From Phycisphaerae bacterium (GTDB lineage Bacteria; Planctomycetota; Phycisphaerae; Sedimentisphaerales; Anaerohalosphaeraceae): a DNA stretch of 64,000 nt. This document shows, one piece after another, positions 1 through 64,000 of the stretch (the stretch's first letter is position 1; every line of letters starts with the position of its first letter). The translations under genes and the position numbers were made by a program. The notes below the pieces were generated by a model. That model saw nothing but the letters and a program-made list of their open reading frames with translations, was not told where the DNA came from and did no database searches. The DNA lies in contig JAGPMT010000001.1 of the NCBI GenBank assembly GCA_018052735.1, positions 124,001-188,000 on the forward strand, read 5' to 3'.

Positions 1-691
1 GATCCTGCAGACCAATAAGCCAATGTGGGGCCCCATCGGCAGGTGTGCCGAAGCAGCGAATATTGCCGCCGATATCAACCATTCCTCCGCGCAGGCCGGC
101 TTTTTGAAGAATTTCAACGGCCTTATCAACCGCATAGCCCTTGGCAATCCCGCCTAAATCGAGGAACATTCCCTCTTTAGTGAAACGCACTGTGCGGTTT
201 TGCGCATCTAAAATAAGGTTGCCGTAACCCACCCGTTCCTTAGCCGCCTCTAACTGCTGGGGCGCGGGGGCAGCGCCGGTTACCCTGGCCTGTCTCCATA
301 TCTGCACGACCGGTCCGACGGTAATATCAAACGCCCCTTCTGAAAGCCGACTGTATTCAACCGCAGCAGCCAGCACTTCAAACAATTCTGCATCCACCTC
401 TACGGGCGATTCAAACGCCTCCCTGTTGACCTTCGACAGGAGGGAGTTGGGGTCGTAATCGCTCATCCGCTTTTCAATGTCGTATATTTTCTCAAAGGCG
501 GCTTCTATCGCTTTTAGACCATCCGATGGTCTTTCTGTGACAACAACAATGCGGGCGATGGTTCCCATCGTCATCCGCCAGCCGCTGCCAATCGCTACAG
601 GGCGGTCCTTGAACGCTGCCCACAAAAGAGCGGCAGCCGCAAATAGTCCGATAACAGCTTGAACTGATTTCCTTGTTCGTTCTTGAAGCAT
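1..691 (-). CDS. apbE: FAD:protein FMN transferase (ApbE family), C-terminus cut by window edge
   Basis: ApbE proteins transfer FMN from FAD to a Ser/Thr of exported redox proteins. The frame is open to the left edge, so only the first 230 residues are present. A hydrophobic segment at about residues 9-26 suggests a membrane anchor or signal peptide. Family landmarks follow: MTMGTIARIVV near residue 40, MSDYDPNSLLSKVN, the GAFDITVGPVVQIW segment, and the flavin-site motif DLGGIAKGYAVD starting at Asp178. The ATG at 691 has an AGGA 7 bases upstream. It is divergent from the radical SAM gene at 757. A second ApbE domain lies at 38.2-39.1 kb. The family call is firm; the protein substrate is unknown. 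Confidence 0.93.
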   Translation of the reverse strand, partial: MLQERTRKSVQAVIGLFAAAALLWAAFKDRPVAIGSGWRMTMGTIARIVVVTERPSDGLKAIEAAFEKIYDIEKRMSDYDPNSLLSKVNREAFESPVEVDAELFEVLAAAVEYSRLSEGAFDITVGPVVQIWRQARVTGAAPAPQQLEAAKERVGYGNLILDAQNRTVRFTKEGMFLDLGGIAKGYAVDKAVEILQKAGLRGGMVDIGGNIRCFGTPADGAPHWLIGLQD

Positions 692-721
692 TAAAAATTC
701 CTGAATTTTTATGTCGGCTTC

Positions 722-750
722 TGGTCAGCAAATGTCGAAGTAAGTATAAT
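722..750 (+). promoter_or_regulatory. Sigma-70-like promoter of the radical SAM gene, predicted leaderless
   Basis: TGGTCA (722-727), a 17-base spacer and a perfect TATAAT (745-750). Only six bases separate the -10 box from the ATG at 757, which puts the expected start of transcription at or next to the A of the start codon. No Shine-Dalgarno sequence precedes that ATG, which fits a leaderless mRNA. Confidence 0.5.
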
Positions 751-771
751 AAGTTTATGATTCATAAACAA
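743..771 (-). promoter_or_regulatory. Sigma-70-like promoter of the apbE fragment
   Basis: On the minus strand TTGTTT (771-766) is separated by 17 bases from TATACT (748-743). Its -10 box overlaps the -10 box of the opposing promoter, so the two transcription units probably compete for polymerase. Assigned by consensus match only. Confidence 0.45.
754..768. promoter_or_regulatory. Perfect 15-bp palindrome over the start of the radical SAM gene (possible operator)
   Basis: TTTATGATTCATAAA has two 7-base arms around one central base. It covers the start codon of the plus-strand gene and lies within the -35/-10 spacer of the minus-strand promoter. A repressor bound here could shut off both genes. 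The symmetry is directly visible; the operator role is inferred. Confidence 0.4.
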
Positions 772-2550
772 ATACAAAGCATAAAGGATATTATAAGTCG
801 GCAGTTTTTGCCGTATGTGCGCAAGCCCGCCCGCTATATCGGCGGCGAGTTTAACCAGATATGCAAAGACCTTAATCGCTGCGATGTTCGGATTGCATTG
901 TGTTTCCCTGATATTTACGAAATTGGGATGAGCTATCTGGGTTTGGAAGTGCTCTACAGCATTATTAACAATCTCGAAGGTGCAGCCGCAGAGAGGGTCT
1001 TTGCGCCATGGTTTGAAGCCGAAGAAGTCATGCGGAGCAAAAAGATACCCTTGTTTACGCTTGAATCGCATGCACCGGTTCGCGACTTCGATATCATCGG
1101 ATTCAGCATGACCAATGAGCTTTGCTACACGAATCTGCTGAATATGCTGGATCTGGCAGGGCTGGAGATACGAGCAGAAAACCGGTCCGACAACGATCCG
1201 CTTGTCATCGTCGGCGGTCAGGCGGCCAACTGTGCCGAACCTATCAGCGCTTTTGCCGATCTGTTTGTGCTGGGGGAGGGGGAAGAAGCTGCCGTAGAAC
1301 TGATCAAGCTGTATCGCCGCATTCAGGCCGCCAACGGCACAAAACAGGATTATCTGGAAGCGTGTGCACAGCAGTTCTCGTATGTTTATGTGCCGAAGTT
1401 TTTCCAGGTGAATGATGCTCCTGACAGCAGCAGTTATGTTAAGCCGACAAAAGAGGGAGTAAGGGACAAATTTATGAATGCGGTCGTACGGGATTTCGAG
1501 AATGCTCCTATTCCTGAAAAACCCATAGTGCCGTTTGTTCAGACCGTTCACGACCGGGTCAGCATTGAGATTATGCGGGGTTGTCCCGGACACTGCCGCT
1601 TTTGTCAGGCCAGCTGGTGCCGGCGGCCTGTGCGGGTGCGAAGTGTCGGGCGAATTGTTGAAGCTGCTAAAAAGCAATATGAAGCAACAGGATATGACAC
1701 CGTCAGCTTGCTGTCCCTTTCGACATCCGATTACCCGCAGCTGGAAGAATTGGTCGAGGCCATGAATGCTGTGTTTAGCCCTCTGCATGTCGGGCTGTCG
1801 GTGCCGAGTTTGCGAGTGCAAAAGCAGCTTCAGCTCCTGCCCAAGATGGTCGCATCGGTTCGCAAAAGCGGTCTGACAATTGCTGTCGAGGCAGCCAGCG
1901 AAAAACTGCGCAAGGTCATCGGCAAACCGATAGCAGATGAGGACTTGCTTGCGGCAGTTCGGGCTGCCTTTGAAGCCGGTTTTTTGAAGGTCAAACTGTA
2001 TTTTATGGTCGGCTTTCCCGGCGAGACGGAAGAGGATATTTTGAAAATTGCAGACTTATCCAAAACGATTTCAGCACTGCGAAAAGAGACCGACGGCAAA
2101 TGGGCGGATGTCAACGCAGCAGTCAGCTGGCTGGTGCCCAAAGCCCACACCCCTTTCGGCTGGCTGGGGCAGCGGGATCGTGCTTATTTCGAACAGGCCC
2201 GGCGGCTGATTTTAGACCGCAAGCGGCAGCTGAATCTGCGGTATGTGAAGTTTAATTTTCATTCAATTGAGCGCAGTATTCTGGAATCGGCTGTTGGACG
2301 CGGCGGCCGGCGGCTGTGCGAGGTCATCGAAACGGCCTGGCGAAACGGCGCCAAATTTGACTTATGGGATGAGGGATTTAAGTTCGCCGTCTGGCAGGCA
2401 GCATTTGCGTCAGCCGGCATGGATTTAGAGCAAGAGGCCGCCCACGCGCTGCCCCCCGGCGGCACCACACCGTGGGGCCATCTGGGAGGTCCGGATGAAA
2501 GATATTTGCTTAAGGAATACCAGCAAGCGATGACTTTGGTGCAAAGTTAA
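757..2550 (+). CDS. B12-binding-type radical SAM protein (TIGR03960-like)
   Basis: A 597-residue protein. The first half resembles a cobalamin-binding-type domain (segment FSMTNELCYTNLLNML followed by VIVGGQAANCAEPIS and LGEGEEAAVELI). The radical SAM domain carries the cluster motif C276-x3-C280-x2-C283 in RGCPGHCRFCQ. The C-terminus ends in PWGHLGG and LLKEYQQAM, as in the TIGR03960 family, whose reaction is not established. Its usual partner (TIGR03936/DUF2344) is not adjacent. The frame is open upstream to 673, but that stretch lies inside apbE; the ATG at 757 is preferred because a promoter sits directly before it. The stop is one base before the next gene. Confidence 0.88.
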   Translation: MIHKQIQSIKDIISRQFLPYVRKPARYIGGEFNQICKDLNRCDVRIALCFPDIYEIGMSYLGLEVLYSIINNLEGAAAERVFAPWFEAEEVMRSKKIPLFTLESHAPVRDFDIIGFSMTNELCYTNLLNMLDLAGLEIRAENRSDNDPLVIVGGQAANCAEPISAFADLFVLGEGEEAAVELIKLYRRIQAANGTKQDYLEACAQQFSYVYVPKFFQVNDAPDSSSYVKPTKEGVRDKFMNAVVRDFENAPIPEKPIVPFVQTVHDRVSIEIMRGCPGHCRFCQASWCRRPVRVRSVGRIVEAAKKQYEATGYDTVSLLSLSTSDYPQLEELVEAMNAVFSPLHVGLSVPSLRVQKQLQLLPKMVASVRKSGLTIAVEAASEKLRKVIGKPIADEDLLAAVRAAFEAGFLKVKLYFMVGFPGETEEDILKIADLSKTISALRKETDGKWADVNAAVSWLVPKAHTPFGWLGQRDRAYFEQARRLILDRKRQLNLRYVKFNFHSIERSILESAVGRGGRRLCEVIETAWRNGAKFDLWDEGFKFAVWQAAFASAGMDLEQEAAHALPPGGTTPWGHLGGPDERYLLKEYQQAMTLVQS

Positions 2551-2551
2551 C

Positions 2552-3649
2552 ATGATGTGTAAAGCGCACAGTAAAAAAAATCGCGTTTGTTTCGTATCGC
2601 TCAAAGCCTATCCGCTTTTCAATCCGGATATCAGCAGTGTGTTCGGCGGGGCGGAGGTGGATTTGTATATGCTGGCAACCGAACTGGCAAACGATGAACG
2701 GTTTGAAGTGTCGTTTATCGTAGGCGATTACGGGCAGCCGCCGCTCGAAGTCCGACAAGGCGTTACTTTGATAAAATCGCTGGATGCAAAGAAAACTAAA
2801 ATTCTGCACGGCTGGAAGATCTGGAAGGCACTGCGGCGGGCTGATGCGGATGTATATATGCAGGAAGCCTGCTCGCTGGGGACATTTCTGATTGCCCTGT
2901 TCTGCAAAATCCATCGCCGCCGCTTTGTCTACCGCACCGCATCTACGCAAGAAGCAGATGGAACATACCGGCACGATCATCCCATTGCCGGTCGGCTTTT
3001 TCTCTGGTCGCTTAAGAATGCTGCTGCGGTAGTTGTTCAGAATCAGCAAGATGCCGACAACTTCAAACAGCAGGGTGGGATTGATGCCCGTGTTATTTCG
3101 AACGGCCTTATTGTATCAGGGTATCCGTCGGCCGAAAAATCCATTATTTTGTGGGTAGGACGGAGTGCTGCGATTAAAGGACCTCGTCGGTTTTTGACTT
3201 TGGCAAGGGCCTTTCCCAATGAATCCTTCGTGATGATTTGTCAGAATGCAACCGGAGATGAACATTACGGCTCTCTGATTCAGGAAGCCGGCGCTATCGG
3301 CAATTTGACATTTATCGAGCGTGTGCCGTTTCACAAAATAGACCATTATTTTGAAACAGCAAAGATTTATGTCAATACTTCCGATTCAGAAGGCTTCCCC
3401 AATACATTTGTTCAGGCATGCAAAGCCGGCGCCGCCATATTATCTTTTGCGGTAAATCCGGACGGCTTTTTGGACACCTATCAATGCGGCTGCTGCTGCC
3501 AAGGCCAAGAACAAAAAATGGCCGAATATTTAAGCCGCATGCTTGAGAATAACCGCTATCAGGAATTGGGCCGAAACGGCGCTGCTTATGCCCGGCAACA
3601 TCATGACATTCGGCGCATTATTGGGCACTATAAGGAACTTTTCATTTGA
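2552..3649 (+). CDS. Glycosyltransferase family 4
   Basis: 365 residues with the GT-B layout of GT4 enzymes. The N-terminal domain has the acceptor loop SSVFGGAEVDLYMLA (about residues 28-42). The C-terminal domain has the nucleotide-sugar half with VGRSAAIKGPRRFLTLARAF and the donor motif DSEGFPNTFVQA. It begins one base after the radical SAM stop and is followed eight bases on by another GT4, so the three are probably cotranscribed. Sugar donor and acceptor cannot be told. A second ATG at 2555 is an equally possible start. Confidence 0.88.
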   Translation: MMCKAHSKKNRVCFVSLKAYPLFNPDISSVFGGAEVDLYMLATELANDERFEVSFIVGDYGQPPLEVRQGVTLIKSLDAKKTKILHGWKIWKALRRADADVYMQEACSLGTFLIALFCKIHRRRFVYRTASTQEADGTYRHDHPIAGRLFLWSLKNAAAVVVQNQQDADNFKQQGGIDARVISNGLIVSGYPSAEKSIILWVGRSAAIKGPRRFLTLARAFPNESFVMICQNATGDEHYGSLIQEAGAIGNLTFIERVPFHKIDHYFETAKIYVNTSDSEGFPNTFVQACKAGAAILSFAVNPDGFLDTYQCGCCCQGQEQKMAEYLSRMLENNRYQELGRNGAAYARQHHDIRRIIGHYKELFI

Positions 3650-3656
3650 TCATACG

Positions 3657-4757
3657 ATGCCTATTCGCGTATTACATATCATCGGCAGTTTGGGATTAGG
3701 CGGGGCACAGAGGTGCCTCAAGCAGATTATTGAGTATAACAATGATCCGGCCATTGAGCATTATGTTTATCCGCTTCGCAGCCAGCCGCTGGCGATTCCG
3801 ATACAAGGCAATGTGATCCAACTGAACTATCCGCACTATGATCCGCGGAAGTTTTTTGCGATTTTTTCTTTGTGCCGCAAATACAACATTGACATCATCC
3901 ACGCTCACCTGCATAAGCCCGCTCTGGCCGCTTTGCTGGCGCGCTATTTTATGACAACTCCGGTGGTTGTGCATGAGCATGGTTCAATAGCAATCGAGGG
4001 ATTTCAGTATTCGCTGTACCGGACTCTGCTTAAAATTCTCAGACGTCAAGCGCGCCTGTATATTGCGGTTTCCAATTCCGTCGCAAAAGACCTCGAACGC
4101 TGCTCCAGCATCCCTCGTCGGTCAATCAAAGTTGTCTATAATGCCGTTGATACCAAGACATTTACTTTCGATCCCTACAAGCGGAAATCGTTTCGGGACC
4201 AACTGGGCATTACAGACAGCGACATCGTGATTGGCTATGCCGGCCGGCTTTCGTATGAAAAGGGGCCCGACATTCTTTTAGATGCATTTGCCGAATTGAT
4301 TAAAAAAAATCCCGCCTTTCTGCTGGTCTTTGCCGGCGACGGAAATATGGAAAAATCCCTGCATGCCCGAGCCGCAGTTTTTGGCATCGGCCATCGGGTC
4401 AAGTTTCTCGGATTTCGTCAAGACATCGCCGATGTGCTGAATATCTTTGATATCGGCTGCATCCCTTCCCGGCGAGAAGCTTTCGGATTGGCGGCAATCG
4501 AGATGATGAGCATGAAAATTCCGGTGATTGCTTCCCATGTGGGCAGCTTCGGCGAGATTTTAACCGACCGTCAAAATGCCTTGATTCTAAAGGCAAATAC
4601 GCCGGCGCATATTTGCCAAAGCATTCTTCAGCTGGTCGAGGATGCGGATTTACGACAGCACCTGACTGCAAATGCTTCTTCTTATGTGCAGCAATTCAGT
4701 GTCCCGGAGTTGGTCAGTCAAATACATAATATTTACCGCCAAATCACGGGGAAATAA
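3657..4757 (+). CDS. Glycosyltransferase family 4
   Basis: 366 residues. Motifs are HIIGSLGLGGAQRCLKQ at the N-terminus, HAHLHKPALAALLARY, then the donor-binding half with GYAGRLSYEKGPDILLDAF and the E-x7-E type motif PSRREAFGLAAIEMM. The frame is open upstream to 3543, inside the previous gene; the ATG at 3657 gives the normal GT4 N-terminus and starts eight bases after the preceding stop. Together with the upstream GT4 it suggests assembly of a surface or secreted glycan. Confidence 0.9.
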   Translation: MPIRVLHIIGSLGLGGAQRCLKQIIEYNNDPAIEHYVYPLRSQPLAIPIQGNVIQLNYPHYDPRKFFAIFSLCRKYNIDIIHAHLHKPALAALLARYFMTTPVVVHEHGSIAIEGFQYSLYRTLLKILRRQARLYIAVSNSVAKDLERCSSIPRRSIKVVYNAVDTKTFTFDPYKRKSFRDQLGITDSDIVIGYAGRLSYEKGPDILLDAFAELIKKNPAFLLVFAGDGNMEKSLHARAAVFGIGHRVKFLGFRQDIADVLNIFDIGCIPSRREAFGLAAIEMMSMKIPVIASHVGSFGEILTDRQNALILKANTPAHICQSILQLVEDADLRQHLTANASSYVQQFSVPELVSQIHNIYRQITGK

Positions 4758-4838
4758 TATTATTTTATCCTTTTTTATTGTATAATGATGTTGCACACAG
4801 ATTCAGAAAAATCCGTTATGGTGCTACAGTCTCAACTA

Positions 4839-5618
4839 ATGAAGAAAAAGGGATTTACGCTCATCGAATTAGTGACCGTAATTGCGGCGGTTGCCTTGCT
4901 TGTATCGGTTATTCTTCCGGCCCTGAACAATGCCAAATTGGCGACCAAACAAGTCATCTGCTCCGCCCAGATGAAACAATGGGCGCTGGCAACACTAACT
5001 TATGCAGCGGAAAACGACAGCGAAATCCCACCCTATGCTGATACTTGTGATTGGACCAACAGCGGACACGCTTTGGATATTAATACCTTTTGGTATAACC
5101 GTCTTTCCTGCTATCTGACAGAAGAATCCTATGGAAGCTGGGGAATGGACCACAAGGTCCGTCGATGTCCGATGGCCAAGAAAAACTGGGGAGAAAAGGC
5201 CGTGTGGATTGGTGTGTATTATGGTCTCTTTGCATCTGAAAGAGCACCTTTCGTTTTTCTTAACGAGTGGAATGGATCTATTTTGAAAAAAAAGAGTAAT
5301 CCAGTAAATGCCCTTTCCATTAAGTCCCCCGCCAATTATCTCATGATGCTTGACACGCAGCGTGACCGCGTTTTTGAGTCGTTTCAATGGAAATGGGACA
5401 CTGATTTTGACGGGGATGGATTAAACGACTCCAATACCGGTGTTCTTTCTGTAAATTTATATCCCTTTAATTGGGCTTTACCCAAGATCCACCGCGGGGG
5501 ATGCAATGTCGCCTTATTTGATGGCCATACGGAATGGATTCGCTACCAGACCTTTTGGGAAATCGGAGAGGATGGCTATCCTGTACATCCCTATTGGTGG
5601 AATCAGAATAAACCTTAA
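4839..5618 (+). CDS. Prepilin-like protein with H-X9-DG tail
   Basis: 259 residues. Starting at the ATG 4839 gives a short basic leader MKKKG followed by FTLIELVTVIAAVALLVS, the prepilin cleavage/methylation segment (the usual Glu5 is present). The remainder is a globular domain ending in H-RGGCNVALF-DG, the H-X9-DG signature (TIGR04294) of orphan pseudopilin-like proteins common in Planctomycetes and Lentisphaerae. It is not part of the gsp operon at 13-27 kb. Upstream ATGs at 4785 and 4788 would give an 18-residue longer, atypical leader and overlap a TATAAT at 4781-4786. Role unknown; probably anchored in the inner membrane or processed by a prepilin peptidase. Confidence 0.85.
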   Translation: MKKKGFTLIELVTVIAAVALLVSVILPALNNAKLATKQVICSAQMKQWALATLTYAAENDSEIPPYADTCDWTNSGHALDINTFWYNRLSCYLTEESYGSWGMDHKVRRCPMAKKNWGEKAVWIGVYYGLFASERAPFVFLNEWNGSILKKKSNPVNALSIKSPANYLMMLDTQRDRVFESFQWKWDTDFDGDGLNDSNTGVLSVNLYPFNWALPKIHRGGCNVALFDGHTEWIRYQTFWEIGEDGYPVHPYWWNQNKP

Positions 5619-5660
5619 AAAATTCGCTCTTATAATACCAATTAGAAAAACATTTATTTT

Positions 5661-6656
5661 TCATGTTTTTGCGGGCGGTAAAACAACTCGTCTGCGTAAA
5701 TGTAATGTACGGATTATCTTTGACAGTAACAAGCATCCTGCTTGTGTTACCTTCGGAAATGCAGTTAAAATCCATATCAAACAGACATACCAAACAGGAT
5801 AAAGCGGTTTAAATTGTTTTAAAAGAAACCGAATATTTTCCCTTTGTGCCTCAAACAACATACTGCGGACCCAACCACGAAGCATTTTGCATGCCAATAA
5901 ACTAAATTCACACTGCCTATTAAATTTTTGAGACAATATTAAATGTTGCGATATTAACTGAGCATAATACCCGATAGATTCCGTGCGTTTGCACCCGCTG
6001 TTGGGTACTCCCAGATGATAGATTGCCAATGGAGATGCAATAAACCCAATTTGGGGATGACGATACGCAATCCGCCACCATGTATCTAAATCTTCCCCTT
6101 TACGCAATTTTGTATTAAAGAATCCTGCCTCTTCAAAAAGATCCTTTCTAATCATCATCGTATCCGAACAACCCCAAAGATCCTTAATAGCTCCCAAAAA
6201 GTAATTATCAATAACCTCACTGCCTTTTAAATACCGCTCGGCATCACTAACAGCCACAAATGGAGATTGCTGACCTTCGCTACAGGAACAAGTGATGTAA
6301 TTGGCAGTGCTCCAAACAAGAAACGGATTTTTCTTTAGCAGATTTTCATGTTTTTCAAGAAATTCCGGCAACCATTCGTCATCGGCATCGAGAAAGGCAA
6401 TCCAGTTTCCCTTTGCAGCCCGTATACCGGCATTGCGTGCGGCACTGGCGCCGCCGTTGGATTGGCTGATCAGCCGGACCTTATCTCCATATGAGCGGAC
6501 CACTGCAGCAGTATCGTCGGTCGAGCCGTCATCAACAACAATAATTTCATCTGCCGGCCGGCTTTGCCGCAGAATGCTTTCTATTGCCCGTGCAATATAT
6601 TTTTGGGCATTATAGGCCGGAATAACAGCACTGATCTGAATGGTCTGCTGCATCAT
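5661..6656 (-). CDS. Glycosyltransferase family 2
   Basis: 331 residues with a GT-A fold: VIPAYNAQKYIARAI, the nucleotide-binding EIIVVDDGSTDDTA, the acceptor/donor region GGASAARNAGIRAAKG and the metal-binding WIAFLDADDEWL. A second acidic motif, KGEDLDTWWRIA, is at about residues 185-196. Last gene of a minus-strand glycosyltransferase run; its ATG overlaps the upstream stop as ATGA, so translation is probably coupled. It is a close paralogue of the GT2 at 7837-8814. Convergent with the pseudopilin gene at 4839. Confidence 0.9.
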   Translation of the reverse strand: MMQQTIQISAVIPAYNAQKYIARAIESILRQSRPADEIIVVDDGSTDDTAAVVRSYGDKVRLISQSNGGASAARNAGIRAAKGNWIAFLDADDEWLPEFLEKHENLLKKNPFLVWSTANYITCSCSEGQQSPFVAVSDAERYLKGSEVIDNYFLGAIKDLWGCSDTMMIRKDLFEEAGFFNTKLRKGEDLDTWWRIAYRHPQIGFIASPLAIYHLGVPNSGCKRTESIGYYAQLISQHLILSQKFNRQCEFSLLACKMLRGWVRSMLFEAQRENIRFLLKQFKPLYPVWYVCLIWILTAFPKVTQAGCLLLSKIIRTLHLRRRVVLPPAKT

Positions 6657-7840
6657 CGCTGAACAATTGCTTCCTCCACAACCTGACGCACCCTGTGCGC
6701 AATTTTATCCCACGTGTATTTCTGCTCAAACAGCTCCCAGCCAGCCTGAGCCAGCAGCCTGCCTCTTTCGGGATTTTCTGACAGTTCCAGGCAGCAGTCG
6801 GCAAATCGGCGCGGATTATCAGCCAACAGGATATCTTTGCCGTCGGTTACATCGATGCCCTGTGCCCCTACCGATGTTGCAACAACCGGACACAGACGGC
6901 TGAATGCCTCGAGTATCTTGATGCGGGTCCCCCCGCCGTAATGAATCGGCACAATCAGCGCAGACCAGCTTTTTATCTCGTCGGCCGGATCGGCTATATA
7001 GCCCAACTGCGTGAAGCCATCCGCTTCCACACGGTATTGCAGCGGAGGAGGCGAACCGACGATACGAAGCTCCATTTGGGGCTTGCGGCGGCGGATGTCC
7101 GGCCACACGTTGTCCCGAAACCAGACCAGCCCGTCATAATTGGGACCGTAACCGAGTGTGCCGATAAAGCCGATTCGGAACGGATTGGGCAGCTGCCAGT
7201 GCGGCTTTGCCGATGCCGTAAAACCGTTGGGAATCACCCGCACATTGGCAGCATTCAGATATCTTCGGTCCTGTTCACTGCAAACAGCAACAATATCATA
7301 TGTTTTGACAGCCCGATACTCGTGCCGTTTCCATTTCAGCGCCTGCACCTGAGCCGAACAGCGGAAGCGAAAATTAGAATCCCAGCGCGACCGCAGAGTA
7401 TATTTTAGATGATTGATATCATCCAAATCCATCACCGACCGACACGGCAGCGTCTGTTTGCTGAAAGGAAACGCCGCGCCAAGGGTGTGAAACCAGACAA
7501 GATCACTGGTCTCAATCAGATGAGCAAACAGCTTTTGGCCGGCAGCATCAGCCTGTATGCCATGACTGAACGGCCAATGCATATCCCATTTGAGCTTAAA
7601 TGCCCCCTGCAAAGGCGGGTACTCATCATAGGAGCCAAGTCTAATCTGATAAAAAGACGGAAACTCGTTTTTGCACAGTTCAACCGAGCGCTCATCAAAC
7701 CGATGTGATACCGCCAGCATTGTTACCTGCCCTGTCATAGCCAGACAGCGGCAGATATTGACCGTCCGCTGCATGCAGCCGATATGCGGCGGCGAGAGCA
7801 ATGCTGTGGTAACAAACACTATTTTCGGCTTATCGGTCAC
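6653..7840 (-). CDS. Glycosyltransferase family 4
   Basis: 395 residues. The C-terminal half has the GT4 donor site with IGFIGTLGYGPNYDGLVWF and VPIHYGGGTRIKILEAF. The N-terminal half includes MDLDDINHLKY, seen in sugar transferases of exopolysaccharide clusters. The start is a GTG at 7840 embedded in the stop of the upstream GT2 (GTGA overlap). It lies between two related GT2 genes and likely acts in the same glycan. Confidence 0.88.
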   Translation of the reverse strand: MTDKPKIVFVTTALLSPPHIGCMQRTVNICRCLAMTGQVTMLAVSHRFDERSVELCKNEFPSFYQIRLGSYDEYPPLQGAFKLKWDMHWPFSHGIQADAAGQKLFAHLIETSDLVWFHTLGAAFPFSKQTLPCRSVMDLDDINHLKYTLRSRWDSNFRFRCSAQVQALKWKRHEYRAVKTYDIVAVCSEQDRRYLNAANVRVIPNGFTASAKPHWQLPNPFRIGFIGTLGYGPNYDGLVWFRDNVWPDIRRRKPQMELRIVGSPPPLQYRVEADGFTQLGYIADPADEIKSWSALIVPIHYGGGTRIKILEAFSRLCPVVATSVGAQGIDVTDGKDILLADNPRRFADCCLELSENPERGRLLAQAGWELFEQKYTWDKIAHRVRQVVEEAIVQR

Positions 7841-8814
7841 GGCTTGCCTGTCAGCAGAATTGACCTTTTAACTTTCATCCATGCATCGGCAATCGGATTT
7901 GTCAAAGACGGAAACAACAGCCGAAAGCCCATTTCACGGACAAACCGCTCCGGCAGATAGCTGCCGAACCGGTCCAGCAGAATCCGTGTGTCAGCAAACC
8001 GCTTTTGGGCTGTCAGCTGGCGAAGCCAGACCTGCAGCATATGCGTTATGCAGGGCCGAAAAGCCTCATAGCGATTGAACCTTCTGGAAAGCTCCTCATG
8101 GCGGCCTATCAGACTGAGCATAAAATCAATTTTGTCGTTAATCTGTGTTGAGCTGACGGGATTATCCAAATGATAAACAGCCAGCGGCTGCGATAGGTAG
8201 CCGACCTGCGGGTATTGGTAAGCTATCCGATACCACAGGTCATTATCCTGTCCGCGCTTCATACCCGGTTCAAACAGGCCGACTGTATCGCATACAGAGC
8301 GATCGAGCATTACGGTACCTGTCCAAGCAAAAAAGCCGTGACAATAGGCATTAAAATAATCGTCAAAAAACGGTTTGTCCGGATTTTTCCGTTGCGGATG
8401 CTCCGGTTTGGCAGCCGGGCCGCTCTGTTTGACAAAATTGGCATAGCTCCACTTGAGCTGCGGGTAATGGGTAAAAAGATCGTCTTGTGCCTGCAGCTTG
8501 TCGGCCAGCCACTCATCATCGGCATCCAGAAAAGCAATCCAATCACCGGATGCCGCACGGATGCCGGCATTTCGGGCGGCGCTGACGCCGGCATTCTCCT
8601 GCTGAATCAAAATCACTTTGGCCCCGTAGGTTCGGACCGCTTCGGCTGTGCCGTCGGTGGAGCCGTCGTCAACGACGATGATTTCATCCGCCGGCCGGCT
8701 TTGGCCTAAAACGCTGTCAATTGCCCGCCTGATATACGCTTGGCAATTATATGCAGGGATTACAACACTGATGCTTCTTTTGTCATGCATCGAAACGGCC
8801 CGCGTTATTCCCAT
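7837..8814 (-). CDS. Glycosyltransferase family 2
   Basis: 325 residues: VVIPAYNCQAYIRRAIDSV, EIIVVDDGSTDGTA, GVSAARNAGIRAASG and WIAFLDADDEWL, then RGQDNDLWYRIA. The first 110 residues nearly match the GT2 at 5661, pointing to duplication around the intervening GT4. Two starts are plausible, ATG 8814 or ATG 8790 (MHDKRSISVV); neither has a clear ribosome binding site. Cytoplasmic enzyme; substrate unknown. Confidence 0.88.
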   Translation of the reverse strand: MGITRAVSMHDKRSISVVIPAYNCQAYIRRAIDSVLGQSRPADEIIVVDDGSTDGTAEAVRTYGAKVILIQQENAGVSAARNAGIRAASGDWIAFLDADDEWLADKLQAQDDLFTHYPQLKWSYANFVKQSGPAAKPEHPQRKNPDKPFFDDYFNAYCHGFFAWTGTVMLDRSVCDTVGLFEPGMKRGQDNDLWYRIAYQYPQVGYLSQPLAVYHLDNPVSSTQINDKIDFMLSLIGRHEELSRRFNRYEAFRPCITHMLQVWLRQLTAQKRFADTRILLDRFGSYLPERFVREMGFRLLFPSLTNPIADAWMKVKRSILLTGKP

Positions 8815-8839
8815 CCTTTACACAGTACCCCTTGAATTG

Positions 8840-9589
8840 TTACAGTTTTTGGCAAGAAAAAACCGGCATTTTTCTTTCATCGATCGCTTTTAATCCCATT
8901 ATTTCGGCTTGCTGCGGAGAAAGAAGCTCTGATACATAAACCGCCGCGGCAGAAAAATGCTGCGCAGCCAAACGTTCCAGAAAATCAGGCCCATACTGAC
9001 GGACATGGTCATGTTGCCCAAACATCTGTTCGCGCAGACGAGGGTCGGTTACAGAAGGGTCTTCAAATGTCGCCTTTGCCGAAATCGGCACCAGAATGAC
9101 TGCCAGTCCATTTTTTTTGAGCACCCGATAGATTTCCCTTATGGCCTTGCAATCATCCTGAACATGCTCCAGAACATGGCTGCAATAGACAATATCAAAC
9201 GACTCGTCAGGACAGTCAATCTGGCAAATATCGGTTTTCAATGAGACATCCGGATTCATTAAATCCGCTGATATGTATTCCAGCGTCCGGATTTTTCTGA
9301 ACTGTCGTGTGAATTCCGGCTCGGGGGCAAAGTGAAGCATCCGTCTGGGCTGGCCGTCGAACAGGCAGGTCCGCTGTTTGAAATAAATCCATACGAAACG
9401 ATGACGCTCTAAAGACTGACAGACCGGACATTGAGCATCGCTACGGCATACCCGGCCATAGGAATTAAACTTTCTTACCCAGCTGCCGCAGACTGGACAA
9501 TAGCGGCTTCGCCCGAAATACCATAGTTTTCGAAACGTCCGATTCAATGTCCCAAGATTCCTATCCAAACATAATCCGCAGGATATCAT
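8840..9589 (-). CDS. SAM-dependent methyltransferase with N-terminal zinc ribbon
   Basis: 249 residues. Two CxxC pairs, CPVCGSWVRKF and CPVCQSLERHR (about residues 31-65), form a probable zinc ribbon. A class I methyltransferase domain follows: MLHFAPEPEF as a degenerate motif I, DICQIDCPDESFDIVYCSHVLEHV as motif II/III and the reaction-strand segment GLAVILVPI. The ATG at 9589 overlaps the 3' end of rseP by 29 bases. It heads the glycosyltransferase run, so its target may be a glycan or lipid carrier, which is inferred from position only. Confidence 0.82.
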   Translation of the reverse strand: MISCGLCLDRNLGTLNRTFRKLWYFGRSRYCPVCGSWVRKFNSYGRVCRSDAQCPVCQSLERHRFVWIYFKQRTCLFDGQPRRMLHFAPEPEFTRQFRKIRTLEYISADLMNPDVSLKTDICQIDCPDESFDIVYCSHVLEHVQDDCKAIREIYRVLKKNGLAVILVPISAKATFEDPSVTDPRLREQMFGQHDHVRQYGPDFLERLAAQHFSAAAVYVSELLSPQQAEIMGLKAIDERKMPVFSCQKL

Positions 9590-11720
9590 GATATGTCACC
9601 CACAGAATCAGGCCCAGCAGCAATGCCATGCCTGCATACATAATCGGCGCCAGCACGCGCTCATGGATAGGCCGGCCGGTTATCTTTTCAATCAGCAGAA
9701 ACACAATATGCCCGCCGTCGAGAACCGGCAGAGGCAATAGGTTCATCACTGCCAGACAAGAGCTGATCAGGCCTAGAAAATAGAGGTAATGAGCCAGTGA
9801 ATCACCGGCGACCTGATAAGACATCGAAAGAATGCCGACCGGACCAGCTAAGGAGGAGACCGGAACGCTGCGCTGAAACAGCCGTCCGAGCGTCACATAG
9901 CTGCGCAGGACAAACTGACCGGCCTTTTTGAAACCCATTTTTGCCGCCATTGCAGGATTGGCGGCCTTGTAGCAGCGCGTCAGTTCCTCAAAGGGAATGC
10001 CGACGGCAATCATCGCCTGCGCATGAACAGGCTCATAGGCATCCACCGACAGGTTCGTTCTGCCGAACTGACCATTGTACTGATAATCGATGCTGACGCT
10101 TCGGCCAGCGTTGTCCTGCAGCATCGCTGCAATCTGATAAAAATTCTCTACCGCCCGGCCGTTGATTGCAGTAATGACAGCTCCAGCAGGAACGGCCGGC
10201 AGGTCTTCTGCCTGATCGGTTCGGGACAAAACCTGCCCCACCACCGGATTGTCTAAATCAAGACCCGCCGCAAAGCCAATCATAATCCGTTTGCTGCCGA
10301 TTCGGGCTTTTGGAGTTACAACTATTTCTATCGGCAAAGTATCGCCCTGCTGGCCGCTGCGAAGGACTGTAATGGGAAGCGGTTTGCCCTCATAAGCCGT
10401 TGTCAATTCCCGAAGCTGTTTGTAATTGGGATATTCAACATCAGCCACCTTAAGCAGAATATCTCCCGCTTTGAGCAGATCCCAGGCCGCCGGCTCAAGC
10501 GGGCGGCGAAGTATCGCCGTTTGAAACCATCGTATCAGAGTATCGGCGTGAGTCGGCTCCATGACAGCTTCTATTTTCAGACGCGGAACCAGCCGGCTAA
10601 AGTGTGCCAGATCAAATTCATCACGGAAGTTTTCCACCACAGGCCCTACCTGCATTGGAAAATCCACATCGACCAGCATTTCAGAACCGTCGGCTGACTG
10701 CCACCGCCTCGCTATCGTCAGCCTTACTGTCGAATCAAAAATCCCTGATACCTTTCGAGCAAAATCCCAAGGATGGTCAACCGGCTGTCCATTCACAGCT
10801 TTGACCTGATCACCCGGATAGAGACCTGTCAGTTTATAGATCTCATCGACCAGTTCAGGCGAACGGGCAATCTGAGGTTCAACCGTCAGGGTTGTCAGCG
10901 GAGCAATTCCCATTTTGCGCAAATTGGATGAATCACCGGCCTGCTTTTCTGCAACAATTCTAACTTTCCTCTCCCGGCCGCTGTCTGCTTCCCGCACCAC
11001 AAAAGTAACCGGCTCACCCGGCACCGACAGCACAGGTGCCAGCAATACGGCTTCAAAATCAACAAAACGTTCTCCGTCTACCTGAATAATCTCATCACCG
11101 GGACGAAGACCGGCTTCTTGAGCAGGAGAATTGGGCACCACCTGTCCCACCATAGCAGGTTTCAGATTGATGCCGTTCATAAATAAGATGATAAAAATAA
11201 TTACAGCGCCAATCGCATTGAATACCACTCCTGCCGCCACTGTGGCAATACGAATCCATATAGGACGGTTGGCATACGAACGGGGGTCATCGGTGGCTTC
11301 GGCGGCACCGGAATCCGATTGGCCCAGCATCTTTACAAATCCGCCGACGGGTATCAGACCGATTTGGTATTCGGTTTCGTTATCGCCTTCTTCCAGATGC
11401 TGCGGCTGGCCGATTTTCGGCAGCAGACGTATCCGCCAGCCCTTTTTAAGCTTGCGTATTCCTACAACAACAGGTGGAAAGCCGATGGAGAATGCTTCAA
11501 CCTTGATGCCGCCTAATTTGGCAACGATAAAATGCCCAAACTCGTGAATCATCACGATGCCGCCGAATCCGAGCATCACTGCCAGAATGCGCAAGGCAAC
11601 AGATGGATTATTGATTCCCCAAATAACAACGGCTGCTGCAGCCAGCACAAAGACGATTATCTGCGGGGTATTTTTCCCCCCTTTTTCTGCAACCTGTGAT
11701 GTCGTTTGCTTATTTGTCAT
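9561..11720 (-). CDS. rseP: Site-2 zinc metalloprotease RseP with multiple PDZ-like domains
   Basis: 719 residues, against about 450 for the common bacterial enzyme. It cleaves transmembrane segments, typically of anti-sigma factors. The zinc site is H59-E60-F-G-H63 in the first membrane region and the third ligand is Asp668 in LPLPVLDGGH. Between them lie about four PDZ-like segments, near AMVGQVVPNSPAQEAGLRPGDEI, LYPGDQVKAVNGQPV, LLKAGDILLKVADV and VPAGAVITAINGRAV. The C-terminus is membrane-embedded. The start is supported by AGGGGA 6 bases upstream. It follows dxr by 23 bases, the common dxr-rseP pairing. Its substrate here is unknown. Confidence 0.95.
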   Translation of the reverse strand: MTNKQTTSQVAEKGGKNTPQIIVFVLAAAAVVIWGINNPSVALRILAVMLGFGGIVMIHEFGHFIVAKLGGIKVEAFSIGFPPVVVGIRKLKKGWRIRLLPKIGQPQHLEEGDNETEYQIGLIPVGGFVKMLGQSDSGAAEATDDPRSYANRPIWIRIATVAAGVVFNAIGAVIIFIILFMNGINLKPAMVGQVVPNSPAQEAGLRPGDEIIQVDGERFVDFEAVLLAPVLSVPGEPVTFVVREADSGRERKVRIVAEKQAGDSSNLRKMGIAPLTTLTVEPQIARSPELVDEIYKLTGLYPGDQVKAVNGQPVDHPWDFARKVSGIFDSTVRLTIARRWQSADGSEMLVDVDFPMQVGPVVENFRDEFDLAHFSRLVPRLKIEAVMEPTHADTLIRWFQTAILRRPLEPAAWDLLKAGDILLKVADVEYPNYKQLRELTTAYEGKPLPITVLRSGQQGDTLPIEIVVTPKARIGSKRIMIGFAAGLDLDNPVVGQVLSRTDQAEDLPAVPAGAVITAINGRAVENFYQIAAMLQDNAGRSVSIDYQYNGQFGRTNLSVDAYEPVHAQAMIAVGIPFEELTRCYKAANPAMAAKMGFKKAGQFVLRSYVTLGRLFQRSVPVSSLAGPVGILSMSYQVAGDSLAHYLYFLGLISSCLAVMNLLPLPVLDGGHIVFLLIEKITGRPIHERVLAPIMYAGMALLLGLILWVTYHDILRIMFG

Positions 11721-11743
11721 GAAATCCCCTAAAATGTTTCCTG

Positions 11744-12913
11744 TTAACCTGCTGCCGTCTGCCGCACCAGTGCTTCAGCCACAAACCGCCGTGCCCAGCC
11801 GTCAATGGACAGCAATTCGTCCAGTGTCAAATGCCTCTGTACAGAATGGGACAGAAGACAGTCTTCAATCAGTTCTACAATTTGTCCAAAATGAATTCGC
11901 CCATCCAGAAATGCTGCCACTGCTGCTTCATTGGCGGCGTTAAAGACCACCGGCGCCGAGCCGGCGGTACGCGCTACTTCAAAACCCAGCTCTAGCGCCC
12001 TGAAACGCTCCAGATTCGGCGTCTCGAAATGCAGCTGCCCCAAACTACTTAGCTGCAGACGGTCCCCGATTCCACGCATGCGCTTAGGCCATGTGAGAGC
12101 ATACTGAATCGGCACTTTCATATCCGGCGTACCAAGCTGGGCAATGATGGACCCGTCAATAAACTCAACCATTGAATGGACAACTGATTCAGGATGGACA
12201 AGCACTTCAATCTTCTCAACCGGCACACCAAACAGCCATACGGCTTCGATGACCTCTAATGCCTTATTCATCATCGTCGCAGAATCGATTGTAATTTTAG
12301 GCCCCATTGACCAAGTCGGGTGAGCAAGAGCCTGCTGGATGGTAGCATTTTTTATCTGCTCCAAAGGGGTTTGGCGAAAGGGCCCGCCGGAAGCAGTCAA
12401 TATAATCCGGCGAATCTCGTCGGGCTGACCGGCCTGCATAGCCTGAAAAATCGCAGAATGCTCACTGTCAATCGGCAGCAGAACAGCGCCGCTTTGGCGG
12501 GCGGCTTCGGTCAGCAGTTCACCGGCGATAACCAGTGGTTCTTTATTGGCGATCGCCAGAGTTTTGCCTAATCTGGCAGCGGCTAACGCCGCCGGAAGTC
12601 CGGCTGCGCCCACAACCGCACAGAGAACGATATCTGCCTCATCCAGCGAAGCTAATTCGACCAAACTCTCAGGTCCCGTTAGAATCTGCCCTTGAAAGCC
12701 GGAAAAAATCTGCTTTAGAGCCAATTGGCCGGGATTGTCCGTAATGGCAATATAGCGGGGATTGAATTTCGACGCCTGCTCGGCCAGCAGACGAATGTTG
12801 TTATGGGCACTCAGTCCAATAACTTCATAATCAGGCTGCAGCGCCTCAAGAACACGAAGCGCATTGCGCCCGATAGAGCCGGTCGAACCCAAAATGGCAA
12901 CTTTTTTACTCAT
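11744..12913 (-). CDS. dxr: 1-deoxy-D-xylulose 5-phosphate reductoisomerase
   Basis: 389 residues, normal length. It converts DXP to MEP using NADPH in the non-mevalonate isoprenoid pathway. Seen are the nucleotide-binding LGSTGSIGRNALRV, ANKEPLVIAGELL, the metal/substrate segment PIDSEHSAIFQAM, ASGGPFRQTPLEQI, HPTWSMGPKITIDSATMMNKALEVIEA in parts, and the C-terminal AANEAAVAAFLDGRI. The ATG at 12913 is preferred to a TTG at 12916. No Shine-Dalgarno is visible; the promoter lies immediately upstream. Cotranscribed with rseP. Confidence 0.97.
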   Translation of the reverse strand: MSKKVAILGSTGSIGRNALRVLEALQPDYEVIGLSAHNNIRLLAEQASKFNPRYIAITDNPGQLALKQIFSGFQGQILTGPESLVELASLDEADIVLCAVVGAAGLPAALAAARLGKTLAIANKEPLVIAGELLTEAARQSGAVLLPIDSEHSAIFQAMQAGQPDEIRRIILTASGGPFRQTPLEQIKNATIQQALAHPTWSMGPKITIDSATMMNKALEVIEAVWLFGVPVEKIEVLVHPESVVHSMVEFIDGSIIAQLGTPDMKVPIQYALTWPKRMRGIGDRLQLSSLGQLHFETPNLERFRALELGFEVARTAGSAPVVFNAANEAAVAAFLDGRIHFGQIVELIEDCLLSHSVQRHLTLDELLSIDGWARRFVAEALVRQTAAG

Positions 12914-12922
12914 CAATTATAA

Positions 12923-12951
12923 AGTATCGCAGAAAACGTGCCGGACGTCAA
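12923..12951 (-). promoter_or_regulatory. Sigma-70-like promoter of dxr-rseP, probably leaderless
   Basis: On the minus strand TTGACG (12951-12946), exactly 17 bases, then GATACT (12928-12923). Nine bases separate the -10 box from the ATG at 12913, so the predicted leader is only a few bases and there is no ribosome binding site. This separates dxr from the gsp genes upstream. Confidence 0.5.
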
Positions 12952-13006
12952 GAAATGCCCTGAAAAGTTCCTATTCAAGAGGATGATTTACCGCTTTCCA
13001 GTCTTG

Positions 13007-13510
13007 CTAATAATAGTAGGTCAAAGTCAGTTCGACCTTCCAGTCATTTTTGCCGGCCTTGTTTTTTTCCAAACTTAATACTTCGCAATTCAATTCCGGC
13101 CAGCGGAGCAGCATGGCAGAAAGAAACTGTGCAAGCCGTTCAATATCGATGCTTTTAATCGTAATTGCTGCTGAACGGCTCGGTCGCCCGGCCCGCTTGA
13201 CTAGGCCTCGCACATTGGATGTATAGTTATTGGGAGAAATGGAAAAAACCTGAGCAAATTCGTAAATTGTCCGAGTAAAATCAAATTCTTCCGACTTGGC
13301 AGACGGATCCACCTGAAAGGCCAGCCGTTTGGGCTGAAGGATTACCAATTTTTCTATCCACTCCCGGCTGCTTTCGTATTCTTTCCGGCTGTCCTCCCAG
13401 GCGGCTACTGACCGGGGATAAAAAATAAATCCGGCCGTCAGCAACCAAAGACCCGCCAGAACCGGCAATAAGATATAATAAAATGCTGGATTTTTAAGCA
13501 TCTGCTTCAT
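13007..13510 (-). CDS. gspM: Type II secretion GspM-like protein
   Basis: 167 residues. One membrane segment near residues 10-30 (YILLPVLAGLWLLTAGFIFY) is followed by a helical stretch and a small ferredoxin-like periplasmic domain. This is the layout of GspM/PilO, which pairs with GspL to hold the ATPase to the assembly platform. Sequence identity to GspM cannot be judged by eye; the call rests on layout and on being the last gene after gspL in a complete operon. The ATG is 13 bases after the gspL stop. Confidence 0.72.
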   Translation of the reverse strand: MKQMLKNPAFYYILLPVLAGLWLLTAGFIFYPRSVAAWEDSRKEYESSREWIEKLVILQPKRLAFQVDPSAKSEEFDFTRTIYEFAQVFSISPNNYTSNVRGLVKRAGRPSRSAAITIKSIDIERLAQFLSAMLLRWPELNCEVLSLEKNKAGKNDWKVELTLTYYY

Positions 13511-13522
13511 TGGTCGATCTCG

Positions 13523-14947
13523 TCATTTCTTGGGTTCAATCGTAATTTCAAATGTATCGCGACCATCGGGACTTGAGCTGGTTCTCTCCGATGTCAGGGA
13601 TATCCTCGGATGTTTGTTAATCTCATTGAACAAAGCCATTGTGCCGGCCTTGTTATTGGTATCGCCCTTGACCTTCATGGAACGCTCGGTAATGGTAATC
13701 TGCTGAATATTAATATCAACTCCGGGCGGTGTTTTGCTGACGGCTTCAAAGAAAAATGTTAGTTTGGCAGGAACCGATTTTTCATCCCCGGGACCCAGTC
13801 CTTCTTCCATCTCTTTGGCGCGGGTGTATTCCCGGCGCAGATTGGAAGAAGGCGTCATTCCCCGCGGAGGCAGTTTGCCATAGGTAACCGCCTTATGTTC
13901 CAGAAGAGTTTTTTCGCTCATTCTGCTTACATAGCGGCGCATCTGAAAGGCCTTCAGCTGAAAGAACAAAGCAACCGCCGTCAGCAGTACCGTCAGAGAA
14001 ATGCTGATGGTCCGCAAACTGCCGACAAGCATTTTGCGGCGGCCTTGATAGGGCATAAAGTCCTGGCGAAAATCAGCTTTATGACCGCGCGTTTGGCCTG
14101 CCAGTGCTGCTCCATAGGCGGCCAGCAGTTCATAGCAGCCGGCCCTTTCGGCATCCGCAATGCCAAGGGATTTTTCGGGCGTTTCTGTTTTTATTTCCAA
14201 ACCGGTGCGCTGGTGCAGGCGGGTTTTATCAATTGCATCTGTTCGCCCGATAAGCACCAGTGTTGTCAGCGGATTTTGGGCCTCTTCCGCTGCGGCCAAA
14301 AGCACTACTTCCCGTGCCAGCACTGCCGTTATATCCTGACCTTGTCCAGCCAGAAATGTGCGTACCGTAGGAGCATAATCCTGCTTCGGGCGAATTAAAT
14401 AACAATTCGGCTCCGACAAAATCACAAACAGCGCATCGACTTGCTCGTCCATAGGCGTCAACTGACAAAGGGCGCGTCCCAGACAAACAGCATCCGGCTC
14501 CATATACGTCGGATCCAAACCGCCCTCCTGCAAATCCATCAGAATATCTGTCAGATACTGTCTGTCAGCCGCATAAACCGTAACCTTTGAACCAAAAGAA
14601 TCCCGTCCGGTAATATCAAAGGCAACCGCCAAATTCGCTGCATCAGCAGCGGCAGCCTCTTCGGCATCATACTTAATCGTGCCGGCTACCTGCGCATAAT
14701 CTTCGAATTCCGAATGCAGGAAATATTGCGTATAGCAGCCGCAATCGATCGCAGCGAAAACCTCGCCGAACGCCGCTGCCTGCTGCATTGCAGTCCGGGC
14801 GGCCTGCAGGGCTATACTCTGTGATTCACCGGGCTGGGGCACCACATGGAACAGCAGCTTAACGGATGGCTGGGTATCTGCAGAAATCCATACCGCTGTC
14901 GCTTTACCCCGCGAAATATAAAGTCCTAAGCTTCCTTTTTCATCCAT
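13523..14947 (-). CDS. gspL: Type II secretion GspL-like protein (PilM/PilN type)
   Basis: 474 residues. Residues 1 to about 290 form an actin-like cytoplasmic domain (LGLYISRGKATAVWI, VFAAIDCGCYTQYFL) that in the family binds the GspE ATPase. One membrane segment follows (LTVLLTAVALFFQLKAF, about 315-333), then a periplasmic PilN-like domain with FEAVSKTPPGVDINIQQITI. This is the GspL arrangement, with PilM- and PilN-like parts in one chain. Next to gspM, its expected partner. Confidence 0.82.
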   Translation of the reverse strand: MDEKGSLGLYISRGKATAVWISADTQPSVKLLFHVVPQPGESQSIALQAARTAMQQAAAFGEVFAAIDCGCYTQYFLHSEFEDYAQVAGTIKYDAEEAAAADAANLAVAFDITGRDSFGSKVTVYAADRQYLTDILMDLQEGGLDPTYMEPDAVCLGRALCQLTPMDEQVDALFVILSEPNCYLIRPKQDYAPTVRTFLAGQGQDITAVLAREVVLLAAAEEAQNPLTTLVLIGRTDAIDKTRLHQRTGLEIKTETPEKSLGIADAERAGCYELLAAYGAALAGQTRGHKADFRQDFMPYQGRRKMLVGSLRTISISLTVLLTAVALFFQLKAFQMRRYVSRMSEKTLLEHKAVTYGKLPPRGMTPSSNLRREYTRAKEMEEGLGPGDEKSVPAKLTFFFEAVSKTPPGVDINIQQITITERSMKVKGDTNNKAGTMALFNEINKHPRISLTSERTSSSPDGRDTFEITIEPKK

Positions 14948-14979
14948 GTTATTGACTCCGGTTTTATATCGGTGTTAGG

Positions 14980-16428
14980 TTATTCGTACATAACGGCCAG
15001 CCGTTCTATCTGTCTGCCTTCCTTAATAACTGTAGCCACTGCCGCAGCACGGGCATTGCCGCTTCGGCTGATAACCCGCACCTGAAAAAATGTACTGGTG
15101 GTCGTTATATAATTCTGCAGAACAGTCATTGTTTCTGAATCCAAACGGCCAAGTTCCCTTAATTCGGCCGCCGTCCGAAACGGTTTTTCCCTTCTCTGAA
15201 CGATAACCGACTGGGCCAGCTGGCTGGCAGTCAGCGGATCAATGGCAAGTGTAAACGCAGCCTCCAGCACATGCCGCGGTGCAGTATTGATATTAACCCG
15301 CTGTGCTCCCCACAAGGATAAATATTTCAGCGGACTTTCCTGACGCTGGCCGGTATTCGGCAGCGGCTCAGCCAAGGCTTCAAGGTCCAGCAGGGAACTG
15401 TGAAACAGTTTGGCAAAATCCGTTGCGTGGGCAGACGGGGGCCGCGTCTGGGCAGCGGGCTGGGCGGCTGCTTGGGCCGCGGCTGGAGAAGTCGTCATCC
15501 GGGTGGTTGCTTGTTGTGTCTGGGGGGTTGCAGCAGGTGTCTGGGGCGTTTGGGAAACAGGCCTGAGCAGAATTGGACTGGGATTGAGGGTAAACATTTT
15601 CTTTTTGGCCACTTCCTTCATCGCCGTCTCGATAATATTCTGCAGCCGAGCAAGACTCTGTTTATCCCAAGCCATCCATTCGCAGAATGTCTTAAGTGCA
15701 TTTTCCGCACGCTTGTTGGCCTGTGCCGAGCTGGTCACCAGCCAGCTTAGCGGCATCTTGGCATTTTCATCTTCAATAACAATAGTAATACGGCAAGGCC
15801 CCATTTCCAGCTCAATGGGTTCAATTACATAAGGCCAAGGCGGCCCATATGGCCCCGGCACTTGGACATCATTGGGATCCAGTTCGACCACTTCGAATCC
15901 TTCCATGGCAGCTGAAGAAATAGTGGAATCTGGAATATTTGCATCTATCCTATTGGATTGCTCTGTCTCATTCAATTTCTCCTCTGCTCCAAATAAGGCC
16001 AGCAGCTGGGCAATCAGGTCTTTGGGATTGGACTGTTCAGCAGGCCGAAGCGACGCTCCCGGCTTAAGCACAGCTTGAATCTGCTCATCTGTGGCGTCAG
16101 CTGCCCAGTCCGCAATAAACCGGCCGTATTCCTGCTGATCCATCCAGTATAAGTCAGAAAAATCCGGCTTATCCTTGCGGTTCTGCAGGGGGAAATTTTT
16201 GGCCGGCAACACAGATAAAATATATTTCATCGCAGAGTCGGCCCCATAGCGGGCTCGCTGATAATCAACCATATACTGCTGGCGCCGCTTGGCCATGGTC
16301 AGCCGCACCGATAATCCGGCAGCCAGCGAAGCCAGCACAACCAATACTATCAGTGTTACCAGAAAGGCAAATCCGCTGGATCTGTCCGCCGTCAAAGAAA
16401 AACATGTTGTTTTTCGGCCTGATTTCAT
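14980..16428 (-). CDS. gspK: Type II secretion minor pseudopilin GspK
   Basis: 482 residues, longer than the usual 300-350. GFAFLVTLIVLVVLASLAAG is the membrane segment after a 19-residue leader. Helix-hairpin-helix-like region NINTAPRHVLEAAF with FRTAAELRELGRL is typical of GspK. An Ala/Thr/Gln/Pro-rich linker at about residues 300-345 accounts for the extra length. GspK caps the pseudopilus tip with GspI and GspJ. ATG at 16428 overlaps the gspJ stop (ATGA). Confidence 0.88.
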   Translation of the reverse strand: MKSGRKTTCFSLTADRSSGFAFLVTLIVLVVLASLAAGLSVRLTMAKRRQQYMVDYQRARYGADSAMKYILSVLPAKNFPLQNRKDKPDFSDLYWMDQQEYGRFIADWAADATDEQIQAVLKPGASLRPAEQSNPKDLIAQLLALFGAEEKLNETEQSNRIDANIPDSTISSAAMEGFEVVELDPNDVQVPGPYGPPWPYVIEPIELEMGPCRITIVIEDENAKMPLSWLVTSSAQANKRAENALKTFCEWMAWDKQSLARLQNIIETAMKEVAKKKMFTLNPSPILLRPVSQTPQTPAATPQTQQATTRMTTSPAAAQAAAQPAAQTRPPSAHATDFAKLFHSSLLDLEALAEPLPNTGQRQESPLKYLSLWGAQRVNINTAPRHVLEAAFTLAIDPLTASQLAQSVIVQRREKPFRTAAELRELGRLDSETMTVLQNYITTTSTFFQVRVISRSGNARAAAVATVIKEGRQIERLAVMYE

Positions 16429-17207
16429 TTTTTCACACCACTGTGCTGTTTACCGGAAACGGCATTTGGATCGGCTTCGTTGAGCAGTTCATTGGGATCC
16501 TGCTCCATCGGCAGTTCAAGCTTTTTTCTGACAAACTCATACGGTATCGCCCGTGTGCGGTCAACAGCTACTGTCCGATAGAGGATATTTTCTTCCGGCA
16601 CACCGATGCTTCCATCCGCTAATTGCTGCAGCGGGGCAAATGAGATGCCGACTCGTACGGCTTTGGGCAGGGTATCAGACAGCCAAACCCCCAAGATGTT
16701 CTCACCTTGCTGGGCCTGAATATCAAAATAGGTTACCCCGGCGGCAACGGGAATAAACATCTGAGCACTCGGTGATGAGGCAGCATCTTTTTCAAGAACC
16801 TTATCCTCTACATTTAGTCCGTCGTGCATCCGATATAAAATCAGAGTCTTGCCTTGAGGATCATACGACGTCTGCCAGATAATCCGTTCATAGGTCTGTT
16901 TCTGGTTGGTGCTGCCGTAATAACTGTTTTCGAGAACAAGCTGCGATGAGCGGAATCCGTTATCCAGCTTGCTGCGAAACCGAATAGCAGCATCAAAACC
17001 GGGGGCAGCCAGTCGGTCGATATCTTCGGCAATTTTCTGAAGAATCTCCGTCTGGAGGCGATTCTTCTCCATCCGCTCCAGAATCGCAACCGCTGCACCG
17101 CGAACCTGCTGATAAATGCCCAGCACTGCTGTGACAATCAAGGCCGCCAGCATCAGCACAATCAGCGTCTCAACCAGTGTAAACGCATTTTGCTTAGACC
17201 TTTTCAT
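16425..17207 (-). CDS. gspJ: Type II secretion minor pseudopilin GspJ
   Basis: 260 residues. Short leader MKRSKQNA then FTLVETLIVLMLAALIVTAV, a prepilin segment with Glu5. The globular part has a GspJ-like beta-rich layout and LPKAVRVGISF near residue 190, as in GspJ proteins. It overlaps the upstream gspI stop by four bases and is itself overlapped by gspK, so translation is probably coupled. Likely part of the tip complex I-J-K. Confidence 0.85.
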   Translation of the reverse strand: MKRSKQNAFTLVETLIVLMLAALIVTAVLGIYQQVRGAAVAILERMEKNRLQTEILQKIAEDIDRLAAPGFDAAIRFRSKLDNGFRSSQLVLENSYYGSTNQKQTYERIIWQTSYDPQGKTLILYRMHDGLNVEDKVLEKDAASSPSAQMFIPVAAGVTYFDIQAQQGENILGVWLSDTLPKAVRVGISFAPLQQLADGSIGVPEENILYRTVAVDRTRAIPYEFVRKKLELPMEQDPNELLNEADPNAVSGKQHSGVKK

Positions 17208-18124
17208 CCGTTCTTTTTAATTCCCAGCAATTGTTCAATCAGCGGGACCAGTTCGGGGGGCACATTGTCCCAGTTAAATCCGCCGTCGGATGCCGGCTTG
17301 CGGCTCGGATCAGACCTTTCCGCCGGGCGGGCGGTATCCGATGCATCTTTTGCCGTATCCTGCATCGTTTCCGATCCTTCTTGAGGCAAATCGACGGAAA
17401 AAGATTCGCTTGCTTCGGTTCTGGGTACATAAGTCCGTGCAAATTCATTATACCCGTCGAAGTTCATTCCAATCTTTTCGAGAAAGGCGTTTTCCTCTTC
17501 TTCAAGCTGTCCAAGAAAGTTTTGGTATCCTTCAAATCCATTGCGGGAAAGATATTCCAGCTTTTTCCGACGCTGCTGAGCCATCAGCTTCTCGTATGCT
17601 TCCACATCCAAGCCCATCTGCTCCAGATAGGCACGGGTTGTTTCCTGAATTGCCGTCAGCTGACCTTCCTGCAGAAGCTCCAAATAGGCGTCTTCGGCTT
17701 TCTGCTGGGCTAGAATCTGCTTGACCTGCTCAGCTGTCAGATTTGTAATCCAGTGTTCCAACTCCACATTCTGATACTGTCCCTTGGTATCCATATACCC
17801 CGCTGAGCAGACAGCCCGAATCCACATCTGATTGGTTACAGGCTCATAGAATGGCTCAACAACCGTCTGCCATTCCAATTCAGGATTGGTATCGCTGGTG
17901 CCGTAGTCGCTTATGTCCGACAGTTTCGGTTCGGACAGCAGCCGCTCCATATTGGCTCGCGCCAATTCAAAGGCCTGCTGGTGAAGCTGCAAATCAACTA
18001 CTGCCGCGGCATACCGGTTCATCAGTACCAGCACCGAGGATAATATCAGCGACAGCAGCACCAGTGCTGCAGCCACTTCTGCTATAGTAAAACCGCTTGG
18101 CGTTATGTTGCTTGTTTTTCTCAT
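17204..18124 (-). CDS. gspI: Type II secretion minor pseudopilin GspI-like with long helical extension
   Basis: 306 residues, against about 120-130 for GspI. Leader MRKTSNITPSG precedes FTIAEVAAALVLLSLILSS. The first 130 residues match a small pseudopilin. After that comes a charged, mainly helical extension with three similar units, around MGLDVEAYEKLMAQQ, NGFEGYQNFLGQLEEE and IGMNFDGYNEFARTY, and a polar tail. The ATG at 18124 gives a standard leader; a GTG at 18160 is also possible. Position between gspH and gspJ supports the GspI role. The function of the extension is unknown. Confidence 0.78.
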   Translation of the reverse strand: MRKTSNITPSGFTIAEVAAALVLLSLILSSVLVLMNRYAAAVVDLQLHQQAFELARANMERLLSEPKLSDISDYGTSDTNPELEWQTVVEPFYEPVTNQMWIRAVCSAGYMDTKGQYQNVELEHWITNLTAEQVKQILAQQKAEDAYLELLQEGQLTAIQETTRAYLEQMGLDVEAYEKLMAQQRRKKLEYLSRNGFEGYQNFLGQLEEEENAFLEKIGMNFDGYNEFARTYVPRTEASESFSVDLPQEGSETMQDTAKDASDTARPAERSDPSRKPASDGGFNWDNVPPELVPLIEQLLGIKKNG

Positions 18125-18159
18125 TATTTCCAATAATAGACCAGACGTTCCCATTTTCA

Positions 18160-18756
18160 CTAAAACGGCACTTGTTCCGGATATTGCGGCAGATAGATCT
18201 CGACTTCGCCTTCAAACAGCTCCGGCGGCTTGGCAAAACGATGGATGACTATGGTCCATGGCCGCCCTTCCGCATCCCGCAGAACAACCTTGCCGCCGTA
18301 CTGCCAGCCGGACCGGCCGGCCAGAAAACGGGCCTCGGTCACATTCTCGGACTGCCGCGTATCTTCCAAATCATCATACAGCACGTAATCCAAAGTCAGT
18401 GAATCATCAAAATGCACTGTTTGAATAATCGCTTCCTGCGGATCCATTCCCTGAAGGTCCAGTGATTTAAATTGGCGAAGAATAAAGGCCTGCTCAGTAA
18501 AATCCAGAACAACCGCATAGCGGCGGTCGCTTTGAGCAGCGGCATCCTGAGCCATTTGAAAGGCCGTCAGTAGCTGCTCGGCTTGACGCTTAAACCGCAA
18601 ATTGCCCCACATCGCCCCGAAACTGATAACAGCCACACCGGTCATCAGGGCAATCAGCCCGACAACCAGCAGCATTTCAACCAGCACAAAACCGGCCGGA
18701 CTATCCGTACAAAACAGAGGTCTAGTCCGTATCCGTGCTGTACAAGTCCGCATCAT
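18160..18756 (-). CDS. gspH: Type II secretion pseudopilin GspH-like
   Basis: 198 residues from ATG 18756. Cleavage region SPAG-FVLVEMLLVVGLIALMTG carries the conserved Glu5 (FVLVE); the following region (FKRQAEQLLTAFQMAQDAA) resembles GspH/FimT. The leader is unusually long. A longer frame starts at 18789 but would overlap gspG by 68 bases; ATG 18756 or 18753 reduces this to about 35. GspH is thought to connect the tip complex to the GspG shaft. Confidence 0.8.
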   Translation of the reverse strand: MMRTCTARIRTRPLFCTDSPAGFVLVEMLLVVGLIALMTGVAVISFGAMWGNLRFKRQAEQLLTAFQMAQDAAAQSDRRYAVVLDFTEQAFILRQFKSLDLQGMDPQEAIIQTVHFDDSLTLDYVLYDDLEDTRQSENVTEARFLAGRSGWQYGGKVVLRDAEGRPWTIVIHRFAKPPELFEGEVEIYLPQYPEQVPF

Positions 18757-19150
18757 ATCCTTCGCCGCCCTCTTTGCCGTCAGCTCCATAGCTGATTATT
18801 ACAAAGGGCTTGCCGCTTTCGGGATTGAGCATATAGACAAAGTCGTTCTTCCACGCATCCTTGGGCAGGGTTGTGCTTTCCAGATAGCCCTGCGGATTCC
18901 AGCCCTCGACATCCGTCGGCTGCTCAATCAGTTCAATCAACCCGACATCTTCGCTGGGATAGCGTCCCGTATCCAGCTTGAACATATTAACCGCATTGTG
19001 CAGCGTTTTCATTGTTGCTTTGGTGGTAATCACCTTGGCCTTGTCGGTCTGGCCCATAAAATTGGTAGCCGCCAGCCCCGCCAGCAGAGCAATTATCAGC
19101 AGCACTGCCATCAGTTCAACCAGCGTAAATCCTTTTGATTCCTGTCTCAT
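18722..19150 (-). CDS. gspG: Type II secretion major pseudopilin GspG
   Basis: 142 residues, normal size. Leader MRQESKG then FTLVELMAVLLIIALLAGLAA. The GspG globular signature follows: ALHNAV-type helix (MKTLHNAVNMFKLDTGRYPS), EDVGLIELIEQP, LPKDAWKNDFVYMLNPE, and the glycine/aspartate-rich calcium-loop end SYGADGKEGGEGYDADLYS. It polymerises into the pseudopilus. The ATG at 19150 has GAGG 5 bases upstream and is preferred to the in-frame ATG at 19186. Confidence 0.94.
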   Translation of the reverse strand: MRQESKGFTLVELMAVLLIIALLAGLAATNFMGQTDKAKVITTKATMKTLHNAVNMFKLDTGRYPSEDVGLIELIEQPTDVEGWNPQGYLESTTLPKDAWKNDFVYMLNPESGKPFVIISYGADGKEGGEGYDADLYSTDTD

Positions 19151-19205
19151 AGTTACCTCACTATTCAAAATTAAGATTTCTGTCATTTCTGTAATCTGGA
19201 TTCTG

Positions 19206-20420
19206 TTAAAATTGCGTTACCGAATACTTAAACAGCGGCAGCAGCGTAGCGTAGGCAATGATGCCGATAATGCCAGCCATAAAAATGATAATCACCGGCT
19301 CAATCACCCGACTGAACCGTTCGATTCGCAGGTCTGAATCCGCCTCCAGATTTTCGCTGATGAGCCGAAGCATCTGCTCCAGCTCACCGCTTTTTTCACC
19401 GACAGTTACCATATGGGCTATTGCCGGATCAATAACACCGCTGTCCCGCAAAGGAGTCGAAATATCAGCACCGGATAAAATCCGCTCGCGGGCCTGCTTA
19501 ATGGCATTCATCATAATAACATTGCCGGTCACTTGGCTGACGACCCGCAGTGATTCAGCCATGGATAAGCCGGAACCAAGCAGCGTAGCCAGTGTTGCGG
19601 TAAAGCGGGCTACAATTTCCTGCCGGATCAGCTTGCCCACGACCGGCAGCCCCAGCAGCAGCTTATCCCGCAGATAAGCCCCCCGCTGTGTTCTCATCAG
19701 CCGTTTATACAGCAGCACAAGACCGGCAATGCCGGCCATAATCACCAGCACCCACCAGCTCGTCAGCAGTGCCGAAAGCTTCATAATCACCGAAGTAATC
19801 CACGGCAGCTGCTGGCCTGTTTTAACAAGCTGCTCGGTTATCTTGGGAATCACAGCAATGGTAATAACCAGCACAACAATTACACAGAAAACCAGCAGAA
19901 TGGCCGGATACATCATCACCGTGGTCATTTTCGCTTCGAGCCGCTGGCGCTTATCCATAAAGCCGGCCATTGTTGCCAGACTGTCTCCCAGCGTGCCGGT
20001 GGCTTCGCCCACCCGCATCATGCTGACGTAAATAACATCGAAAAACTGCTCGTATTCGGCCAAGGCATCCGCAAACGATTCGCCCGTTACTACACGGTCA
20101 CGGATTTCCGTTACAGCTGCCCGCAGGTGCGGGTGACTGACCTGAAGGGTCAAAACGCTTAAGGCATCGGTCAATTTGATGCCGGCATTCAGCATCGTCG
20201 ACAGTTCCTTTGTAAAAGAGGCAACTTCCCGGCGGGCGCCGCGGGCAAATACATCCTTAAATGTCCTGCGGGCCGCCTCGACCCTGACTTGCGTTACGTC
20301 CATCGGATGCAGTCCGCGGCTGCGAAGGTGCTTGCGGGCTGCCAAGGCACTTTCTGCGGTAATGGTGCCCTTTTCCGTTTTCTTATCGGCATTGATAGCG
20401 ATATATTCAAATCTCGGCAT
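19206..20420 (-). CDS. gspF: Type II secretion inner-membrane platform protein GspF
   Basis: 404 residues, typical length. Two GspF domains: the first near FTKELSTMLNAGIKLTDAL, the second near FTATLATLLGSGLSMAESL. Three membrane segments, near MMYPAILLVFCVIVVLVITI, WWVLVIMAGIAGLVLLY and IIIFMAGIIGIIAYATLLPLF. ATG 20420 (MPRFEYIAI) is the standard GspF N-terminus; an in-frame TTG at 20441 would overlap gspE. The protein anchors the ATPase and pseudopilus base. Confidence 0.95.
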   Translation of the reverse strand: MPRFEYIAINADKKTEKGTITAESALAARKHLRSRGLHPMDVTQVRVEAARRTFKDVFARGARREVASFTKELSTMLNAGIKLTDALSVLTLQVSHPHLRAAVTEIRDRVVTGESFADALAEYEQFFDVIYVSMMRVGEATGTLGDSLATMAGFMDKRQRLEAKMTTVMMYPAILLVFCVIVVLVITIAVIPKITEQLVKTGQQLPWITSVIMKLSALLTSWWVLVIMAGIAGLVLLYKRLMRTQRGAYLRDKLLLGLPVVGKLIRQEIVARFTATLATLLGSGLSMAESLRVVSQVTGNVIMMNAIKQARERILSGADISTPLRDSGVIDPAIAHMVTVGEKSGELEQMLRLISENLEADSDLRIERFSRVIEPVIIIFMAGIIGIIAYATLLPLFKYSVTQF

Positions 20421-20444
20421 AAGCAATTGTACTTCTGACAATCC

Positions 20445-22145
20445 TTATATGTTATCCGACTGCGTAACCCGGAGAACCTCTGCCAAAGTCGTTGTTCCAG
20501 CCAGAACTTTTCGGGCACCGTCCATCCGCAAAGTCTGCATTCCGTATTCAAGGGCCTTGCGCTTGATGGCGCCTGCCGTCTGGCGGCTGTAAATCATATC
20601 GCGGATCTCGTCATTGATGACCATCAATTCATAGATGCCTGTGCGTCCGCGGTAGCCCGTATCAAAACATTTGGCGCAGCCGGCTCCCATATAAAAAGGC
20701 GTCTTGTCCTTCTGTATGATTCCCAAATCCCGCAGCTCATGCTCGGGCGGGTCATAGGCCTGCTTGCAGTCGGGGCAAATACGCCGCACAAGCCGCTGCG
20801 CCAGCACACAGACCAGCGAGGAGCTGACCAAATACGGTTCGACCCCGAAATCCAGCAGGCGGCTGATAGCACCGGCCGCATCGTTGGTATGCAGGGTGCT
20901 GAAAACCAAATGCCCGGTCAGCGACGATTGAATCGCCATCGCCGCTGTTTCCTGATCGCGAACCTCGCCGACCATAATGACATCGGGATCCTGCCGCAGG
21001 ATATGCCGCAGGGCGTTGACGAAATTCATCCCCTTCTTCGGCGCCACCTGCATCTGGCTGATGCCCTCCAGCTGGTATTCAATAGGGTCCTCGACTGTCA
21101 TTATATTTTTGACGGTCGAATCCAGGCGGTTCAGGCAGGCATACAGCGTTGTGCTTTTGCCGCTGCCGGTTGGTCCCGTTACAAAAATGACCCCATGCGT
21201 GCGGTTAATCATCTTATCAAAAATCTCTTTATCTTCCTGCCACAGGCCGAGCTGCTCGAGGGTCAGGATGCCGGTGCTTTTATCCAGCAAACGCAGAACA
21301 GCCCTTTCCCCATAACTGGTCGGCACAGTGCTGACACGCAGGTCGATTTCACGCTGGCCGATGCGGACGCTGCACCGCCCATCCTGCGGCATTCGGCGCT
21401 CTGCAATATCCATGCCGGCCATCACTTTGATGCGTGAAATCACCAGAGGCAGAACGTTGCGGTTGAGGGTTAGGGTATCGTACAGAATGCCGTCGATGCG
21501 GTAGCGCACGACAATTTTGGTCTCAAAGGGGTGAATGTGGATATCGCTGGCCCGCATTTGCAGGGCGCGAAACAGAATATCATTAACCAGCCGAATCACC
21601 GGCGGTCGATTGACCACATCCAGCAGGTCTTCGGCACTGCTGACTTCATCGGCCAGCTGGTCGAGGTTCTGGGCATCCAGTTCCTCGGCTACTTCTTCGA
21701 TGACCGTATTTTTCTGTTCATAAGCCACATCAATCGCCGCGGTAATAGCCGCTCGGGTGCTCAATCCCATCTCGACCGGACAACGCAGCATTTTGGAAAT
21801 GTTATCGACGGCTGTCATATTGAGCGGATTGGCTGCAATAACCCGTATCAGGCCATTTCCACCCTGCGGCCGGATGCCGATGAGATAATGATGCTGGGCA
21901 TACGGGGCCGGAATTTGCTCAATAAACTCACGAGGCACATCAGAGGGATTTATCTCATCGAAAAAAGGAATCCCCAGTGCTTCGGCAAACAGCCGTAGCA
22001 CCATATCCTCTGTAAATGTCGGCGCTGTCAGCAAAATCTGATCGATCCGCCGCTGGTCATCGGCATGCTCAGCAAAAAAATCCCGCAGCAGCTGGGCATC
22101 CACCACCCCGCTGCGCTGGGCTGCTTGGATTAATAGTTCTTTCAT
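20445..22145 (-). CDS. gspE: Type II secretion ATPase GspE
   Basis: 566 residues. An N-terminal regulatory domain (about 1-150) precedes the AAA-type hexameric motor. Walker A is GPTGSGKST at 324-332, the Asp box is RASDIHIHP, Walker B lies in IMVGEVRDQETA, the His box in STLHTNDA. The zinc-binding tetracysteine motif is CPDC and CAKC about residue 465-500. It drives pseudopilus assembly from the cytoplasm through GspL and GspF. Confidence 0.97.
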   Translation of the reverse strand: MKELLIQAAQRSGVVDAQLLRDFFAEHADDQRRIDQILLTAPTFTEDMVLRLFAEALGIPFFDEINPSDVPREFIEQIPAPYAQHHYLIGIRPQGGNGLIRVIAANPLNMTAVDNISKMLRCPVEMGLSTRAAITAAIDVAYEQKNTVIEEVAEELDAQNLDQLADEVSSAEDLLDVVNRPPVIRLVNDILFRALQMRASDIHIHPFETKIVVRYRIDGILYDTLTLNRNVLPLVISRIKVMAGMDIAERRMPQDGRCSVRIGQREIDLRVSTVPTSYGERAVLRLLDKSTGILTLEQLGLWQEDKEIFDKMINRTHGVIFVTGPTGSGKSTTLYACLNRLDSTVKNIMTVEDPIEYQLEGISQMQVAPKKGMNFVNALRHILRQDPDVIMVGEVRDQETAAMAIQSSLTGHLVFSTLHTNDAAGAISRLLDFGVEPYLVSSSLVCVLAQRLVRRICPDCKQAYDPPEHELRDLGIIQKDKTPFYMGAGCAKCFDTGYRGRTGIYELMVINDEIRDMIYSRQTAGAIKRKALEYGMQTLRMDGARKVLAGTTTLAEVLRVTQSDNI

Positions 22146-22185
22146 ATTTTCCGCAGGCGGCGGGACATGCCCGCCTGCCGATTAT

Positions 22186-25100
22186 TTACCTTTCATTGAG
22201 TTCCTTAAGTTCCTGCCGGAGCTGTTCAAAATCATCTTCTTCCAATACTTTCTCAGGAGTCATCGGCTTGGGTTTGATGCCGGGCCAATCGTCCATTTTT
22301 TGGAACTTCTCTTCCATCTTTTCAAACTCAGTCCGATACTTTCCTGATACACGGCGTAAATCTTCTATCCCTTCAACCTGGTCGCTGGGTCGTAGAATAT
22401 TTGCCTTGACAAAAATATACATTTTGCCCTGGCTGTCTGTATCACTAACATCCCTAAATAGACCGCCGATTATTGGTATATCGCCCAATATCGGTACTTT
22501 GTTTTGCAACTTATCTTGTTTAATTTTCTCCAAACCGCCCAAAATAATAGTCGTACCATCAGGAATTGTGGAAACGGTGGTTATGTCTGTCTTTGTTCGA
22601 TCTGGAGGATAAGGAACATCGGTTGTGCCGCCTGCCTCATTCTTAACCTGAATTTTTTTTTCTTCTGTTCCAAAATCCGTACGGCTTAAAGTAATTTCCA
22701 ACCGTAGCATATCCCCTTTACTGATATGTGGTTTAATCTTAAGGGTTATACCGGCGGTATAATCCTTAAAAGTTACATCCTGCGAAGATGTTGATGTCTG
22801 AGTAGCCGTCCCCGGAATCACATTAGTTTTGATCTCAGGAACCGAGCGAATATCTTCGGTTTTAATCTCACCTTCTTGGTTGTCATTGACAAGAATTTTA
22901 GGCCTTGCCATAATTCGACCATAGTTCTTTTCCTGTATTGCAGTCAAGACACCTTGAATCATATCGGTATTGAAGAAACCCGTGAAAATACCTGCATTGG
23001 TACTTCCTTGCGCATAGGTACGATTGTCAAAACTGGTACTGCTACCTACGTTTCCGATAGTCGTTACCTTACCACCGAGACTGCCTGTAGTGCCGGGTCG
23101 GAGCGTAAGATCTGAATAGGTCTTTGAAACTAAATCAATTTCGTACTTGAATTCATCATCTCTTGTTACTTGCACAAGCGTACAATCCAAAAGCACTTGC
23201 GGCCGATATTCATCCAGTTCCCTAATCAGTTCACCAATCCATTGTTGGTTGCGCTTGTTGGCATAGACAATCAGCGAATAGGACATCGGATCCGGGATGA
23301 TGCGAATCCTCTGTTCCTCCAGCGTTGGAGGCGCCCCACCGCCGGCAGCAGTGCCTGATGCCGGTGCCGTTTGAATTTTGGCTTCGGGCGAGGAGGTTTT
23401 GGCTCGTTCCTCAACCGTTTCCTGAATCAGTTTTGTCAGCACTTCGGCCAGTTCCTCAGGATCTTGATTTTCCAGCGCATAAACTACATACGGCGTAGTG
23501 GTAACATCCAATTGACGGTCAGCATGTGCAATTACCAAAGCAATCGCATCGTGCTGACGCGGCGTGGCATAGACCAGAAGCGAATTAGTCGTCTGCAAAA
23601 CCGTAATCTGCGGGTAGTCGGCTGTCAATTCCACTTCCGAGCCGCCTTCGGCGGTGGGCAGAACCATGGGCGCCGCAGCCTGCTCGGCTGCTGTCGGTAC
23701 AGCCTGCGCAACAGCCGTAGTACGGCCTAAAGAAGACGTCCGAGCCGAGGTGCTGCGTGCGGCAGCACCTGTCGATGCACTAGTCGACGGAGCGATAATA
23801 CCCAAATCCGTCAGAGCATCGATAATAGTCTGAGTATCTACATACTGGATTTCATATTGGCGGATAGTTCGCTGGTCCTTTTGCACTACATCCACATGGG
23901 CAATAACCAGCTCGATCGCCCGATGCTGTTCAGCAGTGCCGTTGACAAGCAGCGAATTGGTGGCAGGACGAATCGACACATACGGCTGATCGCCGGAGGC
24001 AGCCGTACCGGCTGTTGGTGTGCGCTGCACCGCAACAGCCGCCTCCTGGACCTGCTGTGCTTGGGGCGATACGGTGCGAGCGGCCGTTCGCGCAGCTGTG
24101 CGGCCAGCTGCCTGTGTCGCGACAGCTACATTGGCCAGTCCCAATTCATTAAGCACATTGACCACTTCGATTGCCTCGACATTCTGGATGATATATTCCC
24201 GCACATACTTCAGGTCATACTGCGGCACATCCAGCACATCAACCAACTCCTCAATCAATGCAATCTGGTCTGCTCTGCCGACAATGAGGATCCGATTGGT
24301 GCGGTCATCCGTATCTATAAATACTGTATCCTTGGCTGCTCCAGTAACTGCCGCAGATGTTTGCGGAGCAGGCGTGGCAGCAGCAGTCGCCGGGGTCGGA
24401 ATCGGCACTTGACGGGTTTCCATTTGGCCGGTTTGAGGGTTACGGGTCGTTACTGTACGGGTTTGCGTAGCAGCGGCGGGAGTGGCTGCTGCTGCACTGA
24501 TTTGCAGCGTAACACCCTGCAATTGCCCTGCCAGATCTTTGAGTTTGCCTACAATATCCGAAGGCTTAATATACTTGAGCGTCCGGAATCGATATTCCTT
24601 AGCTGCGGCAGGCACATCCACCATCGTCAATACCTGACGGATACGATCCATCCGATAAGCGTAATCGGTTACAATCAGGCTGTTTGTTTCCAACGGCGTG
24701 AAGTTTGTGCCCAGATTCATCGTCTTGAGCATATTCTGCGCCGTGGCCGCATCAATATACTGGAGCGTAAACAGACTGCTGACCACAATATCACCCGGCT
24801 GAATCGGCTCATCCGGCGCTCGCAGAACCGGTTCCGCTTTGGCAAGTTCCGAATCCCGCATGATGGTGACCAGCTGGCCGCGGCGGGTCATAATAAATCC
24901 CTTGAATCGCAAAACAGATTCGAGCAGGGCATAAGTATCCTTCACCTTAATTTTGCCGCCGTGAATTTTCAGCTGGACCTTCTGACCTTTCAGTATTGTG
25001 GGATCATACATATAGTTAAGTCCCAGCTGTTTGCCGACTAAATCCACCAGCGCTTCCAGCTCAACTTCTTGGGGTAAATCAATAACGGTTTCCAGCTCTT

Positions 25101-26385
25101 TTTCAGCAATCTCGGCAGGTATCGGGGCGCTGCCGGCAGATTGAACCTTCGCCTCGGCCGCATTGCCCGAAGGGGCTGCTTGGCCGGCTAAGGCCTCCAG
25201 ATCGGCCAGTTTTTGACGAAGCTGGGCCAATTCTGTCTGCAGCTTTTCTAGATGTTCCTTATCCTGACTGGAAGCAGCAGCCTGCTGGGCAGCTTCAGCC
25301 TGTGCTTGCTCTTCTACCAAAGCCTTCTCTTCCCGCTGGGCTTGGGCCATCAGCGCCTGTAAAACCTTCATCGGGTCAATCGGCTCTGCCGGTGCAGTCT
25401 GTTCCGGCTGAGTTGGCTCGGATTTTGCTTCCTGAGGTTTTGCTTGGGCAGCATTTGGTTCCGGGACTTGTGTTTGGGCTTCTTTGACGGGGGCCGTTTC
25501 CTGTACCGGTTGAGCAGCTGACTGGGCTGCACGCGCCGTCTCTTCTGCATCAGCCAGCGCTTTCATTAATTCTTCACTGAGAAAATCCTCTTCCGGTGAC
25601 TTTTCTGCGGCGGCCGCCGGCGCTGAATCCGACGGCGCATTAACATCAGACAGCTGCGGCACTCCTTCAAAAATCTGACGAGCTGCCTCCTCCAACGGCT
25701 TTTCAGTCGAAAACGCTGAAGTTTGCGGCGTCAAGGCATTCGGTTCTTCCTGTGCCGGAAGATTTGTTTCGGCTAAAGGCATCAGAGTTGCCGGCAGATT
25801 CGGTTCAAGCGGCTTTTCTGCCGCGGCCGATTCAGCTTTTTGAGCAGATGCTGATGTCTGGGATTGCTGCCCCAAATCTGCCGCCGCTGCTTCGATTTCA
25901 TTTAAAACATCAACTGTACCAATCGCAAGCAGTTTGCCGTTTACAGTATCTACAATAGCTGCCTTAGCCGCTCCTCTGACCGGAGCTTCATTCATCGTAC
26001 CAAAAGTAATTGTTTTTAATCGGGCCGCAAGCATCTCCACAGTAGGCAGACAGGCCGAATCTGCAGCGGTCATCAGCACACGAATTTGAACAGGCGGCTC
26101 CTGATCCAGAAAAGGAACAATCTCTGTCGCTTTAAGCAGGTCTGTACCGACATCGCTGGTTACAATCAGCACATCACGGGTCAGGGTATTGTAGCTTTTG
26201 CCGATATTAAGCTGGACAAGCAGTTCTTTGGCCTGCTGGCTTGTTATGTGCTTGAGTTTGTAAACCCGGCTGCGCAGCACACCCCCGGATTGTCCCATCA
26301 AGACAGCCGACAGCCAAAACAATATGCACAATCCTGCCAGCCACTGTTTCCGCTGTCCAATACCTGCTTCTCTATACGACTGCAT
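22186..26385 (-). CDS. gspD: Type II secretion secretin GspD, greatly enlarged
   Basis: 1399 residues, about twice the usual 650-700. Signal peptide at 1-31. An N0/N1-like unit (VYKLKHITSQQAKELLVQL) comes first, then an Ala/Glu/Pro-rich linker with a coiled coil (about 170-430), a second N0/STN unit (VIDLPQEVELEALVDLVGKQ), and about five N1-like repeats, each marked by a TNSLLV-type strand (ETNSLIVTD, RTNRILIVG, ATNSLLVNG, TTNSLLVYA, MSYSLIVYA). The C-terminal secretin core has NYGRIMARPKILVNDNQ and TIILGGLEK and VPILGDIPIIGGLF. It forms the outer-membrane pore. The repeats probably lengthen the periplasmic channel. Confidence 0.95.
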   Translation of the reverse strand: MQSYREAGIGQRKQWLAGLCILFWLSAVLMGQSGGVLRSRVYKLKHITSQQAKELLVQLNIGKSYNTLTRDVLIVTSDVGTDLLKATEIVPFLDQEPPVQIRVLMTAADSACLPTVEMLAARLKTITFGTMNEAPVRGAAKAAIVDTVNGKLLAIGTVDVLNEIEAAAADLGQQSQTSASAQKAESAAAEKPLEPNLPATLMPLAETNLPAQEEPNALTPQTSAFSTEKPLEEAARQIFEGVPQLSDVNAPSDSAPAAAAEKSPEEDFLSEELMKALADAEETARAAQSAAQPVQETAPVKEAQTQVPEPNAAQAKPQEAKSEPTQPEQTAPAEPIDPMKVLQALMAQAQREEKALVEEQAQAEAAQQAAASSQDKEHLEKLQTELAQLRQKLADLEALAGQAAPSGNAAEAKVQSAGSAPIPAEIAEKELETVIDLPQEVELEALVDLVGKQLGLNYMYDPTILKGQKVQLKIHGGKIKVKDTYALLESVLRFKGFIMTRRGQLVTIMRDSELAKAEPVLRAPDEPIQPGDIVVSSLFTLQYIDAATAQNMLKTMNLGTNFTPLETNSLIVTDYAYRMDRIRQVLTMVDVPAAAKEYRFRTLKYIKPSDIVGKLKDLAGQLQGVTLQISAAAATPAAATQTRTVTTRNPQTGQMETRQVPIPTPATAAATPAPQTSAAVTGAAKDTVFIDTDDRTNRILIVGRADQIALIEELVDVLDVPQYDLKYVREYIIQNVEAIEVVNVLNELGLANVAVATQAAGRTAARTAARTVSPQAQQVQEAAVAVQRTPTAGTAASGDQPYVSIRPATNSLLVNGTAEQHRAIELVIAHVDVVQKDQRTIRQYEIQYVDTQTIIDALTDLGIIAPSTSASTGAAARSTSARTSSLGRTTAVAQAVPTAAEQAAAPMVLPTAEGGSEVELTADYPQITVLQTTNSLLVYATPRQHDAIALVIAHADRQLDVTTTPYVVYALENQDPEELAEVLTKLIQETVEERAKTSSPEAKIQTAPASGTAAGGGAPPTLEEQRIRIIPDPMSYSLIVYANKRNQQWIGELIRELDEYRPQVLLDCTLVQVTRDDEFKYEIDLVSKTYSDLTLRPGTTGSLGGKVTTIGNVGSSTSFDNRTYAQGSTNAGIFTGFFNTDMIQGVLTAIQEKNYGRIMARPKILVNDNQEGEIKTEDIRSVPEIKTNVIPGTATQTSTSSQDVTFKDYTAGITLKIKPHISKGDMLRLEITLSRTDFGTEEKKIQVKNEAGGTTDVPYPPDRTKTDITTVSTIPDGTTIILGGLEKIKQDKLQNKVPILGDIPIIGGLFRDVSDTDSQGKMYIFVKANILRPSDQVEGIEDLRRVSGKYRTEFEKMEEKFQKMDDWPGIKPKPMTPEKVLEEDDFEQLRQELKELNER

Positions 26386-26461
26386 ATCTTTGTTTCCTCT
26401 GCATTACTCGTTATTTCTGCTTTTCAGTCACATCTTTTTGTCTGCTGGGTAAAAAACTTAT

Positions 26462-27583
26462 TTATCCGGTCTGGTTGGGTTCAGCCGGCCCTTCTGCTGG
26501 AGGAGTCTGGGCAGAAGAAGATGCCGCCGGCTGCGGCACAGCAGGGGCATCTTGATTTTTTTCTGCAGCCGCGGCAGTTGTTTCTTGGGAATCGCTGCGG
26601 CCGGGGAGATTATCCGGCACTGACTCGGACGGTTTAGTCTGTGCAGCTTTTTCAAGATTTTCCTTTTCCTGATTGAGAGCTTGAAGCAGTTCCGCCCACA
26701 TTTGATTTTCCTGACGCCGTTCTTCCTCGGAGAGATTGTCGTCCTGACGGGCCATAATCTCATGAATCCCCAATATAGAACTCTCGATTGAGGCCTTTTG
26801 CTCTTCCACAGTTGGTACCGGCGGGGCTGAACGTACGCGCTGGATACGGGCATCTACTGTGCTTCGCGTTGAAACGGCAGTCTCACGGGTACGCGCTGCA
26901 CGCACAGCTTCAGCATCAGCAACCCCCGGCTGGTCCTGCATGCCATTGGGACCAGCAGCCGGAGTATCCTGTATCCCCGTCGGTCCTCTGACTGCTGAAA
27001 CGGCCTTTTGCTCATTTTTAAGAAGTGATTTGACTTCAGTTTTTGCCGGTACAAAGATTTCCTGCGGTTTGCCGCCTGCCTGCGTAAATATCACACTGCC
27101 GTCACGAATCTCTTTGATTTCATGCTGACCGACTTTTTCGCCCTGTCTAAACCATTCGAGCTTACTGCCGGTGGAAACCAAAGCCAGCGACTTTTCTGGT
27201 GCTGTCTCATATCTGACTGTAGCCAACAAGTCAAATTTAACAGAGGCCTGCACTTTAGGAACGGGGGGTTGTGCCGGCTGTGTACTCGCCTGAGCCGGTG
27301 TTGGAGCAGGTTTAGGCTCTATTTTTGGTTTTACAGGTTCCGGCGGAGGCGGCGGATTAATACGAAGGGCAAAACTCTTTGCCTGTGCTACCAATGGAGA
27401 CACAACATCTCCTTTACCTTTTGCGTCGCCTATTTTTGACTTTAACTCCTCCACAATGCCCGGTTTTTCTAAGTAAGCCCTTATTTCGGAATCACCCTTC
27501 AGTCCAAAAAATATAACTGCAATAACCCCGCATATCGCTAAAATCACGGCGATTAAACTGGTTATTCGAAGGGTTTTAAGCAT
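26462..27583 (-). CDS. gspC: Type II secretion GspC-like protein
   Basis: 373 residues. A single membrane segment near residues 8-27 and a proline-rich linker (NPPPPPEPVKPKIEP) lead to a small beta domain at about 115-180 (FDLLATVRYETAPEKSLALV, GEKVGQHEIKEIRDGSVIF), which resembles the homology region of GspC that binds the secretin. The C-terminal third is low-complexity, with a tandem GPTGIQDTP/GPNGMQDQP repeat; no PDZ domain is visible. First gene of the gsp operon, start supported by GGAGAAGAA. Assigned by layout and position. Confidence 0.72.
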   Translation of the reverse strand: MLKTLRITSLIAVILAICGVIAVIFFGLKGDSEIRAYLEKPGIVEELKSKIGDAKGKGDVVSPLVAQAKSFALRINPPPPPEPVKPKIEPKPAPTPAQASTQPAQPPVPKVQASVKFDLLATVRYETAPEKSLALVSTGSKLEWFRQGEKVGQHEIKEIRDGSVIFTQAGGKPQEIFVPAKTEVKSLLKNEQKAVSAVRGPTGIQDTPAAGPNGMQDQPGVADAEAVRAARTRETAVSTRSTVDARIQRVRSAPPVPTVEEQKASIESSILGIHEIMARQDDNLSEEERRQENQMWAELLQALNQEKENLEKAAQTKPSESVPDNLPGRSDSQETTAAAAEKNQDAPAVPQPAASSSAQTPPAEGPAEPNQTG

Positions 27584-27710
27584 TTCTTCTCCGAAACAGA
27601 CGATTTCTTACTTTTCAGGCCTAATAACACCTGTATAGACAAAATCCAGCCCTTCTCGTACTTCCTTAGACAATTTTGGACCAAGAAAGTTCCCCCAAAC
27701 AAAACGGCCG

Positions 27711-27750
27711 AAAAAAGGCGGCTTTGGCCTAAAAGATGTTTTCGGCCAAA
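27711..27750 (-). terminator. Rho-independent terminator after the DUF1573 gene
   Basis: Directly after the stop at 27752, minus-strand RNA can fold TTTGGCC-g-AAAA / TTTT-a-GGCCAAA (27750-27723) around a CATC loop, with a T6 run at 27716-27711. It separates the lipoprotein gene from gspC, so the gsp operon must have its own promoter in 27584-27710. Confidence 0.6.
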
Positions 27751-27751
27751 A

Positions 27752-28897
27752 TCAGTTGACTCTAAACCAGCCGCTGCAGCGGATCGATAATTCTTCACCG
27801 TTTTTGAGGGTAAGTATCATCTCATCCGTGATATACCGTTGGGCACCTTGAGCGGGCGGGGTAATTTTGACCATTAGTTTGATGTTATTGCCATCCGGCT
27901 CTTGGCTTTCAATGGTCATATAACCCTGACGGGATTGAACAGAAGCGATCTCCACTTTCTCACCGTAATTGCTTCGGATGATAACATCCTTAATAACCGG
28001 AACTTGGGGTTCGACATTCTGCAGGATAATCCGCGGACGTGAGACCTCATATTTAGGCTGGGCTGCATAGTGCACTACCAGCGTACCGGACTGGGGATGG
28101 TCTGTTGTGATCTGAATAACCCCTGTGGTGTACTGCTGCAGCTTATCCAAGGCAACCACCGGCTCCAGAACAAACTCTTTCTTCTTTACGCCGGGATCAA
28201 AATCAATCTTCATCACATCGTTGGGTATTGATATTGAGCGAATAGAGAAAGACTGTTCATCTAAACTTTTGACAATAAGGGAAGGCATTCCTGCATTGGG
28301 TTTATCGAAGCGCAAATCCGCATTTTCAGGGCTAACTGCTATTTTTACAGTTACTTCCGCATTTATAAGCAGTTCGGCTCGCGGTGTAACAGGGTCATTG
28401 GAGATGATATAGAGATGCTTCGTCGTTAAACCCTTTGTAGAAGGTGCTGTAAAAGTCACTTCTACTTTGCCCGACTGGCCAGGTTCGTACAAAACCGGCT
28501 CGCTTAATGGAATCGCAAACCGCTGATCGTTTTTAATCAAAGTCGGCAGAGAGCAGCCGCACGTGCTTTGGACATTGGTTACTGACAAAGGGGCATTGCC
28601 CGAATTACTGAAGGCATATACGGCTTTGTGAACAGAATTTGGACCTACCTGACCGAAATTAACGGAGGGATTTTCGACTTTTATTGAAGGTGCATTGGGG
28701 GCCTGTATCGCCGGAGAAACCGAAGGTCGAGCCGTCTGCCCAACCTGTGTCTGCGGTGCCGGCTCAGTCGTTTTAGGAGCTGGTTCCGTCTTCAATTCTG
28801 CAGTTTTCGTTTCACTCCGCTGGCATCCGGCCAAACTCCCCACAGCCAATACAGCACACAGAATACAAAAAAGTTTGGTAGTGTTATGATATTTCAT
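27752..28897 (-). CDS. DUF1573 lipoprotein
   Basis: 381 residues from ATG 28897, which has GGAAACGGGT upstream. A signal peptide ends in the lipobox LAGC (Cys about 24), followed by a Thr/Pro-rich linker. At about 75-190 is a DUF1573-type immunoglobulin-like domain: VNFGQVGPNSVHKAVYAFSN, STCGC, YEPGQSGKVEVTF, TKHLYIISNDP. More beta domains follow. DUF1573 proteins are abundant in planctomycetes and of unknown function. An in-frame codon at 28990 is upstream and lacks a site. It is close to gsp but terminated separately. Confidence 0.85.
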   Translation of the reverse strand: MKYHNTTKLFCILCAVLAVGSLAGCQRSETKTAELKTEPAPKTTEPAPQTQVGQTARPSVSPAIQAPNAPSIKVENPSVNFGQVGPNSVHKAVYAFSNSGNAPLSVTNVQSTCGCSLPTLIKNDQRFAIPLSEPVLYEPGQSGKVEVTFTAPSTKGLTTKHLYIISNDPVTPRAELLINAEVTVKIAVSPENADLRFDKPNAGMPSLIVKSLDEQSFSIRSISIPNDVMKIDFDPGVKKKEFVLEPVVALDKLQQYTTGVIQITTDHPQSGTLVVHYAAQPKYEVSRPRIILQNVEPQVPVIKDVIIRSNYGEKVEIASVQSRQGYMTIESQEPDGNNIKLMVKITPPAQGAQRYITDEMILTLKNGEELSIRCSGWFRVN

Positions 28898-28983
28898 ACC
28901 CGTTTCCTTTTTAATTCTTTTTGCCCATAATTTCTGTTCAAATAAGCCGATAATGATTTTACAGTTTAGCACAAAACTTTGGA

Positions 28984-29010
28984 TTGACAACTGTGTTTTC
29001 GGTCTATTGC
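28984..29010 (+). promoter_or_regulatory. Possible promoter of the second glycan cluster
   Basis: A perfect TTGACA (28984-28989) is followed by TATTGC at 29005-29010 with a short 15-base spacer. It lies in the only divergent gap (28898-29088) before the plus-strand run 29089-35849. The -10 match and spacing are weak. Confidence 0.25.
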
Positions 29011-29088
29011 AGATAAGTCTTTACAGAATCCGCAGGTCCCTGTAAAATTAACGGAACTGCTGAAACTACTTGTATTTAGGAGCCGGTT

Positions 29089-30051
29089 ATGCCAGAAACA
29101 GGACATCCCGCGTTATCAATAGTGATACCGGTGTTTAACGAAGAGGAAAATCTTCGTCCTTTATATGCTGAAATCGCAGCGGCCTTAAAGGATTTTGCAT
29201 ACGAAGTTCTCTTTGTTGATGACGGCAGCACCGATAACAGCTTTTTTGTTCTTACTGATATACAGAAAAATACATCAAATGTTCGCTTGATTCGATTTCG
29301 GAGAAACTTTGGTCAAACTGCCGCACTCAGCGCCGGCTTCAAATATGCACGCGGCAGCATTATTGTTCCATTAGACGCCGACGGTCAAAATGATCCGGCA
29401 GATATCCCTCGACTGGTCAGCAAACTCCAAGAAGGTTTTGATATTGTCAGCGGCTGGCGGAAAGATCGCAAGGACAACGCCGTAACCCGCACACTTCCTT
29501 CGCGAGCAGCCAACTGGCTCATCGGGCGGATCACTGGAGTCCGCCTGCACGACTACGGATGCACTCTGAAGGCCTATCGTGCCGAGTCGCTCAAATCCAT
29601 ACGTCTGTATGGAGAAATGCATCGCTTCATCCCGGCGCTGGCACGCTGGGGCGGCGAGAATGTTACCGAGATGGTTGTCAATCACCGGCCCCGTACGCGC
29701 GGAAAAACTAAATACGGCTTGAATCGGACATTCAAGGTCATTCTGGACCTGATTACCATTAAGTTTTTAGCTTCGTTTTCAACGAAACCTATTTACGTTT
29801 TCGGGGGATTGGGGGTATTGTGTTTCATCGGTTCCTTTATTTCGGGAATAACCGTATTGGCGATGAAGCTGCTGCAGAATTATTCAATGAACCGCAATCC
29901 GCTGCTGATTATCTCGCTGATTTTGATGACGACAGCTATTCAATTTATTCTGATGGGCCTGCTGGCTGAAATCCTCGTGCGGACCTATCATGAGTCGCAG
30001 GATCGGCCTATTTATGTTATTGATAAAATTATTGAACCCCAGATGTCCTGA
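29089..30051 (+). CDS. Polyprenyl-phosphate glycosyltransferase, GT2 (ArnC/GtrB/DPM-like)
   Basis: 320 residues. GT2 domain with LSIVIPVFNEEENLRPL, EVLFVDDGSTDNS, FRRNFGQTAALSAG, and IIVPLDADGQNDPADIP; RGKTKYGLNRTFKVILDL is typical of enzymes that move a sugar from a nucleotide to undecaprenyl or dolichyl phosphate. Two C-terminal membrane segments (about 235-257 and 269-290). Strong AGGAG before the ATG. The lipid-linked sugar would be used by a membrane transferase such as the next gene. Exact sugar unknown. Confidence 0.9.
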   Translation: MPETGHPALSIVIPVFNEEENLRPLYAEIAAALKDFAYEVLFVDDGSTDNSFFVLTDIQKNTSNVRLIRFRRNFGQTAALSAGFKYARGSIIVPLDADGQNDPADIPRLVSKLQEGFDIVSGWRKDRKDNAVTRTLPSRAANWLIGRITGVRLHDYGCTLKAYRAESLKSIRLYGEMHRFIPALARWGGENVTEMVVNHRPRTRGKTKYGLNRTFKVILDLITIKFLASFSTKPIYVFGGLGVLCFIGSFISGITVLAMKLLQNYSMNRNPLLIISLILMTTAIQFILMGLLAEILVRTYHESQDRPIYVIDKIIEPQMS

Positions 30052-30060
30052 CGATTGCCT

Positions 30061-32190
30061 ATGGTCCGCCGCAAAATAAAAAGCCCTCATCCCCGCCAAC
30101 CGGTGTCCCAGTCCGCTTTGTCCCCTGTTATCCCAACGGGACTGCTGGCGTCGATCCTGATAACCGTTTTGCTGGGGGGCATTCCCTTTGCGCTTGGCCG
30201 CTATATCGAATTCAAATCGCCGGATCCGTTTGACAGCGCTGCTTATGTGTATTCGGCAAAACACCTTCTGGACGGTGCCCGAATGGGGATCGATGAAATC
30301 CCGACGGCTCATCCAGTGACCCTGCTGATTAACATCTTCGGCGTAAAATTTTTCGGCTTCAGCGAAACCGGACCGAAAATCATACAGACCATTTTGCAAA
30401 CCGCCGCATTGGTGTTTATGTTTTATGCCCTATGGAGAATTTTTGGTTCTGCACCGGCGGCTGTGAGCACTATCCTTGCGGCAGTCTATCTGTCTGCGCC
30501 GCTGATTGCCAAGTTCGGCAACGTCAAAGAACAGTATATGATTGCACTGGCTGTCTGTTCTGCATGCAGCTTTTTGCTGTATGAAGACCACCGTAAACGG
30601 TTTTGGCTTGCGGCATGCGGATTTTTTGCCATACTGCCGTTTTACTGCAAGCCGACCGGTGCTGCGATTGCTTTGGCCATCACATCCTATCTGCTGATAA
30701 GCCGCTGCATTAGCCGTCATTGGAAAAACCTGCTGACAGAATTTCTTCTGTTTCTGGGCGGTATCCTCATCGGTCTTGTTGTTCCGGCATCTCTGTTTAT
30801 TTGGCAAAAGAACATCCATTCTTTTTTACGCACATTTCCTGTTGTTGCTGGTCAAATAACACTGGTATTTCTGGCTGTCGGTACTGTAATCGTTTATGCC
30901 GTTCACTATGCCCACACACTGCACTTGATTGCCCAGCTTAAACAAATTCGCCGGAGCATCTGGCTGGCCGGCATTGCGGCGCTTCTGATTGCAGTGACTG
31001 TTTCAGTGGCGGGAGTATCTGCCGCCAACCGGTATTGGACGCAAAGCCGCAGTTATCCTACGGTTTCTGCCGCCCGCGATGTTGCTTCGTATATATTTGA
31101 CATTCCGATAGTAAATGCTTCTATCAAAATTTACCACATCGCGACCGGCAGTCTAGAGCGTCTGATTATTGCCTCAGGAGTTAAAGGCGGCTATGTAGGA
31201 TACAGCTGGAAAGCCATTACTCTGAGCAAACTGGCTCCGCAGGTTTTTCGCTACTACAAGGCCTTGTGTGTTCCGATTCTGCTGGCACTAGCTTCTATAT
31301 GTACGGCGTTGTTGTCTCTCAAATCACCGCTTGAAAAACGGCATCAATCTGTCTGGATGCTGGCGATTTGGTGGATCACTGATATGGGGCTGATTTGGGT
31401 CAGTCCTCATTCGTATGAGCAGTATTATCTGCCGCTGTGTGCATCTGGGGCAATGCTGGGCAGTTTTGCTGTCTGGAGGTGGCAGCAGAAATTGACTTCG
31501 GCCGCCAATAAAATGCCGTGGCTGTTTATCGGCGCTGCCGAGGTGATTCTTTTGGCGGTTCTGTCTATTCCCATCTTTATCGGCCAGCGCTATAGCCCTG
31601 ATACCGGTGCTGACTACATCAAAAATTACGGTTCCCGCCGCCGCGGTTTTGCCGAAGCGCTGGCCCGCATCAAGGCCGATACGCCCTATCCTTGGCAGCT
31701 TGCCGGCGACTATATCCGCACGCACAGCAAAGAGCAGGATACAATTTATGTTTGGGGCTGGGTACCCGGCATTTATGTGCGGGCCCAGCGTATGGCTGGG
31801 CTGCCGAAGGCCTACGAAGGCAATATGCATGTCACACCGCCGGCGGAGCTGGCAGCCGAAATAGAGCAGATGAAAAACAGCTTCGAGCAGGCACCGCCGC
31901 ATTTTATCGTGGACAGCCGCAAACGGCATTTCCCGTTTGATCGACCGCCGCTGGAGCTATGGCCGATGGTGCCGGCCAGACTGTTCGGCAACGAAAAACC
32001 CCGACTGCTCAGCAGCAGCCCTCAGGAGACGGCTGCTTTTGACTCCTCGTATGCCGCTTTTCTTGAAAAACAGCATGGGCCCGACGAAGCCAAACGCTAT
32101 GAGGCAATGAAACCACTGCGGGAATTTGTGATGCACAATTACAGCTTCGCCGGACAATTTGGAGATCATATGGTGTTTGAAAAAAAATAA
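30061..32190 (+). CDS. GT39/ArnT-like multi-membrane glycosyltransferase
   Basis: 709 residues. About 11-12 hydrophobic segments in the first 500 residues. The first periplasmic loop carries an acidic site (YIEFKSPDPFDSAAYVYSA) comparable to the DxD loop of GT39/GT83 transferases. The soluble C-terminal domain (about 510-709) has DTIYVWGWVPGIYVRAQR. Such proteins transfer a sugar from a polyprenyl phosphate on the periplasmic side. It follows the GT2 that could make that donor by nine bases. A TTG at 30055 is less likely than ATG 30061. Confidence 0.78.
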   Translation: MVRRKIKSPHPRQPVSQSALSPVIPTGLLASILITVLLGGIPFALGRYIEFKSPDPFDSAAYVYSAKHLLDGARMGIDEIPTAHPVTLLINIFGVKFFGFSETGPKIIQTILQTAALVFMFYALWRIFGSAPAAVSTILAAVYLSAPLIAKFGNVKEQYMIALAVCSACSFLLYEDHRKRFWLAACGFFAILPFYCKPTGAAIALAITSYLLISRCISRHWKNLLTEFLLFLGGILIGLVVPASLFIWQKNIHSFLRTFPVVAGQITLVFLAVGTVIVYAVHYAHTLHLIAQLKQIRRSIWLAGIAALLIAVTVSVAGVSAANRYWTQSRSYPTVSAARDVASYIFDIPIVNASIKIYHIATGSLERLIIASGVKGGYVGYSWKAITLSKLAPQVFRYYKALCVPILLALASICTALLSLKSPLEKRHQSVWMLAIWWITDMGLIWVSPHSYEQYYLPLCASGAMLGSFAVWRWQQKLTSAANKMPWLFIGAAEVILLAVLSIPIFIGQRYSPDTGADYIKNYGSRRRGFAEALARIKADTPYPWQLAGDYIRTHSKEQDTIYVWGWVPGIYVRAQRMAGLPKAYEGNMHVTPPAELAAEIEQMKNSFEQAPPHFIVDSRKRHFPFDRPPLELWPMVPARLFGNEKPRLLSSSPQETAAFDSSYAAFLEKQHGPDEAKRYEAMKPLREFVMHNYSFAGQFGDHMVFEKK

Positions 32191-32915
32191 TGCACGCACC
32201 GGATAATATTGAACAATTGAATGCCGCCGGCTGGCAATGGGCCTTGTCCAGCGGCAGGGAACAGCTCGGAAATCTAGAGGCCAATTTGCGGTTTCTTGAA
32301 AAAGCCCGTATTGTTAAGCCGGGACTGAAAATCCATGAAGCCGGCTGCGGAATCGGCACAATCGTTGATCATCTCCGGTCGCAGGGGTGTCAGGCCAGCG
32401 GAAGCGACATCGCCGCCAATGCGGTTGCTTACGGAAAAAATAAATACCCCGGGATTGATTTGGCGGTGCATTCTGCGGAGGAACTGCCGTATGAGGATGA
32501 ATCCTTTGATGTGGTTTTAAGTTTTGATGTAATGGAGCATCTTTTCGATGTGGATAAGCACCTTCGTGAAATCCGTCGGGTTCTCAAAAAAAGCGGCTGC
32601 TATGCCTTTCAAACACCCAACAAGTATGTGCATGCCGTTTATGATACCCTGCGTCTTGGGAATCTAAGCTGGAAAACGTACCATCCGTCTCTTCAGACTC
32701 CGCACAAGTTGAAAGCACGGCTGCACAGGCACGGGTTTTCTGTTCAGTTTTATAAAATGAATCCGGGAACTTTGTTTCTAGCAAAAAAATTAGGGCGGTT
32801 TGCTTTTTTGGCACGCTTTATTTCTATTCTTCCTTTTGAGTCTTTGCCGCTGTGTCTGCAAACAAACCTTTATGTCGTCGCAAAGAAGCATGAAAATCCT
32901 GATGCTCAATTATGA
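32190..32915 (+). CDS. Class I SAM-dependent methyltransferase
   Basis: 241 residues. Motif I is HEAGCGIGTIVDHLRSQG, the acidic loop is ASGSDIAANAV, then SAEELPYEDESFDVVLSFDVMEHL and VLKKSGCYAFQTPN. These match the Methyltransf_11/23 fold. Start ATG overlaps the previous stop (TAATG), so translation is coupled with the membrane transferase. Probably modifies a sugar or lipid of the same glycan. Substrate unknown. Confidence 0.88.
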   Translation: MHAPDNIEQLNAAGWQWALSSGREQLGNLEANLRFLEKARIVKPGLKIHEAGCGIGTIVDHLRSQGCQASGSDIAANAVAYGKNKYPGIDLAVHSAEELPYEDESFDVVLSFDVMEHLFDVDKHLREIRRVLKKSGCYAFQTPNKYVHAVYDTLRLGNLSWKTYHPSLQTPHKLKARLHRHGFSVQFYKMNPGTLFLAKKLGRFAFLARFISILPFESLPLCLQTNLYVVAKKHENPDAQL

Positions 32916-34044
32916 ATTTCCGCCTATCGGCGGCGGGGGAGGATATGCCCATCAATGCCTGCTGAAAGAATACAGCCGCCATCCGGAGCTGCAGATCGAT
33001 GTTCTTACCAGTTCTCCGGCAATCGGCCTTACCATAGAAACATTTTCAGATAATATTCGCTTATACAGAGTCGGCATCCACAAGGCCAATCTGCACTTTT
33101 GGAAAAAAAGCGAAGTTCTTGAATGGCTGTTCAAAGCAGAACGGCAATTAAACAAGCTGTTATCCAGCAATAATTATGACTTGGCTCATGCTTTTTTCGG
33201 CTTTCCGACCGGCTGGCTGACTTGCCGCCGCCGCAAGATACTGCCCTATCTTATCTCGCTGCGGGGATCGGATGTACCCGGGGCCAATCCCCGTCTGACG
33301 CTGGAATACAAATTACTGGGGCCTGTCTTCCGTAAAATCTGGAGAAACGCTTCGCTTTTGGCAGTCAACAGCAAAGGTTTGGCTCGGCGTGCCAAAGCCT
33401 TTCTTCCGGATCTGGATTACCCAGTTATCCCCAATGGAGTAGATACCGAGCGTTTTAGGCCGGCTTCTGACAAACCGGCTCTGTCCCCGTTTAAGCTGAT
33501 TACCGTAGGCCGCTTAACAGAGGTCAAGCGTCTGGACTTGGCACTGGAAGCTGTCTGCAAGGCACTTTCGGCCGGTTTAGATGTCGAATTAACCATCGTC
33601 GGCGACGGCAATCTGACAACCCGTCTTAAACAGCTGGCTGATGCTCTTGAGATCAGCCGCAGGATTCATTTTACCGGATGGCTGGATCCTGATACTTTGC
33701 CGGAAATCTATCCGGTTCATCACTGCTTTCTGCTGACCAGTCTGAATGAAGGAATGAACAATGCTCTGCTGGAAGCGCTGGCCAGCGGTTTAGCCGTCAT
33801 CACAACACCCTGTGAAGGCACTGATGAACTGGTGCAAAATAATGGAATTGTAGTGGAACATGCTGGTCCGCAGAACTTAGCAGATGCCATTATCAAAATC
33901 GCACAGGATTCGGCCGCTTATAGCCAAATGTGCAAAACTTCGCGTACAATAGCCGAACGGTTCTCGTGGTCTTCAGCAGCCGAACTGTATATACGATATT
34001 ATCACCAACTTGCTGCTTCGGGCGACAAACAATGTGCGGAATAG
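32890..34044 (+). CDS. Glycosyltransferase family 4
   Basis: 384 residues from ATG 32890: MKILMLNYEFPPIGGGGGYA is the classic GT4 opening. The donor half has LITVGRLTEVKRLDLALEA, LTIVGDGNLTTRLK, and the E-x7-E motif SLNEGMNNALLEALASG. The open frame extends upstream to 32800 within the methyltransferase gene; ATG 32872 is a second candidate. It overlaps the methyltransferase by 26 bases and asnB by 13, so these genes form one operon. Confidence 0.92.
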   Translation: MKILMLNYEFPPIGGGGGYAHQCLLKEYSRHPELQIDVLTSSPAIGLTIETFSDNIRLYRVGIHKANLHFWKKSEVLEWLFKAERQLNKLLSSNNYDLAHAFFGFPTGWLTCRRRKILPYLISLRGSDVPGANPRLTLEYKLLGPVFRKIWRNASLLAVNSKGLARRAKAFLPDLDYPVIPNGVDTERFRPASDKPALSPFKLITVGRLTEVKRLDLALEAVCKALSAGLDVELTIVGDGNLTTRLKQLADALEISRRIHFTGWLDPDTLPEIYPVHHCFLLTSLNEGMNNALLEALASGLAVITTPCEGTDELVQNNGIVVEHAGPQNLADAIIKIAQDSAAYSQMCKTSRTIAERFSWSSAAELYIRYYHQLAASGDKQCAE

Positions 34045-35849
34045 CCGGATTCAACTGGAATGACCCCCATCTGATTGAACAGATGACAGAGCGGCTGCGT
34101 CATCGCGGTCCCGATGACAAGGGCTATTACTGCGATCCGCTGGTCAGTCTCGGCCACCGCCGGCTGTCTATAATTGACCTGTCAGAACGGGGCCGCCAGC
34201 CGATGGGCTATAACGGTCTTCAGATCATTTACAATGGTGAAATATACAATTATCGCCAATTGCGGTCAGAATTGGAGTCGGCAGGATACCGTTTCTCTTC
34301 CGATACAGATACTGAAGTCATCCTGCAGGCCTATCACCGATGGGGAACCGACTGCGTTCATCGCTTCAATGGGATGTGGGCATTCTGTATTTATGATTCT
34401 TCCAAAAAATTGCTTTTTCTTTCACGCGATCGTTTCGGTGTGAAGCCGCTGTATTATTTTTTTGACGGCCGGCACTTCGTTTTCGCTTCCGAACTGAAAG
34501 CCATCCGGCTGAGTACAGGCAATTTCCGAATCAATCCGGCTGCTGTGAATTACTTTTTCTACCAGAAATACATCGGTGACGGCTTAACGATTTACGACCA
34601 ATGCAGCAAATTGAGGCCCTCTGAAAATCTGATTTTTGATTTAGAAAAAAGAGAAATTCGCAATTACTTTTATTTCAAACTTTCCGAACAGATAGAACAG
34701 TGCTCCAATCAAAGCGTGAAAGAGCGGTTGGACAAAGTGGAAAGTCTTATTCGCGACGCTGTCTCCAAACGGCTGGTCGCAGATGTACCGGTCGGCAGTT
34801 TTCTGTCCGGAGGACTGGATTCATCCGTCATATCGGCTTTTATTGCCCGTCAGAGGGAAAATTTCCGAACGTTTTCCATCGGCTTTCAAGATGAATCCTA
34901 CGATGAGATCCCTTTTTCCAGAAAAGCGGCCGAATACATCCGCACAAAGCATCATATCGAATATCTAAATATCGATGAATCACTGATTATGCGCGTCATC
35001 AGCCATATGGATGAGCCGCTGGGAGACGCATCCATTCTGCCGACAGCACTGCTGTCGCAAATGACGCGCCGTTATGTAACTGTCTGTCTTTCTGGAGACG
35101 GCGGAGATGAAGTTTTTGCCGGATATGATTCTTATCTGGCTTATCATATTGCAAAGTTTATTCCCCCTGTATTCGTACAGTTCAGCCGTCCGCTGACACA
35201 TTTGCTGCCGCCTTCCGACAGGAAACTTAATCTGACTTTCAAGATGCAAAAATTTATTGAGGATTATCACCCCCATCCTGCCCGCCGCCATCTGGACTGG
35301 ATGGCAACCTTCACCGACCGCAATCGCCGGATGCTGCTGGATGAACATTATATCAAAACCGAGGACTTCATCGGTCCTCTTGGGCGGAGTGATTTAACCG
35401 GCATTCAGCTGAATGATTTTCAGCGTTATCTGCCGGAAGATATCTTAAAAAAAGTGGATTTGGCTTCTATGATGCATTCATTGGAAGTCCGCACGCCCTT
35501 TCTCGATTATCGGCTTGTGCCGCTGGTCTTATCCCTGCCGGACGCTTACAAGATACGATTCTTTCGGACCAAATGGCTGCTGAAAAATATCGCGGCTGGC
35601 CTGCTGCCGAATGAAATCATCCACCGCCCAAAACGGGGGTTTACTGTTCCTATCTCGAGTTGGGTGAAGAAATCATCTTTTATTCGTCAATTTATCTTTG
35701 AGAAAGAGTTTTACAGCCATGGTTTAATCAATAAAAATTATGCCTGCAAACTGCTGGATGAGCACCTGAACAGACAGAGAGACAATGCCCGCAAGTTATG
35801 GCTGATTTTTGTCTTTAATTATTGGCATCATACAGCCGGCCGCCAATAA
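34032..35849 (+). CDS. asnB: Asparagine synthase (glutamine-hydrolysing) family amidotransferase
   Basis: 605 residues. The nucleophile Cys2 follows the start (MCGIAGFNW). The glutaminase domain has RLSIIDLSERGRQPM and NGEIYNYRQL. The synthetase domain has the PP-loop SFLSGGLDSS (Ser259 on) and SLEVRTPFLDYRLV. The normal product is asparagine, but in polysaccharide clusters such enzymes often amidate a uronic acid or other glycan carboxyl. Upstream GT4 overlap and cluster position favour the second role. The frame is open upstream, but only ATG 34032 places the catalytic cysteine correctly. Confidence 0.93.
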   Translation: MCGIAGFNWNDPHLIEQMTERLRHRGPDDKGYYCDPLVSLGHRRLSIIDLSERGRQPMGYNGLQIIYNGEIYNYRQLRSELESAGYRFSSDTDTEVILQAYHRWGTDCVHRFNGMWAFCIYDSSKKLLFLSRDRFGVKPLYYFFDGRHFVFASELKAIRLSTGNFRINPAAVNYFFYQKYIGDGLTIYDQCSKLRPSENLIFDLEKREIRNYFYFKLSEQIEQCSNQSVKERLDKVESLIRDAVSKRLVADVPVGSFLSGGLDSSVISAFIARQRENFRTFSIGFQDESYDEIPFSRKAAEYIRTKHHIEYLNIDESLIMRVISHMDEPLGDASILPTALLSQMTRRYVTVCLSGDGGDEVFAGYDSYLAYHIAKFIPPVFVQFSRPLTHLLPPSDRKLNLTFKMQKFIEDYHPHPARRHLDWMATFTDRNRRMLLDEHYIKTEDFIGPLGRSDLTGIQLNDFQRYLPEDILKKVDLASMMHSLEVRTPFLDYRLVPLVLSLPDAYKIRFFRTKWLLKNIAAGLLPNEIIHRPKRGFTVPISSWVKKSSFIRQFIFEKEFYSHGLINKNYACKLLDEHLNRQRDNARKLWLIFVFNYWHHTAGRQ

Positions 35850-35926
35850 CAGCAAGCTGCTTTTGCAAAAGCAGCCTTCGGCGGCTACAATAGCCCAGAA
35901 CTGAAAATGAATCAGCAGGAGAAATT

Positions 35927-37288
35927 ATGAGTATTACCGTTGAAGAAATTTTTGAAACTGTCAATATGACGCTGCGGCAGAATTTTGATATCCGCACTGT
36001 CACCTTAGGCATCAATCTCAAAGACTGTATGGACCGGGATCTGGACCACTTCTGCGGCCGCATCGAGCAGCGCATCGTTGCCATGGGCAGAAAACTCAAC
36101 GCCGCCGCTGACAGCCTCGAAAAAAAATACGGCATCCCCATAATCAACCGCCGCATTGCTGTCAGTCCTGTTTCTCTGCTGGCCGAGCCCTTGCCCTACA
36201 CGCCGGCAACCGCTGTGCGCATTGCCAAAACGCTGGACCACTGCGCGGCTCAGGCCGACATCAACTTTATTGGCGGCTTTGGGGGCTATGTCCAGAAGGG
36301 CCTGACCGCTTCCGATGAAAATCTGATGAACGCTCTGCCGCAGGCCTTGTCTCAAACCCAGCGCGTCTGCTCGTTTTTCAACTTGGGCACCACACAGACA
36401 GGGCTTAATATGACTGCTGTCGAGCGGTTTGGACATATCCTAAAAGACTTGGCTTTCCGAAGCAAAACCGGCATCGGCTGTGCTAAGGTAGCGGTCTTTG
36501 CCAACGTTCCCGGCGACAATCCCTTTATGGCCGGTGCTCACCACGGCATCGGCGAACCCGATTATGCCCTCAATATCGGTATCTCAGGGCCGGGCGTTGT
36601 CAAAGCCGTTGTTGAGCAGAATCCTGACTGCGATTTAACTGAACTTTCTGAAGTCATCAAGCGCACCGTTTTTAAGATAACCCGTGCCGGCGAGCTGATT
36701 GGCCGCGAAGCAGCAGACAGTCTGGGTGTAGAATTCGGAATTGTGGATATCTCCTTAGCCGCCACCCCGGCTGCCGGCGATTCGGTGGCCGAAATTATTG
36801 AAGCAATGGGCATTTGCCGGATGGGTCTGCCCGGTACAACGGCGGCCTTGGCACTGCTGATTGACGCAGTCAAGAAAGGCGGTGCAATGGCTTCCGGCCG
36901 TGTGGGGGGACTTTCGGGAACATTTATCCCCGTCAGCGAGGATGCCGGTATGATTCGTGCCGTCAAACAGGGCGCCTTGACGCTGGAAAAACTGGAGGCA
37001 CTGACCAGCGTTTGTTCGGTCGGGATGGATATGTTCGCCATCCCGGGCTCAACTCCGGCTGATGTTATCAGCGCCATTATTGCCGACGAGCTGGCTATCG
37101 GTATTGCCAATAACAAGACCACCAGCGTCCGCGTTATTCCTGTGCCCGGCAAACGCCCCGGTCAGACTGTTCATTTCGGCGGACTTTTGGGAACAGCTCC
37201 GATTATGCCTGTTCCCCGCAAGGCCGCTGCGGCCTTCATCCGCCGCAAAGGCCGTATGCCAGCTCCTATTCAATCTCTTCGGAACTAA
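35927..37288 (+). CDS. PFL family protein (UPF0210/DUF711)
   Basis: 453 residues, normal family length. Conserved segments include INFIGGFGGYVQKG, FNLGTTQTGLNM, VFANVPGDNPFMAGA, GISGPGVVKAVVE, GGLSGTFIPVSEDAGM and VPGKRPGQTVHFGGLLG. The family has a ten-stranded barrel related to anaerobic ribonucleotide reductase and pyruvate formate-lyase; its reaction is not established. The ACT-domain partner (UPF0237) commonly found upstream is absent. GGAG precedes the ATG. 77 bases separate it from asnB. Confidence 0.93.
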   Translation: MSITVEEIFETVNMTLRQNFDIRTVTLGINLKDCMDRDLDHFCGRIEQRIVAMGRKLNAAADSLEKKYGIPIINRRIAVSPVSLLAEPLPYTPATAVRIAKTLDHCAAQADINFIGGFGGYVQKGLTASDENLMNALPQALSQTQRVCSFFNLGTTQTGLNMTAVERFGHILKDLAFRSKTGIGCAKVAVFANVPGDNPFMAGAHHGIGEPDYALNIGISGPGVVKAVVEQNPDCDLTELSEVIKRTVFKITRAGELIGREAADSLGVEFGIVDISLAATPAAGDSVAEIIEAMGICRMGLPGTTAALALLIDAVKKGGAMASGRVGGLSGTFIPVSEDAGMIRAVKQGALTLEKLEALTSVCSVGMDMFAIPGSTPADVISAIIADELAIGIANNKTTSVRVIPVPGKRPGQTVHFGGLLGTAPIMPVPRKAAAAFIRRKGRMPAPIQSLRN

Positions 37289-37424
37289 ACGCAGGCGGAG
37301 TCAGCCGCTCAAGAACCCGCAGATACCGGCCATCGTGAATTGAAGGTAACCCAGGTATAAATAAATCAGCATCGAGGGGTATATAAATTAGCAGAACAGG
37401 ATTGATTTAAAAGCGAATATGGCC

Positions 37425-37462
37425 TACAGTATTCAAAGCAGCATAAAAACAGGCATACTGTA
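37425..37462 (+). promoter_or_regulatory. Inverted repeat directly before a GT2 start codon
   Basis: TACAGTAT (37425-37432) and ATACTGTA (37455-37462) are perfect 8-base arms around 22 bases. The right arm ends two bases before the ATG at 37465. In RNA it would fold over the translation start; as DNA it could bind a dimeric regulator. The gap 37289-37464 otherwise holds only AT-rich sequence. Confidence 0.4.
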
Positions 37463-37464
37463 AT

Positions 37465-38238
37465 ATGGTTGAACTTTCTATTATCATTCCAGCCTATAAT
37501 GAAAGCCGAAAAATCGCCGGCGATATTCTGGCGGCTGACCAGTTCTGCATTTCATCCGGTATCGCCGGCCAAATTATCATTGTTGACGACGGCAGCACAG
37601 ACGGCACTGCCGATGCTGCCCGAACAGCCGCAGCACAGATTCGCACGCCATGTCTGGTTGAACAGCTCAAAAGCAATCGGGGCAAGGGTTGTGCCGTACG
37701 AACCGGAATGCTCAAAAGTCAAGGCGCATTTGCCGCCTTTGCCGACAGCGGCTGCTGCGTGCCTTTTTACAAAATCTTAACCGCGCTGGATCTGATCCGT
37801 TCCGGGCAATGCCAGATTGCCCACGGCTCTCGAAAATTATCCGGCGTGCATATTGTGCGTCCCCAATCGGCCTACCGCAAAATCTGCTCTGGACTGTTTC
37901 ACTGGTTTTTGATTCACGACATCAAGCGTCTTGCCAATCTGACCGATACCCAGTGCGGCTTTAAGGTATATCAGGGCGAGGCCGCCCGCCGGATTTATGC
38001 CCAAAGCCGCATTGACGGCTTTATGTTCGATGTAGAAATCATTCTGCTGGCTTTGGCTGCCGGCTACACGATTCGTGAATTTCCGATTGACTGGGCGTGG
38101 GATCCTGACAGCCGCCTTAAACCGGCCCGTGAGGCGATTCGGGTTTTCTGCGACCTTCTGACGCTGAAACGCCGTTTTGCCGACGTTCTCAAAGACAGCG
38201 ACGGCCGTATTGCCCGTGCGCACAGCCCGGTTGGCTAA
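37465..38238 (+). CDS. GT2 glycosyltransferase, ALG5-like, with altered DxD motif
   Basis: 257 residues. LSIIIPAYNESRKIAGDI, QIIIVDDGSTDGTADAA and NRGKGCAVRTGML match dolichyl-phosphate beta-glucosyltransferase-like enzymes; DTQCGFKVYQGEAARRIY and FDVEIILLALAAGYTIREFPIDW complete the pattern. At the place of the usual DAD it reads FADSGCCVPF, so the second Asp of DxD is replaced by Gly. The enzyme may bind metal differently or be inactive. Overlaps convergently with the next gene by four bases. Confidence 0.82.
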   Translation: MVELSIIIPAYNESRKIAGDILAADQFCISSGIAGQIIIVDDGSTDGTADAARTAAAQIRTPCLVEQLKSNRGKGCAVRTGMLKSQGAFAAFADSGCCVPFYKILTALDLIRSGQCQIAHGSRKLSGVHIVRPQSAYRKICSGLFHWFLIHDIKRLANLTDTQCGFKVYQGEAARRIYAQSRIDGFMFDVEIILLALAAGYTIREFPIDWAWDPDSRLKPAREAIRVFCDLLTLKRRFADVLKDSDGRIARAHSPVG

Positions 38239-40718
38239 TCTTTCGGCCATTGGCCCAATTGCAGAAGCTCCGTCCGGCCATTCGGCTCAATGAGAACAGC
38301 CATTATGGAAATTCCGTCTACTGTTTCATAAAGGGCTTTTAGTTTCTCAATAGGCAAAATCATAGCAGCCGTTGAAAGCGCATCGGCCAAGGCGGCATTC
38401 GGACCCAATCGAATCCAGCAGGCCCGCCGATCTGCAACAGGCTGGCCGGTAAAGGGGTTGATAATATGGCTGCCCCGCAAAAGCCCCGAACAGCTCAGCG
38501 CTTCATTGGCCATTGCCAGACGGGCGACAATTGTTTCATCGGCCGGATTGGTCAGCGTAACCTTCCAGCCGCTTTGTCCCTGCGGGGCATCCAGAGCCAG
38601 CACGGAACTGGTTCCGGCATGGATGAATGAACGGCTGATGCCCCATTCCTTTAAAATGCGGCCGGCCGCATCTACAGCATAACCTTTTCCGATGCCGCCT
38701 AAATCGATATAGACTCCCTCGCCCAGCAGGCCGACGCTGCACGTCTGCGGATGCAGCTCCAGCATCGCCATTGAGGGCCGCTGTCTCAGCAGTTCGGCTG
38801 CCTGCTGACTGTCTTGCTTTTTCCAGACCTCAATCATTCTGCCGATCGTGACATCAAATGCCCCTCCTGTCAATTCCCACGCTTGTTTGGCGGCTGCCAG
38901 ACAGTTCAATGTATCCTCATCTACTGCCGCTGTTTGTCCCGGCTGGAGCCGGTTAATCCGGCTGATGTCGCTGTTTTCCACAAACCGGCTCAACTGGGCT
39001 TCCAGACGATCGATTTCTCTAAATGCTGCCCGGGCCGCACGGCCGGCATATGTACCGTCCGTATGCTGGATAAAAATCTCAAACGTCGTATTCATTGCCT
39101 GATGGCTGAATTTGAGAAGATTGGCAATCTGGGTCTTATCAGGTCGGCTTTGCATCAGCATTGGCTCCTCTGATGTATCGGAAAGGATCGGCGAAACAGA
39201 AAACATTTTATCCCACTGGTCTTTACGAATATAGCCCCGCCATTCAACACCCGGACGAAGCCAGCAGGCTTTATCAAACAAGGGCAGATACAAATGGCGC
39301 TGACCGGCCGGCGGAACTGAGTACAGCAGATTCAGCAGTTCCCGCTCGTGCCGGGCTTGAGCAAGGATAAGCGGCACATCACAAACAGAAGGATCAGGAT
39401 GATTCCAGTACCCTACTTTGGAAAAGCTCCGCAGATACCACGGCAGCGGCCAATAATCATCTCCGGCGGCTATAACAGAAATCGGTGTTTGGGTGTCGGC
39501 AGCTGTTTGGACCTGTCGAACCATTTCAAAAACATCCTCACTGGTGTGGGCATACACATAAGGATTAATCGGATCAGACGCATACCGAAAATTAAGAAAC
39601 CAGCTCTGTACAACCGGACTGGCCAGCCCGTAAAGTCCCAGCAGTGTCCAGAACACAAACTTCGACCAGCATCCCTGAACCGCATCGAGCAGCCGATCGG
39701 CAGTAAAACCGGCCAGCAGCGCCAGTCCATAAACAAAACCCATCATATTCCACGGCGTTTTATAGGGAATAGCACAATACACCACCGTTAGAAACAGTGT
39801 ATAAATCGCCACAAATCGAGCTGCTTGAACATGCAGGCTGTTATTTTGAAAAAATACAGCAGCGGCTCCTATAAGCCCCAGTGCTGCAATGCCGTCTTCA
39901 TTCCATGTGATCGGCTCAAGAAATTCAATCCACGTCAGCAGATCCAAATAATAATACCACGGATGGCTGTGAACACTGCTGCTGCCGGCACGCTGGAACC
40001 AGCCAGCATAGGCTGCAAAAGAATCGCCAATCCCCTGCCAGTTGCTGCCGAATGAGGAATAAAACATCGTCGATATTGCAGCCGCTGTGCAGAATCCGGC
40101 CAGCAGATGCCATCCTTTGCACCGGCCGGTACCTGTCCAGATGGTATACAGCACAGCACAAGCACCTGCGCCCGCTGCAAAGACAAATGTTTCTTTGGTT
40201 GTGTGCATTAGTCCCAAAGCAACACCGGCCAGAATTACCCAGTAAAGTTTTTGGCAATGCAGATAACGCCAGACAGCACCGAGGAAAACGGCACTAAAAA
40301 ACAGCAGCAGAATTTCCTGAATATAGTAGCGGCTGTAATAAATGAACAAAGGAGAAAACGCCAGCAAGATACAGCCGAAGAAAGCTGCCCGCCATCCGAG
40401 GCCTTGGACAAAAAACAACGGCGTCAGAATCAGCGCAATACCAAAAACAGCAGGTACCAGCCGCAGTGTAACTTCGCTGATATTTTCATACGTATGCTCC
40501 CCCCGCAGCCAAGCGCTGAGAAGCGTAAAATAATTCAGGGTTGGTCCGTGAAATTCATCGGGATCATAACAATAGAGGCCCTTCTCGAGAAGGGCCCCGA
40601 ATTTTTCAGCATGAACCGCCTCATCCGCATGCATTGGCCGGTCAGCCAGCCGCCACAGGCGAAAAGCCGCTGCCCCAGCCAGCACCACCAGCAGAATCGG
40701 GATGACCGCCGTTTTCAT
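38235..40718 (-). CDS. Agl23-like (TIGR03663/PMT-type) membrane protein fused to a complete ApbE domain
   Basis: 827 residues in one uninterrupted frame. Residues 1 to about 520 are a polytopic GT39/PMT-like protein: DRPMHADEAVHAEKFG in the first loop with acidic residues, PLFIYYSRYYIQE, TTKETFVFAAGAG, then IPYKTPWNMMGF and a soluble end LRPGVEWRGYIRKDQW, as in Agl23 proteins. A linker leads to ApbE (about 538-820): MNTTFEIFI from Met542, RLEAQLSRFVENSDISRIN, GGAFDVTIGRMIEVWK, DLGGIGKGYAVD at 672-683, SHIINPFTGQPV and ADALSTAAM. All usual ApbE motifs are present. It starts three bases after the lipoprotein stop. The fusion should place ApbE outside the cytoplasm. Its role is unknown. Confidence 0.88.
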   Translation of the reverse strand: MKTAVIPILLVVLAGAAAFRLWRLADRPMHADEAVHAEKFGALLEKGLYCYDPDEFHGPTLNYFTLLSAWLRGEHTYENISEVTLRLVPAVFGIALILTPLFFVQGLGWRAAFFGCILLAFSPLFIYYSRYYIQEILLLFFSAVFLGAVWRYLHCQKLYWVILAGVALGLMHTTKETFVFAAGAGACAVLYTIWTGTGRCKGWHLLAGFCTAAAISTMFYSSFGSNWQGIGDSFAAYAGWFQRAGSSSVHSHPWYYYLDLLTWIEFLEPITWNEDGIAALGLIGAAAVFFQNNSLHVQAARFVAIYTLFLTVVYCAIPYKTPWNMMGFVYGLALLAGFTADRLLDAVQGCWSKFVFWTLLGLYGLASPVVQSWFLNFRYASDPINPYVYAHTSEDVFEMVRQVQTAADTQTPISVIAAGDDYWPLPWYLRSFSKVGYWNHPDPSVCDVPLILAQARHERELLNLLYSVPPAGQRHLYLPLFDKACWLRPGVEWRGYIRKDQWDKMFSVSPILSDTSEEPMLMQSRPDKTQIANLLKFSHQAMNTTFEIFIQHTDGTYAGRAARAAFREIDRLEAQLSRFVENSDISRINRLQPGQTAAVDEDTLNCLAAAKQAWELTGGAFDVTIGRMIEVWKKQDSQQAAELLRQRPSMAMLELHPQTCSVGLLGEGVYIDLGGIGKGYAVDAAGRILKEWGISRSFIHAGTSSVLALDAPQGQSGWKVTLTNPADETIVARLAMANEALSCSGLLRGSHIINPFTGQPVADRRACWIRLGPNAALADALSTAAMILPIEKLKALYETVDGISIMAVLIEPNGRTELLQLGQWPKD

Positions 40719-40721
40719 GGA

Positions 40722-41483
40722 CTACTTGCCGTATACTTCTACCTCGATGTAGTGGCTGTAGTCGTTCTGATTGTTGGCCTGACTGTATAGACGGACATAC
40801 CGGGCTTTGGTGCCTTTGGCATCGACCAGTTTGCCTTCGGCTTTATCAATGTAGTGCATATCCTTTCCGGCGCCCAATCCGAGCGAATTATCCGTGTCGT
40901 TGTTGAACAGAGTTGTTACACCCATCGCAAACTCCGGATCATCAGAGACCTGCACCACGACATCAAAATACACCCGCGGGGTCTTGTGGTAATGCCAAAA
41001 GACAATCGCATAAAGATTGTAAGACTGGCCTAAATCAACCTGTACCCACTGCTTAAACGGCCCAAGTTCAATCACACTGCCTTCGGCAGCATCCTTATCG
41101 CCGTCCACCAGCATCGACAGCTCACCTGTTATGGGTTCCATTTCTGAGCTTGTTACCGGTTTGTTCAGTGCCAGATTCTTGACTCCTTCGGGAACATAAA
41201 AAACGGGCCGCGGACCTTTGGTATCCGGTTCCAGATTTTCGATCCCGGCCAAATTCTCCGGCGTGCCTACAAACATCGGCTTGGGCAGCTCCAGCGGCAG
41301 CGGAACCATTTTTTCTTCGGACTTTGGAGCAGCACTATCGGAGGCAGCTGGCTGGGCCGGATCCGCTTGCTGAACATCCGAAGTCTGCGGCTGTGAAGGA
41401 GACTGCGGCGCCTCAGCAGGGGCCTGCTTCCTGCAGCCAGCCCAAACCAGTGTTACGACAATCAAAAACAGTATGCGTTTCAT
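40722..41483 (-). CDS. Lipoprotein with discoidin (F5/8 type C)-like domain
   Basis: 253 residues. MKRILFLIVVTLVWAGC is a lipoprotein signal with Cys17, followed by a Pro/Gln/Ala linker. The domain at about 105-250 has LALNKPVTSSEM, VDGDKDAAEGS, FKQWVQVDLGQSYNLYAIVFWHY and KARYVRLYSQ, the pattern of carbohydrate-binding discoidin domains. ATG 41483 has GGAG upstream; an in-frame GTG at 41495 does not. Its place in the oxidoreductase run suggests glycan binding at the cell surface. Confidence 0.85.
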   Translation of the reverse strand: MKRILFLIVVTLVWAGCRKQAPAEAPQSPSQPQTSDVQQADPAQPAASDSAAPKSEEKMVPLPLELPKPMFVGTPENLAGIENLEPDTKGPRPVFYVPEGVKNLALNKPVTSSEMEPITGELSMLVDGDKDAAEGSVIELGPFKQWVQVDLGQSYNLYAIVFWHYHKTPRVYFDVVVQVSDDPEFAMGVTTLFNNDTDNSLGLGAGKDMHYIDKAEGKLVDAKGTKARYVRLYSQANNQNDYSHYIEVEVYGK

Positions 41484-41507
41484 CGACAACTCCACAATAA
41501 AACAATA

Positions 41508-42698
41508 TTAACCTGCAATTCCTTTGAGTTTACCCAAAATGATTGCTAAAACAATCAAAATCCCGCAGGCCGGCAGCAGCAGTTTGAGGCTTTTTTGAAT
41601 GGATGCACCTTTGGCAGCATTACCGAGGGCTTTGGGAACAATAACCCCGCCGGCCAATCCGATAGCAAATATGATACCAAACAGACTTCCGTAAACATCC
41701 GGTTTGAATTTTGAGAACGTTACTCCAACCGTCGTCGGAAAACAAGGTGCAAACGACAGCCCCGCCAAGACTGCCAGCAGGGCCGCCTGTGTACCCTTGG
41801 AACAGCTCATCATCAGGAAAATGACCACGCCGGCAACCACAGCCGCCGCTGCAATAACCCAGCCGCCATTGGCTGTCAGGTCAAAATTGAGCCGGCCCGG
41901 CAGAAGTCCGGTTGCCAGTCGTCCGACCATCATCGCAATGGCAAAATAGGACAGCAAGCGCTGCCCCGATACATCTGCTTCAGCGGTATCGATCGAGGGA
42001 TTTTCCTTTTTGACCACCTCTTTTCCGAATGAGGGAAGCCAGTTGCAGAACGATGATTCCAGTGCAATATAGCAAAATAGAACAACAGCTGCCGCCAGTA
42101 CTGCCGGCTGACCCAGCAGCTTGACGGCTGCCGCGATATCCAGTTTTGCGCTGCTGGAAGGATAGTTGGCTGCCATCAGAGCCACAATGGCCGGCAGAAT
42201 GACAATAATGCCCAGCACAGAGACTGCTTTCTCATAACTGGTTTGCCGAAACAGAAAACTGACAATTAGGGGCGTCAGAAACAGGCCCAATCCGAAAAAC
42301 ACATTGGCCACATTGCTGGCTGCCGCCGGATCTTTGCCGCCGAAAAGCACCTGCGGGGCCATTACATTGCCGGCCGTATTCAGGGCCATCGCTCCGAAGC
42401 CCAGCAGCAGACAGGGCAGCAGTACAGCCATGTAATTTTTGCCTGTCGCCAAAATGAAAATGCAGATTGCCGTCAGGACAAACCCGAGAATTGCAATCCA
42501 CTTGTAGCCGATCGCGTCGGTCACAATCCCGACAACCAGCGAGGCGACCAGACAGGCAAACATAAACCCAGAAATCAGTGTCCCAAACCGGCTTTCATCG
42601 ATATTGACCCGGGGCATCAGCTTCACACTAATGGAACCCAGCAGTGAAAAACATACACCCAAGCCGAACACGCACATTAAAGCGACTGCCTGTACCAT
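41508..42698 (-). CDS. Major facilitator superfamily transporter
   Basis: 396 residues with about 12 membrane segments. The loop after segment 2 has IVTDAIGYKWIAILG, a degenerate MFS motif A, and the second half repeats a similar pattern (MMVGRLATGLL). It most resembles the sugar-proton symporter side of MFS (FucP/NarK-like size), but the substrate cannot be read. ATG 42698 has AAGGAG 8 bases upstream; an upstream TTG at 42716 is rejected. Its neighbours suggest import of an oxidised sugar. Confidence 0.88.
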   Translation of the reverse strand: MVQAVALMCVFGLGVCFSLLGSISVKLMPRVNIDESRFGTLISGFMFACLVASLVVGIVTDAIGYKWIAILGFVLTAICIFILATGKNYMAVLLPCLLLGFGAMALNTAGNVMAPQVLFGGKDPAAASNVANVFFGLGLFLTPLIVSFLFRQTSYEKAVSVLGIIVILPAIVALMAANYPSSSAKLDIAAAVKLLGQPAVLAAAVVLFCYIALESSFCNWLPSFGKEVVKKENPSIDTAEADVSGQRLLSYFAIAMMVGRLATGLLPGRLNFDLTANGGWVIAAAAVVAGVVIFLMMSCSKGTQAALLAVLAGLSFAPCFPTTVGVTFSKFKPDVYGSLFGIIFAIGLAGGVIVPKALGNAAKGASIQKSLKLLLPACGILIVLAIILGKLKGIAG

Positions 42699-42734
42699 AC
42701 TCACACTCCTTTCCAATCGACATCCTGCATTATT

Positions 42735-43400
42735 TTACAGCGATTGTGATTCTGCCTTCATATCCCGAAGGACTTCCATTCGAATCAGCATATACAATTG
42801 TGTGATGGCTGCAAGTGAAAAAACCAATGCACACCATTGATGCACCTTGGCCAGAAAAGTCTGTCCGTCAGTTCCCACCCACGGCAGCATGCTCAGCACC
42901 GGCGCCAATATCAGCGGCAATCCAGCAGCGGCTAAAAACCAGAAACCTATTTTTACTCCAATACCGCTGTCGGTCAGCCAGCAGCGTCCAGACCCTGCCC
43001 CAGCACAGGCCAAAATTGCGGGCGCATCGGCCCTGTTAAAGGCGTATCGTCCTGCAGCCAGCAGTACAACCACTGCCGCACAAACAGCAAAAACCGGCGC
43101 CGCCGTCATATGAATCATTAGAAGCCATCCTTCCAGATGTCCGCCGCATAAAAGCGGGCCGAAACCCGTCAGCGCCAGCACCGCAAAGCAAAGCAGCCCG
43201 AGAAGAAACGCCAGTTTGCAGATGCGTCCGGCCCAGCCCATCGTTTGCGGCAGAAACAGCAGTGTCAGGAGGTGCACAAGTTTGCGAATCACAGACCGTA
43301 CAGCGAAACGGGGGTTATAGCCGCAGGGGAAAACCAGATGGTGCAGTGCCAGCGCCGCAGCTGCGGCGGCAAATCCAAACAGACAAATCCATCGAAACAT
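42735..43400 (-). CDS. Membrane cytochrome b-like protein
   Basis: 221 residues with about five hydrophobic segments. Histidines sit at membrane positions suited to haem: ALHHLVF, KLVHLLTL, GGHLEGWLLMIHMTAAP and KVHQWCALVF. The HxxGWxLMxH segment resembles cytochrome b subunits of formate dehydrogenase and related quinone-linked complexes. Its ATG overlaps the stop of the seven-haem cytochrome gene by one base, pointing to a two-protein complex that could link periplasmic haems to menaquinone. Identity as haem protein is inferred. Confidence 0.68.
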   Translation of the reverse strand: MFRWICLFGFAAAAAALALHHLVFPCGYNPRFAVRSVIRKLVHLLTLLFLPQTMGWAGRICKLAFLLGLLCFAVLALTGFGPLLCGGHLEGWLLMIHMTAAPVFAVCAAVVVLLAAGRYAFNRADAPAILACAGAGSGRCWLTDSGIGVKIGFWFLAAAGLPLILAPVLSMLPWVGTDGQTFLAKVHQWCALVFSLAAITQLYMLIRMEVLRDMKAESQSL

Positions 43401-45229
43401 CAGTCTTCCTCCCTGCCAAATGCCTTCGTCAGGGCCGCTGCTGCTTTAAGAAGCCAAGCCACTACGACTAATCCGATCAATCCGCAGGCGGCAAAGGCAA
43501 CTGTTTTGAGCATCGGCCGAAATACGAAGGCAAAGTTAAATACCCGCATATACAGCCGGTTGATGCCCTGAAGCTGAACCATTTCTGCAAACTCCGGCCC
43601 GCCTTCGATTTGAACCGGTGTATCAATCTGCACTTTTCCGAAGAAAAAGGCCGAATCGGTCGTGTGGCAGTCTTTGCATTGGCGAATCCCCATCGCCTGC
43701 CGGGCGGGTCGGACATCATGAGCCATCGGCCAGGCATAGGGGTTGGCCGCCGGATGGGCAACCGTTTCCAGTTCGCCCGCGTCATTGAGACGATAGAGTT
43801 TCCCGCCGGCAACATAAACGGCGGGCTTCTGGTCTGTACTTAACAGAGCCAGAACCTCGGCAATTTCCTGCGGAGTTAAAGGCCGCCAGTCGTCCACCCG
43901 CTCGACTTCCTTGTCCAGAATAGTACGGGCTTTCTGGAGTACCTCTTTGGGAGCAAAGGGCTTGACAGTATCGTTTTCAAACAGTGCCCAATAGGCCGGC
44001 CAGAATAATTTATAGGGGCCGATTTTACCATCCGTTCCCTTCATCAAAACCGGTGCATAGATATGCGGCTGGCGAATGTCAAGGTTGTGTTTTCCATGCA
44101 GACCAACCCTGTGAATACGGGCTGTTTTCCACCGTCCGGCCTGTTCCTCCGGCCAAGTAGCCGAATGGCAGGCCGTGCAGGTGAGTTTTTCAAAATGAAT
44201 GACGGGAATGCCAGCGTGCCGCGGCCGCGGAGCGCCAAGCCGGCCATCTTCGGGGGCCCCTGTTTTATCCCTGCCCAAATGACAGCCCTCACATGTCAGC
44301 GATGCGCCGGGGCCTTGGGCTTCATATCCTCGATTAATCCGGTGGTCATCGCCGTTTCGATGACAATCTACGCAATGGAGACCGGATGCCAAATGCACAT
44401 CGTCGTCGCGAGTGAATTCGGCCTCCTGTCCAATCCGTAAATCGATATTGGAATGGCAGAAATAGCATCGCTGGTCAAGCGGTTTTGAGGAAATGTCGAA
44501 AAAGACCATATCATCTTTATCGAACAGACCCGTCCGCCACGTGATTTCCACGCCTTTGTCAAATTCGGGATCAAAAAAATCATCCAGCGAGGAAGCCACC
44601 CCATTGACGACGGCCAATCCGCTGGAGGCCGTAGGAATCCAGCGAAAGTTCTGACGGGCGGCCTGCAGGGCGGCCAAGCTCTGGTCTTCCTGCGGGCTGG
44701 CATTATGACAGGCCAGGCAGTTAATCTCATAGTCCCCGCTGATTTGCTTGCGAATCGCCACGGCCGGGTCGGCTGAAGGCATCTGCCCATAGCTGCCGCC
44801 GGGAAAATGGCTGAAAAATGTGTTGACAAAATCCCACGGCGAAAGCCCTACTTGTTCGGGAGCGAATGTTTGCGGCCAATGACGGGCTGTAACTGGTATC
44901 TGGGTGCGGGTTTTGACATCTGTCAGCACCCACGGCTGTCCGGGGCGGCCCGAATCGACCTGCGGATCATGGGCATTAAAATGCCAGCCCTGAGCTATTT
45001 GGTCATAGTTGTGGCATTGGCCGCAGGTCTGCTTGGTTGAAAACGGTCTGGGCTTTGCGTCCTTGGCACGAATCCGGTTGCCGTCGTGGTCGTATAACTC
45101 AATTAAATGCACCGGCCGGCTTCGGTTGCCGTCGTTGCCTTCGCCCAGCAGTTTTTCGTTTTCGTCAGCACAAACGGCCGGAGTCAATAAAGCTGCAGCC
45201 ATCGCCGCCAGCAGCAGAAGTCGGAACAT
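43400..45229 (-). CDS. Seven-haem cytochrome c with C-terminal membrane anchor
   Basis: 609 residues from ATG 45229, where AGGA stands 9 bases upstream (45238 is an alternative). A signal peptide ends near AVCA. Seven CxxCH haem sites begin at Cys69 (CGQCH), 171 (CLACH), 255 (CYFCH), 286 (CVDCH), 313 (CEGCH), 351 (CTACH) and 518 (CKDCH). A single membrane segment (about 578-600) anchors it to the inner membrane. I do not recognise a named family. The cytochrome b gene follows directly. It probably carries electrons across the periplasm; direction cannot be told from sequence. Confidence 0.9.
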   Translation of the reverse strand: MFRLLLLAAMAAALLTPAVCADENEKLLGEGNDGNRSRPVHLIELYDHDGNRIRAKDAKPRPFSTKQTCGQCHNYDQIAQGWHFNAHDPQVDSGRPGQPWVLTDVKTRTQIPVTARHWPQTFAPEQVGLSPWDFVNTFFSHFPGGSYGQMPSADPAVAIRKQISGDYEINCLACHNASPQEDQSLAALQAARQNFRWIPTASSGLAVVNGVASSLDDFFDPEFDKGVEITWRTGLFDKDDMVFFDISSKPLDQRCYFCHSNIDLRIGQEAEFTRDDDVHLASGLHCVDCHRNGDDHRINRGYEAQGPGASLTCEGCHLGRDKTGAPEDGRLGAPRPRHAGIPVIHFEKLTCTACHSATWPEEQAGRWKTARIHRVGLHGKHNLDIRQPHIYAPVLMKGTDGKIGPYKLFWPAYWALFENDTVKPFAPKEVLQKARTILDKEVERVDDWRPLTPQEIAEVLALLSTDQKPAVYVAGGKLYRLNDAGELETVAHPAANPYAWPMAHDVRPARQAMGIRQCKDCHTTDSAFFFGKVQIDTPVQIEGGPEFAEMVQLQGINRLYMRVFNFAFVFRPMLKTVAFAACGLIGLVVVAWLLKAAAALTKAFGREED

Positions 45230-45247
45230 CGTACCCATTCCTGATCC

Positions 45248-46603
45248 TTACGCACGGAATTCTTCCGGCTTGAATTCAAGCCGGCAGGCCTTTTCAACCG
45301 CTTCATTAACCTTCAGCACGGTAACTGCCGTTTCAAAGCCGACCTCTGCCGGACAGTTGAGTTTTTCCCGCCCGCGAATGGCATTAAAAAAGTTCATCAG
45401 ATGCGGCTGATGATACGGCACATCCATCGTCACAGGGATTTTGTATTCGGCTACCGCCACACTGCCTTCCCGGACATCCAGCACGGCTTCATCGTCTTTC
45501 TTTTCTGCCGGGGCTGTCTGGACCTTGCGAATCAGACCCTGCTTGACAATCGGTTCCCATTCTTCTTCCAGCACCCAGTTTTCGCGATACACACTGCCGC
45601 GGCCGGCAGATTCGGAAATCATCAGCGTTCCACGGTCGCCCATAAAGCATTCATAATAGCCGTTGGCGCTGTTGGTGGTGGATGTCTGGTACATCGCCCG
45701 CACCGGTCCATCGGGTGTTTCATATTCATAGACAGCCATCACGCTGTCGTACCATTCGTGAGCTTTCCAGTAGTCGATGCCGCCGCTGGCTATAACTGTC
45801 TTCGGATTGCAGCCCAAATACCAGCTGTAAATATCAATTTGATGACTACCCAGATCCACTATCGGGCCGCCGCCCAAGCCCTTGAACCATCGCCAGTTCA
45901 TAAACTGGTGCATATTCTTAAAGCCGTATTTATTCAGCGTGGCCTCGTCAATTTCGGCTCCTTCAGGGGCAGCGAGGTCTTCGCAGGAGGCCTTGCTGCG
46001 GTTCCACTGACCATTGATGGTTGTGATGCGGCCGATGAGCTTGGCACCGCGGATAAGCTTGTCGTAGCAGTATTGATAGCGGGGATTGCTGCGCCGCTGG
46101 TGACCAATCTGCAGAAGCTTGCCGCTGGCCTTCTGGGCTTCAACCATTTTGCGGGCGCCTTCAATGGTATTGCTCATTTCTTTTTCGCAGTACACATGCA
46201 GACCCTTGGCCAGACAGGCACAGGCATGCTCCGAATGCCAGAAATCCGGCGTGGCAATAATCACCGCATCCAAATCCTTTTCCTTATCGAGCATTTCTTT
46301 GTAGTCGGTATAGGCGGTTCCTTTGTATCCCAGACTTTCCCATGCCTTCAGCCGGCGGGATACCTTGCGGAGATTGACCTGCTCCCAAATATCGCAGACA
46401 GCAATAAACCGAATATTCGGATCTTTGGCCTTCATCACTGCATCCATCAGCACCTGTCCCTGCGTGCCGGCGCCCAGCAGTGCCACATTAATCACATCAC
46501 TGCTGCCGGAATCTGCCCCCAGTGCTTTTCCGCTGACATACAATCCGGCACCGAGTGCCGCGGTTGTGCGAATAAACTCTCTGCGATTCAATCCTTTTTG
46601 CAT
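45248..46603 (-). CDS. Tat-exported Gfo/Idh/MocA oxidoreductase
   Basis: 451 residues. Tat leader NRREFIRTTAALGAGLYVSG. Rossmann motif VALLGAGTQGQVLM at about 40, AVIIATPDFWHSEHACACL, and CEKEMSNT where many relatives have EKP. The catalytic region is GGGPIVDLGSHQIDIYSWYLG, with a likely active-site His in the usual SHxxD position. Family members oxidise or epimerise sugars with bound NAD(P); Tat export implies folding with cofactor before export, as in Zymomonas glucose-fructose oxidoreductase. First of four such enzymes in the run and next to the multihaem cytochrome. Confidence 0.92.
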   Translation of the reverse strand: MQKGLNRREFIRTTAALGAGLYVSGKALGADSGSSDVINVALLGAGTQGQVLMDAVMKAKDPNIRFIAVCDIWEQVNLRKVSRRLKAWESLGYKGTAYTDYKEMLDKEKDLDAVIIATPDFWHSEHACACLAKGLHVYCEKEMSNTIEGARKMVEAQKASGKLLQIGHQRRSNPRYQYCYDKLIRGAKLIGRITTINGQWNRSKASCEDLAAPEGAEIDEATLNKYGFKNMHQFMNWRWFKGLGGGPIVDLGSHQIDIYSWYLGCNPKTVIASGGIDYWKAHEWYDSVMAVYEYETPDGPVRAMYQTSTTNSANGYYECFMGDRGTLMISESAGRGSVYRENWVLEEEWEPIVKQGLIRKVQTAPAEKKDDEAVLDVREGSVAVAEYKIPVTMDVPYHQPHLMNFFNAIRGREKLNCPAEVGFETAVTVLKVNEAVEKACRLEFKPEEFRA

Positions 46604-46626
46604 AACACCTTAAACCTTTCTGTTTA

Positions 46627-48033
46627 TCAGTTTAGTTCTCTGATTTTGATATTGCGATACCAAATATCCGTCCCGTGATCCTGCAGGCCGATGAATCCCC
46701 GGCGGGGCAGATCTTTATAGGCGATGTCAAATTTATTGGCCGAGCCGTCCGGATTTTTGTGCGGCTCTGTCCAGTCGTCAAGGTCTATATCGATAATCAG
46801 ATGACCGTTAAGCACAACCCACAGACGCGATCCTTTTTCGGTTAGGGTCATTCGATTCCACTGGCCAACAGGCCGGACGGCATTGACCGTCGGCTCTTTG
46901 ACATCATAAATACTTCCGCAGATGTGCCGGCTGAGCGGCTGGCCGAAGGTATCTGCTATCTGCACTTCAACCCACGGCAGCCATTCATGATTGCCGGCCC
47001 TCAGAAAAACACCGCTGTTGCTGCCTTTGGCCAGCTTGAATTCCAAATCCAAAATAAAATCGCTGTATTGAGCCTTTGTCCAGATGTCTTTGCTGCCCTT
47101 AACCACTGTCAGGACACCTTCGTCCCAGTACCAGCCCTTTTCCTGAAAATCTGCATTGGAAAGGTCTGCCGCAAACAGGTCTTTCCATCCGGTCGGCTTT
47201 AATTGGGAGCCAACAGCATTAAAATAGGCCACTGATTGGCGAATTTCAGGGACATTGTTGTCCCAATTGTATTCATACTCTATCGAAAAAGTCCCCTGAT
47301 ACCCTTGTCTGTGCAGTTCTTCGAGAATCGCCTTGATGCGTCCCTGCCCAGTACCCCAAATAACATCATGGCCTTCATCGATTTCCTTGATATGAACTTC
47401 GCGAATCCGGCCTTCAAGTTTTTTAAGACACTCCACCGGATCCAAGCCGCTTCGCACCCAATGGCCAACATCAGCACAAGCCCCAATCCAACTGCTTCGG
47501 TTCCGGCAGACAGCCAGCACGGTGTCCGGATTCCAGTATTTCGAAGGTTTGGGATGATTATGCACTGCCAGCTTAATGCTGTATTCGGCACAGAGTTTGT
47601 CTATCAAGTCAAATTGGTCCGCCTCGGGTTCCGAAACAATCGTCTCAATCCCCATTTCTTTGGCAAATTCATAGAGCTTGCGGGCGGCAGCCTCATCTTT
47701 GGGAATGCTGGTCACGCCGAAAGCAAAAATGCCGATGCCTGATTCCGCCAGTTTGTCTTTAACCTGCTGCCGCTGTTCGGGTGAAAGGTTCTGGTCAAAA
47801 CCTGTCGTCAAAGTATCGGAAATCCGCTGACCTGGATAGGCCTGAATCCAGTTAAGTCCCAGTGAACGGGTTTTATCAACCGCCTCAAACAGCGTAAAAC
47901 GGTTAAACGACCAAGTCTGCACACCCAGCCGCCATCCCTCATAGGCCTGCGGGTCAGCGTGCTGTGCCGGCGATTCGGCTAAAATCTGTCCGATGATCAG
48001 GCAAGTAAGGATTGCCAGTGTTATTTTGGCCAT
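46627..48033 (-). CDS. TIM-barrel sugar isomerase-type domain fused to DUF1080
   Basis: 468 residues with a signal peptide (TLAILTCLIIGQILA). Residues about 35-270 are an AP-endonuclease-2-like TIM barrel with metal ligands in IVSEPEAD, ACADVGHW, VHIKEID and FSIEYEY. Residues about 285-468 are a DUF1080/PF06439 domain (GWKDLFAADLSNADF, FILDLEFKLAKGSNSGVFLRA, FIGLQDHG), a family now linked to hydrolysis of 3-keto-glycosides. One secreted protein may thus both cleave and isomerise a keto sugar. AAGGAA precedes the ATG. Confidence 0.88.
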   Translation of the reverse strand: MAKITLAILTCLIIGQILAESPAQHADPQAYEGWRLGVQTWSFNRFTLFEAVDKTRSLGLNWIQAYPGQRISDTLTTGFDQNLSPEQRQQVKDKLAESGIGIFAFGVTSIPKDEAAARKLYEFAKEMGIETIVSEPEADQFDLIDKLCAEYSIKLAVHNHPKPSKYWNPDTVLAVCRNRSSWIGACADVGHWVRSGLDPVECLKKLEGRIREVHIKEIDEGHDVIWGTGQGRIKAILEELHRQGYQGTFSIEYEYNWDNNVPEIRQSVAYFNAVGSQLKPTGWKDLFAADLSNADFQEKGWYWDEGVLTVVKGSKDIWTKAQYSDFILDLEFKLAKGSNSGVFLRAGNHEWLPWVEVQIADTFGQPLSRHICGSIYDVKEPTVNAVRPVGQWNRMTLTEKGSRLWVVLNGHLIIDIDLDDWTEPHKNPDGSANKFDIAYKDLPRRGFIGLQDHGTDIWYRNIKIRELN

Positions 48034-48060
48034 TGGTAGTTTCCTTTTCTGTTATTGTTT

Positions 48061-49422
48061 TTAGAGATGCCACCTTTCCCGATACGGCGGGTTGACATAT
48101 TTATCAAGGTCCGGCATATTCGGCGACTTCATTGTTTCGCCGTCCCAGAGAATCTTCTGGCCGGGCTTGAACAGGCACAGATTGCCCATCAGCACCATCT
48201 CGGTAAACGGGCCGGCATAGTCAAAATCGCAGCTGGCCTTTTTGCCTTCTTTGATAGCATTGACCCAGTTCATCTCGTGGCTGGTCTGCACCCGCGGCAG
48301 GGTTTTTGGCGGCCGCTTGTATTCCTGCATCCGGCTGTAGGGAATCAGCTGCGGGGCTTTCCCATAGCAGCCGCACATCAATTTGCCCTTGTCGCCGACA
48401 AACAGCACGCCGCCGTCATTGTCGCCCATCCGCCGCCCTTCTTCCAGCTCCTCCGGCCGTTCCGGCATCAATCCGCCGTCATACCAGTGCACTTTGACCG
48501 CCGGCATCCCTTCCCGTGCCGGATAGTCCAGATGAATGATCGAGCCCAGCGGATACGATTCGGCAACATCCTGCTTTTTCCACTTTTCAATTACATTGGC
48601 TACATAACTGCCCTGCACGCTGACGGGATACTTAAGCTTCAAAGCCCAGAATACGGGGTCTAAAATATGGCAGGCCATATCGCCCAGTGCTCCGGTTCCA
48701 AAATCTACCCACGCTCGCCAGTTCCATGGATGATACGCCGGATGATAGGGTCGGTATGGGGCCGGGCCCAGCCATAAATCCCAATCAAGGGTATCCGGCA
48801 CAGGCGGCGTTTCCGACGGCCGGTCCAAACCCTGCGGCCAGACCGGACGGTTGGTCCAGGCATGCACTTCCCGCACGTCACCGATGGCGCCGTCCCAAAT
48901 CCATTCGCAAATCAGGCGGATGCCTTCGTCGCTGTGTCCCTGATTGCCCATTTGGGTTATCACTCCGTATTTGCGAGCCGCTTCCGTCAGCATTCGCGCT
49001 TCATAGACCGTCTTGGTCAGGGGTTTTTGGACATAGACGTGCTTGCCGCGCTTCATACATTCCATTGCAATGCAGGCATGGGTATGGTCAGGCGTAGCAA
49101 TGATAACCGCATCAATCTCCTTGCCCATCTCTTCGAGCATCACACGATAATCCTTATACCGCTTGGCCTGCGGATACTTCTCAAATGTTCCCTTGGCATA
49201 ATTCCAGTCCACATCGCACAAAGCAACGATGTTCTCTGTGCCGGCTACTGCATTCAGATTGCCTTGCCCCATTCCGCCAACGCCCACCCCGGCAATATTC
49301 AACCGGCGGCTGCCGGCAGAGCCGGACGGGGCCATACCCAAAACGGTGCGAGGAAAAAAAGGAAATGCGGCAGCGGCGGCCGACGATTGCAAAAAAAGTC
49401 TGCGATTCAATTGCTTTTTCAT
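48061..49422 (-). CDS. Tat-exported Gfo/Idh/MocA oxidoreductase
   Basis: 453 residues. Leader NRRLFLQSSAAAAAFPFFP is a Tat-type signal. Rossmann motif IAGVGVGGMGQGN; IIATPDHTHACIAMECM; VQKPLTKTVYEA in place of EKP, a variant common in exported members. GTGALGDMACHILDPVFWAL carries the active-site region, and LDWDLWLGPAPYRPY is typical of the planctomycete/Bacteroidetes exported subfamily. It ends in NPPYRERWHL, similar to the enzyme at 52305, which ends in SYRAPWHL. Likely substrate is a sugar or glycoside. Confidence 0.92.
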   Translation of the reverse strand: MKKQLNRRLFLQSSAAAAAFPFFPRTVLGMAPSGSAGSRRLNIAGVGVGGMGQGNLNAVAGTENIVALCDVDWNYAKGTFEKYPQAKRYKDYRVMLEEMGKEIDAVIIATPDHTHACIAMECMKRGKHVYVQKPLTKTVYEARMLTEAARKYGVITQMGNQGHSDEGIRLICEWIWDGAIGDVREVHAWTNRPVWPQGLDRPSETPPVPDTLDWDLWLGPAPYRPYHPAYHPWNWRAWVDFGTGALGDMACHILDPVFWALKLKYPVSVQGSYVANVIEKWKKQDVAESYPLGSIIHLDYPAREGMPAVKVHWYDGGLMPERPEELEEGRRMGDNDGGVLFVGDKGKLMCGCYGKAPQLIPYSRMQEYKRPPKTLPRVQTSHEMNWVNAIKEGKKASCDFDYAGPFTEMVLMGNLCLFKPGQKILWDGETMKSPNMPDLDKYVNPPYRERWHL

Positions 49423-49438
49423 AATTCCATCCTCATGG

Positions 49439-52261
49439 TTACCTTAAAAGTTTTTCCGCACGCTCTTTAAGATTTCTGTTTTCTGCCGCAGCAGCAACTT
49501 TTGCAAGAAGATCTTTTGCCTGCGGCAGTTTGCTGATTCCGCCGGCCTCACAGATGCGCACGACGCTGGCTTGGGCTTCGGCTTTCAGAGCCGAATTATC
49601 CAGAAACCGTGCAGTAAAATCAAGGGCTTTCTGCGACACGAAGGACCCCAGTGCCCCGATTACGAGCCGCTGCTGATCGGGCTGAGGTGCCATTGAAAAG
49701 GCCTCGATCAACGCACCGACACCTGCATCGCTGTTTTTATCTGAGGTTTCCGTTATCATCCGCACGTAAGCCGTAAAAGCCATAACCCGGGTTCGTTGGT
49801 CCTGCTCTTGTTCGGCCAGCGTTTTCATTTCGTCTATAAAGTCGCCGCCCGGCCAATCCATCATCGCCCGTAGCGCCCCTTGGCGAAGCGTCTGACTGGG
49901 TGCATCTTTTTCCTTCCTCAGCAGTGCAGCGGCTTTGGCATCTCCGAGCTTGCCCAGAACCCGCAGCAGCGTTACTTTGGCCTCTTCACTGGCGGCGGAG
50001 TCATAACGGGCAAGAACAACCGCCGTACAACCGGCGGCATCATCAAGCCGCCGCGCCGCCGCCGCCAGTGCGTCGGCATTGCGGGACAATGGCTTTTCTG
50101 TCACTAAATCTGCAAATTCGCCCATATCCTTCAGCCCAGCCAGTCCCTGCAGCACACGGACAGATTCCGATGCCGCATCGCCTTCCCCGCGGGCCGTCCG
50201 GAGCAATGCCGGCACCGCTTCGGACAGGCCGCGCTGGCCCGCTGCCCGAATCAGTTCAACCACCGTCTTTTCATCGCCGGCACTTACCAGCGATTCTATA
50301 CGGTCGATAATTACTTTGTTGACCTCGGGAGCACTGAGGAGATACAGCGCAGCTCGTGCCTGCTGTGCTTCCTGACGGTCGGCGGCTGCGGCAGCTGCCT
50401 TTGCCAGCGGCTCAACAGATGATGCGTTCCCCAGCACAGCCAGTGCCTGATAGGCCGCTATGCGAACTTCTTTTTCAGGACTGCCGACAAGCCGCTCGAT
50501 TTTGTCCCGGCCGATTTTTTTTGGATTAGCAGACAGCGCTGCACAGAGCTGTATCTTGGCATTGTCCGGCAGCGTATCCATTTGAGCTGCTGCCTCTTCC
50601 AGCAGTGAAGCATCCTCTATGCCGGCCAGTATCTGAATCGCCGCTGCCTGCAAAACGAGGTCTTGGCCTTTTATGGCTTCCGGCAGAATTGTGCGCATTT
50701 CCGCGGCATTGGTTTTAGCCAGTCCGTTCAGAGCGCCGATACGAGCTGCGGCTGAACGGCCGGAGGCATATAGTTTTTTATAAATCGCTTGGGCATCGGA
50801 CAAGTGCCCCTGCCGGCACAGGGAGTCGGCACATGCCAGCAAAGCATCGGCCAGACGCTCTTGAAGCGCTTCATCCACTGTCAGCTTCTGCAGTGTCTCG
50901 GCAGCACTGCGGCTGCCGACAGCACTCAGCGCTTGGATAGCCGCCAGAGCAACCGCCGGATTCGCGCTGCCGGCATATTCCGCAAGCACTGCGGCCGCAG
51001 CGTCTGTCCGGCGCACACCCAGCGAATTGATGATGCCGATTTGTGCTGTCGGGCTGGATGCCATTTGAAGCCTGCTCAGCAGCAGTTTATCAGCCAAATC
51101 AGAAGGTATCCGCTCCAGCGCATAGCGTGCCATGTCGGAAGTCTCGGATGCATCAAGCATCTTCCCCAATACCGGCACTGCTTCACCAGATCCAATCACC
51201 GCAAGCTGCCGGCAGATATAATCCTTGGCCGCCAGCGGCACATCGGCCTCCAGTACCTGAAGCAGCTTGGCCTCTAACAGCCCTTTGAGGTTCGCTGCAT
51301 CACCGTATTCTCTGATGAGTTCGGAAAACGCATACAGCGGCGCCTTCGGTTTATCCCAGTCATACTGCCTGAGCTGCTCAATGAAGGCATCCACCTTCTC
51401 AGCTTCCAGCGTTTTGGCCAGCGGCCTGTCATCGACTTTCAGGTCGCCTAAGGCATACTGAATTCCGGCCAGATAATGCTGCAGCACAGCTGGATTCCAC
51501 GTTACCGCATGGTCATGCCCCAACGAACAATAAAACAGCCGCCCCTGACCTATCTGCTTGATCCAGCTGATGCCGGTATCGGCATCTTCCGGTGTTACAC
51601 CGCGTGCGTTTTTTGTAGCCGGATCTGACATATCCAGTGACATCAAAACACGCTGCTTGGTGCGGGAATACAGCGGTGCAGCTGTGCGGTAAATCTCATC
51701 TTTGATCTTAAAGCCCTGCCCTTTGAAGGGCTGCATCAGCGGATGCTGCGGGTCATCAATTTTAACCGCCCATGTGCCATCGCCCGTCCAGGGATGACCG
51801 GAAAAGACGCCTCCCATCATCTCCATTCCTTCCGGCCAATCGTAAAAATTATCCGTCGCAGCGTGTATGCCCACAATTCCCTTGCCGCTCTTGACAAAAT
51901 CTAAAATCGCTTTCTGCTGCGCTGCATCCGGCGTCAGCTTGGTGGTATTGTTAAAGCAGATGGCGTCGTACTGCCGGAGCGTTTCCGGATTGAACACACT
52001 CATCTCGGTGCTGTGAACCACCTTAAAAGCGCCGGTCTTTTGGCTCATCACATTCAGCGCTTCAATCCAATAAGGAATAGAGCTGTGCTTGAATCCATTG
52101 CACAAGCTGAATACCAGCATCGTTCGCTCAGCAGCGGGCTTGACAACAGGCTGATCCGGCATTGCAGACTGGATTGCCTGTTTTTCCTGCTCTGTTACCG
52201 CATATCCGGTCATTGCTGCCATCAGCACCAAAAGCCATACAAAATCTATCAATCGTTTCAT
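49439..52261 (-). CDS. Secreted ThuA-domain protein with long HEAT-repeat region
   Basis: 940 residues with a signal peptide (WLLVLMAAMTGYAV). The ThuA domain at about 46-275 has MLVFSLCNGFKHSSIPYWIEAL, ICFNNTTKLTP, GKGIVGIHAATDNFYDWPEGMEMMGG and GRLFYCSLGHD, a class I amidotransferase-like fold. The rest (about 300-930) is alpha-helical HEAT/PBS-like repeats such as VRIAAYQALAVLGNASSVEPLAKA. ThuA takes part in 3-keto-trehalose/sucrose use in rhizobia; the mechanism is not settled. Close spacing (16 bases) to the next gene. GAGG supports the start. Confidence 0.92.
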   Translation of the reverse strand: MKRLIDFVWLLVLMAAMTGYAVTEQEKQAIQSAMPDQPVVKPAAERTMLVFSLCNGFKHSSIPYWIEALNVMSQKTGAFKVVHSTEMSVFNPETLRQYDAICFNNTTKLTPDAAQQKAILDFVKSGKGIVGIHAATDNFYDWPEGMEMMGGVFSGHPWTGDGTWAVKIDDPQHPLMQPFKGQGFKIKDEIYRTAAPLYSRTKQRVLMSLDMSDPATKNARGVTPEDADTGISWIKQIGQGRLFYCSLGHDHAVTWNPAVLQHYLAGIQYALGDLKVDDRPLAKTLEAEKVDAFIEQLRQYDWDKPKAPLYAFSELIREYGDAANLKGLLEAKLLQVLEADVPLAAKDYICRQLAVIGSGEAVPVLGKMLDASETSDMARYALERIPSDLADKLLLSRLQMASSPTAQIGIINSLGVRRTDAAAAVLAEYAGSANPAVALAAIQALSAVGSRSAAETLQKLTVDEALQERLADALLACADSLCRQGHLSDAQAIYKKLYASGRSAAARIGALNGLAKTNAAEMRTILPEAIKGQDLVLQAAAIQILAGIEDASLLEEAAAQMDTLPDNAKIQLCAALSANPKKIGRDKIERLVGSPEKEVRIAAYQALAVLGNASSVEPLAKAAAAAADRQEAQQARAALYLLSAPEVNKVIIDRIESLVSAGDEKTVVELIRAAGQRGLSEAVPALLRTARGEGDAASESVRVLQGLAGLKDMGEFADLVTEKPLSRNADALAAAARRLDDAAGCTAVVLARYDSAASEEAKVTLLRVLGKLGDAKAAALLRKEKDAPSQTLRQGALRAMMDWPGGDFIDEMKTLAEQEQDQRTRVMAFTAYVRMITETSDKNSDAGVGALIEAFSMAPQPDQQRLVIGALGSFVSQKALDFTARFLDNSALKAEAQASVVRICEAGGISKLPQAKDLLAKVAAAAENRNLKERAEKLLR

Positions 52262-52304
52262 ACAGGCCTCACCGTCAATATTCTGTTAAACTAAATTTCC
52301 CCTG

Positions 52305-53618
52305 CTATAGATGCCACGGCGCCCGATAGCTGCGTTCCAGGAGGCGGTTTGCTTCGGCATCGCCGACAAACAGCTCCTGCTGCGGATCCCATTTGAGCTT
52401 GCGGCCGGTCAGCATTGCAATTTCGCCCAGAAAGCCGACGCTGATGGACCGGTGGGCTATTTCTGCCGGCGTAATCGTCGTGCGGCGGGTTCTGACGCAG
52501 TCGAGAAAGTTTTTGAAGTGGTCTTCGCTTTTTTCCAAATGAATCTCATCCGGGCCGATTGTTTCCTGAAGAATTTTCGGATTCGAAGCCGACAGACCGC
52601 CTCGGGTGACATGTATCCAGCCCCCGTCTCCGTACCAACAAGTGCCCATTCTGTGGGGCAGCTTGGCCTCATTGGCAATCCGCATCGTCAGACCGGTCGA
52701 ATAGGTGCAGGTAATATCATAGGCCATCGGAACATCATAAATCCCTTCGGTCGGGTATTCGCCTTTGCCCTCAACCTCAACCGGACCGCTGTAATCCAGC
52801 CCCAGCCCCCAGTGGGCAATATCTACATGGTGACCTGCCCAGTCGGTCAACTGGCCGCCGGAATAATCCATAATCCACCGCCAGTCCCAATGCACATTGC
52901 CCCGTCCGAAATCCTGATACGGACGCCACGGTGCTGGTCCCAGCCACATCTGCCAGTCAAAAGCAGCCGGCACCTCCAGCTGTCGGTATCTGGGTCCCCG
53001 GCCGCCGTTAGGCAGACCCACTTCCACATAGCTCACCTTGCCGATGCGGCCGTTTCGGACCAGCTCGGCGGCCTGATGAAAATTGCTCACCGACCGCTGC
53101 CAGCTCCCCGTCTGCCAGATGATTCCATAGCGCTTGACTGCATCGCAAATCGCCCGTCCTTCCCGAATGGTTCGCGCCAGCGGCTTCTGTCCATACATAT
53201 CAATGCCCTTGCGGGCACAGGCCACTGAAACAATCGCATGCCAGTGGTCAGGCAGCGCATGGCTGACAATGTCCAGCGTGTGGTTTTCCAGAAGCTGGCG
53301 ATAATCACGGTAAACGCGGCAGTCCGCATTGCCGTTTTTTTGATCGACTAAGCGCTTGGCGTTGGCACTGTGGTTATCGTCCACATCGCAGACAGCCACT
53401 ACCTGTACAGCCGGAGCAAAATTCAGTAACGACTGCAGGTCCCCTGTTCCCATAGAACCGCAGCCAATCTGTGCCGTAACCAGCCGGTTGCTCGGGGCTA
53501 CAGTTCCGGCAAGTCCCAAAGCCGATGACCGTATCAGATAAGGAAATCCCACAATGCTGGCCCCAACAGCGGTACTGGTTTTCAGAAATGTCCTTCGGCT
53601 TATCTCTTTTTTGTTCAT
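52305..53618 (-). CDS. Tat-exported Gfo/Idh/MocA oxidoreductase
   Basis: 437 residues from ATG 53618, which has AAGAGG 6 bases upstream; ATG 53624 would abut that site. Leader SRRTFLKTSTAVGASIVGFP is Tat-type. Rossmann motif AQIGCGSMGTGDLQ; SHALPDHWHAIVSVACA; GQKPLARTIREG in place of EKP; FDWQMWLGPAPWRPYQ; GGQLTDWAGHHVDIAHWGL active-site region. The Cys-Asp segment VAVCDVDDNHS binds the cofactor ribose. Same subfamily as 48061. Confidence 0.92.
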   Translation of the reverse strand: MNKKEISRRTFLKTSTAVGASIVGFPYLIRSSALGLAGTVAPSNRLVTAQIGCGSMGTGDLQSLLNFAPAVQVVAVCDVDDNHSANAKRLVDQKNGNADCRVYRDYRQLLENHTLDIVSHALPDHWHAIVSVACARKGIDMYGQKPLARTIREGRAICDAVKRYGIIWQTGSWQRSVSNFHQAAELVRNGRIGKVSYVEVGLPNGGRGPRYRQLEVPAAFDWQMWLGPAPWRPYQDFGRGNVHWDWRWIMDYSGGQLTDWAGHHVDIAHWGLGLDYSGPVEVEGKGEYPTEGIYDVPMAYDITCTYSTGLTMRIANEAKLPHRMGTCWYGDGGWIHVTRGGLSASNPKILQETIGPDEIHLEKSEDHFKNFLDCVRTRRTTITPAEIAHRSISVGFLGEIAMLTGRKLKWDPQQELFVGDAEANRLLERSYRAPWHL

Positions 53619-53706
53619 ATACATCCTCTTGTTTTGCCTAAATACATCCGCAAAGTACAGCACAGATGGTATAACCGTTCTGAGTCCGGTTTTATTTCAA
53701 TGGGCC

Positions 53707-54699
53707 CTATTTATCGAAGGCCGCATCAAACTGCACATTCGACGGCGAAAAATCGGTTTTCCGGACGAATTGAAGGGCTTCTGTCGCACCGTGAATGCGG
53801 TCCATTCCGCAATCTTCCCACTCGACCGACAGCGGCCCGTTATAGCCGATGTGATTGAGCGTGCGGATGATCTCTTCAAAATTCACCCCGCCGTGTCCCA
53901 GCGAGCGGAAATCCCAACCGCGATTTGGATTGCCGAAGTTTAAATGCGAAGCCAGAATCCCGCTGCGTCCATCCAGCTGCAAGGCCGCATCTTTCATATG
54001 CGTATGGTAAATGCGGTCAGGAAACTCCTTGAGAAAACGAACCGGATCCACCATTTGCCAATGCAGATGACTGGGATCAAAATTAAAGCCGAAGGTCTTG
54101 CGGTTTCCGATGGCCTCCAAGGCCCGCTTGGCGGTATATAGGTCAAAGGCGATTTCCGTCGGGTGCACTTCCAACGCAAATTTCACGCCGCATTCATCAA
54201 ATACATCCAGTATCGGATTCCACATATCCGCAAAAAACTTAAAACCCTCGTCAATCATTGCATCGCTGACCGGCGGAAAACTATACAGCAGATGCCAGAT
54301 GCTCGAACCGGTAAATCCATTGACGACTTGAACACCCATATTTTTGGCGGCTCTGGCGGTGGCCTTCATTGCCTTGACGGCCCACTGACGCTTTTTTTCG
54401 GCGTTGCCGGCACAATCGGCAGGAGCAAACATATCCGAACGGCTGTCATTGTTAAGGTCGCAGACAAGTTGGCCGGCCAGATGATTGCTGATGGCAAACA
54501 GCTTGAGATGATGCTTTTCCAAAATAGCTTTCTGCTTTTTACAGTAGGCCAAATCTTCGGCGGCTTTGAACACATCCAGATGGTCGCCCCAGCAGGCCAG
54601 CTCCAAACCATCATACCCAATGCCGGCCATCAGTTCGGCCAGCTTTTCCAGCGGCAGATCGGCCCATTGGCCGGTAAAAATTGTTACAGGTCGTGCCAT
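53707..54699 (-). CDS. Sugar phosphate isomerase/epimerase-type TIM barrel
   Basis: 330 residues, no signal peptide, hence cytoplasmic. Metal ligands are in [13 protein letters not shown] (Glu), [12 protein letters not shown] (Asp/His), HTHMKDAAL (His) and [12 protein letters not shown] (Glu), the AP-endonuclease-2 pattern. Residues [17 protein letters not shown] open the barrel. AAGGAG stands 8 bases before the ATG. It follows the cytoplasmic oxidoreductase by 35 bases and probably acts on its product. Confidence 0.92.
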
Positions 54700-54734
54700 A
54701 ATTTTATCTCCTTGCTCTTAAAAGCATAAGCGGA

Positions 54735-55907
54735 TTACTTTTTGAACTTTGTCCATTTTGTCCGGCTGGCAGCACTTGCAACCAGCGTCTCCAGAAACAG
54801 CATTCCCCGCAGGCCGTCGTTGACATCGGGGAAATCTGTAATAATCGGGTCAGCTTTGGTATGCGTCAGGCGTGCTCGAAGGGTATCAGCAAAATTGCGG
54901 TAGATGTTGGCAAAGGCCTCGATGAAGGCTTCCGGATGACCAGACGGCAGACGGGTTGCACGGGCAGCGGCAGGACTGGCTTGGGCGACATAGGGATTAC
55001 CCCGCTTCCAGACCTGCGTGGGCTGGCCCATCGGGGTTACATACAGATAATTCGGGTGCTCCTGATGCCATTCCAAGCCGCCGGTTTCGCCGTAAATCCA
55101 GATAGCCAGATTGTTTTCCTCGCCCACAGAGACCTGACTGGCATGCAGCAGGCCCCGAGCTCCGTTGTTAAACTTGACCAGACAGTTGACATCATCATCC
55201 AGCTTGCGTCCCTTGACAAAGGTGGTCAGCTCGGCGCACAGCTCGGTCATCTTCAGACCGGTGATGTATTCCGAGAGATTTTCGGCATGGGTGCCGATGT
55301 CGCCGCCGCAGCCGGAAGCGCCGCTCTGCTTGGGGTCGGTCCGCCACGAGGCCTGCTGCTGGCCTGTCTTTTCCAATGCGGTGGCCAGCCAGCCCTGCGG
55401 GTACTGCACCACAATCTTGCGAATCTTGCCCAGACGGCCGCTGCGCACCATATCGCGGGCCAGCTTGACCATCGGATAACCGGTATAATTGTGCATCAGC
55501 CCAAAAACGCGGCGGGTTTTCTGAACGATTTTGACCAACTCGCGGGCCTGCTGCACTGATACGGTCATCGGCTTTTCGCACATCACATGAAAGCCCGCTT
55601 CCAGCAGGTCTTTGGCAATCGGATAATGCCAGTTGTTGGGCGTGCAGACAGCCACAAAATCCATACGCTCCCCTTCCGGCAAACGCAGTTCCTTGTCAAT
55701 CATTTCGCGATAATCCCTATACACCCGGCGGGGATTGAGCAGCAGCTGCCGGCCCATTTGTTTGGATTTGCGGGGATCGACGTCAAAAGCCCCTCCGACG
55801 ATTTCGATGCCTCCATCCATCCGTGCGGCCTTGCGATGCACTTCTCCGATAAATGCCCCCGGACCCCCTCCGACCATTCCCATCTTCAATGTCCTGTCAA
55901 GAGTCAT
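54735..55907 (-). CDS. Cytoplasmic Gfo/Idh/MocA oxidoreductase
   Basis: 390 residues, no signal sequence. Rossmann motif GMVGGGPGAFIGEVHRKAA; VAVCTPNNWHYPIAKDLLEAG; the standard CEKPMTVSVQQA with EKP intact; SGCGGDIGTHAENLSEYITG carries the active site. LMHNYTGYPMVKLARDMVR places it with inositol/sugar dehydrogenases of the IolX/AfrA-like type. First gene of the twelve-gene run, with AAGGAAG before the ATG. It is divergent from the AraC regulator. Likely makes or reduces a keto sugar in the cytoplasm. Confidence 0.92.
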   Translation of the reverse strand: MTLDRTLKMGMVGGGPGAFIGEVHRKAARMDGGIEIVGGAFDVDPRKSKQMGRQLLLNPRRVYRDYREMIDKELRLPEGERMDFVAVCTPNNWHYPIAKDLLEAGFHVMCEKPMTVSVQQARELVKIVQKTRRVFGLMHNYTGYPMVKLARDMVRSGRLGKIRKIVVQYPQGWLATALEKTGQQQASWRTDPKQSGASGCGGDIGTHAENLSEYITGLKMTELCAELTTFVKGRKLDDDVNCLVKFNNGARGLLHASQVSVGEENNLAIWIYGETGGLEWHQEHPNYLYVTPMGQPTQVWKRGNPYVAQASPAAARATRLPSGHPEAFIEAFANIYRNFADTLRARLTHTKADPIITDFPDVNDGLRGMLFLETLVASAASRTKWTKFKK

Positions 55908-56183
55908 ACGGCTTCCTTTCGCAAAATGAAGTTGTCAGTTATCTCCTCCATCCCCAACGATCCGCCCTGAGGATGCTGCATCCTATCACTCCTGCGGCCA
56001 ATAAACAAGGAGAAAAGTTTCGGCCGGCAGATAAATACCATACGGAGAACTGCTGGCAGGGACGGTTTCCAAACTGCCGGGATTTTTCATTACCACCCTT
56101 GCTTCTTTGACAAATTCGCTTGCATCATAGAAGCAGACAGTTAAAATATCTACTAAAATCAACCATTGGTAAATTTTATACAA
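55908..56183. promoter_or_regulatory. Divergent control region between the oxidoreductase run and araC-type gene
   Basis: This 276-base gap must hold the promoter of the minus-strand run and probably binding sites of the AraC regulator. On the plus strand TTGCAT (56120-56125), 16 bases, TAAAAT (56142-56147) is a fair promoter for the regulator. I could not pick out a convincing minus-strand promoter or direct repeats. Confidence 0.4.
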
Positions 56184-57236
56184 ATGCCTGTAAAACTGCT
56201 GCAACAACCACAGCCGGCTATTTTTTACGACGTGGACGGCACTCATAAAGCCGATACATGTGAAAACCTCAAAGCCGCCAGCAAACGGGGCGAGCTGCAC
56301 TTGGGCGGGTTGGCTCATGGATGCTATCCCGGCGTCAAAATGCCCCCAAAAATGCTGCCTGAATTGTGTGTGGCCTGTTTCTGGGATGCCCATAAAGACC
56401 AGAGCTGGGGGCTTCCAATGCACCGCAACGAGGGGATTGAGCTGGGTTATCTAACCCGCGGGCGTCTGGATTTCATCGTCGACGGCGTACACTACAAGCT
56501 CAAAGGGGGAGACCTGACCATTACCCGGCCTTGGCAGCCGCATCAGGTCGGCAATCCTTTGATTTCTGCCAGCCGCATGCATTGGCTGATTTTAGACGTC
56601 AATGTGCGGCGGCCCAACGACCCATGGAAATGGCCGCCGTGGATCAATTTTGCAGCGCATGACCTCCAGAAATTAACCCAGCTATTAAGTCATAACGAAC
56701 AGGTCGTCTGGCAGGGAAACAAGCAAATCGAAAAATGCTTCGAGCAAATCGCCGAGCATATACAGAATGCTGAAAAGCCGGAATCTGTTCAAACCCGACT
56801 CCAGTTGTACATTAATGAACTGCTTCTTGAAGTCTTCGAAATGCTCCAGACCCGTAATATCAAGCTTAATGCCCGCCTTTCAAGTACCCATCGCAGCGTC
56901 GAGATGTTTCTGGCAGGACTGTCCGAACATCTTGAATACCCTTGGACTCTGGAGTCTATGGCTCGCCATTGCAATCTCGGACGCAGCCGGTTTTCGCATT
57001 ACTGCAGGCAGATTACCAATATGACCGCTGCTGATTATCTCATTCATTGCCGAATTGAACGTGCAAAAAAAATGCTGTCCGAATCCAATGGAAAGACTAT
57101 TCTGGACATCGCTATGGCCTGCGGATTCGAATCAAGCCAGTATTTTGCTACCTGTTTCAAGAAAAAAACCGGTACGACTCCGACTCAATACAGAACTGAT
57201 GTGCTGTCCGGCAAACAGCAAAGAAACGTCCTATAA
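56184..57236 (+). CDS. AraC-family transcriptional regulator
   Basis: 350 residues from ATG 56184 (an in-frame TTG at 56166 is less likely). The N-terminal half is a cupin-like sensor (HRNEGIELGYLTRGRLDFIV, GDLTITRPWQPHQVG). The C-terminal 100 residues have two helix-turn-helix motifs: WTLESMARHCNLGRSRFSHYCR and ILDIAMACGFESSQYFATCFKK, followed by GTTPTQYR. The sensor probably binds a sugar. Divergence from the 55.9-38.2 kb run makes that run the likely target. No Shine-Dalgarno is evident. Confidence 0.93.
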   Translation: MPVKLLQQPQPAIFYDVDGTHKADTCENLKAASKRGELHLGGLAHGCYPGVKMPPKMLPELCVACFWDAHKDQSWGLPMHRNEGIELGYLTRGRLDFIVDGVHYKLKGGDLTITRPWQPHQVGNPLISASRMHWLILDVNVRRPNDPWKWPPWINFAAHDLQKLTQLLSHNEQVVWQGNKQIEKCFEQIAEHIQNAEKPESVQTRLQLYINELLLEVFEMLQTRNIKLNARLSSTHRSVEMFLAGLSEHLEYPWTLESMARHCNLGRSRFSHYCRQITNMTAADYLIHCRIERAKKMLSESNGKTILDIAMACGFESSQYFATCFKKKTGTTPTQYRTDVLSGKQQRNVL

Positions 57237-57473
57237 TCAAAAAAAATACACTTTCCCATTATATTTAATTTGCCCATTTTAAAAATCGTTTTAGTTATAC
57301 GCAACTATCTTTATTACAAAAGGTTAAAACTTTCTTGGGGGGGACTGTGGAATTGTTAAATCTGGTTTTGATGGGGATTTTTCAGAAACAAAAGTTTGAA
57401 TTGTGCCGTTTTAAATTATAAAATCAGTTATCCGATTGCTATTATATAGATTGTTATTATATAAGGTATTATA
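57237..57473. other. AT-rich intergenic region
   Basis: Contains no open frame I can support. It has a G7 run near 57340 and two similar AT-rich blocks, ATTATATAGATTG and TTATTATATAAGG, just before the pseudopilin gene at 57474. A promoter for that gene is expected here but no -35/-10 pair stands out. Confidence 0.4.
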
Positions 57474-58325
57474 ATGTCTTATAATTCATTCGGCAGAAAA
57501 GAGGGATTTACTCTTATTGAGTTGCTGGTGGTTATTGCCATCATTGCTCTCCTTTTATCAATAATAATTCCCGCTTTAGGCAAGGCTAAAATGCAAGTTG
57601 AGGAAATTCTGTGCCGAAGCAATCTTCACCAATACCATATTGCCACAGAACTTTACACCACAGAAGAGGATGATACATATCCAAATCCTTGGGTTTCCCT
57701 ATATAAAGAATACCAGTTTCCCGATGAAATACAGCGGTATTGCCGATGGCATAATCCTCTTTATAACCTTGATTCCTATGGTGACCGGTACGGCGGACCG
57801 TATTGGTCTTATCTGTCCGCCACAAAGGCCAATATCTGCCCTACGTTTCGAAAATATGCCGAACAATTCGGCCAATTTCATATGGGCGGCGACCAAGCAG
57901 GTCTGACCTGTATTGGCCAGCCGTTTGTCTCGCAGTTCAGCTACAGTATGAACGGGATTCTGGGCGACCAGCGGAATTTCAAGGGAATTAAGAAAAGCCA
58001 GATAGCTAGTTCACCTTCGCAGACATTTCTGTGGGGAGAGGAAAATATGTGGCCGCTGTATGATGCAGATGGCTCGACAAAACTGAGCAGGTATGTCCTG
58101 AATGACACCGCCCTGTTGACCCCTGGCGACTGCTTCGGCAGTTTTCACAAGGTCTCGAAAGGCCAGCTTTCCGCCCAGATGCCCCAAACAGCAAGAGGAT
58201 ACGGAACCTACAACGGGGGGGTATCCAATGTACTGATGATGGATGGTTCTTCGGCTTCACTGTCACCAGCTGGGGGGCAAACTCTCCAGTATGCCGGCCG
58301 CATTCGCAGCGGCGGAACGCAGTAA
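57474..58325 (+). CDS. Prepilin-like protein with variant H-X9-DG tail
   Basis: 283 residues. Leader MSYNSFGRKEG then FTLIELLVVIAIIALLLS, with Glu5, and IIPALGKAK, the hallmark of planctomycete-type orphan pseudopilins. The C-terminal signature reads N-GGVSNVLMM-DG, with Asn where the H-X9-DG family has His. AAGG lies nine bases before the ATG. Paralogue in layout of the protein at 4839. It follows the AraC gene and may be under sugar control; that is a guess from position. Confidence 0.85.
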   Translation: MSYNSFGRKEGFTLIELLVVIAIIALLLSIIIPALGKAKMQVEEILCRSNLHQYHIATELYTTEEDDTYPNPWVSLYKEYQFPDEIQRYCRWHNPLYNLDSYGDRYGGPYWSYLSATKANICPTFRKYAEQFGQFHMGGDQAGLTCIGQPFVSQFSYSMNGILGDQRNFKGIKKSQIASSPSQTFLWGEENMWPLYDADGSTKLSRYVLNDTALLTPGDCFGSFHKVSKGQLSAQMPQTARGYGTYNGGVSNVLMMDGSSASLSPAGGQTLQYAGRIRSGGTQ

Positions 58326-58355
58326 TCCATCCCCCCTCAAAAAAAGTGATTCCTC

Positions 58356-58533
58356 TTAGGGTTGCCCTGTTACCAGTCCGCCTAAAAAGAATCCAAATCC
58401 TAATACCGTTTCACAATGCGGGCAGGAATACAGGACTTCCTTTTTCACAACGCCCTCTGTCTGGCGGCGAATTTGTTTTTTGCTCACCTTTTTTAAGCGT
58501 TATCGTTTTTTCACAATACGGACACTTTGCCAT
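58356..58533 (-). pseudogene. Small two-CxxC zinc ribbon protein, frameshifted
   Basis: From ATG 58533 (GGAAG upstream) the frame reads MAKCPYCEKTITLKKGEQK and then goes out of frame, ending at 58411. In another frame the expected second half is intact: VKKEVLYSCPHCETVLGF and GFFLGGLVTGQP, stop at 58356. Removing one base from the A6 run (58476-58481 on the plus strand) joins both into a 58-residue zinc ribbon with CPYC and CPHC. Either a one-base insertion in the genome or a homopolymer error in the sequence. Confidence 0.7.
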
Positions 58534-58559
58534 AGGAACTTCCCGTATTTTTTTCAGTT

Positions 58560-59096
58560 TCAGCCCCGAATTCTCTTCCAGAGTTTGACAATTCCCCTTG
58601 AGCCGGCAAACAACCATACGCCAAGAGCAATCTGGACAAGTGGACTGATCAAAGTGAGTATCCTTGAAAATCCGCCTGACCAGTAGGGCGGATAGTTCCC
58701 GTCAGGCCTGTGAAGTAATAAAAAATTATACAAATGGTGCATAATCGAAGGAATTGCTGCCACAATGAGATACAGTCCGATGCAGCTTACGGCAACGACC
58801 ATTACATCCTCTTTGCTGATAGGATGGGCTATTTCAAGCGATTTATCCTCCTTAATCAGCCATTTTGCGAATTTATCGCTGAGCACAATAATCAAGACAG
58901 CCCATCCCAGCGCAAATGCTAGCAGGAGCAGCATTCCCATAACCTGAAGAGCCAGAGAAGCAAATCCTGCATTCGAATTGTATCGTCCGGTTGTAAACAG
59001 CACACCGAATACCGTCGGCACATAGCCGATAGTTTTGAGCAGGATAAACACGCCCATCAGCTTAAGCACCAGCGACGCAATTTCACGCTTTGTCAT
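58560..59096 (-). CDS. Small four-segment membrane protein
   Basis: 178 residues with hydrophobic segments near residues 8-32, 46-70, 98-120 and 147-167. No motif I can name. AAGGATAAACA supports the ATG at 59096. It is in a minus-strand series of small membrane proteins and lies 11 bases after the DUF4097-like gene. The family is unrecognised; the gene is probably real because of length, initiation signal and spacing. Confidence 0.7.
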   Translation of the reverse strand: MTKREIASLVLKLMGVFILLKTIGYVPTVFGVLFTTGRYNSNAGFASLALQVMGMLLLLAFALGWAVLIIVLSDKFAKWLIKEDKSLEIAHPISKEDVMVVAVSCIGLYLIVAAIPSIMHHLYNFLLLHRPDGNYPPYWSGGFSRILTLISPLVQIALGVWLFAGSRGIVKLWKRIRG

Positions 59097-59107
59097 TGTT
59101 TATCCTT

Positions 59108-60013
59108 CTATTGGGGATTTGGGTTCTTCAGGTCGATGTTGCCGTGGGTGGTGGTCAGGGTTATTGAGCCGGTGCCTTCGCCGATGGTTCCGTTGAGTTG
59201 TTCACCCAGAACGCCCTGCACCACAATCGACCGGTCCGTGCGAATGTGTCCGTACGACGTTGAGGCGCTGACACGTCCGGCAAATCCGGCGGGCGGACAA
59301 AACGGGATATTATTATAGGTGGTACTAAGCGTCGCCGCAAGGTTCGGGCTGGATTCATTGACGCATCGCAGATCAATCGGAGCATGGCTTGTCCGGGCCG
59401 TGATCCGTTCAATCCCCCCAATATCCCCGCCAATGGCCCCATAGCTTGTATTCAATTCGGCCTCTTTTGCCGTACATGCCGTCAGTTCAATCGAATCCTG
59501 TGACGTCTGCAAATCCAGTCGATCGGCCAATATCGCTTTCAGACGGATAGGGCCGTAGATCGTCGAACAGCGAACCTGCCGGATATTGGAATTATCCAAT
59601 TTGATTCCGCCGTGCGTGGTTGTGGCGTTGACCGAAGCGTTTTGTGTGTTCGCGAGTTTAATATCGCCATACGTCGAAACCGCGACTATGTCGCCGCGGA
59701 TGTTATCGAACAGAATATCCCCGTGTGTCGACTGCATGGCGACCTGCCGGGTGATATTTTCTGCGCGGCAGTCGCCGTATGTGGTCGTGATTGCCGCCCG
59801 GGTTTCCAACGGCACAGTGATTGTCATCCGGCCGCTCACACAATAGTTGTCCTTATGTTCCTGCGGTTTTCGAAGCACAATCACCAACCGACCCGGCTCC
59901 TGAACCAGGTCCACTGCAAGCTGCTCAGCGACGGCATCGGCGATCTCCCGCGAGACAGCTGAAACCGACAACTCTGCCAGAACGGAACAATCATTCGTAA
60001 CCCAACCCCACAC
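59108..60013 (-). CDS. DUF4097-like beta-helix protein, 5' end probably frameshifted
   Basis: 301 residues as an open frame from a GTG at 60013 that lacks a ribosome binding site. The body is a run of short beta repeats such as TTTYGDCRAENI, STHGDILFDNI, STYGDIKLANT, TTHGGIKLDNS, TSYGHIRTD and TTTHGNIDLKN, as in DUF4097 (putative adhesin) proteins. A better start, GTG 60044 with AAGGAG six bases upstream, opens a different frame (MKSLLRMSLYSVG) that stops after 17 codons. Dropping one G of the G4 run at 60006-60009 would join the two. Likely exported or membrane-linked; function unknown. Confidence 0.7.
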   Translation of the reverse strand: MWGWVTNDCSVLAELSVSAVSREIADAVAEQLAVDLVQEPGRLVIVLRKPQEHKDNYCVSGRMTITVPLETRAAITTTYGDCRAENITRQVAMQSTHGDILFDNIRGDIVAVSTYGDIKLANTQNASVNATTTHGGIKLDNSNIRQVRCSTIYGPIRLKAILADRLDLQTSQDSIELTACTAKEAELNTSYGAIGGDIGGIERITARTSHAPIDLRCVNESSPNLAATLSTTYNNIPFCPPAGFAGRVSASTSYGHIRTDRSIVVQGVLGEQLNGTIGEGTGSITLTTTHGNIDLKNPNPQ

Positions 60014-60094
60014 TATATAATGACATGCGCAGCAAACTTTTCACAAAAAGCTCCTTAAATTTTAATCCTTACGTTTGTTTTCAGATATCTGGAT

Positions 60095-60289
60095 TCATGC
60101 TGCGCCGAGAACGGATGTTATCCCAATCAGTCCGGCCATAATCATTCCCACATAAGCCGGCGAGGCGATCGCCAGGGCAATCGTACCTGCATCCGAATTT
60201 ACCATACCCGTTTGGAAAGGCAAAGGTTTTCACAGACAAAAACACACAAACAAACTCGCACACGCCAATCCCAATAATGCCCATTTCAT
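60095..60289 (-). pseudogene. Small hydrophobic protein with in-frame TGA
   Basis: ATG 60289 with AAGGA upstream encodes MKWALLGLACASLFVCFCL, then TGA (60232-60230), then in the same frame KPLPFQTGMVNSDAGTIA and PAYVGMIMAGLIGITSVLGAA to a stop at 60095. The whole reads as a relative of the 76-residue protein at 61386-61616 (MKNALFVLALLSLLMCC, RTGYPNQ, AGAIGAGLIGSASAVGAAL). The TGA falls next to the Trp of that protein, so a TGG to TGA change is likely. Dead copy or sequence error. Confidence 0.6.
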
Positions 60290-60342
60290 GCTACAATCCT
60301 TTCAAATCAGTTTTATAGTTTTGAGTGCCCTGCTTGTTGAGC

Positions 60343-60390
60343 TTACTTATTCAGTTTGATAGCCAGCGGGGCGACCTTATGTTTTCTCAC
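60343..60390 (-). CDS. Possible 15-residue peptide
   Basis: GTG 60390 follows the stop of the next upstream gene (60405) after AGGAG at ideal spacing and encodes MRKHKVAPLAIKLNK. The end KLNK matches the end of the TM2 protein at 61966, so this may be a deletion remnant of such a gene rather than a functional peptide. Supported only by the initiation signal. Confidence 0.25.
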   Translation of the reverse strand: MRKHKVAPLAIKLNK

Positions 60391-60404
60391 AATTTTATCT
60401 CCTC

Positions 60405-61067
60405 TTATCCATCGATTATTTTGTGATACTTATAAAATTCATAGAGGACGATTATTATCACAAAAACCATAAACGCTGACCAGTTCAGTACAAGAGCGAA
60501 GGGCAGATATTTATCTTTAAAAAATTCTTTTCCAAGTGCAAATACAAGTGAGATTGTCCCGGGAAAAAGCAACAGCACAAAAAAGACAACTATTGCATGC
60601 GACTGCAAAAAAGGACTATTTTCAATAAGAATCGCCGCCGCTACGGAAAAGATAAATATAAAACTCAGGCAAAAGTACCATTGACCATTCGATAAAACCG
60701 GAATTGGTTTTGGATAGGACGGTTCAATTTGTTGCGCGTGGGAGTCAATAAAATCTATAATGGCGGGATGAAGTGTCTGGTCTTCTGGCAACCACAGAGT
60801 GTGAATGCGCTGCCTGGTTTTAAAGATGAGCTTCTTGAGTCCCGGAAATTCTTCGCTGGCTTCAATCCAGTAACCCATTACCCGTTTCCAATAAATAAAT
60901 TTATCCGCGTAATTAAACCACTTTTGAGTGATTTGATGTGAGCCACCCAGATACCGAATTACATAAGGGTATATGACAAACATATAAAGCGATCCTCCTG
61001 CTGCAAACAAAAATATCCCTAAAAATATTTTTAACAATCGTGCCTTTATTTCTATCTCATCCGACAA
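60405..61067 (-). CDS. Membrane protein of unknown function
   Basis: 220 residues. One hydrophobic segment near the N-terminus (LLKIFLGIFLFAAGGSLYMF) and three towards the C-terminus (about 132-152, 158-178, 195-213), with a polar middle of about 90 residues. The only start in this frame is a TTG at 61067. The frame continues upstream past one TAA (61088-61086) into an open 50-codon stretch, so the gene may have lost its original N-terminus. No family recognised. Confidence 0.6.
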   Translation of the reverse strand: MSDEIEIKARLLKIFLGIFLFAAGGSLYMFVIYPYVIRYLGGSHQITQKWFNYADKFIYWKRVMGYWIEASEEFPGLKKLIFKTRQRIHTLWLPEDQTLHPAIIDFIDSHAQQIEPSYPKPIPVLSNGQWYFCLSFIFIFSVAAAILIENSPFLQSHAIVVFFVLLLFPGTISLVFALGKEFFKDKYLPFALVLNWSAFMVFVIIIVLYEFYKYHKIIDG

Positions 61068-61085
61068 GACGTTTTTTAGATAAAG

Positions 61086-61238
61086 TTACAGGCCATATTC
61101 AATAATAAAAATCAACGGCAGCAAACGCGGAATAATTACCTTACCCATATTGAAAAGCTGCTGACAAGAAAATTCCACAACCGCCCGGGGTTTTTTCCAA
61201 ACGTAAGATGTTTTATTGTTCTTTGAAGCGTCCATCAT
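61086..61238 (-). CDS. Small ORF, possibly the cut-off N-terminus of the 60405 protein
   Basis: 50 residues from ATG 61238: MMDASKNNKTSYVWKKPRAV, then a hydrophobic end IIPRLLPLIFIIEYGL. It ends in TAA in the same frame as the 60405-61067 gene, seven codons before that gene's TTG. No ribosome binding site is seen. Either a real short protein or the first part of a longer gene split by a nonsense codon. Confidence 0.35.
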   Translation of the reverse strand: MMDASKNNKTSYVWKKPRAVVEFSCQQLFNMGKVIIPRLLPLIFIIEYGL

Positions 61239-61306
61239 CGTTTTGTAAAAAAGGAAACCGAGAGGAATCGCCTATTCGCATGGAGCTTCTATGCGCCCTG
61301 TATGAA

Positions 61307-61348
61307 TCACTTGGAAAGCTTGACGGTGTTGCTGTCGGCATCGGTGAA
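61307..61348 (-). pseudogene. Remnant of a TM2-domain gene, 3' end only
   Basis: The 14 codons FTDADSNTVKLSK-stop match the end of the TM2 protein at 61966 (FTDADGNTVKLNK), including most bases. Nothing TM2-like lies upstream. It sits in the 61239-61385 gap, which otherwise shows no gene. Confidence 0.6.
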
Positions 61349-61385
61349 CAGGCACGCAACAGTTCTCTCATAAACACCCTTTTTG

Positions 61386-61616
61386 TTAATGTCTCCTTTC
61401 TGACATCTGGATCAAAGCCGCACCCACTGCCGAAGCGGACCCGATCAGTCCGGCTCCGATTGCTCCGGCAGAATAGGTTGAGGCAGCCGCTACACGAATA
61501 GGGCTTTCGTATTGATTCGGATAGCCCGTTCTAACTTCTACTTTGCTCGCAAACCATCCAACCAAACAACACATGAGCAAGCTTAACAATGCCAGTACGA
61601 ATAGAGCATTTTTCAT
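61386..61616 (-). CDS. Small membrane/exported protein
   Basis: 76 residues from ATG 61616, with AAAGG 9 bases upstream; ATG 61637 lacks a site. Signal-like N-terminus MKNALFVLALLSLLMCCLVGW and a glycine/alanine-rich second hydrophobic stretch AGAIGAGLIGSASAVGAAL. Paralogous to the broken gene at 60095-60289. Function unknown. It stands 24 bases after the 61641 gene and is likely cotranscribed. Confidence 0.6.
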   Translation of the reverse strand: MKNALFVLALLSLLMCCLVGWFASKVEVRTGYPNQYESPIRVAAASTYSAGAIGAGLIGSASAVGAALIQMSERRH

Positions 61617-61640
61617 TCTGTTAACCTTTCGAATCATTTT

Positions 61641-61940
61641 TTACATATTTGGAATCCATATCTTTTTTGCCTGAATCAGTTCAACGTATGCCGGCAAGGT
61701 CAGAGCCGTTGAGGTTTTCGTATAAAAAACAAGCCCTTTGTAAGCCGTCAGATACTGATTCTTTTTGAAAAAACCCACCGGAGAAAACACAACCAGCGGG
61801 ACACTTGCGGCCTGCAACCGCAGCAGCTGTTCAAATACATGCGGCTCTACCTGAACGATTACCCCCATTGCTTTAATCGCATCGGTCATCGCAGCGTACA
61901 CGACTCCAATCGCAGAACCGGCAGCGTCTCCGTTTATCAT
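61641..61940 (-). CDS. Hypothetical protein
   Basis: 99 residues: an N-terminal stretch AAMTDAIKAMGVIVQVEPHV, then LVVFSPVGFFKKNQYLTAYK and TLPAYVELIQAKKIWIP. No signal peptide or clear membrane segment, so probably cytoplasmic or membrane-associated. AGGAG lies 8 bases before ATG 61940. No family recognised. Located between the TM2 gene and the small membrane protein at 61386. Confidence 0.6.
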   Translation of the reverse strand: MINGDAAGSAIGVVYAAMTDAIKAMGVIVQVEPHVFEQLLRLQAASVPLVVFSPVGFFKKNQYLTAYKGLVFYTKTSTALTLPAYVELIQAKKIWIPNM

Positions 61941-61965
61941 GATGGGTCTCCTATTGAATATTCAT

Positions 61966-62190
61966 TTACTTGTTCAGCTTGACGGTGTTGCCGTCGGCGT
62001 CGGTAAAGCTGCCGGCCACCAGCAGAATCAAATCAATCAGCCACCACAGCCCAAGGCCTCCGCAGGTCAGCAGAAACAACACCCCCGTGCCAGCCTTGCC
62101 TACATAAAAGCGGTGGATGCCCAGCGGACCCAGCAGCAGCAAAAACAGCAGGCAGGCGATTCCACTTTTTTCCGATACTCCGTTTGCCAT
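61966..62190 (-). CDS. TM2 domain membrane protein
   Basis: 74 residues from ATG 62190 (AAGGAG 7 bases upstream). TM2 domain: LLFLLLLGPLGIHRFYVGKAG, then TGVLFLLTCGGLGLWWLIDL and a cytoplasmic end FTDADGNTVKLNK. The GxxGxHRFYxGK hairpin is the domain hallmark. Function of bacterial TM2 proteins is unknown. A short remnant of a second copy lies at 61307-61348. Confidence 0.9.
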   Translation of the reverse strand: MANGVSEKSGIACLLFLLLLGPLGIHRFYVGKAGTGVLFLLTCGGLGLWWLIDLILLVAGSFTDADGNTVKLNK

Positions 62191-62256
62191 AGTCAATCTC
62201 CTTTCTGTCTCTGACAAGTCATATTTTTTCAACGCCGCAGCCGAGGGCGTCTTAAT

Positions 62257-62781
62257 TTAATTTCTTCTTTGCATATTCAGATACGGCCTTTCCAACCAGC
62301 TGAATGATCGCAAGCTGGTCATTGGCCGACGCCGCTGACCGCAGGCAGCAAGAGCACGACGGTATTTTTCAATATTCGTCCCGGGCTGCCTAGCTTGTTT
62401 GACCAAATACTGTGTCAGCTCCCTTACGGCGGTCGATTCCAGCAACGCTTTCTGCAGAAGCTCCTGACGGCGCCGTCGGGGCAGTGTTTTAAACTGGCCT
62501 TCTGAAACGGCAAAAACAGAGTTTTGTGTAAAGACAGCCGCTGTTTCCCAGTTTATCTGCAAAAAGATATCGGCGGCCTGTTCCTTCTGCCCCGTCCGCC
62601 ACAATTCCAGCGCCTTATCGAGCACCGCAGCCGGCGTTGAATCTGAAATAGGCCGCTCCGATTGAGCTGTCGAGGGAGTTTGCGGAGTCGGGGGCACAGC
62701 ATCCTTTTTTTTAGCGCATCCCGATAAAATCAGCACTGCCGAAAGGAATACACTGCAAACCGGACTAATCCTGCCTGACAT
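62257..62781 (-). CDS. Lipoprotein of unknown function, C-terminus probably frameshifted
   Basis: 174 residues from ATG 62781 (AAGGAG upstream). Lipoprotein signal VFLSAVLILSGC with Cys about 22, a Pro/Thr linker, then a helical domain (LDKALELWRTGQKEQAADIF, RRRRQELLQKALLESTAV). After about residue 140 the frame becomes Arg/Ser-rich (CGQRRRPMTSLRS), while another frame reads AASANDQLAIIQLVGKAV and SEYAKKKLN to a stop at 62252, which looks like the true end. A one-base loss near 62325-62345 would explain this. Confidence 0.65.
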   Translation of the reverse strand: MSGRISPVCSVFLSAVLILSGCAKKKDAVPPTPQTPSTAQSERPISDSTPAAVLDKALELWRTGQKEQAADIFLQINWETAAVFTQNSVFAVSEGQFKTLPRRRRQELLQKALLESTAVRELTQYLVKQARQPGTNIEKYRRALAACGQRRRPMTSLRSFSWLERPYLNMQRRN

Positions 62782-63281
62782 AATTTCTCCTTTTTTAAGA
62801 ATGCGATTGCATTTTAATCCCAAATCAGCAGGAAAACATGAACAAATCGGTATCAATACCTGCTGTTGGGATGTTTAATAACAAAGACGCAGACCGATAC
62901 TTAATGTTTCATAAAAAATCCCTTTTAAATGATTTTGCGGCTGCATTTGCTGCAATGGATTAATTCCGACTTTCAAACCTCCTTTACCCGCTTAAAAAAA
63001 CAGGCCGGTAAATCGGCTCTATACTGGCTCAGGTATGAGCATTAACTGGCCCGAAAACAAGCCGCAGAATATAATACTCCTCCTACCGTCTCCCCAAAGA
63101 GGGGGGCGTGTGTGAGAGATTCCTCTGAGAGGATCATCATGGTCTGCCGGAAAAGGTTCGCCCAGCTGACGCTCTGACAGCCGGCAATCAATCGGCTTGG
63201 TTAATCTCCTCTTGAAAGGATTCTGCCAAGAGCACCGGCACCGCAGCAGCCGGCAGGATGCGGACATGACCGGCGAATGTA
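62782..63281. other. 500-base gap without a supported gene
   Basis: The longest non-coding stretch. Open frames on the minus strand (63019-63309) overlap the GNAT gene, lack a ribosome binding site and have no recognisable composition. A small inverted repeat AGCCG/CGGCT lies at about 63179-63199. It probably holds a promoter for the minus-strand series starting at 62781 and the 3' end of the GNAT transcript. Nothing else is seen. Confidence 0.4.
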
Positions 63282-63761
63282 TTAGGCAATCGTTTTGGTG
63301 AAAATCCATTTGGCATCGCCGGGGGCATAGAAGTCCTTGACCTCGGCGGCCAGCACATAGCCGCTGCGCTGGTAGAAATAGCGGGTCGGCAGATATTTCT
63401 CGGAGCCGCTGGTTTCATTAACAATCAGCCGGCCGTTTTGGCGGCGAATCTCAGCTTCGGCAAAAGCCAGCAGGCGGGTGCCGATATGATGCCGCTGCAT
63501 CGCCGGATGCACAGCAATCCAGTATACATCAAAAGTACCCAGTGTACAAGGAGTCGGGCCGAAACAGATCCAGCCGACAACTGTTCCATCGGCTTGGGCT
63601 GTGTACGATTGATAGGTATTGCCGGGCTTATCGGCAGCGGCTTCATCGAAGACCTCACAGGCAATTTCAATCTCGACGGGGCGGAAAAAATCTGTCGCCT
63701 GAATGATATCGATGACGGCCTGACGGTCGGCGGCTGACGCTTTGCGAATGGACAGGTTCAT
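63282..63761 (-). CDS. GNAT family N-acetyltransferase
   Basis: 159 residues. LSIRKASAADRQAVIDII opens the GNAT fold; VVGWICFGPTPCTLGTFDVYWIAV is the central sheet; HPAMQRHHIGTRLLAFAE corresponds to the acetyl-CoA motif A (here HHIGTR); YFYQRSGYVLAAEVKDFY is motif B. ATG follows GAGGAGAT and is seven bases after the stop of the ATP-grasp gene, so the two are likely cotranscribed. Acceptor unknown. Confidence 0.9.
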   Translation of the reverse strand: MNLSIRKASAADRQAVIDIIQATDFFRPVEIEIACEVFDEAAADKPGNTYQSYTAQADGTVVGWICFGPTPCTLGTFDVYWIAVHPAMQRHHIGTRLLAFAEAEIRRQNGRLIVNETSGSEKYLPTRYFYQRSGYVLAAEVKDFYAPGDAKWIFTKTIA

Positions 63762-63767
63762 ATCTCC

Positions 63768-64000
63768 TCACGATTCGGTCTGACGATGGTGTGCATTGGT
63801 TATAATTGCATGGATAAAATCGCCATACGACAGACCGCCGGCAGCGATAGCTGCGGCAAAGCCGGCATCGGGCGAAATATCCGGATTGGGATTAACTTCG
63901 AGAATATACGGATGAAGCTGCTGGTCCAGACGAAAATCCACACGGGCATAATCGCGGCAGCCCAGCGTCTCAAACGCTGCCGCAGCCAGCTGAGCAATGC
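63768..64000 (-). CDS. ATP-grasp ligase (D-Ala-D-Ala ligase type), C-terminal end only
   Basis: The right edge cuts the gene; the last 77 codons remain. FETLGCRDYARVDFRLDQQ and PYILEVNPNPDISPDAGFAAA form the ATP/metal site at the end of D-Ala-D-Ala ligase-like ATP-grasp enzymes (Glu and Asn of LEVNPNP bind magnesium). It ends at 63768, and the ribosome binding site of the GNAT gene spans its stop. Pairing with GNAT suggests a modified amino acid or peptide product rather than cell wall synthesis, but this is a guess. Confidence 0.88.
   Translation of the reverse strand, partial: IAQLAAAAFETLGCRDYARVDFRLDQQLHPYILEVNPNPDISPDAGFAAAIAAGGLSYGDFIHAIITNAHHRQTES

Follow-up and report, generated by a model that had tools for sequence, protein, structure and literature searches.

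The gene under study occupies positions 38235–40718 of the minus strand in a 64,000-nucleotide window (the whole stretch of Phycisphaerae DNA analysed), where it closes a run of minus-strand genes and faces a glycosyltransferase gene on the opposite strand. The features are as follows.

48061–49422, minus strand: second TAT-signal Gfo/Idh family protein, assigned by similarity, at the head of the run
46627–48033, minus strand: protein with a TIM barrel and a 3-keto-disaccharide hydrolase (DUF1080) domain
45248–46603, minus strand: TAT-signal Gfo/Idh oxidoreductase of a cassette-specific subfamily, GFOc
43400–45238, minus strand: seven-haem cytochrome c, 612 residues, haem motifs at 72, 174, 258, 289, 316, 354 and 521, C-terminal hydrophobic stretch
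42735–43400, minus strand: small cytochrome b-like membrane protein, 221 residues, two conserved histidines (at about 97 and 187)
41508–42716, minus strand: MFS transporter
40722–41495, minus strand: F5/8 type C (discoidin-like) lipoprotein, 257 residues, PF00754/PF22633 above cut-off
38235–40718, minus strand: fused gene, 827 residues, Agl23-like GT-C protein (about residues 1–520) joined to ApbE (about 535–827)
39159–40718, minus strand: its GT-C/TIGR03663 half, 11 predicted transmembrane helices (TMs) and a C-terminal soluble domain with WPLPWYLR
38238–39125, minus strand: its ApbE half, with Ser744, His751, Asp779, Thr783, the aromatic Phe579 and the cassette-specific invariant Cys606
37465–38238, plus strand: convergent GT2, whose best NCBIfam match, PpgS (polyprenyl-phospho-sugar synthase), is weak and below cut-off

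The eight minus-strand genes between 49422 and 38235 are spaced by −1 to 27 bp and therefore probably form one operon. As the initial annotation had it, the fused gene ends a run that encodes a seven-haem cytochrome and a cytochrome b; its upstream neighbours, from the F5/8 lipoprotein to the Gfo/Idh gene, lie on the same strand at spacings of −1 to 18 bp. The cytochrome b-like protein (42735–43400) has no Pfam or NCBIfam match and is conserved across the cassette, with a weak Ferric_reduct match in one relative. The F5/8 profile has no match in the PDB. At the transporter position, the MFS protein here and an NCS1-type permease (PF02133; L036:6145–7509) in relatives replace each other. Elsewhere in the window, a DUF1573 Ig-like domain protein (27752–28990, minus strand) is encoded near an asparagine-synthase-like amidotransferase region.

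Translation of the minus strand of 38235–40718 gives 827 codons in one frame without a stop, as previously described, although the strand had not been stated. Both domain assignments also hold. The NCBIfam profile TIGR03663 (Agl23) matches residues 9–433 with 171–172 bits, above its curated threshold of 126 (126.25) bits, in agreement with the proposed PMT/Agl23-like half. PF02424 (ApbE) matches residues 542–800 with E = 5e-51 and 174 bits, covering positions 1–258 of the 266 in the profile (curated cut-off 25.6 bits), and all the motifs cited for a complete ApbE domain (DLGGIGKGYAVD, HIINPFTG and ADALST) are present. Structure prediction from the single sequence gave no usable model (mean pLDDT 38.5).

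According to a review of ApbE, the conserved catalytic residues of this enzyme are Ser, His and Asp. Ser744, His751 and Asp779 align with the catalytic Ser241, His257 and Asp285 of Vibrio cholerae ApbE (6nxi). At the position that stacks on the flavin, an aromatic residue marks the flavin-binding transferase type and a polar one the FAD pyrophosphatase type; judged by sequence alignment, Phe579 occupies this position (Y60 in E. coli), and 43 of 43 ApbE homologues have Phe or Tyr there. The ApbE half is thus predicted, from its aligned residues, to be an FAD:protein FMN transferase with intact catalytic residues. It shares with V. cholerae ApbE and E. coli Ftp (4xgv; PF02424) the full domain, the catalytic Ser/His/Asp, the metal-site Asp/Thr and the aromatic stacking residue. 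Unlike them, it is fused to an 11-TM GT-C protein, its unfused cassette counterparts carry no export signals, and it has a cassette-specific cysteine: Cys606 (codon 38901–38903) is invariant in 44 of 44 cassette ApbEs, where exported-type ApbEs have Val or Leu. Cassette ApbEs are richer in cysteine overall. Among the ApbE homologues aligned, the catalytic His is replaced only in L040 (11267–12145) and L049 (8876–9754), split ApbEs of genus g2 that carry Asp instead, which may be a sign of decay after separation; all fused forms keep the catalytic residues.

Turning to the other half, all 32 Agl23-like members scanned match TIGR03663, and D32-E33, H57-G58-P59 and YKTPW are invariant in the 32 homologues. 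Hydropathy averaged over 51 homologues gives 11 helices followed by a soluble C-terminal region, with long loops after TM1 (65 residues) and TM7 (53 residues). The acidic DE motif, D32-E33, lies in the first loop on the outer side, following TM1; DE motif and helix number agree with the GT-C definition of a DE motif with at least 11 TMs. Lys and Arg are more frequent in the even-numbered short loops than in the odd-numbered ones; the difference is modest and, together with the 11 helices, favours a topology with the N-terminus predicted inside and the C-terminus outside. Yeast Pmt1 was the only solved relative found, through a weak profile match (E = 0.013). Taken with the family and the motif, that match makes sugar transfer by the GT-C half a reasonable inference. 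Compared with the flippase activity-associated Agl23 family (TIGR03663) and PMT_2 of the GT-C clan, the protein scores above cut-off and shares the DE and HGP motifs and the 11 helices, but it differs in having a C-terminal enzyme domain and in sitting in a redox cassette. A further parallel is provided by the TMTC proteins, GT-C proteins with a lumenal C-terminal TPR domain (PMC7801869): both have an 11-TM GT-C core, a long TM7–TM8 loop and an extra C-terminal domain, which consists of TPR repeats in TMTC and of a predicted FMN transferase here.

Is the fusion real, and does it recur? We searched 118 relatives and found fused Agl23-like and ApbE proteins in 16 genomes of 6 genera, which rules out an assembly or sequencing join. 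Mapped on a tree of the Agl23-like half, the fused state requires four changes, of which well supported branches force three; the fusion has therefore arisen at least three times. Elsewhere in the class the two genes are unfused. They are neighbours as a rule, and several pairs overlap by 4 bp. Relatives thus often keep two genes, as the initial annotation had considered, yet fusions recur among them. Since the genes of split pairs are found in all three relative frames, stop-codon readthrough does not explain the split pairs. In the fused proteins the linkers are 22–29 residues long and contain no additional TM. Close fused pairs give dN/dS of about 0.09–0.28 in both halves, and purifying selection acts on both. 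These observations bear on whether the fusion is a fortuitous, functionally neutral joining of two neighbours. The two genes lie side by side, in some cases in frame, and losing one stop codon would then be enough to fuse them; set against this are the three or more origins, the intact catalytic residues in every fused form, the selection on both halves and the loss of the catalytic His in the split ApbEs of the two unfused genus g2 relatives instead. We regard a neutral fusion as very improbable. The fusion is nevertheless secondary, and the main fact is the conserved gene cassette in which it sits. No description of the ApbE–Agl23 fusion or of the cassette was found in the open-licence PMC papers.

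The cassette is conserved across the bacterial class. A common order emerges from the neighbourhoods of about 70 homologous loci, with gene calls that are simple open frames backed by profiles and with some of the public genomes incomplete: TAT Gfo/Idh, seven-haem cytochrome c, small cytochrome b and an MFS/NCS1-type transporter, and then F5/8-type lipoprotein, Agl23-like protein and ApbE, often with a GT2 nearby. It consists of two parts. The first is a glycan pair of lipoprotein and Agl23-like protein. In most homologous loci the Agl23-like gene is immediately preceded by the F5/8 lipoprotein gene. This also applies to Hydrogenedentota, where the pair, often with an adjoining GT2, occurs with ApbE and cytochromes nearly always absent. 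A scan of genome contigs yielded a single Hydrogenedentota locus. In one locus of the Hydrogenedentota group (L115), a single Agl23-like gene is preceded by five F5/8-type lipoprotein genes in tandem, which suggests that these lipoproteins are clients of the Agl23-like protein.

The second part is a redox part, and it is with this part that ApbE travels. ApbE is present in 26 of 26 loci with GFOc as opposed to 10 of the 32 others (Fisher 1.2e-8), and in 29 of 31 loci with cytochromes as opposed to 7 of the remaining 27 (Fisher 7.9e-8), the rows of both tests being related loci. Seen the other way round, the 36 loci with ApbE include 29 with cytochromes and 26 with GFOc, and the 22 without it include 2 and 0, respectively. 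A tree-based pairing test of ApbE and cytochromes points in the same direction without reaching significance (about 2.4 to 0 independent pairs). The gene arrangement at individual loci follows the same line: ApbE stands among the Gfo/Idh and cytochrome genes, rather than directly after the Agl23-like gene, in L052, L060 and L065, and in L085 it directly follows GFOc at a locus with no Agl23-like gene. The link of ApbE to electron transfer, raised earlier as conceivable, is thus strengthened, in that its presence tracks the cytochromes and the sharply delimited GFOc subfamily.

Which protein, then, would receive the flavin? At least one FMN_bind protein is encoded in 44 of 54 cassette genomes. 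The genome studied here has two, both in RNF-type clusters, and its second ApbE, which has an N-terminal membrane segment, adjoins one of the two and lies beside RNF genes that are just outside the window (1–691, minus strand, running past the left edge of the window). From these facts one could argue that the fused ApbE is a further copy loading RnfG/NqrC-type proteins, with the GT-C half as a mere membrane anchor. That reading is improbable in our judgement, given that this genome already possesses an RNF-linked ApbE, that the GT-C half is conserved in its own right and accompanies the lipoprotein where ApbE is absent, and that six cassette genomes (92–100% complete) encode no FMN_bind, DUF2271, NQR2/RnfD (RnfD/NqrB) or DUF3570 protein. 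Five of those six (G042, G152, G310, G316 and G364) encode no ApbE besides that of the cassette, an orphan with respect to the four known substrate families examined. No FMN-binding-domain protein, of the kind suggested earlier as worth seeking near homologues, belongs to the cassette, and several genomes bearing the pair lack the known substrate families. The cassette genomes lacking a known ApbE target point to flavin-carrying proteins of a kind not yet recognised.

A search for the site itself gave no canonical candidate. The pattern D-x-x-[ST]-[GS]-A-[ST] occurs in no protein called at the neighbourhood loci, the canonical D-x-x-[ST]-G-A-[ST] is in no cassette protein, and no [ST]GA[ST]-type site is conserved there. 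When ApbE-bearing loci were compared with the others, neither the F5/8 lipoprotein nor the GT-C half showed a conserved Ser or Thr specific to the former, and both were set aside as ApbE substrates. Ser167-Gly168 of the cytochrome was likewise rejected as an FMN site, since L057, an ApbE-bearing locus, has an Ala substitution there. It could be supposed that ApbE transfers FMN, or another nucleotide part, not to a protein but to the glycan or lipid-linked sugar of the GT-C half. That ApbE is physically joined to what is probably a lipid-linked-sugar enzyme, that the pair is adjacent in most of the class and that no protein has a canonical site would fit this; the existence of ApbE beside GFOc with no GT-C gene, and of the GT-C pair with no ApbE, would not. 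We know of no precedent for such a transfer and consider it highly unlikely.

The side of the membrane on which ApbE acts is where the evidence divides. The initial annotation placed it on the outer face, and the 11-TM topology agrees with that placement, the fused ApbE being membrane-borne through its GT-C half. The unfused cassette ApbEs do not agree: 34 of 35 have neither a signal peptide nor a hydrophobic N-terminus, and these 34 would not be classed as extracytosolic by the signal peptide or lipidation site that the 2021 flavinylation survey (eLife) used, whereas six ApbEs outside the cassette, the one beside the RNF genes of this genome included, all have a signal peptide or an N-terminal helix. 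Without a leader, ApbE would be expected to work in the cytoplasm. Three arrangements would reconcile the two lines of evidence: an inward-facing C-terminus of the Agl23-like protein, export of the leaderless forms together with a partner, or action of fused and leaderless forms on different sides.

A TAT substrate folds in the cytoplasm before export. One may thus picture ApbE acting in the cytoplasm on the TAT-exported Gfo/Idh protein, with the C-terminus of the Agl23-like protein cytoplasmic whether fused or unfused. Besides the missing leaders, this would suit the invariant Cys606 and the cysteine-rich composition relative to the exported type, the TAT signal of GFOc, which is never found without ApbE in the homologous loci, and the repeated fusion, which is easiest if both parts are already on one side. 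The 11 helices, the charge distribution and the analogy with Pmt1 and TMTC (lumenal C-terminal domain) nevertheless put the C-terminus outside, and the short linkers offer no extra TM to bring it back. We consider cytoplasmic action unlikely, though a serious contender.

The reading we prefer, at slightly less than even confidence, is that the cassette ApbE serves as an FMN transferase dedicated to one of the redox proteins of the cassette, which would have a non-canonical site, and that it is held beside a glycosyltransferase. Gfo/Idh enzymes move hydride, i.e., two electrons, and haems take one; it is this mismatch that leads us to GFOc or the cytochrome as the proposed recipient of FMN from ApbE. 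The fused gene product would be a bifunctional membrane protein with a GT-C-like half and an FMN transferase half. The latter would attach FMN at a non-canonical site, the first candidate acceptor being the TAT-exported GFOc and the second the seven-haem cytochrome, and the covalent FMN might serve as a two-electron/one-electron bridge from sugar oxidation to the haems. The GT2 would make a lipid-linked sugar that feeds the GT-C half, which would in turn glycosylate an acceptor in the envelope, the F5/8 lipoprotein being the likeliest; the fusion would keep both modifying enzymes in one place. The gene structure, its conservation, the catalytic residues, the co-occurrence and the orphan status are established by the data, whereas all biochemical activities and both acceptors are what we infer. 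The fuller version, in which FMN is carried by the TAT-exported Gfo/Idh protein or the multihaem cytochrome as a new substrate class and the fused protein also glycosylates the envelope lipoprotein encoded next to it, is a tentative proposal and rather unlikely to hold in every part.

ApbE is known to be fused to other domains in one polypeptide, namely in the trypanosomatid ApbE–fumarate reductase and in ApbE–DUF2271 (PMC12052999, PMC8238504). The partner in those cases is the flavinylated protein, whereas the partner here has no recognisable flavinylation site, and the substrate of the cassette ApbE, unlike those of known ApbEs, probably lies outside the known families. The 2021 flavinylation survey (PMC8238504) reported that about 4% of genomes had an ApbE but no substrate, and such substrates remained unidentified. 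It dropped genes without an export signal, and the unfused cassette ApbEs would consequently have been lost unless an exported target gene adjoined. The LacABC/DUF1080 3-keto-glycoside pathway (PMC9007349) resembles the cassette in combining exported sugar 3-oxidation genes with a 3-keto-glycoside hydrolase; the difference is that the dehydrogenase here is of the Gfo/Idh type and the electron chain comprises a seven-haem cytochrome and a cytochrome b together with ApbE.

In genomes with a single ApbE, the cassette narrows the possible substrates to a few defined candidates, and the question becomes a testable one. If the fuller version of the preferred reading is true, the cassette would encode a covalently flavinylated sugar dehydrogenase–cytochrome chain. 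The findings suggest that, in planctomycetes, glycosylation of the envelope and flavin-based electron transfer are linked both physically and genetically.
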